Origin: Anaerolineae bacterium
Lineage (GTDB): Bacteria > Chloroflexota > Anaerolineae > Aggregatilineales > Phototrophicaceae
Direction: 5' to 3'
DNA length: 33,689 nt
NCBI GenBank assembly: GCA_019912985.1
Contig: JAIOHN010000758.1
Location: 1-33,689 of the forward strand
Shown here in pieces: positions 1-33,689 of the stretch. Below the pieces are notes generated by a model. That model was not told where the DNA came from and ran no database searches. It saw only the letters and a list, made by a program, of their open reading frames with translations. The translations under genes were made by a program, and so were the position numbers. The first letter of the stretch is position 1; every line of letters starts with the position of its first letter.

Positions 1-1
1 A

Positions 2-367
2 CTGATGAGCACCCGCGCGATGAAACTGGGCGCGGCGGGGGCAGTGCTGGATGGTTACGCGCGCGATACCTTCGGCATTATCGACCTGGGTTTCCCCACA
101 TTTGCTTATGGCTCCTACGCGCAGGATCAGGGACCGCGCGGCAAGGTGATCGACTTCCGCGTGCCGATTGAAATTCAGGGCGTGCGCATCGAGCCGGGCG
201 ACATCGTCTTTGGCGATGTGGATGGGGTATGCGTGGTCCCACAGGCTGCCGAGGTCGAGGTGATGACCAAAGCGCTGGAAAAGGCACGCGGCGAAAAGCT
301 GGTGCGCAAAGCGATTGAAGAGGGCATGAGCGCCACCGAAGCCTTCAGAACCTACGGGATTATGTAG
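2..367 (+). CDS. RraA-family protein (4-hydroxy-4-methyl-2-oxoglutarate aldolase/regulator of RNase E activity-like), 5' truncated by window edge
   Basis: Frame open from the window edge; translation has ...GAVLDGYARDT...PTFAYGSYAQDQGPRGKVIDFRVPIEIQGVRIEPGDIVFGDVDGVCVVPQ..., typical of the RraA C-terminal half (PGD-hhhgDxDGVxVVP). Confidence 0.85.
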   Translation: MMSTRAMKLGAAGAVLDGYARDTFGIIDLGFPTFAYGSYAQDQGPRGKVIDFRVPIEIQGVRIEPGDIVFGDVDGVCVVPQAAEVEVMTKALEKARGEKLVRKAIEEGMSATEAFRTYGIM

Positions 368-435
368 CATTGTCCCTTGAGTGAGCCTGTTTTGTGGGTT
401 TATAATGGTTCACAAAGGTTCAAAATTCGAGCGAA

Positions 436-464
436 GCAGGGATAAGCACCAGTCTTGTCCCTGC
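436..464. other. Hairpin in the leader of the SUMF1-like gene
   Basis: GCAGGGATAAG-caccagt-CTTGTCCCTGC, 11-bp stem with one G-T pair; a second small hairpin follows (ACTGCG...CGCAGT, 472..491). Confidence 0.5.
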
Positions 465-510
465 GATCCGAACTGCGCTTGAACCCGCAGTGAAATTCAG
501 GAAGGATGAA

Positions 511-1269
511 ATGACTCTCACGCAACACCGTAACGCCCTCACCGCTGTCCTGCCACCGCCGTTTGATTGGGTGGAAATCCCTGGCGGCGCGGTCACGCTG
601 ACCATGCGCGGCGGCTATCTGGCGCAGGCGACGACGGTGGATGTCGCCCCGTTTATCATCGCCAAGTACCCGGTGACCAATGCCCAATATCAGGTCTTTA
701 TCGACGCTGAAGATGGCTATGCCAACCCGCAGTGGTGGGATTATTCCAGAGACGCGCGTGACTGGCGCACGGAAAATCAGGAAGTGACCGTCCTGCCCTT
801 TGGCGGGGATGACGCGCCGCGCACCCATGTCACCTGGTATGAAGCGGTGGCCTTCTGCCGCTGGCTCAGCGCTCGTAGTGAGCTGGCGCTGCGTCTGCCG
901 AGCGAGGCGGAATGGCAGCGGGCGGCGCAGGGCGATGATGGTCGTGCCTATCCGTGGGGGAACGAGTGGGATGCAGACCGCTGCCGCAACAACGCCAATG
1001 CCCAGAGCATCGGCACTGGCCCGGTGCAGACCCACGAAGGCATGGGGGACAGTCCGTTTGGCGTGGTCGATATGGTGGGCAATGTGTGGGAGTGGACCAC
1101 GACCAACTGGTCTACGGGCGAGAACGATCTCTATGGTGATGGGGTGCGTGTGCTGCGCGGCGGGTCATGGTTTGATAACGTCATCAGCGCATTTGCGGTG
1201 ACAGCGCGCAGCAGCTGGAACCCGGAACTGCCATCAGACACACGTGGCTTCCGTCTGGTGCTGGCATAA
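511..1269 (+). CDS. SUMF1/formylglycine-generating-enzyme-like domain protein
   Basis: Motifs FDWVEIPGG, YPVTNAQYQVF, RLPSEAEWQRAA, YPWGNEWD, VDMVGNVWEWT, RVLRGGSW, RGFRLV. Start moved to ATG 511 because AGGAAGGA lies just upstream; the track start at 490 lacks an RBS. Confidence 0.88.
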   Translation: MTLTQHRNALTAVLPPPFDWVEIPGGAVTLTMRGGYLAQATTVDVAPFIIAKYPVTNAQYQVFIDAEDGYANPQWWDYSRDARDWRTENQEVTVLPFGGDDAPRTHVTWYEAVAFCRWLSARSELALRLPSEAEWQRAAQGDDGRAYPWGNEWDADRCRNNANAQSIGTGPVQTHEGMGDSPFGVVDMVGNVWEWTTTNWSTGENDLYGDGVRVLRGGSWFDNVISAFAVTARSSWNPELPSDTRGFRLVLA

Positions 1270-1307
1270 CGCTCAATCGAACATAGACATTCTGAATGTA
1301 TACGCGC

Positions 1308-1336
1308 GGCGGACAGGGTTTATGACCGTGTCCGCC
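1308..1336. terminator. Hairpin between convergent genes (CGGACA/TGTCCG family)
   Basis: GGCGGACA...TGTCCGCC with inner GGT/ACC pairing; tail-to-tail intergenic position; no clear U-tract. Confidence 0.5.
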
Positions 1337-1349
1337 TGTTGCGTACAGA

Positions 1350-2753
1350 TTATTTTGCCTCGGGCGCGATATTCTGATTGCGGTTGAAGAAGTTTGTTGG
1401 GTCGTATTTCGCCTTAACCGCTGCGAGTCGTTCCCATATCAGGTTCGGATAGGCGTCATGGACGCGCGCTTCTCCCTCATCCCCCATAAAATTGACGTAG
1501 ACACCCGCACCCTGATCGAGTGCCGCCGCCGCGTTGGCGGCCCAGGCGGTATGGATGGGGGCTTCGTCTCGGTCTTCGTAATGGACCATAAAGCTCACTA
1601 TAACGCGGCTCGAACGGTGGGCGAAAGCGGTCGCAGCGGCAGGTACACGCGCCATCGCGCCGCCGAGTACCCGAAACTCCGCGACAGATAATCCTGCGCT
1701 TGAGGCGCGAACATGATCGAGCATGATCTGTGCAGTGCGTTCATCAACCCTGTCAATGAACTTTGAGCGCAGCGACGTGACCATGTGAACATCGGGGTCT
1801 TCCGGCCAGTAGATTGCAGGATAAGGCATGGGACCGATCATATCCGCAATCGGTTCGGCCAGTTGGCGGAATGGTGCCACCACGCGCAGACCTTCTTCTA
1901 CATCGCCTGCATAGACCATCGTCGCCAGCAGGATGGTTTGTCCGTAATATTCCGCCGGGATAAAAGGCATCGGTGGTGCAGGCAGGATTCTGACAATGGT
2001 CGAGAGTTCGTCCGGTGCGGCTTCGGCGCTGGCGGCAAAGGCGGCGATGATTGCCGGTTCCGCAGGCAGAATGAGTATCCCGCCGACAATGGTATCCACC
2101 TCATGCAGCTGGAACTTGAAGTGCGTTACGATGCCGAAGTTGCTGCCCCCACCGCGAATGGCCCAGAAGAGATCAGGATGATGCTCCGCATCCACAAAGC
2201 GAATTTCGCCATCAGCGGTCACGACCCTGGCAGCCAACACATTGTCGGCAGTCAGGCCGTGTTTGCGGACGAGATAGCCGATTCCGCCACCCGTTGCCAG
2301 TCCACCAATGCCGACCGAGGCCGTATCGCCGAAGCCAGTCGCCAGGCCATACTCTGCGGTTACGGCGGTGTATTCGCCTGCTGTCAGACCTGCATCGGCC
2401 CAGGCGGTGCGCCCTTCAATGTCGATTTCAAGGTTTTTCATGTGTGAAAGATCAAGCACGATACCGCCATCCAGGGTGCTGAAGCCAGACAGGCTGTGAC
2501 CCCCGCTGCGGATCGCCAGTTCCATGCCGGTTTCGCGTGCCAGCAAGACCACATGTGACACGTCGACGGCATCCAGCGGGCGAACGATGAGCGCCGGACG
2601 ACGCACGACTTCGCGGCTCAAACCCGTGCGCACGGCTTCATAATCATCGTCTTCTGGTGTGATAACCTGACCTTTCAGGTCGGCGCGTAGTTGGGCGATG
2701 TCGATGGCGTGCGCGGCGGGTGTTCCGATGAAACGGCTGTTTATGAGTGACAT
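1350..2753 (-). CDS. FAD-binding (PCMH/BBE-type) oxidoreductase
   Basis: RPALIVRPLDAVDVSHVV, IRSGGHSLSGFSTLDGGIVLDLSHMK, GFGDTASVGIGGLATGGGIGYLVRKHGLTADNVLAARVV, C-terminal YDPTNFFNRNQNI. Start set at ATG 2753 (GGAGGGG RBS). Confidence 0.9.
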   Translation of the reverse strand: MSLINSRFIGTPAAHAIDIAQLRADLKGQVITPEDDDYEAVRTGLSREVVRRPALIVRPLDAVDVSHVVLLARETGMELAIRSGGHSLSGFSTLDGGIVLDLSHMKNLEIDIEGRTAWADAGLTAGEYTAVTAEYGLATGFGDTASVGIGGLATGGGIGYLVRKHGLTADNVLAARVVTADGEIRFVDAEHHPDLFWAIRGGGSNFGIVTHFKFQLHEVDTIVGGILILPAEPAIIAAFAASAEAAPDELSTIVRILPAPPMPFIPAEYYGQTILLATMVYAGDVEEGLRVVAPFRQLAEPIADMIGPMPYPAIYWPEDPDVHMVTSLRSKFIDRVDERTAQIMLDHVRASSAGLSVAEFRVLGGAMARVPAAATAFAHRSSRVIVSFMVHYEDRDEAPIHTAWAANAAAALDQGAGVYVNFMGDEGEARVHDAYPNLIWERLAAVKAKYDPTNFFNRNQNIAPEAK

Positions 2754-2982
2754 ATTTCCCCTCCTCCTTAGCTGTTGCGTACATCTCACATTGTTCGATG
2801 AAATGGCATTGGCAAGAAGGCACGAATGGCCGAACCTTTCCGCGGCCAAAGGCGCAGAAGTCGGCTCAGCCTTTCGTCGGATGGTCCAGCGGTTTCTGGC
2901 TGGTGCTGACAGAGTAGTTGTACGATCACCTGCCTACAAATTACATCGGATAGAAATCTGAGCTTGAGGCTTTCAGCGATGA

Positions 2983-3011
2983 ATGCACTTGACCCTGGTT
3001 CTCAAGTGCAT
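2983..3011. terminator. Perfect 10-bp hairpin downstream of the YwqG-like gene
   Basis: ATGCACTTGA-ccctggttc-TCAAGTGCAT; lies 3' of the minus-strand CDS 3046..3924; no U-tract. Confidence 0.4.
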
Positions 3012-3045
3012 CCACTTCTCTGCTGGCATTGAGTTTGTGGAGGTA

Positions 3046-3924
3046 TCAGTCTGTCTGTGCTTCATACCACACCCTGTCAAAGTTGCGCTCGATGAGATCA
3101 TCATAATGAATCATAAAGTACAGGGTGATTGCATCTCCCCATGGAGTGCCTACTTCACTATCACTAGTGATCTCAAACAGAAGTCGCCATGAATCGACTT
3201 GCGCGGGATCTAGGTTATCTTCCCACGATAACCCTTTTGAATAAATTTCAGAACTCATTTGCAGGTCGGTCTGGACTGTAAGGGGCCAGCCCAGAAGCTG
3301 CTGAATAGAAGAGGGTGGTGTGCCTAATTCACGAGATTCGCGATATTTTTCATCAAGTGCGAAAAATACCTCCCATGTGTAGATTTCATCCTGCTCTTCA
3401 GTCAATCCTATTTGACCGAGTTGGCGGGTACCATGAATACCGCCATATGGGAGTGAAATCTGAACTTCAAATTCTGTTTTGCACGAAAAATATATCCCTG
3501 AATCGGGTAGTGTAAGTGGACGATCTGCTCTACGAAGAAGGGATAGATCATCATCGTAATAGATCACCCGCCATGTAGCAGGAATATTCCACAACCACTC
3601 TGAGACATCTTCGCGTCCATCGAGCGAGAAAAAATATAACACGCCGGATTTGGGCAGCAGATTTTCCAGATCGTAGGGAGCAACTTCCGCTAAATTAAAC
3701 TGTGCCAAAAATGACAGTGGATAATCCTGCCATGTCGGCCAGGGTATGGATGGTGGTAAGTCAGGAAAACCGCCGAACTTTGATTTGCCAATAGCGATGT
3801 CATCCTCTGGAGTACGCCTCGCTCTGATCGCTATTGCGGGTTTGATCAGTTTGACTATTTCATCCGCAAACTGTCCCAAATTTGCTGCTTCGACCAATTC
3901 ACGAACGGTTTGCTCATCGATCAT
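3046..3924 (-). CDS. YwqG-like / DUF1963 family protein
   Basis: SKFGGFPDLPPSIPWPTW...YPLSFLAQFNLAEVAPYDLENLLPKSGVLYFF is characteristic of DUF1963/YwqG. Confidence 0.85.
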   Translation of the reverse strand: MIDEQTVRELVEAANLGQFADEIVKLIKPAIAIRARRTPEDDIAIGKSKFGGFPDLPPSIPWPTWQDYPLSFLAQFNLAEVAPYDLENLLPKSGVLYFFSLDGREDVSEWLWNIPATWRVIYYDDDLSLLRRADRPLTLPDSGIYFSCKTEFEVQISLPYGGIHGTRQLGQIGLTEEQDEIYTWEVFFALDEKYRESRELGTPPSSIQQLLGWPLTVQTDLQMSSEIYSKGLSWEDNLDPAQVDSWRLLFEITSDSEVGTPWGDAITLYFMIHYDDLIERNFDRVWYEAQTD

Positions 3925-3980
3925 CGGTATTTCCTTTCATAATCGTACATTTATTCGCTGAGTAATCAGCGAGATTTACG

Positions 3981-4946
3981 TTATATGTCGGCCCGGGCGA
4001 AGCGATCCGTCGCGGCGATCAGCGCTTCATCCATCCCGCTGTCGGCGGTGGAATGTCCCGCCCCATAGACCACTACCAGCTCGCCATCGGGCCATGCCTG
4101 AGCAAGTTCCCAGGCGGTGACGAAGGGCGCTTCCAGGTCGATCCGACCCTGCACCATGACACCGGGGATTCCCGCGAGGGCGCTGGCGTTGCGCAGCAGA
4201 ATGCCATCCTCCAACCAGGCGTGATTGCGAAAATAATGGGTGATGATGCGGGCGCGGGCCATCTGGAAATCCGGCTGCAACCAGCGCTCGCTCGGTTTGG
4301 CATTCGGCTTGGCTGCCAGCGAGGCCGCTTCCCAGTCGTGCCAGTCCCGCGCCGCTTTGGTGCGGATGGTGGGGTCAGAATCATGCAAGAGGTGGTAATA
4401 GGCGTCCACCAGATCGCCATCCCGCGCTTCTGCCGGGACTCCGGCGCGGAAGCGCGCCCATTCCGCCGGATACATCGGCGCGACCCCGCGATAGAGCCAG
4501 TTGATTTCGGAGGGGCGGGTCATGGTGACGCCAACGAGGACAATGGCTGCGACACGCTGCGGGTGGGTTTCAGCATAGGCCAGTGCCAGTGTCGATCCCC
4601 AGGAGATGCCAAAGACCACCCAGCGCTCGATGTGGAGGTGCTGGCGCAGTGCTTCCATATCCGCGATCAGATGATGGGTCGTGTTGCGCGCGAGGTCAGT
4701 ATTGGGGTCGCTGGCGTGCGGCCTGCTGCGGCCACAATTGCGCTGGTCAAACAAAATGATGCGGTAGGCGGCGGGGTCAAAGAAGCGCCGCATCGTGGGT
4801 GTGCAGCCTGAACCAGGGCCGCCATGCAGAGCGACCACCGGTTTGCCCTGCGGATTGCCACAGGTTTCCCAGTAGATGTGATTGCCATCCCCGACATCGA
4901 GCATCCCCTGGTCATACGGTTCAATGTCGGGATAGAAGTTGGTCAT
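3981..4946 (-). CDS. pip: Proline iminopeptidase (alpha/beta hydrolase, S33)
   Basis: HGGPGSGC, FDQRNCGRS, GISWGSTLALAYAETHPQRV, EINWLYRGVAPMYPAEW, GAGHS. Confidence 0.92.
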   Translation of the reverse strand: MTNFYPDIEPYDQGMLDVGDGNHIYWETCGNPQGKPVVALHGGPGSGCTPTMRRFFDPAAYRIILFDQRNCGRSRPHASDPNTDLARNTTHHLIADMEALRQHLHIERWVVFGISWGSTLALAYAETHPQRVAAIVLVGVTMTRPSEINWLYRGVAPMYPAEWARFRAGVPAEARDGDLVDAYYHLLHDSDPTIRTKAARDWHDWEAASLAAKPNAKPSERWLQPDFQMARARIITHYFRNHAWLEDGILLRNASALAGIPGVMVQGRIDLEAPFVTAWELAQAWPDGELVVVYGAGHSTADSGMDEALIAATDRFARADI

Positions 4947-5043
4947 ATCAAAATCTTTGCGATTGATGTAAAAACGCGGGTAACGATTTACCTGATGAGT
5001 CTAAAAATGACCACCGTTTATTTCAAGCATAGGATTTTTAATA

Positions 5044-6015
5044 ATGGACAATAAAACAGCACAAGGCGCGCAGCGGTTGAGCCTCGCGCAGTTGCAAGCC
5101 TGGGAAGCACTGGGCTATGGCATGTTTATCCACTTTGGCATGAGCACTTATGACGGGGAAGAGCTTTCCAAGGGCGATAAGCCTTCCAGCCTGTACGCGC
5201 CCGATCAACTGGATGTTGACCAGTGGGTGAGTGTGGCGCGCGATGCGGGGATGCGCTACGCAGTGCTCACCACCAAGCACGTCGCAGGTCATGCCCTGTG
5301 GCCGAGCCAGTACACGGATTATCATGTCGGCACCAGCGGCAACACTACTGATGTGGTGGAGGCTTTCGTCAAAGCCTGCGACCAGCGCGGCGTCATGCCC
5401 GGTTTTTACTACTGCTCGTGGGATAATCACCACCTGTACGGCTCCAAAACGCCGAGCATGATCCCCTTTGGCGAGGCCTTTACCACAGCGGAATACCGCG
5501 AATTTCAGTGGAATCAGGTGACGGAACTGCTGACCCAGTACGGCAAGATTGGCGAGGTGTGGATCGACATCCCGATGGTGCTGCCGCGCGATTACCGTCA
5601 CAAGCTCTACGATCACATCGCCACGCTGCAGCCGGAGGCCATCATCATGATGAATCATGGCATCGGTGACGGTTCCAGGTTCAACATTGCCAAAGTCTGG
5701 CCGTGCGACATCATCGCCATCGAGCGCTTCCTGCCCAACAGCCATACTGGACACGTCCGCTGGCGCGAGATTGAAGGCCAGCAGTATTACATGCCCGGCG
5801 AAGTGTGCGATCCGATTGGCAAAGAGTGGTTTTACGTGGAAGGTGACACTCTGCGCAGCGATGCCGAACTGCTGGGCATGTATCTCACCAGCCGCACACG
5901 GGATGCCAATCTGCTGCTGGATGTCCCGCCCGATAAACATGGTCGCATCCCGCAGACTTCTATCGACGCGCTCATGCGCCTGCGCAAGAACCTCGATCTG
6001 TTGGGGATGGGGTGA
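5044..6015 (+). CDS. Short GH29-like alpha-L-fucosidase family protein
   Basis: LGYGMFIHFGMSTYDGEEL, AGMRYAVLTTKHVAGHALWPSQYTDYHV, YGKIGEVWID, SRTRDANLLLDVPPDKHGRIP. No signal peptide; 323 aa. Confidence 0.8.
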   Translation: MDNKTAQGAQRLSLAQLQAWEALGYGMFIHFGMSTYDGEELSKGDKPSSLYAPDQLDVDQWVSVARDAGMRYAVLTTKHVAGHALWPSQYTDYHVGTSGNTTDVVEAFVKACDQRGVMPGFYYCSWDNHHLYGSKTPSMIPFGEAFTTAEYREFQWNQVTELLTQYGKIGEVWIDIPMVLPRDYRHKLYDHIATLQPEAIIMMNHGIGDGSRFNIAKVWPCDIIAIERFLPNSHTGHVRWREIEGQQYYMPGEVCDPIGKEWFYVEGDTLRSDAELLGMYLTSRTRDANLLLDVPPDKHGRIPQTSIDALMRLRKNLDLLGMG

Positions 6016-6025
6016 GGTAAAGCGA

Positions 6026-6053
6026 ACGGACAGGTAATGCCATACCTGTCCGT
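6026..6053. terminator. Perfect hairpin between convergent genes (CGGACA/TGTCCG family)
   Basis: ACGGACAGGTA-atgcca-TACCTGTCCGT, 11-bp perfect stem; outer GTAAAGC (6017..6023)/GCTTTAC (6060..6066) also complementary. Confidence 0.65.
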
Positions 6054-6062
6054 CTGCCTGCT

Positions 6063-6896
6063 TTACTGCGCATCTACAGGCATGTTGGCGGTGAAAAACT
6101 CGACCAGCACCGGCGCAAGCGCTGCCGCCTCGACCTCATGCGCCTGACCTTCGAGGGTACGGTGCTGCGCGTTGGGGATCGCACCGGCCAGCGTTACAGC
6201 GCTGGTATGCATAAAGGGAAAGGCTGTCGCACCCCCATCCATAACCAGTGTAGGGACGGAGAGTTGACTTGCGCGCTCGGCAGGCACGGCAGCATCGTCA
6301 CCCAGGGCAGCAGCATCGTAGGCAATGGTGGGCGCGATTAATTCAAACATCGGCCACATCGGGTCGTGGCGCATCCCTTCCAGGTGTTCGGCAGGCATCC
6401 CCAGCAGCAGCATAAACAGCCCGACAGCATCCCCCCGGCGGCCCTCAGCGAGGGCCTGTGCCAGCTCTTTGCGAAACGCCTTCCACGCCTGACGCGCATC
6501 GGCGTCATCGTTGTAGGGCGGCTCGTACAGGGCCAGCTTCCGCACCTTCCCGCCCAGCGCGAGCGCTGCCTCAAGGGCAAGCGCTGCGCCGGAGGAGATA
6601 CCGAACAGGAAAGCCGTTCCACCCGCCTCATCAATGAGGGCTTCGATGTCTTCGATTTCACGCGCCACCGTGAAGGGCTGTGTGTCTGTGCTGTCGCCAC
6701 GTCCGCGCCGGTCATAGTGCAGCACGGTGAAATGCTGTGCCAGCAGCGGGAACGCCGCAAGCTGGGCAGTCTCGGAAGGCATGGCACGCTGCTCAAACAT
6801 GCCGCCTACCAGGATCAATGCTGGCCCCCGCCCCGCCTGCTCAAAGGCGATGGTCGTGCCATCTCTGGAAATTACGGTTTTCTGTAGGGTATCCAT
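6063..6896 (-). CDS. Alpha/beta hydrolase
   Basis: GRGPALILVGG, VLHYDRRGRGDST, FGISSGAALALEAAL, LEGQAHEVEAAALAPVLVEFF. Confidence 0.85.
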   Translation of the reverse strand: MDTLQKTVISRDGTTIAFEQAGRGPALILVGGMFEQRAMPSETAQLAAFPLLAQHFTVLHYDRRGRGDSTDTQPFTVAREIEDIEALIDEAGGTAFLFGISSGAALALEAALALGGKVRKLALYEPPYNDDADARQAWKAFRKELAQALAEGRRGDAVGLFMLLLGMPAEHLEGMRHDPMWPMFELIAPTIAYDAAALGDDAAVPAERASQLSVPTLVMDGGATAFPFMHTSAVTLAGAIPNAQHRTLEGQAHEVEAAALAPVLVEFFTANMPVDAQ

Positions 6897-6908
6897 ATAT
6901 GTATTTAC

Positions 6909-7391
6909 CTATGCGATCTGCTGCATGTCTGCCAAAAGTGTATCGAGCCGATCCCAGCTTTCAGTCGCGCCTGCCTCCATGCCCGCCTGGAGCATGCCGT
7001 CCCGATCCTCAACCGACTGGAACACAGAGGAGTCGATCACCAGAGTTTTGCCGTTGTGTTCTTCCAGCGTCACGGTTTCCAGCAGCACATGGCCGGGCAT
7101 CCCCTCGAACTCGAAGGTGTAGACGAGGCGCTCTGGTGCGGTGATTTCATGGTAGACGCCGTTGAATATCCATTCGGTGCCATCCGAATCGTGCTGGATA
7201 TAGCGCCAGATGCCGCCCTTACGCACGTCCATCTGTTCCACTGTCAGCGGTGTTGCATCCTGTCCCCACCAACGCGGCACCAATGTGGGGTCGGTCATGG
7301 CCTTAAAGACCAGTTCGCGCGGGGCATTGAACTCGCGCGTCATACGGATTTCGTGTTTCCCTGGCTCGACGATCAGATTAAGCTTGGTCAT
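6909..7391 (-). CDS. SRPBCC/AHSA1 domain protein
   Basis: MTREFNAPRELVFKAMTDPTLVPRWWG...MDVRKGGIWRYI...ESWDRLDTLLADM. Start set at MTKLNL (7391), overlapping the upstream arsR-like gene by 14 nt. Confidence 0.88.
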   Translation of the reverse strand: MTKLNLIVEPGKHEIRMTREFNAPRELVFKAMTDPTLVPRWWGQDATPLTVEQMDVRKGGIWRYIQHDSDGTEWIFNGVYHEITAPERLVYTFEFEGMPGHVLLETVTLEEHNGKTLVIDSSVFQSVEDRDGMLQAGMEAGATESWDRLDTLLADMQQIA

Positions 7392-7710
7392 TATCCTGCT
7401 CCTCTTGCTGTAACTCATCCAACAAATTATCCAGCCGGTTATAGCGCTCCTCCCACAGACGACGGTAGGGTTCCAGCCACACACTCAGTTCCGCCAGCGG
7501 CTCCGGGCGCAGCTCATACCAGCGACGCTGGGCGTCCTGCCGCACATTGACCAACCCTGCCTCGCGCAGCACCCGCAAGTGCTTAGAGACACCGGGCTGG
7601 CTCATTTCCAGCAGATCCACCAGCTCACCGACGAGGCGAGGGCGTTGGCGCAGTAAATCCAGGATTTGCCTGCGTGTGGGGTCTGTCAGTGCATCAAATA
7701 CCGTCATCAT
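7378..7710 (-). CDS. ArsR-family winged-helix transcriptional regulator
   Basis: VFDALTDPTRRQILDLLRQRPRLVGELVDLLEMSQPGVSKHLRVLREAGLVNVRQDAQRRWYEL. Confidence 0.93.
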   Translation of the reverse strand: MMTVFDALTDPTRRQILDLLRQRPRLVGELVDLLEMSQPGVSKHLRVLREAGLVNVRQDAQRRWYELRPEPLAELSVWLEPYRRLWEERYNRLDNLLDELQQEEQDNDQA

Positions 7711-7796
7711 GCACTTAATATACCATATTGGTTATATAGCTGTCAAGTTATATATTGGGTTTTCATACATGAAACCCCATTTTCAGGGGTTATGAT

Positions 7797-7830
7797 CGGA
7801 CACGGCTCCGAAGAATTACTGCCGTGTCCG
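7797..7830 (-). terminator. Hairpin downstream of VOC gene (CGGACA/TGTCCG family)
   Basis: CGGACACGGC-N14-GCCGTGTCCG, perfect 10-bp stem immediately 3' of minus-strand CDS 7848..8258. Confidence 0.6.
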
Positions 7831-7847
7831 TCATAGGGGTTTACACA

Positions 7848-8258
7848 TTAAAGTCCGGGCGGGATTTCCTGCAACAGCCACGAATTGCCATCGGGATCGC
7901 TGAAACCGGAGAACTTGATGCCTCCAGGGTATTCGATCACCTCGCCCATCGCGACTCCGCGCTCGATCAGCGCTGCACGTGCGGCGTGAATATCCATCAC
8001 CACCAGATGCAGCCCCTTGATTGTCCCCGGCTGCATTTCGGAAATTTCGCCCATACCGGTCCCGATCACAATCGAGCAGCCTGAACCTGGCGGTGTGAGC
8101 TGGATGACTCGCGTCGTCTCGCTGGACTGGACATCGTGATCCAGGTGGAAGCCGACCTGTTCCACATAGAACGCCTTGGCGCGGTCCACATCCGACACTG
8201 GCACTGGCACCAGCTCAAGTTTCATCGTGAGAGTTTTTGACGTATTTTCCTGAGGCAT
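7848..8258 (-). CDS. VOC/glyoxalase-family protein
   Basis: MKLELVPVPVSDVDRAKAFYVEQVGFHLDHD...GLHLVVMDIHAARAALIERGV...FSDPDGNSWLLQEIP. Start set at MPQENTSK (8258); the longer track ORF reads into the upstream gene out of frame. Confidence 0.9.
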   Translation of the reverse strand: MPQENTSKTLTMKLELVPVPVSDVDRAKAFYVEQVGFHLDHDVQSSETTRVIQLTPPGSGCSIVIGTGMGEISEMQPGTIKGLHLVVMDIHAARAALIERGVAMGEVIEYPGGIKFSGFSDPDGNSWLLQEIPPGL

Positions 8259-8268
8259 TTTCAGCTCC

Positions 8269-8865
8269 CTACTTGACCACGCGGTAGCGAATGTGGGTGA
8301 CACCAGGGGTATTGGTGAGCGAGGTTTGCTCCAGTTCAATTTGCTCGATACCCAGGTATTCAAACATGCGGATTCCTTGCCCCAACAGCACCGGCACCAG
8401 GTCGATACCAATCTCGTCCAAGAGACCCGCTTTGAGACACTGCTGCATGATGTTCGCGCCCGCGACACCAACTGATTTATCCCCGGCCACCGCTTGCGCC
8501 TGCGCAACGGCGCTTTCCACACCATCGGTGACGAATGTGAAGGGCGAGCCTTCGTAAACCCATTCTTCGGGGATGCGGTGAGTTACGATAAACATCGGCG
8601 CGCCCAGCGGATGCTTGCCACCCCACGCACCCGCGACATCGAAAATGCGGCGTCCCAAAACCAGTGCGCCAATGGCGTTGGGGATTTCCTCATAAAGCTC
8701 GGCGCTTTCTTCGGACATCTTCAGATCTATATCGTGATCGCCGGTCGAGACTTTGACCTCGGTGTCGCCCTGTGACATCCACGCAAAAACCCGGTCCACC
8801 TCGTCGTTTGGCCCGGCGATAAATCCATCCAGTGACATGCTGAACCCTGCGCCAACATTGCCCAT
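8269..8865 (-). CDS. RibD C-terminal/dihydrofolate-reductase-like family protein
   Basis: MSLDGFIAGPNDEVDRVFAWM, GALVLGRRIFDVAGAWGGKHPLGAPMFIVTHRIPEEW, LLDEIGIDLVPVLLGQGIRMFE. Confidence 0.9.
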   Translation of the reverse strand: MGNVGAGFSMSLDGFIAGPNDEVDRVFAWMSQGDTEVKVSTGDHDIDLKMSEESAELYEEIPNAIGALVLGRRIFDVAGAWGGKHPLGAPMFIVTHRIPEEWVYEGSPFTFVTDGVESAVAQAQAVAGDKSVGVAGANIMQQCLKAGLLDEIGIDLVPVLLGQGIRMFEYLGIEQIELEQTSLTNTPGVTHIRYRVVK

Positions 8866-8890
8866 GTAGATACTCCTTTTGTGCTGGTTA

Positions 8891-9634
8891 TCAAATTTCC
8901 TCTAGAACATTTGTATGATAACCGGACAAAAGATCATCGTCTTGTACAGAATGGCAATCCGCCTGACTTGTGCGGAAGATTTGAGCGGGGGTGTAGCCGA
9001 TGTACTGCTTGAGGGAGCGGGTCAGATGCGGTTGGTCGAAATAACCCGCCTCATACACCGTATCGAGGATCGAGACACCCTGTTCCAGCAGTTGCGCCGC
9101 GTATTTGGCGCGTTCAACCTGTCGGATGTGATTCTGGCTCAGGCCGATGGTCTGCGAAAAGCGATGTCGCACTGTACGCGAGGACATCTCCGGCAGTTGA
9201 TCTTGCAGCGCAGCATCCACGACCGGGTCACAAACCAGCACTTCATCACGCGCCAGCCGATCAATGAAGGTTTCGATATTGTCGAAATCCGGGAACTGCC
9301 AGGCGCAGCTTTTCAACCAGAATTTGTTGCTGCTGGATGCTTCTGGCAGGGCAGTCTCCGTGTTCAGGAGTTTTTTGCTGGGCAGGTGCGGGATAAACGT
9401 CCCCAGCTTAAACCGAACCCAGAGGATTTCGGCTTCGCCGCCCCAGGATGTGACCCCGGCGCTGGTCCACGGGCCGACCACCAGCGGGTGTAAGTTGCCA
9501 TTCTCCTTGACGAAAACCATGTGCCAGTGGCACTCGGCAGGGCGGATAGTGCTGCCCTCGCTCAGCGTTCTGCCCTGCGTAATCATATCGACATAGGGCG
9601 AATCCGATGGTCGCTCCTCAAAGATCAGGCTCAT
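8891..9634 (-). CDS. AraC-family transcriptional regulator
   Basis: C-terminal HTH: SSRTVRHRFSQTIGLSQNHIRQVERAKYAAQLLEQGVSILDTVYEAGYFDQPHLTRSLKQYIGYTPAQI. Confidence 0.88.
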   Translation of the reverse strand: MSLIFEERPSDSPYVDMITQGRTLSEGSTIRPAECHWHMVFVKENGNLHPLVVGPWTSAGVTSWGGEAEILWVRFKLGTFIPHLPSKKLLNTETALPEASSSNKFWLKSCAWQFPDFDNIETFIDRLARDEVLVCDPVVDAALQDQLPEMSSRTVRHRFSQTIGLSQNHIRQVERAKYAAQLLEQGVSILDTVYEAGYFDQPHLTRSLKQYIGYTPAQIFRTSQADCHSVQDDDLLSGYHTNVLEEI

Positions 9635-9700
9635 CGCTTATCCTTCACTCGAAAAGCGCCCAACCTCCGCAGGAAGCTGAGCGCGGCGTGCTGATAGTTG

Positions 9701-10099
9701 CTAACCGGCGGTCACCTGATAAATCTGGATCAGGTTGCCACAGGTATCATCAAAGATTGCCACAATCGAAGACCCTACGTCTGTTGGCTCGGTGATGAAC
9801 TCAACGCCGAGGTTTTTCAACCGTTCATATTCCTGATGGATGTCCTTGACCTCAAAGGCGGTGAAGGGGATGCCGTCCTGCACAAGCGATTCCTTGAGTG
9901 CCTTCATTGCCGGGTAATCGGCATTCGGTTCCAGCAGCAGCTCTGTGCCATCCGGCGCTTCGGGTGAGACAACAGTAATCCAGCGCGCGCCACCACCCAA
10001 TGGGATGTCGAGCTTTTTCACAAAGCCCAGCACCTCGGTATAAAACTTCAGCGCCTGGTCATAGTCGCCAATCGATACACTGGTCAGGCTGATCTTCAT
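9701..10099 (-). CDS. VOC/glyoxalase-family protein
   Basis: MKISLTSVSIGDYDQALKFYTEVLGFVKKLDIPLGGGARWITVVSPE...DTCGNLIQIYQV. Confidence 0.9.
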   Translation of the reverse strand: MKISLTSVSIGDYDQALKFYTEVLGFVKKLDIPLGGGARWITVVSPEAPDGTELLLEPNADYPAMKALKESLVQDGIPFTAFEVKDIHQEYERLKNLGVEFITEPTDVGSSIVAIFDDTCGNLIQIYQVTAG

Positions 10100-10494
10100 G
10101 GGTGTTTTCCTTCTCTCAATAGTTGACTGGCCGAGCGGCAGTCAAGTTGACGAAAATCACGGGGACTGAGACCAAACTGCTGTTTGAATGCCTTGGCAAA
10201 GGCCGCATGGCTGGCATAACCTGCCGCCAGCGCGACCTCGGTAATATCCACCGCGCCCATCCGCAGCTTTCGCCCCGCACGTTCCATCCGCACCCGGCGG
10301 ACATAACTCGGCACACTCTCGCCGATGTTAGCCGTGAAGATGCGATGCAGATGCGGCACGGAAAAGCCTGCAAATGCGGCCAGCACTTCCCGGTTGAGGG
10401 GTTCGCTCACATGCTGGTGGATGTACTGCTGCACATCGCGGATGCATTCATCATGTTCTACTAGCTTCTGGTTATCAGCCACCATGTCACCCAT
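10096..10494 (-). CDS. AraC-type HTH regulator (small)
   Basis: DVQQYIHQHVSEPLNREVLAAFAGFSVPHLHRIFTANIGESVPSYVRRVRMERAGRKLR...ITEVALAAGYASHAAFAKAFKQQFGLSPRDFR. 4-nt ATGA overlap with the downstream VOC gene. Confidence 0.88.
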   Translation of the reverse strand: MGDMVADNQKLVEHDECIRDVQQYIHQHVSEPLNREVLAAFAGFSVPHLHRIFTANIGESVPSYVRRVRMERAGRKLRMGAVDITEVALAAGYASHAAFAKAFKQQFGLSPRDFRQLDCRSASQLLREGKHP

Positions 10495-10533
10495 TTTATT
10501 GGATCAGAACGCTCGTTCGCTATTCCAAACGTA

Positions 10534-10752
10534 TCATCCTGCTTCAGTTTTAAACGACAGGCCGCGCGCTTGCAAGGCTTTTCGAAGTTTTTCGATTGCG
10601 GTTGGGCCAATACCGTGCAGCGCCTTCACGTCTTTCTCGTGCCATGCGGTCAACTGCTCTAAATGCTGAATGCCTGCCGCCGCCAGCGCACGATAGGCGG
10701 GTGCAGCCAGCTTCGGCGGGAGGTCGCTTTCTGGAGTATTGTTCTGTTTCAT
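10534..10752 (-). CDS. Small helix-hairpin-helix / RNAP alpha-CTD-like protein
   Basis: LAAPAYRALAAAGIQHLEQLTAWHEKDVKALHGIGPTAIEKLRKALQARGL, HhH motif LHGIGPTAIEKL. Confidence 0.7.
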   Translation of the reverse strand: MKQNNTPESDLPPKLAAPAYRALAAAGIQHLEQLTAWHEKDVKALHGIGPTAIEKLRKALQARGLSFKTEAG

Positions 10753-10779
10753 GGCTCTTCTCCACTTTTGGGATGGCGA

Positions 10780-11268
10780 TTATTGATCCATATGTTCAAA
10801 ATATACCCAGGCCTGCAAGTCCGGTGGTTCGATTCCCAGGTCGGTCATAATCGCTTTGATCTGCTCCCGGTGTTCGGTCGCATGATTGATAACCTGGGTG
10901 AGGATGATGGTCTTTGGCACATCGCGTGGCGACCCCTCCCAATTTACCTGTACCGTATCCTCGGCCTGCACCTTTGGTGCCCATTCGATCAGCCCCGTGC
11001 CAGTCGTCCGCAGCGATTCAGCCATTTCGGCCATCGTCATTGGCGGCGCATCGGCTGGACGCCCGGAGGGCTGCCCTGTGCTGATGCGTGAAAAATAAGA
11101 TTGCTCAGATGTGACGATGTGCTGCAAAGTGGCATAGATGGAGCCGTAAGAACCCGGAATCGCAGCGTCGAGTTGTTCAGGGGGCAGCGCAGCACAGCGC
11201 TCCAGCAGGCACAGATTGGCCCACAGGTGGTGGCTAAAGAGGGTGGTGAGGGTATCCATTGGTTTCAT
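10780..11268 (-). CDS. DinB-family protein
   Basis: LFSHHLWANLCLLERC...YATLQHIVTSEQSYFSRI...INHATEHREQIKAIMTDLGIEPPDLQAWVYF, DinB His pattern. Start is MKPMDTL (11268) or MDTL (11259). Confidence 0.82.
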   Translation of the reverse strand: MKPMDTLTTLFSHHLWANLCLLERCAALPPEQLDAAIPGSYGSIYATLQHIVTSEQSYFSRISTGQPSGRPADAPPMTMAEMAESLRTTGTGLIEWAPKVQAEDTVQVNWEGSPRDVPKTIILTQVINHATEHREQIKAIMTDLGIEPPDLQAWVYFEHMDQ

Positions 11269-11447
11269 ACCGCACTTATCCTTGTTTTCTGATAATGTGA
11301 CTGCACTAAGGATAGACCATTTGTTCGATGATGGCAAGCCAGCCTGCTCGCGCCGCCCCACGATATGGCGATGGCATTTGGCGTCATGCTGCTGGCCGTT
11401 ATAATCACAGCGGAAAACCCGGCATCACACAAAATCAGGAGCGGCCA

Positions 11448-14129
11448 ATGCCTGAAGAATTTACCCTTCACGTCAATGGACAATCGCATGAAGTGACCGT
11501 TGATCCGGAAACCCCGCTGTTGTATGTTCTGCGCAACGACTTGGGCCTGAAAGGGCCGAAATACGGCTGTGGGCTGGAACAGTGTGGTTCCTGCAAAGTG
11601 CTTGTGGATGGTGCGGATGTGCCTTCGTGCCAGCTTCCAGTGAGCCGGGTAACAGGCAGCACGATTACCACCATCGAGGGACTTGGCTCGGCAGAAGAAC
11701 TGCACCCCTTGCAAGAAGCCTTCCTCGAAGAACAGGCCGCGCAGTGTGGTTATTGCACGGCGGGGATGATTATCGGTGCGCAGGGCTTGCTCAACCGCAC
11801 GCGCTATCCGTCCGATGAGGAAATCCGGGAGGCGCTTTCCAACAATCTGTGCCGCTGCGGTGTCTATGACCGGGTGCGCCGCGCTATTCAACTGCGCATT
11901 GGCAGACCGTCCCCCAAGCCGATCTATGAAGTCGTGAAAGCCGCGTCGCTGCAACCCGAAACACCTCCAACCACACTGCCATCGTCGCTGCGCCAGACCT
12001 CCGATTTGGATGCCTGGGTTCGCATCAACGAGGACGGCACGATTACCATTTTCAGCGGCAAAATTGAGATGGGGCAGGGCATCAAAACGGCACTGGCGCA
12101 AATTGCCGCCGAGGAGCTGGATGTATCGCTGGCACGCATCCGCGTGATTACCGCCGATACTGCTCAAACGCCCAATGAGGGTGGGGCTACCGGGAGCATG
12201 TCGCTCGAAACCAGCGGCAGTGCCATCCGTTTTGCCACCGCTGAGGCGCGCCATCATCTGCTGTCACTGGCTTTCGAGCAGTTGGAATCGCTGACTCCGG
12301 TGGCCGAACTGACGGTGGTGGATGGCACCGTGGCGGACCCCAAAACCGGACGGCAAACCACGTACTGGGATTTGATAGGTGGTCAACAATTCGAGCGGCA
12401 GGTGACTGTTCAGGTGATCGCCAAAGACCCCAACAGCTACAGGGTGATTGGGCAGCCGGAAAAGCGCATCGACCTTTTGAGCAAAGTGACCGGTGGCGTC
12501 AGCTACGTTCACGACATTGCCCTGCCAGGAATGCTTCATGCACGGGTGGTGCGCCCGCCTCAGTATCACGCCCGGCTCGTGTCGCTGGATGTGGAAGCGA
12601 TCCGCCAGCTGCCGGGTGTGGTCGCCGTGATTTGCGATGGCAGTTTCGTAGCGGTCGCTGCCAGCCGGGAAGAGCAGGCAGTTTGGGCGATGGAAAAAGC
12701 GCAGGAAATCGCCGTCTGGAACACTGAAAAACTGCTGCCCTCCCCGGAGACCTTATTTGACGACCTGCTCAACAAGCCCTCCCAGGCCAATCTGGTGGTG
12801 GATGGCAGCACAGTGGATGACCCGATTCCGGCAATCGAAACCCCCGCCACAGCGGCACGGACTCTGAACGCCAGTTATCTGCGTCCTTTTCACATGCACG
12901 CTTCCCTGGGGCCATCGGCTGCGGTCGCCCTGTGGGATGATGACCAATTAACGATCTGGTCGCACACACAGATTGCGTTCGGCCTGCGGACCGCCATCGC
13001 TCAGGTGTTGGGAATTGACCCGGCACAGATTCGCGTGATTCACCGCGAAGGGTCCGGTTGTTATGGTCATAACGGCGCGGATGATGTCGCGCTCGATGCC
13101 GCTCTGGTGGCCTACGCGCTGCCGGGTTATCCGGTCATGCTGAAGTGGATGCGGTCGGATGAGCACGGCTGGGAACCTTACGGTTCGGCTATGCAGGTCG
13201 AAATGCAGGCCAGCCTGGATGCGGATGGCCGGATTATTGACTGGAATCATGATGTGTACAGCTACGCGCACTCCACGCGACCACGAGGCGGCGGCGAAGA
13301 TTCCGGTTTGCTGGCCGCGTGGCATCTTGAAGAGTCTTTTCCTCAGCAGCAGCCCCGGCCTTCGGGCGGTTATCACTCCGGCACGCATCGAAATGCCGAC
13401 CCATTGTATGATTTTGCTCGTCGGCGCATTGTCCGGCATGAAGTGCCGGATAGCCCGCTGCGTGTCTCGGCCTTGCGCGGTCTGGGGGCCTATGGCAATG
13501 TCTTCGCCATTGAATCCTTTATGGACGAACTGGCGCAGGCGGCAGGTATTGACCCATTGCAATTCCGACTCAATCACTTGCGTGATGCGCGCGCCAGATC
13601 TGTGCTGGAAGCTGCCGCCGCGAAAGCGGGATGGCAATCACGACCACGGTCAACCAGTGACGGTCATGGATGGGGGATGGCCTTTGCCCGTTACAAAAAT
13701 CGCCAATGTTACGCCGCCATTGTAGTCGAAGTGCAGCTTGAACCAGCGACAGGCATGATTTCGCTGGGGCGTGTCGTGATCGCTGCCGATGCAGGGCAGA
13801 CGGTGAACCCCGATGGGTTGAGCAATCAATTGGAAGGCGGCTTTGTCCAGGCGGCAAGCTGGACGCTGTTGGAGCAGGTTCATTTCAACGAGCAGGGCAT
13901 CACCTGCCGGGATTGGGAGACTTACCCGATTCTGCACTTCACCGCTGCGCCGGTGATTGAAACGGTGATCCTCAATCATCCCGAACTGCCCTTCATCGGC
14001 AGTGGGGAAGCCGCTCAAAACCCGACCCCGGCGGCGATTGCCAACGCGGTCTTTGATGCGGTGGGGGTGCGGCTGCGGTCGATTCCCTTCACGCCGGAGA
14101 AGGTCAAAGCGGCGCTGTCCGCATTGTAG
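11448..14129 (+). CDS. Fused [2Fe-2S]-binding + molybdopterin-binding xanthine dehydrogenase-family hydroxylase (IorA-IorB-like single chain)
   Basis: N-terminal CGLEQCGSCKVLVDG, CGYCTAGMIIGAQGLL, NLCRCGVYDRVRRAI, then Mo-binding IEMGQGIKTALAQIAAEELDV, EGSGCYGHNGADDVALDAALVA, ALRGLGAYGNVFAIESFMDELA, FIGSGEAAQNPTPAAIANAVFDAVGVRLRSIPFTPEKV, in one reading frame. Start set at MPEEFTLHV. Confidence 0.9.
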   Translation: MPEEFTLHVNGQSHEVTVDPETPLLYVLRNDLGLKGPKYGCGLEQCGSCKVLVDGADVPSCQLPVSRVTGSTITTIEGLGSAEELHPLQEAFLEEQAAQCGYCTAGMIIGAQGLLNRTRYPSDEEIREALSNNLCRCGVYDRVRRAIQLRIGRPSPKPIYEVVKAASLQPETPPTTLPSSLRQTSDLDAWVRINEDGTITIFSGKIEMGQGIKTALAQIAAEELDVSLARIRVITADTAQTPNEGGATGSMSLETSGSAIRFATAEARHHLLSLAFEQLESLTPVAELTVVDGTVADPKTGRQTTYWDLIGGQQFERQVTVQVIAKDPNSYRVIGQPEKRIDLLSKVTGGVSYVHDIALPGMLHARVVRPPQYHARLVSLDVEAIRQLPGVVAVICDGSFVAVAASREEQAVWAMEKAQEIAVWNTEKLLPSPETLFDDLLNKPSQANLVVDGSTVDDPIPAIETPATAARTLNASYLRPFHMHASLGPSAAVALWDDDQLTIWSHTQIAFGLRTAIAQVLGIDPAQIRVIHREGSGCYGHNGADDVALDAALVAYALPGYPVMLKWMRSDEHGWEPYGSAMQVEMQASLDADGRIIDWNHDVYSYAHSTRPRGGGEDSGLLAAWHLEESFPQQQPRPSGGYHSGTHRNADPLYDFARRRIVRHEVPDSPLRVSALRGLGAYGNVFAIESFMDELAQAAGIDPLQFRLNHLRDARARSVLEAAAAKAGWQSRPRSTSDGHGWGMAFARYKNRQCYAAIVVEVQLEPATGMISLGRVVIAADAGQTVNPDGLSNQLEGGFVQAASWTLLEQVHFNEQGITCRDWETYPILHFTAAPVIETVILNHPELPFIGSGEAAQNPTPAAIANAVFDAVGVRLRSIPFTPEKVKAALSAL

Positions 14130-14138
14130 ACCGTAATA

Positions 14139-14194
14139 GGGAACCTTCCTTGATTGGGGTCGCACCCAGCATACCGCCTCGTTGAAAGGTTCCC
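14139..14194 (+). terminator. Possible terminator hairpin downstream of the molybdo-hydroxylase
   Basis: GGGAACCTT (14139..14147) pairs with AAGGTTCCC (14186..14194); inner GGGT/ACCC; no strong U-tract. Confidence 0.35.
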
Positions 14195-14293
14195 CACGAT
14201 GTCTGGTAAAGCTAATGCTGACTCATGAGGCAATTTGGGATATTGCCTACATGCTTATTGGTGGGATAAAGTTGCATCGTTTATGCCAGCCTA

Positions 14294-15097
14294 TCACGCC
14301 TTTTTCGCAATGAACACCAAATCCTCGTGTTCGGGCGTGGCCTCGGCCTCTGTGAAATCACCTTGAATGGTCACTTCATCAAATCCAGCTTGCTTCAGCA
14401 TCATCACCAGCTCGTTCTTGAAATAGATGTTGGAAGTCAAAACACGCTTTTCTTCCCCGATCAATTGCTCATTTTGCCAGCGCTGCGCCCAGTACTTGAG
14501 GGTAAGGACTTGCTCCAAAGGGTCAATATCCTCTATCCGCGAGCGCATCACATACTCACTCCCATCTGCTGCGCGGTCGCGTTCGCCTTCTGTCCAAAAG
14601 TCCGGGTCCATCTGCTGCCGGTTCTCCTTCAGCCAGTCCTTCCAATACCAGGAACTTCCTCCATAGGGCATGGATTGATCTAAGAGCAGTACCCCGTCGG
14701 GAGTCAGATGCTGATAGAAGCGTCGTAACGCCAGCGCGTCTTGCTGACGTGTACTTCCGATTCCGAAGGAACCGCAGACATAAATCGTCCGATAGGTCCG
14801 AGGCAAATCGAGTTCGTGCATCGCCTGCGGATAAAGATTGGGCGAAAAGCCCTCACGCGCTGCCTTTTCCTGGCAATACGCCAGCATATCTGGTGAGATG
14901 TCACAGCCGTCCACATCCAGACCGGCCCGCAGATAGGGCAGTAGCAAGCGCCCCGTGCCACAACCGACATCGAGCGCGGGTTGGCCGTAGCATTCAATGC
15001 ACTTTTGATAGTAAGCAATCTCTGGCCCGTCCACATAGAACTCGGCCCAATGCTGGGCCACGATTCCGTAGTGCCACGTTTGTGGTTCGTATTTCAT
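14294..15097 (-). CDS. Class I SAM-dependent methyltransferase
   Basis: QPALDVGCGTGRLLLPYLRAGLDVDGCDISPDMLAYCQEKA...FTEAEATPEHEDLVFIAKK. Confidence 0.9.
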   Translation of the reverse strand: MKYEPQTWHYGIVAQHWAEFYVDGPEIAYYQKCIECYGQPALDVGCGTGRLLLPYLRAGLDVDGCDISPDMLAYCQEKAAREGFSPNLYPQAMHELDLPRTYRTIYVCGSFGIGSTRQQDALALRRFYQHLTPDGVLLLDQSMPYGGSSWYWKDWLKENRQQMDPDFWTEGERDRAADGSEYVMRSRIEDIDPLEQVLTLKYWAQRWQNEQLIGEEKRVLTSNIYFKNELVMMLKQAGFDEVTIQGDFTEAEATPEHEDLVFIAKKA

Positions 15098-15240
15098 TCG
15101 TGCTTATTCTCCATTTTTCTATGGGTGGTTGGTTTCGCCGACCTGACAGCCTCATATCTGACTGAAGCTGCCAACCTTTTCTCTGATTTCGAGAAAGTGA
15201 TCTGTCCTGAACGGTTTGATGGATGACTGCTTGAGGAATC

Positions 15241-15276
15241 AAAAACCGCAGGTGTGTGAGTTCATACCTACGGTTT
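15241..15276 (-). terminator. Intrinsic terminator of a small minus-strand transcript
   Basis: On the minus strand AAACCGTAGGT-N12-ACCTGCGGTTTTT: 11-bp stem with one mismatch, then T5. Confidence 0.65.
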
Positions 15277-15391
15277 CAGGGGTAAACCAAAGAAACATCT
15301 TTCTCAGGTGTGTTCAGGCTTGGTCGAAGAAGGACACGCCAATGAGCCTGCCCATAAGATGGAGATCACCCTGAAAGACGATGATGCTTGC

Positions 15392-15436
15392 TTAGCTCAC
15401 GGCTTTCCGGAGGTATGCAGTTGGAAAATTGGTCAT
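15392..15436 (-). CDS. Candidate 14-aa peptide ORF MTNFPTAYLRKAVS (same frame reopens after one TAA to 15314)
   Basis: Strong RBS on minus strand (GAGGAGGTGCTGAA-ATG); after TAA the same frame reads ASIIVFQGDLHLMGRLIGVSFFDQA then TGA (15314..15316). Lies between an upstream AT-rich region and a downstream intrinsic terminator. Too short for the ORF track. Confidence 0.35.
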   Translation of the reverse strand: MTNFPTAYLRKAVS

Positions 15437-15472
15437 TTCAGCACCTCCTCTCTCTACTTGTTAGCGATTGCA

Positions 15473-15551
15473 AAGTAAGTGATGGGGGATGTGGTTTTCC
15501 TGCCCCTGAATGAGGTGGGGAAAATGCAAAGACTGTGAATATCACTTACTT
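15473..15551. repeat. Perfect 11-bp inverted repeat upstream of the small ORF
   Basis: AAGTAAGTGAT (15473..15483) and ATCACTTACTT (15541..15551), 57-nt spacer with nested TTTTCC/GGAAAA complementarity. Confidence 0.55.
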
Positions 15552-15587
15552 ACTTGATCATTATATATTATTTTGTCAAATATACCT

Positions 15588-15621
15588 AAAAACACAGGGA
15601 CGGCCATCGCCGTCCCCGTGT
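15588..15621 (-). terminator. Intrinsic terminator of the carbohydrate operon (3' of the Gfo/Idh/MocA gene)
   Basis: Minus strand: CACGGGGACGGC-gatg-GCCGTCCCTGTG then TTTTT; immediately 3' of CDS 15646..16659. Confidence 0.8.
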
Positions 15622-15645
15622 GGTATGACTTGTTTGGCGTGCGGA

Positions 15646-16659
15646 TTAAACTGCTACTTCCACCGCACAGCCTTGCTCCGCCGATTGGTACATGGCTTCG
15701 ATCACCGCCATGGTTCCCAGGTTGTTACGCCCGGAGGACAGCGGTTCACGGCCATCGCGCACGCATTCCAGAAAATGACGCACTTCATTCAGGAAGGTCG
15801 CGTTGAAATCCGCATCCGGCAGGCCAAGATTGGTCACTTCTCTGCCATGAGTCATGAACCAGCCGCCGACATTGTGGATCATTCCCTGTTCGCCATACAG
15901 AACCGTCAGTTCATGCGAGGCGGTGGGGATGGGCGCACGCGGCGAGGCAAATGTGAAAAACGCGTCGCCAATGGCCCCGTTTTCAAATTCCAGTGTCATC
16001 GCGGCCACGTCTTCGCAGTCCATTTCAGGATTGAGACCGGAAATGCGATGGACAGCATTCACCCGCTTGATCTCGCCCAGCAGGTAACGCATCAGGTCGA
16101 GCTTGTGAATCGCGGTAGTGCGGATCACGCCGCCGCCGGACTTCACTTTGCGAAACAGCCAGTGTCCCGGCGGGTAGATGGCGCTGAGCATCTGATTGCC
16201 GTCTATCCGTGCGGCGAACACGCGCCCGATGCTGCCTTCGTTGAGCAGCTCCTTGATGCGCCAGTGTTCCGGCAGATAGCGCTGATTCTGAGCGATCATA
16301 TAAGTGATGCCTGCCGCTTCTGCCGCCGCCACCATGGACCGGGCTTCAGCCAGATTCAGCGCCATCGGCTTTTCCAGCAGTACATGCTTGCCTGCCTGCG
16401 TCGCGGCGATCACCTGTGGCCGGTGTAGATAATGGGGTGTGCAGATCGACACCGCGTCGATATCTGGATTGGCGATCACTTCTTCCCAGTCGGTCGTGAC
16501 CTGTACCCCGTTGTTAAACAGGGCCGCTGCTTGCTGCGCCGCCTCCAGGCGGTCATCACAGCAGGTCACCACGTGCGCCAGCTCACTCGCTGCCAGATAC
16601 CCCCGCGCATGCTGCTGACCCATCAAGCCACAGCCGATAATGCCTACACGTAATGTCAT
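15646..16659 (-). CDS. Gfo/Idh/MocA-family NAD(P)-dependent oxidoreductase
   Basis: LRVGIIGCGLMGQQHARGY, DIDAVSICTPHYLHRPQVIAATQAGKHVLLEKPMALNLAEARSMV. Confidence 0.94.
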   Translation of the reverse strand: MTLRVGIIGCGLMGQQHARGYLAASELAHVVTCCDDRLEAAQQAAALFNNGVQVTTDWEEVIANPDIDAVSICTPHYLHRPQVIAATQAGKHVLLEKPMALNLAEARSMVAAAEAAGITYMIAQNQRYLPEHWRIKELLNEGSIGRVFAARIDGNQMLSAIYPPGHWLFRKVKSGGGVIRTTAIHKLDLMRYLLGEIKRVNAVHRISGLNPEMDCEDVAAMTLEFENGAIGDAFFTFASPRAPIPTASHELTVLYGEQGMIHNVGGWFMTHGREVTNLGLPDADFNATFLNEVRHFLECVRDGREPLSSGRNNLGTMAVIEAMYQSAEQGCAVEVAV

Positions 16660-16667
16660 TTACGCCC

Positions 16668-18920
16668 CTATTCTGCGAACTGACAAACCAGAGTTATCGC
16701 TCCGGCACCGCTGCGAGTTTTAACCAACGCGGCTTTTTGTGAGGCCAGCCACTGCCAGCCTTCGTCTACCGCCTCGACATCATCCACCTGTGCCAGGGCC
16801 TTGCCTTCACTGGTGATCGACTGCGGTTTGCCGCGATGGGCGATCAGCGTAAAGCTGGTGGCGTTGGGTTGGTCTTGCAGCACCAGCCGCAGCACCCTGT
16901 TATCCTGAACATGGGTAATAGTTGCACCGCTGGTGATATGGGTAATCTGGTCACCGCTTTTCACCAACTGTGGCTCGGAGAGCAGCGGCAGGCCCGCCAG
17001 TGGCAGTGTATTCAACCCCACCAGCTGTGGGTTCAGCCACCAGGTGTATTCTTCATCACCGTGTACCGTGCTGAACGCATCCGGGAACATACCCAGATAC
17101 GGACCTTCTTTGGCCTGTTCCTGGATACCGTGGCGAGTGATGCCTTCCGCCAGCTGATACCAGTCGATGGGGCCATCTGTGCGCGTATACTGCGCCAGCC
17201 GGAACAGCGAATCCGCATACCACAGGCCGTTCCAGTGGACGATCACGCCGAACCACGACTGGACATCATGGAAGGTCACGCCGAAAACAGGAATGGTCCC
17301 GTAACGCATGATCGGGCGATAGTACGGATTCCAGAGGAACGTGAAGACCAGCCCGGTCCATGCCCAATAGTTGGCATGATCGAGATATTTGCTGTCGCCA
17401 GTGAGTTCATACGCGCCCAGGTTGAGGTTAATCAGGTAGGGCGCGGCCAGCACATCCGGCACATGCAAATGCAGTTCCCAGGTTTGCGCGCCTTCGGGAC
17501 GACGCTGCGTGTTGCACCAGTCTGCCGCCTTGATGACGGACTCGACAGCTTCGGCGTCACCTGTGATCAGTGCGTATTGCAGCACTGGGATGACTTTACT
17601 GCCCGTGTAACCGGTGGCGCTGTCCTGCTCCTTGCCCATGAGGGCGATGCGGTCTTTGGTCTTGAACTCGCCAATATCGGCAATGGCCTCCGGAGTCCAG
17701 CCCCAGGAGCCATCCGCCTGTTGTTCGCTAATCAGCTCTTTTACGGCCTGTGCCGCACCCTCCAGCGATTGAGCGACTTTGCCAAAGGTCAGCGCCAGCT
17801 CGATCCGGGGGACATTGTGCGGGGCAGCGTGCTTCTCGAACAGACGTGGGATAGCGCGCCGCACCTGATCACGAGCGCGGGCCTGTTTCACCGGGTCGCC
17901 CTGTGACCAGCGGCTGTAGCGCCATAGCTGGTTGGCGAGGATCGGCTCAAAGCGTGGCCCCCACGGGTCAGCCAGGGTGTGATGCCAGCCTTCGGCCTCA
18001 TCATCCCAGGCGATATTCAGATAAGAATCGATGCACAGTTCCACATTTTCCCGGTAGCTTTGACCGCCATCCGGCAGGGGCGGCAGCCCGTAGGTCTCCA
18101 TCCACTGGCGCATGATGCCCATCACACCGCCTTCCGGCACCGCGACCAATTGGGCGCTGAGGGTGTGCGGGTTGGTAGGGCTGATGCCGTTGCCTTTTTC
18201 GCCTTCGGTTTTGCCTTCCGTGATGTGACGCTCACCGCCGCCGGGTGTGAACAATGCCATCCAGTGATTCTCAGCACCGTCCTGCAAACGATTCGGCGAT
18301 GAAAACAGCGACGACGGATGCCGCCAGGCCGATCCCCATGCCTGGTTAGGGTCCCACAGCAGGCCGACCGCCTGTTCATCGCAGCTGACGGCCATCAACG
18401 GGACCGTGACGCGGTAGGGGTGGGGGACAGTGCGGTTGGCGTACTTCTCAGCCGCGAAGCGCGTATCGGACGAGGGTTCATCATCCAGTAGATATTCCAG
18501 GCCGGGGAACAATGCCTCGGATTTACCGCTGCCGAAGCTGCCTTCGCCAGCATACAGGCATGGCCCCAACCAGCGGAAGACCTGCGCATTTTGGTCTGGC
18601 TTCAGCTGGTAATCGGCCTGGAACTGGTATGGGCTGTCGGTTTTGGAGAATTTCACGCTCAGCTGCCAGTTGGTGCCATCGACATCGGTCATGGTCCCGC
18701 TCAGCTTGAGCGCGGAATCCGTGGCGTCCCATTCCTGTGCATTGAGCGCGGTTTCGTGCCGCTCGCCCGCTTTGTCTTTGTAAATCAGGTGGCTGAGTGG
18801 GGTTGTTTTGGCAACTTGCTGCCAGCCGCTGCTGCCACGAACTTCGAGGGTGAAGCCAGTTATTTGCCCACCTTCCTCAAGGCAGGCTAATCGGAGTGAG
18901 TCGGTTTCTAAGCTTGTCAT
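16668..18920 (-). CDS. Uncharacterised 750-aa carbohydrate-active-enzyme-like protein (beta-rich N-terminus, helical toroid-like centre), no signal peptide
   Basis: Trp/Tyr-rich sequence, aromatic helical segments (DWCNTQRRPEGAQTWELHLHVPDVLAAPYLINLNLGAYELTGDSKYLDHANYWAWTGLVF), operon position between sugar permease and Gfo/Idh/MocA. Family not recognised. Confidence 0.6.
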   Translation of the reverse strand: MTSLETDSLRLACLEEGGQITGFTLEVRGSSGWQQVAKTTPLSHLIYKDKAGERHETALNAQEWDATDSALKLSGTMTDVDGTNWQLSVKFSKTDSPYQFQADYQLKPDQNAQVFRWLGPCLYAGEGSFGSGKSEALFPGLEYLLDDEPSSDTRFAAEKYANRTVPHPYRVTVPLMAVSCDEQAVGLLWDPNQAWGSAWRHPSSLFSSPNRLQDGAENHWMALFTPGGGERHITEGKTEGEKGNGISPTNPHTLSAQLVAVPEGGVMGIMRQWMETYGLPPLPDGGQSYRENVELCIDSYLNIAWDDEAEGWHHTLADPWGPRFEPILANQLWRYSRWSQGDPVKQARARDQVRRAIPRLFEKHAAPHNVPRIELALTFGKVAQSLEGAAQAVKELISEQQADGSWGWTPEAIADIGEFKTKDRIALMGKEQDSATGYTGSKVIPVLQYALITGDAEAVESVIKAADWCNTQRRPEGAQTWELHLHVPDVLAAPYLINLNLGAYELTGDSKYLDHANYWAWTGLVFTFLWNPYYRPIMRYGTIPVFGVTFHDVQSWFGVIVHWNGLWYADSLFRLAQYTRTDGPIDWYQLAEGITRHGIQEQAKEGPYLGMFPDAFSTVHGDEEYTWWLNPQLVGLNTLPLAGLPLLSEPQLVKSGDQITHITSGATITHVQDNRVLRLVLQDQPNATSFTLIAHRGKPQSITSEGKALAQVDDVEAVDEGWQWLASQKAALVKTRSGAGAITLVCQFAE

Positions 18921-18977
18921 CGACGTCTATCCTGTAGTAAAGAATGACTCTTCAAAATAGGTTGTGAGGCACGGTGT

Positions 18978-19862
18978 TTATGCCTTCACCGCGCCGCTGG
19001 TGATGCCACGAATGTAATAACGCATGCCGAACATGAACAGAATCAGCAGCGGAATGGTCGCCACGGTGTATGCTGCCATGCGTGGCCCCCAGTCAGTAAT
19101 GCCGAACTGGGATGTAAACTCGGTCAGTCCCACCGAAACCACCTGCATTTCTGAGCTGGTGATCGTCAGCAGCGGCCAGATAAAGTCGTTGTAAGTGCTC
19201 ACAAGATGCATGATCGCCACCGTGACGATGATCGGCCATGAGAGCGGCACTGCAATCTTGTAATACAGCTGAAACTCGTTCGCGCCATCAATCTTGCCCG
19301 AGTCGAACAGTTCTTGCGGTAGATTAGCGAAGAAACTTCGACAGAGCAGAATGCCGAACACCTGCCCGCCTGCGGTCCATGGCAAGATCAACGCCCAGGG
19401 GGTGTTAATGATGCCGAGCTGCTGCACCAGCACGAACGACGGAATCAGGGTCAACACACCGGGGATCATCAACAGCGCCAGAATCAGCATGTAGATCACT
19501 TCTTTGAACGGGAAGCGATGGCGCGCAAACACATAGCCACTGAGTGAAGCCAGGAACACCACGCCTGCTACGGAAATGCTGGAGTAGATGAGCGAGTTGG
19601 TGATATAACTGACCATCGCATTGTAGCCCGAGGGGTAGTTCTCCCATCGGATTGGATTCGGCAGGCCCCAGAAGCGTCCGTAAATCTGCCCATTATCCTT
19701 GAGCGAAAGAAAGACCATCAGGATGATCGGCACCAGTGTGAGAAACAGCAGCACGAATAAGCTGAGGAGAATCAGCGACTGCTGGAATGCATCGTGCCGC
19801 AGCGCCTGGAACCTCGTGGTCTGACGGTCCTGAGTCAGGGGTTTATCAAGTGTGGTTGCCAT
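18978..19862 (-). CDS. Carbohydrate ABC transporter permease (MalG-type)
   Basis: Six hydrophobic segments; EAA-like loop NLPQELFDSGKIDGANEFQLYYKIAVPLSWPIIVTVAI; C-terminal GMRYYIRGITSGAVKA. Confidence 0.93.
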   Translation of the reverse strand: MATTLDKPLTQDRQTTRFQALRHDAFQQSLILLSLFVLLFLTLVPIILMVFLSLKDNGQIYGRFWGLPNPIRWENYPSGYNAMVSYITNSLIYSSISVAGVVFLASLSGYVFARHRFPFKEVIYMLILALLMIPGVLTLIPSFVLVQQLGIINTPWALILPWTAGGQVFGILLCRSFFANLPQELFDSGKIDGANEFQLYYKIAVPLSWPIIVTVAIMHLVSTYNDFIWPLLTITSSEMQVVSVGLTEFTSQFGITDWGPRMAAYTVATIPLLILFMFGMRYYIRGITSGAVKA

Positions 19863-19865
19863 AGT

Positions 19866-21878
19866 TTATGCCTCGTACTCGGTCTGGGAACGGACATACC
19901 GCAAATTGATGATGGTGCCGCCCAGGATGATGAGGAACAGGAAGGTTCCCATCGCTGAGGCCAGCCCGAAATTCGTGAAGCGGGTCGCGGTATAGTACAG
20001 TTCCAGCGCCGGGGTGTAGGTCACATTGCCAGGCCCGCCGCCGGTTGTCAGGAAGATCAACTGGAACTCTTGTATACTGCCGATAAAGGCCAGGATGAGC
20101 AGCAGTTTGATCTGACTCATAATCATCGGAATGTCGATGCGGATAAAGCGGTTCCACCAGGTCGCCCCGTCCACTTTGGCCGCGTCAAACAATTCCTGTG
20201 GGATGGTGATCAGGCCGCCATAGAAGATCAATAACGCGAACGGGCTGATCCAGGGGAAGCCAATAGCGATCAATGCGGGCATCGCTGTGCTGCGGTCGCC
20301 CAGCCAGGTACGTGTGAGTTGATCGAGTCCCAGGCCGCGCAGGGTTTCATTCAGCAGGCCGATGTTGGGATCATAGATATTCACCCACAACAGCACACCA
20401 ACCACGCTCGGTACGACCAGCGGGATGATGAACAGGGTACGGACCGCGTACTGCATGAAGTTGCTGCGGATGTGGAAAATTAACTCCGCGACCAGCAGCG
20501 GTACAGCCAGCTTCACAAATGCAGCGACTGCTAACAGCACTGCATTTTTCATGCCAATCCAGAAGTATTGGCTGTTGACCATCGCGCCGAACTGATCCAG
20601 ACCCACCCAGGTGGTTTCGATGCCGGGATTCCACTCTGTAAACGAGTGGTAGAGGCCAGAAGCCGCTGGGTAATAGTTGAAGATGAGTAGCAGGATGATC
20701 GTTGGGATGATCAGGAAATAGGACACACGGCTGCGCCACATACTCACCAGCGTACGTCGCACCGGGCGTGAGGTCACATTCCAGAAGTGCGCGCCAGACG
20801 TCGTGCGATTGACCCATACAGCGCCGATTGCTAACAGGAGCAGCAGCGCCGCCGGGATACCGATCATCAGGTTGCGCCGGTTCGTTTGGGCGATGGCATA
20901 GGCTGCTGCAGCGGCTTCAGTGGTGGTCGCATGGACCGCACCGCCGCGTGTGCCGATTAACCAGGTTTGACCGTCAGCGGAGATCGCCAGGCTGGAGATC
21001 GGTTCGCCAAAATTGCTGCGCTGGATGACGCTGCCGTCCGCGCTGTCGAGCAGAAATACCTCGCCGCTGCGCGAACCGACCAGAACACGGCTGCCATCAG
21101 CGGCCATATCCACCGTCAAGCAATTGCTGCGAGATGTACAGCGCCCTTGATCGGGCGGTGTGATTTGCCAGATGATGTCGGCGTTCGCACCGTTAATCAG
21201 CGTGATTTGCCCGTCGAGTGTGGCCGCAACCACCTGCGCACCGTTGCTGGTTACCGCGATACCGGTGACGTCATCGGAAAGTTGCGCACGCCACAGCCGA
21301 CTTCCTTCCGGGCTGAACAGGCTGACGACGGAGTCGCGCGTGCCTGCCAGTGGGCGGATTTTACTACTGCCGTAAATAGCGATTGAATCCGCGATGTTTT
21401 CCAGGCCGTATGTCCACATGGGTTCGCCTGTTTCGCGGTCGAAATAGAAAAGCTGCCGGCTTTCATCCACGGCGGCGATGCGCGAACCGTCAGCAGAGAT
21501 GGCGACATCCAGAAAAATGCGCGTGTCGCGATAGGCCCAGAGTTGCTCACCTTCGGCGTTCAGCAGATAGACATTGCGGTCTTCGCTGGCGACAGCGGTA
21601 TACTGCCCATCCGCTGAGGTATCTACGCCCCAGACAGTTCCCTGTGGAGCAAACTCCCATAGCAGGTTGCCCTGCTGATCATAAGCTGCCACACGGTTAT
21701 TACGGCTGCCTACGATCTGAATAGTGCCGTCCTCGGAGAGGGCCGTCCCATAGACAATATCTCCAAGAGAAGCATCCCAGGTATCATCCTGGGCTAGCAC
21801 GGTCAGTGGCAGCGCCAGCAGTACTAACAGCAGCGCCACCAGCAGCACACGTGCTGACGTTACATATTTTGAACCCAA
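19866..21878 (-). CDS. Fusion: signal peptide + seven-blade WD40/PQQ-like beta-propeller + extra TM helix + MalF-type carbohydrate ABC permease
   Basis: Residues 1-29 signal peptide (VLLVALLLVLLALPLTVLA|Q); about 30-335 seven repeats of the pattern SxDGxxxxxGSxxxxVxLxxxxGxxLW; about 337-356 TM (LMIGIPAALLLLLAIGAVWV); then permease with SYFLIIPTIILLLIFNYYPAASGLYHSFTEWN and EAA loop IPQELFDAAKVDGATWWNRFIRIDIPMI. Confidence 0.9.
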   Translation of the reverse strand: MGSKYVTSARVLLVALLLVLLALPLTVLAQDDTWDASLGDIVYGTALSEDGTIQIVGSRNNRVAAYDQQGNLLWEFAPQGTVWGVDTSADGQYTAVASEDRNVYLLNAEGEQLWAYRDTRIFLDVAISADGSRIAAVDESRQLFYFDRETGEPMWTYGLENIADSIAIYGSSKIRPLAGTRDSVVSLFSPEGSRLWRAQLSDDVTGIAVTSNGAQVVAATLDGQITLINGANADIIWQITPPDQGRCTSRSNCLTVDMAADGSRVLVGSRSGEVFLLDSADGSVIQRSNFGEPISSLAISADGQTWLIGTRGGAVHATTTEAAAAAYAIAQTNRRNLMIGIPAALLLLLAIGAVWVNRTTSGAHFWNVTSRPVRRTLVSMWRSRVSYFLIIPTIILLLIFNYYPAASGLYHSFTEWNPGIETTWVGLDQFGAMVNSQYFWIGMKNAVLLAVAAFVKLAVPLLVAELIFHIRSNFMQYAVRTLFIIPLVVPSVVGVLLWVNIYDPNIGLLNETLRGLGLDQLTRTWLGDRSTAMPALIAIGFPWISPFALLIFYGGLITIPQELFDAAKVDGATWWNRFIRIDIPMIMSQIKLLLILAFIGSIQEFQLIFLTTGGGPGNVTYTPALELYYTATRFTNFGLASAMGTFLFLIILGGTIINLRYVRSQTEYEA

Positions 21879-21907
21879 TGGAACCTCCTTCTAAAAGCGT
21901 CGAAAGC

Positions 21908-21932
21908 ACCGGACAGCGCGAAGCTGTCCGGT
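21908..21932 (-). promoter_or_regulatory. Intercistronic hairpin between SBP and permease genes (CGGACA/TGTCCG family)
   Basis: ACCGGACAGC-gcgaa-GCTGTCCGGT, perfect 10-bp stem in the 76-nt SBP-permease gap. Confidence 0.65.
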
Positions 21933-21954
21933 TTTTGATTTTGTCTGAACGCTG

Positions 21955-23643
21955 CTAGAAGTTTTCTGGCCGCTTGCTCGGATCTTCGAGGTCGGCAGGG
22001 GTGATATTCTGGTGATCCAGAATCTCGTCAAAGTGGTTCATGAGCGACTGCTCATAGTCATCGAGGAAGGCATCCAGGGTGATCTCGCCCAGGAAGTACT
22101 GGTGCGCCAGGTCGACCCATTCACGTACAGATGGCTGGTAGTCCGCCACGCCACGGGAACGATAGGTTCCGGCGGTGTCCTTCTCGGTGTTACCGATCAG
22201 GCGCAGACCTTCGAAACGTGCTTCCAGTTCGGGCGGTAGCTGCACATCGTTGATCGCTAACGGGCCATTAACACCGCCGTTGGCATTATTGGGGTCCAGC
22301 TTGTTTGCCAGGTAGACACCCGCACCTTCAGGGCTGGTCACAAACATCAGGAAGTCGACTTCGAGGTCGTTCTGAGCCTGATCTTTCTTCGGGATGCTCC
22401 AGAAGCCGATATTCACTTCAATCGTACGGGCAGGGGCATCTACCTCTGCGCCTTCCATCGTCGGATTGTTGAAGGTACCCAGTTCGAAGACGTTGGCTGC
22501 CAGATCATCGGCAGACGGGGTCGGGGTAGGCGCGCCTTCTTCAGCGGTAGAGTAGTTGTAAGTGCCTTCAGCCAGGCTGCGGATGTCTTTTTCAAAGTTG
22601 CTCAGCATCCAGGCACCATCGAGGCGGATCGCAGCTTTCCCGGTGAGGAACAGTGGGTAGGCATCGGTTGTGCCGATCCAACCAGGAGGCGCACAGCGAT
22701 CACCAAATTCCTTGAAGTTGGTATACATCTCGCGCCAGGCTTCGCCGTTGACGCTTTGCTCGCCATCTCTCAGCGCGATCATCTTACGCACCGGGTTGAA
22801 GGTGATATTGGTGTTGTCGTCGTTGGTCGGATCGCTGGGATCATAAACCCATTGGTCATCGACACCTTCACGGAAGCAGTAGTCACCAGGCTGGCAGCGT
22901 ACCAGTTCGGCCTCATCGCGGGTGAACTGATCGGCATACATACGGGCTAGCCAACCCACACGCAGTTGCCAGAAGGAGTTGAAGTCGCCTTCAATTGCCA
23001 CCGGGATGTAACCAGCGTCGCTCAGCGCATCACACCAGTTCAGGAACTCGTCCCAGGTGGGTTGGTTGCGTGGGCCTTCGGCCACAGCCTGCGCATCGTC
23101 CAGAATGCCAGCTTCTTCAAAGGCTGTCTTGTTATAGAACCACAGCACCTGCACAGTTTCCGTGTTCAGCAGGTACATCTCGCCGGTCAGCGGGTCGCGC
23201 ATGTTGGAAAGCGCGGTTTCGTCGAAATCTTCGCGCCACAGACGGTTGCTGTAGGGGCTCTCGCGGTCCAGATAGGCGCTGAGGTCAAGAAACACCTTGT
23301 CGTTCACCAGGTCGGCGACGACGTTACCATTCACCAGTGAGAACTCGGGATCGCCAGCCGCGAACTGCGTGCGGATGAATTCCTGATAGCCCTCGCTCGG
23401 TTTCAGTTCAACCGTGCAGTTTACGTTAGGATGGAGTTCGACATAAGCGGCGCATAGGGCTTCCCACGTCTGGGTGTCAAGACTCTGGAAGCTGACGACA
23501 ATGTCACCGCTGAGCTCTGCCATCTCACCTTCACCTTCACCCTCGATCTCAACTTCATCTTGAGCGATGGTGATGCTAAAAGAGACGACTAGCAGACCTA
23601 ACAGGAGAAAGGTCACGAAGATTTTGAGGTTTTTGGCGGACAT
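21955..23643 (-). CDS. Extracellular (carbohydrate) solute-binding protein, family 1-like, non-lipoprotein
   Basis: Signal peptide IFVTFLLLGLLVVSFSITIAQ; SBP_bac features (ELKPSEGYQEFIRTQFAAGDPEFSLVNGNVVADLV, FYNKTAFEEAGI, PTWDEFLNWCDAL, FLTGKAAIRLDGAWML); first gene of the transporter operon. Confidence 0.9.
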   Translation of the reverse strand: MSAKNLKIFVTFLLLGLLVVSFSITIAQDEVEIEGEGEGEMAELSGDIVVSFQSLDTQTWEALCAAYVELHPNVNCTVELKPSEGYQEFIRTQFAAGDPEFSLVNGNVVADLVNDKVFLDLSAYLDRESPYSNRLWREDFDETALSNMRDPLTGEMYLLNTETVQVLWFYNKTAFEEAGILDDAQAVAEGPRNQPTWDEFLNWCDALSDAGYIPVAIEGDFNSFWQLRVGWLARMYADQFTRDEAELVRCQPGDYCFREGVDDQWVYDPSDPTNDDNTNITFNPVRKMIALRDGEQSVNGEAWREMYTNFKEFGDRCAPPGWIGTTDAYPLFLTGKAAIRLDGAWMLSNFEKDIRSLAEGTYNYSTAEEGAPTPTPSADDLAANVFELGTFNNPTMEGAEVDAPARTIEVNIGFWSIPKKDQAQNDLEVDFLMFVTSPEGAGVYLANKLDPNNANGGVNGPLAINDVQLPPELEARFEGLRLIGNTEKDTAGTYRSRGVADYQPSVREWVDLAHQYFLGEITLDAFLDDYEQSLMNHFDEILDHQNITPADLEDPSKRPENF

Positions 23644-23727
23644 AACTTTTTTCCTTCACACAAAAGTATTGACGAAAATGAATCTGTAGAAGATTTAGAC
23701 GAATTTGCGTTTTTGCCCTCCTCGTTT

Positions 23728-23755
23728 TATAAATGATAAAATTGTAACTTACACG
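23728..23755 (-). promoter_or_regulatory. Element shared with the second transporter operon: CGTGTAA-N8-TTTATCATTTATA (minus strand)
   Basis: Plus strand TATAAATGATAAA (23728..23740) and TTACACG (23749..23755); the same two words occur at 31561..31583. Confidence 0.5.
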
Positions 23756-23762
23756 TATAAGT
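23747..23762. promoter_or_regulatory. Candidate LacI-family operator
   Basis: ACTTACAC|GTATAAGT, 16-bp palindrome with one mismatched pair and central CG, in the divergent SBP/LacI intergenic region. Confidence 0.6.
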
Positions 23763-23801
23763 ATATACCACATCAGGGAAAAACAAGTCAAATTTTGGTG
23801 T

Positions 23802-23830
23802 TTGACTGAAAATCTCTTCTTTGATAGATT
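23802..23830 (+). promoter_or_regulatory. Candidate sigma70-type promoter of the lacI-like gene
   Basis: TTGACT-N17-TAGATT 57 nt before the ATG; -35 lies in the inverted repeat AGTCAAA-N8-TTTGACT (23786..23807). Confidence 0.6.
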
Positions 23831-23886
23831 ACTCTTTTAAGGTGTAATGGAGCAATCCAGCACCAAATGAACACCCAGGGGCAAGT

Positions 23887-24936
23887 ATGAAACGACCCAC
23901 GCAAGCGGATGTAGCCAGATTGGCCGGTGTCTCCCGCGCGACCGTCTCCTATGTCATCAACGGCTTACAGGATAATCAGGTCTCGGAGGAAACACGGCAG
24001 CGGGTACTCAAAGCTGTGGCGGAGCTGGGTTACCAGCCAGATGCAATGGCACAGTCGCTGCGTCTGGGGACCACGAATACCATTGGCCTGCTCATTCCCG
24101 ATATGGATAACCCACACTACTGGCATATCGCCAAAGGAGTCGAAGGCGAAGCCCAGCAGCAGGATTATGACCTGCTGCTCATCAGCGCATCCCTGGACCC
24201 TGACCGCGAACTGCACGGGGTTCGTGCGCTTTCACGCCGTCGTATTGATGGCCTCATCCTGATTCTAAGCTTCATCGACTATGCCAATGACGACATCCGC
24301 CGTCTCATCCGCCAGAAAAGACCGCTGGTGCTGGTGGGTGGCAGTTCGGCGCGTGATGTAGATACGGTGTACCTCAACGAAGTGCAGGGTGCATCGCTGG
24401 CGATGGCGCATTTGCTGGAACTGGGTCATAAACAGATTGGTTTTGTCTACGGTGTGGCGCATAATCAGATGGGCGCGAGACGGCTGGAAGCTTACCATAA
24501 AGCCATGCAGGCTGCCGGATTGGACCCGCTTGTCGAGCATTGCGGCACAACCCCTGAGGATGGTTATCAAGCAGCGTACAGTCTGCTCAATCGCAAACCG
24601 CGCCCTACCGCGCTGCTGGTGATCAACGATCTGCTGGCAATCGGTGTCCTGCGGGCAATTGTGGATTATGGCCTGAGCATCCCACAGGATATTTCCGTCG
24701 CCAGTTTTGACGACATCAACCTGTCACTGTACGTGAATCCGCGCCTGACCACTGTGGGCGCGAACGCCAGCACCTTGGGGCAGGTCGCGGCGCGAACCAT
24801 CTTTCAACGGCTGCAAGACCCCAATCTACCCCATCAAAGCGTTGAATTATCCGGCGAGTTGATTATGCGCGATTCCACTGGCCCCGTCCCGACCGCGCCG
24901 GACAGACCTCAGCGGCGGAAAATGGTCGGGCAGTAA
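23887..24936 (+). CDS. LacI-family transcriptional regulator
   Basis: MKRPTQADVARLAGVSRATVSYVINGLQDNQVSEETRQRVLKAVAELGYQPDAMAQSLR; periplasmic-binding-like C-terminus. Confidence 0.96.
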   Translation: MKRPTQADVARLAGVSRATVSYVINGLQDNQVSEETRQRVLKAVAELGYQPDAMAQSLRLGTTNTIGLLIPDMDNPHYWHIAKGVEGEAQQQDYDLLLISASLDPDRELHGVRALSRRRIDGLILILSFIDYANDDIRRLIRQKRPLVLVGGSSARDVDTVYLNEVQGASLAMAHLLELGHKQIGFVYGVAHNQMGARRLEAYHKAMQAAGLDPLVEHCGTTPEDGYQAAYSLLNRKPRPTALLVINDLLAIGVLRAIVDYGLSIPQDISVASFDDINLSLYVNPRLTTVGANASTLGQVAARTIFQRLQDPNLPHQSVELSGELIMRDSTGPVPTAPDRPQRRKMVGQ

Positions 24937-25694
24937 TCCGGGTTATCGACAAATAAGGAAAGACCCGCACGGGTATCCGGCTCACGTAGGGCGGATTGAT
25001 TGGTGCGTAAATGCACCGCAAAGCTGCGGCGCGGCCTGCCGGAGATATTCGATCCACTGCCATGCAGCACCAGCTTATCGTGAAAGCTGACCCCACCAGG
25101 TGGCAGCACCGCCACACCCTCTGTCCAGGATTCACCCTCCGGCGCATGCATTTCCTGCTCGTTGAAATCACCGAAGAAATCGCCATCCATCAATCCCCAA
25201 CGGTGCGACCCGCTGACGAATTTCATCGGGCCAGCGTCTTCGGTCACGTCACTCAGTGCGATCCAGGCGGTAAATAACTGGCTGCCCTCAGCCCAGGTGT
25301 TCTGCCAGTACTGGAAATCCTGGTGCCAGCCAACGGTCGGCGCTTTGGCCCCGGTGACGGAGGGTTTATACAAAAGCTGCACCCACCACACCTGCACCCA
25401 TTCCGCGCCGGTGAGTTCTGCGGCCAGTTGACCAAGCGCCGGGTAGTTCAGCAACTCACGAATGCCATAGCTGGCGATCTGCGGCATCTCGATTTTGCAC
25501 AGCTTATTAGGGTCATCGCCGGGATTCCAGGGTGATTCAAACGGCGCTTGGCCGGTATCATAGCGACCTTCACGCAGCGCGTCCATACCCTCAACCGCGC
25601 CCTGGATCAGTTCCTGCGGGAAAATCGACTCGGCATGAACATAAAAGCCATCATTTTGATATGCCGTCCGGTTGGCGGCGGTGTCGATCTGCAT
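24909..25694 (-). CDS. Phytanoyl-CoA dioxygenase (PhyH)-family protein
   Basis: GWHQDFQYW, TAWIALSDVTEDAGPMKFVSGSHRWG, VLPPGGVSFHDKLVLHGSGSNISGRPRRSFAVHL: Fe(II)/2OG HxD...H pattern. Confidence 0.9.
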   Translation of the reverse strand: MQIDTAANRTAYQNDGFYVHAESIFPQELIQGAVEGMDALREGRYDTGQAPFESPWNPGDDPNKLCKIEMPQIASYGIRELLNYPALGQLAAELTGAEWVQVWWVQLLYKPSVTGAKAPTVGWHQDFQYWQNTWAEGSQLFTAWIALSDVTEDAGPMKFVSGSHRWGLMDGDFFGDFNEQEMHAPEGESWTEGVAVLPPGGVSFHDKLVLHGSGSNISGRPRRSFAVHLRTNQSALREPDTRAGLSLFVDNPDYCPTIFRR

Positions 25695-25740
25695 AAATGA
25701 CTCCTATCAATAAAATCCCCTTTTCTATGACCTGATTGTA

Positions 25741-27510
25741 TCAAAGCGGCCAGATAATGGGTACAAGCACGATAGCAATCCCGTAAATCAGGGCGGTCAG
25801 GAGCGATCCCACCCGTAAAAAGTCGCTGAATTTATACTGACCTGGCCCATAAACCATCAGGCAGGCTGGTTCCAGCGGGGTGAGATAGGAGCAGCTTGCC
25901 GCGACCGCGATCATCATGGCGAAGGTGCGCGGGTTGAGTCCCAGTTGCAGGGCGGTCTGGATGGCGACCGGCACCAACACAACCGCAGCGGCCTGATTCG
26001 ACATCGGCTGCGTGAGGATGACTGCCAGCACGAAAAATCCGGTCAGCAGCGCGAATCCGCCCAGGTGACCGCCTACGTCTACCAGGAGATTTGCCAGATA
26101 TTCAGCCGTGCCGGTGGTTTCCATCGCCACGCCCAGGGCCAGCATCGAGCCGATCAGGATAATCACCGTCCACTCGATCTCCTGGTAAGCTTCCTGCGGC
26201 GTGATGCAGCGCGTGAGGAAGGTCAGCACCGCACCGGCCAGCACCGCCACCGGCACCGAGAGGATATTGAGGCTGGCGACGACCAATGCACCGACGAAGA
26301 TGGCGACGGCGATTGGGGCGCGGCGGCTGTTGAGACGGGTATGCGTGACGGTGCCGATCACCCGCAGGGTATCGTCACGCGCCAACTGTGCGATGTCACG
26401 TGGTATACCCTGTACCAGCAGCACATCGCCGACGCGCAGGGCGATGCTGCTGATCTTGCGGCGAATTGTCTCCCCGTGGCGGTTGATCGCCAGCACGTGG
26501 ATGTTATACCGTTCGCGAAAACGCAGGGTTTTGAGTGAGCGTTGGATAAAAGAAGAACGCGGCAGGATGAGGATTTCGGCCAGTTTCAGCTCTTCCTCCG
26601 GTTCGAGTTCTTCCAGCTTGTAATCCGACTTCAGTTCGATGCCACCGGTATCCCGAATTTTGAGAATGCCATCGCGCATTCCTTCCACCAGCAGCAGATC
26701 ACCCTCTTTCAGGCGGAGATTGGGTTCGGGATTAATGTAACGTTTTTTATCGCGCACGATGCGCAGGATGTTCAGGTCAAGGTCACGGCGCAGGCCGCTT
26801 TCTTCTAGCGTCTGACCCACCAATGCCGAATCGGGCAGGACGACCGCTTCGGTCAGATAACTGTATTCGCCATAATCGTGATCCGCTTCGCTGGCGGTGC
26901 GGTCGGGAACCAGCCGCCGCCCGACAAAATACATATACAGCAGTCCCACAATCACGACCGGAATACCGACAGGTGTCAGCTCAAACATGCCCATCGGTTC
27001 CAGGCGATACTGGATCATCACGCCGTTAATCACGATGTTGGTCGATGTGCTGACCAGCGTCAATGAGCTGGCGAGGATCGTGGCAAAAGCCAGCGGCATC
27101 AGCAGCCGCGACGCGCTCACTTTCAATCGTCGTGAGATGCCGAGGACGATGGGGAGGAAGAAAGCGGCGGTGGCGGTATTGCTCATCAGGGCGCTGAGGC
27201 CCGCCGCCGAGAGCATAATCACCAGCAGCAGCCGGTCCGGCGTGGCTTCGGTGTAGCGTAAAATCCAGCGCCCCATAAAATCCACCACCCCGGTGCGAAC
27301 CAGCGCGGCGGTCATGATGAGCAGCCCCAGCAGCATAATCGCGGTTTCGCTGCCGAACCCGGCAAATGCCTGGGCAGGGTCCAATAAACCGGTAAAGATG
27401 AGGACCAAAACGACAATAAAACCGATTACATCGGCGGGAATCCACTCAAAGGACAGCAAAATCAATGTGCCTGCCAGCACGGCAAGCAGTAATGCAATCT
27501 CTCCCGTCAC
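25741..27510 (-). CDS. SLC13-family permease with TrkA-C (RCK_C) domains
   Basis: TM segments plus TrkA-C-like repeats (VVLPDSALVGQTLEESGLRRDLDLNILRIVRDKKRYINPEPNLRLKEGDLLLVEG; ILPRSSFIQRSLKTLRFRERYNIHVLAINRHGETIRRKISSIALRVGDVLLVQG). GTG start at 27510 with AAGGAG RBS preferred over the track's upstream ATG. Confidence 0.88.
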   Translation of the reverse strand: MTGEIALLLAVLAGTLILLSFEWIPADVIGFIVVLVLIFTGLLDPAQAFAGFGSETAIMLLGLLIMTAALVRTGVVDFMGRWILRYTEATPDRLLLVIMLSAAGLSALMSNTATAAFFLPIVLGISRRLKVSASRLLMPLAFATILASSLTLVSTSTNIVINGVMIQYRLEPMGMFELTPVGIPVVIVGLLYMYFVGRRLVPDRTASEADHDYGEYSYLTEAVVLPDSALVGQTLEESGLRRDLDLNILRIVRDKKRYINPEPNLRLKEGDLLLVEGMRDGILKIRDTGGIELKSDYKLEELEPEEELKLAEILILPRSSFIQRSLKTLRFRERYNIHVLAINRHGETIRRKISSIALRVGDVLLVQGIPRDIAQLARDDTLRVIGTVTHTRLNSRRAPIAVAIFVGALVVASLNILSVPVAVLAGAVLTFLTRCITPQEAYQEIEWTVIILIGSMLALGVAMETTGTAEYLANLLVDVGGHLGGFALLTGFFVLAVILTQPMSNQAAAVVLVPVAIQTALQLGLNPRTFAMMIAVAASCSYLTPLEPACLMVYGPGQYKFSDFLRVGSLLTALIYGIAIVLVPIIWPL

Positions 27511-27679
27511 GCCACATCGCTCCTTTAGCAAATGCCAGGGTATTGCCGTGGAGAGGAGTATATCGGCAGAAACCCACCTGTACATAGGTGATGTGGTTGG
27601 TTTAGTACAGATAATATTATAGAGTTTGACTATATGATCGGTAGGAAATTGGTTTAAGGCTGTAGCTGCTCACGGTTGA

Positions 27680-27817
27680 AAGATAAGTGATCGTCCACCA
27701 CAGTTCCCACTAGAAGAACGTGATCCTATCGAATGGAGTATTTGCTGGATACGAATACCCGAGGCTATTGCTCGGTTCCTCCAAGGCTATGCCAACACCC
27801 GTAAATACACTAACTAA
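27680..27817 (+). pseudogene. Possible degraded small gene (toxin-antitoxin/VapC-like remnant)
   Basis: ATG at 27733 reads MEYLLDTNTRGYCSVPPRLCQHP*, resembling a PIN/VapC N-terminus; an overlapping startless frame reads ...PPQFPLEERDPIEWSICWIRIPEAIARFLQGYANTRKYTN*. Confidence 0.25.
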
Positions 27818-28233
27818 TCAGGACTGGCGTAAACATTTGCTTCGGTCAGGCGCTCCTTGCGTTGACCAATCGCATCTGTCACCCGTGGATAGGGGTTCGC
27901 CTGTCGCCGGTAAATCTGCTTCAGCAGCCGATTTTGCTCCTGAAGTAAGTCAACCATGCGCCGTGTCTGATTGTTGGTTTCCAGCAGAAGATCAATCAGG
28001 CGTGACAACACATAACTGCTGATGCTGACGGCCACGCCAACGGCTATGAAGATCGCGCCCTGGTTCAAAAATGCTTCCATTGGGTTATCGGGAACGCGAA
28101 CCGTGACATAAATCCCCCAGGCCACACAAAACACCAGGGCCACAATTGCCAGCACCTTGTAGACCACCCCCATGATGCGTAGCACAGGGTAACGTTTTAC
28201 AGCAAGAGAAGGTCGGTTTATTTGCTCACTCAT
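27814..28233 (-). CDS. Small membrane protein of unknown function (two TM segments + C-terminal coiled-coil-like region)
   Basis: VYKVLAIVALVFCVAWGIYVTV, GAIFIAVGVAVSISSYVLSRLIDLLLETNNQTRRMVDLLQEQNRLLKQIY; start set at MSEQINRPS. Confidence 0.65.
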   Translation of the reverse strand: MSEQINRPSLAVKRYPVLRIMGVVYKVLAIVALVFCVAWGIYVTVRVPDNPMEAFLNQGAIFIAVGVAVSISSYVLSRLIDLLLETNNQTRRMVDLLQEQNRLLKQIYRRQANPYPRVTDAIGQRKERLTEANVYASPD

Positions 28234-28339
28234 CACATTTATTTCCAGCAAATACTGTTACATGTGAGTATACATCTTTATGTGAGCCTGGGTTGCAGGG
28301 AGAGGTGAAATTTTCGTAAAAAATTCAGACAGCAGCGGG

Positions 28340-28372
28340 GCAGGGGCGACATTGTGCCGCCCCTGAATGTAG
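28340..28372 (-). terminator. GC-rich terminator hairpin of the second transporter operon
   Basis: CAGGGGCG...CGCCCCTG 8-bp stem directly 3' of SBP gene 28380..29648; weak T-rich stretch further downstream on the minus strand. Confidence 0.5.
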
Positions 28373-28379
28373 GTAAAAC

Positions 28380-29648
28380 TTATTCCAGTGCGTCTTCCAG
28401 GCCAGCGATCATCTCGTCTACAGCTTCTTCGACCGTCGCTTCGCCTACCAGCACCTTCTGGAAGGCGGGCAGCACGACATTGGAACTCCAGCCGGAGTAA
28501 CCGATGAAATTCGGTTCCAGTGTGCCGAAGGTCAGCGTTTCGATTGCGGCAGCGTAGAATGGATTCTCAGTGATGCGCGGGTCCTCGCTGACGGCGGATG
28601 AGGCCGGGAAGTAGCCGGTCTCTTCCAGGAACGCGATGGTCGGGTCGGTCTCGCCCCAGAACTGAATCCAGGCAAAGGCCGAGTCGAAGTTATCGCGCTT
28701 CATAATGCCGTTGTAGAGGTAGCTCAGGCGGGCGGTGGTCGCCACTGGACCCGCCGGGCGGATTGCGCTCATAAACACGCCATCGGTCCCCAACGCTTCC
28801 TGAATTTCCGCCAATGACCCGGTGTGATGCCAGACCATCGCGGTTTGCCCGGTCTTGAAGCCTTCCATAATCTGGCGGTAGCTGTCGCTGGGTGCGCTTG
28901 GCGGGACCACACCGTGAACCGTATACAGGTCCGAGTACCACTGGATGGCCTCAATCGCCAGATCACGATCAATCGCCGGTTGACCATCGACCACGATGGG
29001 GGAGCCAAACGCCTCAAGCATCGCGACCACGAAGCCCTGGCCGCCATCACCACCGCGCATGCCGAAACCGTAACGCCCATTTTCCGCATCCGTCATAGCG
29101 ATCGCAGCTTCCAGGAATTCGTCAAAGGTGGTCGGCGGCTCGATGCCCGCTTCATCGAACCAGTCTTTGCGATAGTAGGCCCAGTCCACGAAGGTGAAGG
29201 CAGGGATGCCGTAGATTTCACCGTCAACGGTGATGCCTTCCCAACGGTTGTCCGGGAAGTATTCCTTCAATTCCCAGTTGTTAACCTCTTCGGTGATCGG
29301 AATCAGCCCATCCATCGCCACCATATCTGGCAGGCGTGCCACGCTGACCATTGACGTATCGGGGCGGCTGTCTGCGATCACCGCCTGGGTGAACTTGGTC
29401 ATGAAGTCCGCGTTCGGGATATTCTCCTGAATCAGCTCGATGTTCGGATACTTCTCGTTGAACATCGCAATCACACGCTCCATGCCCTGAAACTCGGTCT
29501 CACTGGTGAAGTGATGCCAGTAGTTGACGGTGCCGCCCAGGTCTTCCTGCGCCAGGGCAGGCAGCAGATGGGCGAAAGGCACTGCCGCCAGCCCGGTGAG
29601 GCCCGCAGCCTTCAAAAAATCACGACGACTCATTTTTAAGTTCGGCAT
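28380..29648 (-). CDS. Carbohydrate ABC transporter solute-binding protein with Tat-like signal
   Basis: MSRRDFLKAAGLTGLAAVPFAHLLPALAQE twin-arginine signal; NYWHHFTSETEFQGMERVIAMFNEKYPNIELIQENIPNADFMTKFTQAV; AAGGAG RBS. Confidence 0.93.
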   Translation of the reverse strand: MPNLKMSRRDFLKAAGLTGLAAVPFAHLLPALAQEDLGGTVNYWHHFTSETEFQGMERVIAMFNEKYPNIELIQENIPNADFMTKFTQAVIADSRPDTSMVSVARLPDMVAMDGLIPITEEVNNWELKEYFPDNRWEGITVDGEIYGIPAFTFVDWAYYRKDWFDEAGIEPPTTFDEFLEAAIAMTDAENGRYGFGMRGGDGGQGFVVAMLEAFGSPIVVDGQPAIDRDLAIEAIQWYSDLYTVHGVVPPSAPSDSYRQIMEGFKTGQTAMVWHHTGSLAEIQEALGTDGVFMSAIRPAGPVATTARLSYLYNGIMKRDNFDSAFAWIQFWGETDPTIAFLEETGYFPASSAVSEDPRITENPFYAAAIETLTFGTLEPNFIGYSGWSSNVVLPAFQKVLVGEATVEEAVDEMIAGLEDALE

Positions 29649-29714
29649 AGCGTTGTTCTCCTTAAAAAAACTTTACGAAATAAACAGCTTCTGTCAGATG
29701 ACAAAAGCCAGGGG

Positions 29715-30560
29715 CTAACCTTTTACAGCGCCAGCAGTCAGGCCGCGCACCAATGACTGCTGCACGATGGCGAACAGGATTACCACCGGGATGATGCTGA
29801 TAATACCCCCGGCACTAAAACTGCCCCAGGGGAGTTGAAACTCGCCGACCATCAACTGCAAGCCGACCGGCCAGGTGCGTGATCCCTGGCTGGTGGTGAG
29901 CATCAGCGCGAACAGGAATTCGTTCCACGCCGAGATGCCGATAAATACCGCCGTCGCCACCAAACCGGAGCGCGCCAGCGGCAGAATCACGCGAAACAAT
30001 GCGCCCAGGCGGGTGCAGCCGTCAATCCGCGCCGCGTCTTCCAGATCGACCGGGATGGCATCGAAGAAGCCCTTCATCATCCACACACACAGCGGCAGCA
30101 GGAAAGTGGTATAGGCCAGCGCCAGCCCAAAGCGGCTGTCCAGCAGGCCCGCGTTGCGCATCAGAATAAACAGTGGGATGAGCATCAACACCACCGGGAA
30201 CATGCGGATAACCAGATAAAACAGCAGCAGCCCGCTGCGTCCGCGAAAGCGATAGCGCGAGAAGCCGTACGCCGCCAGTGAGCCGATAATCAGGCAGATA
30301 ATCAGTGTGATGACAGTGACGACCGTGCTGTTACCGATCAACGTGGTGAAGCCGGAGCGGTTCCAGATGGCGACATAATTATCAAATGTAATGCGCGTGG
30401 GCAAGTATTGCAGGTCGGTCGTGATGATGTCGGATTCATACTTCAGCGAGGTGATGAATGTCCAGATCAGCGGGAAGATGGCGAAGATCATCACCAGCCC
30501 GATCACGCCGTAGCTCAGCGTACCCAGGATAAGGTTGGTTCTGCGCTTGGTTTGGAACAT
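29715..30560 (-). CDS. Carbohydrate ABC transporter permease (MalG-type)
   Basis: EAA loop AIPVDLEDAARIDGCTRLGALFRVILPLARSGLVAT; C-terminal QQSLVRGLTAGAVKG. Confidence 0.94.
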   Translation of the reverse strand: MFQTKRRTNLILGTLSYGVIGLVMIFAIFPLIWTFITSLKYESDIITTDLQYLPTRITFDNYVAIWNRSGFTTLIGNSTVVTVITLIICLIIGSLAAYGFSRYRFRGRSGLLLFYLVIRMFPVVLMLIPLFILMRNAGLLDSRFGLALAYTTFLLPLCVWMMKGFFDAIPVDLEDAARIDGCTRLGALFRVILPLARSGLVATAVFIGISAWNEFLFALMLTTSQGSRTWPVGLQLMVGEFQLPWGSFSAGGIISIIPVVILFAIVQQSLVRGLTAGAVKG

Positions 30561-30563
30561 GCC

Positions 30564-31517
30564 TTATTCTCCTGCGATCCGCGATACGCGCACGTAAATC
30601 ACCGTGAACACCATCAAAATCAGGAACATCACGACAGAAAGCGCTCCCGCGTAGCCGAAGTCAAAATCGGTATAAGCCTTCTGGAAAGCATAAAGTGACA
30701 GCACCTGTGTGGCCTGACCGGGACCGCCGTTGGTCAGGATGATCATGAGGTCGGGCGAGTTGACCAGCCCGATCACGCGCAGCACCACCGTCGCCACGAT
30801 AATGGGTTTGAGCAGCGGCAGTGTGATATTCCAGAACTGCCGCCACGGGCTGGCCCCGTCTACAGAAGCAGCTTCGTACAGGTCTTCATCAATGCCCTGC
30901 AAGCCCGCCAGCAGCAGCAGTGTGAAGAAGGGGAATCCACGCCACAGCGCGACCAGCAGCACCGCCGGCAGGGCGGTATTCGGGTCTGCGAACCAGGCTT
31001 TGTATTGACTCAGGAGGCCGACTTTGACCAGCAGGTCGTTAATCACCCCCAGGCGCGAGTCGAGCATGAGCGCCCACATATTGCCTGCCACCACTGAGGG
31101 CAAAATCCACGGCAGCAGCACGACCACCCCGGCGATTTTCATAACGATGCCGCCACGATTAAGCGCCAGCGCGGTGATGAGGCCAAGCAAAAACTGCGAC
31201 GTCACCCCCACCACGACCCAGATCACCGTGTTGGTCAGTGACTTGATAAACACCTTGTCGCTGAGCAAATCCTGGTAATGTTCCAGACCGATAAAGCCGT
31301 TTTTATCGGGACGGGTCAGGCGCATTTCCTGGAAGCTGAGGCCAATGCCGGAGATGACCGGATAGATGACGACGATGAAGATGAGGATGAGGCTGGGGGC
31401 GATGAGCAGATAGGCCCAGCGCCGCCCTTCCGAAAGCTCGCCCAGGAAGCGCAGAGGATTAAGCGAAAAACGTCGCGGAACGGTGGTTCCCCCCGTAGCC
31501 GGTTTCAGGATACCCAT
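30564..31517 (-). CDS. Carbohydrate ABC transporter permease (MalF-type, conventional)
   Basis: YLLIAPSLILIFIVVIYPVISGIGLSFQEM; EAA loop IDEDLYEAASVDGASPWRQFWNITLPLLKPIIV; LTNGGPGQATQVLSLYAFQKAYTDFDFGYAGALS. Confidence 0.94.
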   Translation of the reverse strand: MGILKPATGGTTVPRRFSLNPLRFLGELSEGRRWAYLLIAPSLILIFIVVIYPVISGIGLSFQEMRLTRPDKNGFIGLEHYQDLLSDKVFIKSLTNTVIWVVVGVTSQFLLGLITALALNRGGIVMKIAGVVVLLPWILPSVVAGNMWALMLDSRLGVINDLLVKVGLLSQYKAWFADPNTALPAVLLVALWRGFPFFTLLLLAGLQGIDEDLYEAASVDGASPWRQFWNITLPLLKPIIVATVVLRVIGLVNSPDLMIILTNGGPGQATQVLSLYAFQKAYTDFDFGYAGALSVVMFLILMVFTVIYVRVSRIAGE

Positions 31518-31560
31518 AAAGTAATCTCGCCCAAACGATAATTTACAAAAGTAACTTTAA

Positions 31561-31583
31561 TATAAATGATAAATTATTACACG
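31561..31583 (-). promoter_or_regulatory. Second copy of shared element: CGTGTAA-N3-TTTATCATTTATA (minus strand)
   Basis: TATAAATGATAAA (31561..31573) and TTACACG (31577..31583), 44 nt upstream of the MalF-type start at 31517. Confidence 0.5.
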
Positions 31584-31713
31584 CACCAGCGCCAGCGATT
31601 GCTTTTCGAGGTGATTTTGAGGACGCGCTGTAGATGGCATGGTACGGTCACTGCCGGATGTGATCATAGACGGTAAAATCCGTCTGTTTATTTTCAATAC
31701 TTGAGGAAGTCCA

Positions 31714-32568
31714 ATGATTTTACTAACGTTCAAGAAGCAGGGCACCTATGTCCTGGGCATTAAGACCGATGCCGGTGTGATTGATGTGGGTGCGTCGAGC
31801 CAGAGCGCCCCGGCCACGGTGGATGCGCTGCTGGCGCAGGGGCAGGCGGGGCTGAATGCCCTGGAAAGCCTGGCCGCGAATGTACCCGCCGATAGCTTGC
31901 TGGATGAAGCCAGCCTTGAAATCGGCCCCTGCGTGCCGAATCCCGGCAAAATCCTGTGTGTGGGCCTCAATTACCGCCGTCATGCCGCCGAGTCCGGCAT
32001 GGATGTCCCCAAGACGCCGGTCCTGTTTTCCAAGTTCAATAACGCGCTGGCCGCCCCCGGCGAAGAAGTGCCGCTCTCGGATGCTGGCGTGCAGTACGAC
32101 TATGAGGCGGAATTGGTGGTCGTGATTGGCAAGCAAGCCAAGAACGTCAGCGAAGAAGAAGCACTGGATTACGTCTTTGGCTATTGCAACGGCGATGATG
32201 TCAGCGCACGTGATTTGCAGTTCGTGAGCAGTCAATGGCTGCTGGGCAAAACGCTCGATAAATTCATGCCGATTGGCCCCTATCTCGTGACCGGCATCGC
32301 CGACCCGCAAACCCTGTCCATCCGCTGCTGGCTGAATGGCGAGCTGCGCCAGGATTCCAACACCGCTGATATGGTGTTCAACGTAGCGCAGGTCATCAGC
32401 TACGCCAGCCGCTACATGACACTCTACCCCGGCGACATCATCTCCACCGGGACGCCCGAAGGCGTGATTATGGGCCTGCCGGAGAAGAACTGGCTCAAAC
32501 CGGGTGACGAGGTGACTGTCGAGGTCGAGGGATTGGGTCGCCTCACCAACACCATGTGCGCCGGGTAA
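31714..32568 (+). CDS. Fumarylacetoacetate hydrolase (FAH)-family protein
   Basis: KILCVGLNYRRHAAESGMDVPKTPVLFSKFNNALAAPGEEVPL, YDYEAELVVVIGKQAKNV, GYCNGDDVSARDLQ, GDIISTGTPEGV. Confidence 0.95.
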   Translation: MILLTFKKQGTYVLGIKTDAGVIDVGASSQSAPATVDALLAQGQAGLNALESLAANVPADSLLDEASLEIGPCVPNPGKILCVGLNYRRHAAESGMDVPKTPVLFSKFNNALAAPGEEVPLSDAGVQYDYEAELVVVIGKQAKNVSEEEALDYVFGYCNGDDVSARDLQFVSSQWLLGKTLDKFMPIGPYLVTGIADPQTLSIRCWLNGELRQDSNTADMVFNVAQVISYASRYMTLYPGDIISTGTPEGVIMGLPEKNWLKPGDEVTVEVEGLGRLTNTMCAG

Positions 32569-32624
32569 ATCTTATTCAGCGCGTCTGGGTGAATGCGAGT
32601 AAAATGGTTGCGTGAGGAGGCGTA

Positions 32625-33530
32625 ATGTCGAAGAAAAACTGGACTCTGGTTGACGATCTTGAGTCGGCAGCACAAACACAGGTGTTTTCTGGCGGTGCTT
32701 GCAACCTGCTCGATGAACAAGGCCACCTGCTGCGCAACGATGAACGTGACGCCATTAATGATTGGCTGACCGAGCAGGGGATCGTCTTTTTCGATCCCCA
32801 GATTCACCCGGACACCCACGGCTGCGAATATGACTATGATGTGCATTTTCCGGTGGAGATGGCCGCTCGGGCAGCCGCGAAGATCAATCTCTACGAAGTC
32901 TCGCTGCGCACCTTTGGCGGCATCACCAGCCTGGAAATCGCGGCGGACCAGTTTCGGTATCGTGAGCCGATGGTGATCTATTTCTCCGATGGGACATCGC
33001 AGACAGATGCGGTCCCGGCGCACTCCGAGAAAGGCTATCCGCTGTTTGTGCCGCATGGCATCAACAGCAGCGAAGCGGCCATGCAGGCCCATTACCACGA
33101 GTTCATCAAGAATGCCAACAACATGCGCAAGTATCTGGTGTCCTTCGCCAAAGAGCTGGACACCCTGACGGTGACTTTTAACGATCGGGTCTATGAAGGC
33201 GATATTGCCATTTCGCCGGAACGGATGCATGCCGCCGATATTTTCCGGGCGGTCGTCCATGCCGCTTCCGGCCAGCGGGTTTTCGTCACCTTTACGGGCG
33301 GGGATACGGCGCAGGATGCCAACGGAAATCCGGTCTTGCGGCTGCCGCAAAATCCGCCGAAAATCCAAATGCAGGCGCTGCTTGACCAGTATGTCGATGA
33401 AGCCAATGCACTGCGCCGGGCGATGGCGGAGCTGGTGAGGATCAACGTGTTCACGCGGGTGGTTTATACCCACCGCTCAGCGATTATCGCGCTGGAAGAA
33501 GTGCTGCGTATCAAGCAAGTGATCGCCTGA
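32625..33530 (+). CDS. Hypothetical protein with N-terminal nucleoside 2-deoxyribosyltransferase-like (Rossmann) region
   Basis: QVFSGGACN...DAINDWLTEQGIVFFDPQIHPDTHGCEYDYDVHFPVEMAARAAAKINLYEVSLRTFGGITSLEIAADQFRYREPMVIYFSDG resembles the NDT-like pattern (hFhGGtcN...hhFdP...E...LYeh...G..S..Eia); C-terminal half unassigned. Confidence 0.6.
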   Translation: MSKKNWTLVDDLESAAQTQVFSGGACNLLDEQGHLLRNDERDAINDWLTEQGIVFFDPQIHPDTHGCEYDYDVHFPVEMAARAAAKINLYEVSLRTFGGITSLEIAADQFRYREPMVIYFSDGTSQTDAVPAHSEKGYPLFVPHGINSSEAAMQAHYHEFIKNANNMRKYLVSFAKELDTLTVTFNDRVYEGDIAISPERMHAADIFRAVVHAASGQRVFVTFTGGDTAQDANGNPVLRLPQNPPKIQMQALLDQYVDEANALRRAMAELVRINVFTRVVYTHRSAIIALEEVLRIKQVIA

Positions 33531-33568
33531 TTGGTGGTACGATAACATAAACAGACACGGAGGTCTGC

Positions 33569-33689
33569 TTGAACATCTGGAAATCGCTCTTGATAAGTCT
33601 GATCGTGCTGGCTGCACTGGCCGCCTGTTCACCGCAGGCGGACGACGCGATGCCGACGCTGGCGGTGCTGCCTTCGCTGGCCCCTAGCG
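33569..33689 (+). CDS. Lipoprotein, 3' truncated by window edge (TTG start)
   Basis: GGAGG RBS then TTG: M(L)NIWKSLLISLIVLAALAAC|SPQADDAMPTLAVLPSLAPS..., lipobox LAAC; open to window end. Confidence 0.6.
   Translation, partial: MNIWKSLLISLIVLAALAACSPQADDAMPTLAVLPSLAPS

Follow-up and report, generated by a model that had tools for sequence, protein, structure and literature searches.

The gene at 19866..21878 on the minus strand of the window, as we call the whole 33,689-nucleotide stretch analysed here, encodes a single polypeptide of 670 residues in which a predicted seven-bladed WD40/PQQ-like beta-propeller is followed by a sugar ABC permease. In Pfam searches, PQQ_2 (9.7e-21, above the gathering score) and BPD_transp_1 (2.3e-14, above the cut-off) both matched this polypeptide, whose frame opens with a TTG codon at 21878 and contains no internal stop. 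We found 43 homologous fused permeases, each encoded by one unbroken frame. Named GTDB genomes contributed six full-length homologues with 46-67% identity, four from Anaerolineae, one from a 'Chloroflexi' MAG and one from Thermomicrobiales.

Layout and membrane topology of the fusion protein

All features of the fusion lie on the minus strand. The chain begins with a signal peptide (residues 1-29; 21792..21878), probably cleaved at a VLA|QDD-type site, and an x-A-Q cleavage site is common to most homologues with a cleaved signal, which we refer to as type A. The propeller occupies residues 34-319 (20922..21779) and is followed by an extra transmembrane helix, TM0 (residues 338-356; 20811..20867), which was identified by hydropathy and falls within a helix spanning residues 320-358 in the predicted model. 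A basic linker, predicted to be cytoplasmic (residues 357-384; 20727..20810), then leads into a CUT1-type permease domain (residues 385-670; 19869..20726), with the BPD_transp_1 match at residues 471-657. The permease half matched the UgpA model at 5.2e-29 and the MalF model at 4.9e-20, and its relatives in the PDB are 7cad, 4tqu, 2r6g (MalF) and 8ja7 (SugA). An EAA-type loop could be read at residues 562-584 (ELFDAAKVDGATWWNRFIRIDIP; 20127..20195), in which D565, A566, D570, G571, R577 and P584 are invariant across 10 homologues. Judged by these matches, the C-terminal half is a MalF/UgpA-type permease of a CUT1-type importer.

Hydropathy analysis placed hydrophobic segments at residues 11-29 (signal peptide), 338-356 (TM0) and 385-403 (first permease helix). 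The linker carries six Lys and Arg residues and no Asp or Glu, while region 30-337 is acidic, with 21 Lys and Arg against 39 Asp and Glu. This charge distribution predicts that the propeller lies outside, and an orientation on the outer side of the membrane is thus supported. In a second group of fusions, subtype B (L059 in the source genome, L056 and others), the cleaved signal is replaced by an uncleaved hydrophobic N-terminal helix. Both the cleaved signal and the uncleaved anchor are predicted to orient the propeller outward. The linker measures about 28 residues in the protein described here and is shorter in subtype B.

The preliminary description had read one uninterrupted frame comprising a signal peptide, repeats, a transmembrane helix and a MalF-type permease with an EAA loop, and this was borne out, with the frame on the minus strand. 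Its topology, with the propeller outside, the extra helix re-entering and a positively charged linker inside, agrees with the hydropathy and charge counts. It had also named a hidden stop or frameshift, and homologues encoded as two ORFs, as findings that would speak for two separate genes; the frame proved to be free of internal stops and the homologues are single ORFs. The source is a fragmented draft genome with an estimated contamination of 7.9%, which might favour a sequencing or assembly error merging two genes. However, the 43 single-frame fusions include named genomes and some long contigs, and the junction and TM0 are common to the homologues. The artefact was rejected on these grounds, and we regard it as extremely improbable.

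Propeller fold and conserved loops

AlphaFold2, run on ten homologues, returned seven four-stranded blades whose innermost strands begin at residues 42, 82, 122, 163, 204, 255 and 294. The N-terminal strand 34-37 completes blade 7 in a Velcro closure. The pLDDT of the propeller block is mostly above 90 over residues 41-320 and falls to 65 at a cysteine-containing loop. The permease half was modelled poorly, with pLDDT values under 50 over much of its length; therefore, the model supports no conclusion there, and permease membership rests on sequence. The Foldseek matches were the seven-bladed WD40 structures 5nuv, 5yzv and 7bie (target TM-score 0.84-0.88), and a search of the N-terminal half against PDB sequences matched the WD40 structures 2ymu and 7bie in several stretches. 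Combined, these results predict a seven-bladed WD40/PQQ-like propeller. Membership of two known propeller families was not found: the PQQ-dependent dehydrogenase model TIGR03075 scored 19.8 bits against a cut-off of 480, and the BamB model TIGR03300 scored 79.8 bits against a cut-off of 285. The subtype B model likewise has seven blades closed by an N-terminal strand, and the type A and subtype B propeller profiles aligned over 262 columns with a probability of 99.5.

Among the propeller loops, conservation is highest in the b-c loops of blades 1, 2 and 4; outside these three blades the surface is weakly conserved, while the fold is strongly so. On blades 1 and 2, these loops (residues 57-61, GSRNN, and 97-101, ASEDR; within 21576..21710) contain R59 and R101, both invariant in the 32 type-A sequences with letters at those positions, and S98, E99 and D100, each kept in 30 of 32. 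All five are non-structural residues. The model supports a short stalk leaving the propeller from the face opposite these loops, an assignment of both loops and stalk that derives from the DSSP strand order of the predicted structure. The propeller evolves under purifying selection, with a median dN/dS of 0.13 over 40 pairs from one genus, compared with 0.046 for the permease. It is also the fastest-diverging part of the operon, with a mean distance of 2.12 versus 1.22 for the solute-binding protein (SBP).

A CTSRSNC insert lies between blades 5 and 6 (residues 247-253; 21120..21140). Inserts of this type with exactly two cysteines occur in 5 of 34 type-A homologues, which are related to each other, and both insert and cysteines are absent from the other 29. 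The joint presence or absence of the two residues with the insert fits a disulfide, which this loop may form. The preliminary description had already pointed out this loop, which is real, and its proposed blade starts (41, 82, 122, 163, 204, 254 and 294) are within one residue of the AlphaFold2 strands. It had likewise made its reading depend on a propeller fold, which both structure prediction and the Foldseek matches returned.

Operon context, distribution and origin

Upstream of the fusion, the minus strand encodes an SBP of 562 residues (21955..23643; SBP_bac_1, 3.4e-20) that belongs to a long subfamily and lacks a lipobox. Downstream follow a partner permease of the MalG/UgpE type (294 residues, 18978..19862; BPD_transp_1, 3.9e-17), a 750-residue protein (16668..18920) and a Gfo/Idh/MocA oxidoreductase (15646..16659; GFO_IDH_MocA, 7.6e-31), all on the minus strand. 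A LacI-family regulator (LacI and Peripla_BP_3 domains) is encoded divergently at 23887..24936 on the plus strand, and such a regulator also adjoins the operon in L021, L023, L024, L103, L106 and L112. In all complete fused operons, the fusion is accompanied by adjacent genes for a long SBP and a MalG-type permease, usually in the order SBP, fusion, MalG; in G363, MalG is encoded ahead of the SBP. No MalK/UgpC-type ATPase was present among the neighbouring genes examined. At an E-value of 1e-30, the SBP subfamily was detected in only 5 of 399 phylum genomes, namely all three with the fusion and the two unfused relatives.

The remaining neighbours vary and include the 750-residue protein, Gfo/Idh/MocA dehydrogenases, sulfatases, an alpha-L-fucosidase-like protein and PhyH proteins. 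As far as gene content can tell, this company points to glycan-derived oligosaccharides as the substrate. The 750-residue protein, which has homologues in L022, L023, L103 and L104 and is kept downstream of several fused operons, matched nothing in Pfam or NCBIfam and nothing significantly in the PDB, and is possibly an unrecognised glycan-processing enzyme. Elsewhere, two paralogous long SBPs at 6202-8007 and 11235-12977 of L055 (G136), both relatives of the window SBP, flank one fusion-MalG pair. In an unfused sister permease clade (L125, L126, L128, L130, L131, L133 and L136), a protein of about 970-1000 residues often follows the operon; it is split on L131, and the L126 copy, the one scanned, contains FtsX domains.

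At least 30 of 396 genomes in the class sample carry the fusion, a lower bound obtained by counting matches with an open frame above 500 residues covering both parts, with six candidates scored per genome. In the phylum sample it occurs in 3 of 399 genomes. Beyond this class, fusions were found in one Thermomicrobiales genome and one genome of another class. The class of G363 has one in 47 genomes and that of G153 none in 29. The source genome holds three further fusions, on C68, on C964 and, as a contig-end fragment, on C293. A junction query detected no fusion on plasmids, though 2293 plasmid records carry permease relatives, and a sequence search with the two propellers, type A and subtype B, found no stand-alone propeller gene adjoining unfused permeases.

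A tree of 97 permeases placed all 43 fused sequences within one well-supported clade of 45, whose two unfused members are from G241 and G153. Monophyly of the fused permeases was not rejected (p-AU 0.47). The simplest history consistent with these sequences is a single fusion with at most one loss. An alpha-L-fucosidase-like protein is encoded next to both L056 and L059, subtype B systems whose genomes belong to two classes, which suggests transfer of the whole cassette.

Possible roles of the propeller and comparison with known systems

According to work cited in PMC3150292, the P2 domain of MalF contacts MalE, and in Gram-positive bacteria binding proteins are usually tethered or lipid-anchored (PMC8025302). 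By analogy, we tentatively favour, at somewhat less than an even chance, a MalF-side CUT1 permease whose secreted propeller binds the separately made SBP through the conserved b-c face. The propeller on its short stalk would stand next to where the SBP docks on the translocator, and its membrane-distal face on blades 1 and 2 would bind the SBP or the substrate-loaded SBP. This binding would raise the local SBP concentration and orient the SBP for delivery, in a role comparable to that of P2 in MalFGK2 or of the fused binding domains in GlnPQ. SBP docking is favoured because the fusion accompanies one SBP subfamily and because a short stalk should set the domain beside the docking surface. It is also made plausible by the missing lipid anchor in the source lineage, where nearly all SBP_bac_1 proteins, including those at 21955-23643 and 28380-29648 of the window, lack a lipobox (none convincing among about 27 with readable N-termini).

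Several results count against SBP docking. A mirror-tree analysis gave no specific signal for coevolution of propeller and SBP (partial r of 0.05 in type A, given the permease and MalG), the propeller diverges fast, and propeller and SBP are both acidic overall. In G153 and G241 the SBP and permease persist with no propeller at all, which shows that it is dispensable for some such SBPs. Furthermore, the SBPs of many fused systems do contain a lipobox, as do SBPs in other members of the class, and the source genome has Lgt and LspA genes. Since nearly all SBPs of this genome lack the lipobox whether or not their permease is fused, its absence characterises the lineage and does not mark the fusion. 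Substitution of the propeller for a lipid anchor was therefore rejected as a rule. SBP length was also rejected as a fusion marker, as the SBPs of unfused relatives likewise measure about 500-580 residues. Thus, while family searches, structure prediction and homologues uphold the architecture and topology in the preliminary description, its proposal of a docking, capture or sensing module received no specific support from the coevolution and SBP-anchor tests.

Other roles have to be weighed against SBP docking. The propeller could bind an oligosaccharide or a wall or extracellular polysaccharide directly and hold it near the importer without contacting the SBP. Ligand binding on the b-c/d-a face is common among propellers, sulfatases adjoin the fused systems L060 and L106, an alpha-L-fucosidase-like protein is found in L056, L059 and L117, and rapid divergence would fit ligand-specific tuning. 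However, the invariant face residues are Arg, Glu, Asp and Ser instead of the aromatic platforms usual in sugar binding, and the propeller tryptophans occupy structural d-strand positions; direct glycan capture seems unlikely to us, though less so than the two roles that follow. A purely architectural role in transporter assembly, stability or attachment to the S-layer or wall would agree with a strongly conserved fold whose surface shows only weak conservation except on blades 1, 2 and 4, and with the tolerated loss in G153 and G241. The conservation of specific loop residues and the constant association with one SBP subfamily make such a role distinctly unlikely. A slightly lower probability still is given to a sensor or regulatory cap that would report an external ligand or the wall state to the permease via TM0. 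Its layout of propeller, single helix and cytoplasmic linker resembles that of receptors such as PknD-type kinases, and TM0 is continuous with the permease, but a cytoplasmic signalling domain is absent, the linker is short, and the LacI regulator beside the operon already supplies control.

Under the SBP docking reading, these proteins might constitute a new class of Chloroflexota ABC importer in which the attached extracellular propeller is a docking and retention platform for the SBP, a broader proposal that we put forward with more reserve. If true, this would add a third means of retaining a binding protein at its translocator, after lipid anchoring and fusion of the binding domain itself. 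Few ABC transporters are as well studied as the CUT1 sugar importers, and extra extracytoplasmic domains such as MalF P2 and fused binding domains have taught much about binding-protein recruitment. The lineage offers a clean natural experiment: close relatives with and without the fusion can be compared, anchoring comes in two subtypes, and the conserved loops form a small patch that can be mutated. There is a warning for annotation as well, as Chloroflexota proteins labelled 'PQQ/WD40 repeat' may be transporter subunits.

Searches of open-access papers turned up no description of an ABC permease with a fused propeller; this agrees with the preliminary description, which knew of no example, and is not proof of novelty. 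The nearest permease models and structures, namely UgpA, archaeal GlcT and mycobacterial SugA, lack a propeller. WD40 and PQQ_2 propellers (BamB; 2ymu and 5yzv; 7bie) are alike in fold and repeat pattern, and to our knowledge none of them belongs to a transporter. PknD-type kinases share the succession of an outside propeller, one transmembrane helix and a module on the cytoplasmic side, whereas the attached module here is a permease and not a kinase. E. coli MalF of MalFGK2 belongs to the same CUT1 family, and both proteins have an additional extracytoplasmic domain with potential access to the binding protein. In MalF this domain, P2, differs in fold and is inserted between TM3 and TM4. In contrast, the domain described here is an N-terminal seven-bladed propeller with its own transmembrane helix; it precedes the permease helices, the MalF match begins at residue 447, and no insertion of the P2 type was found between TM3 and TM4, so that the analogy is functional only. 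In GlnPQ and OpuA, the permease chain likewise carries a permanently attached extracytoplasmic module. In those systems the module is the substrate-binding domain itself, whereas here it is a propeller and not a periplasmic-binding-protein fold, and the SBP is encoded by a separate gene.
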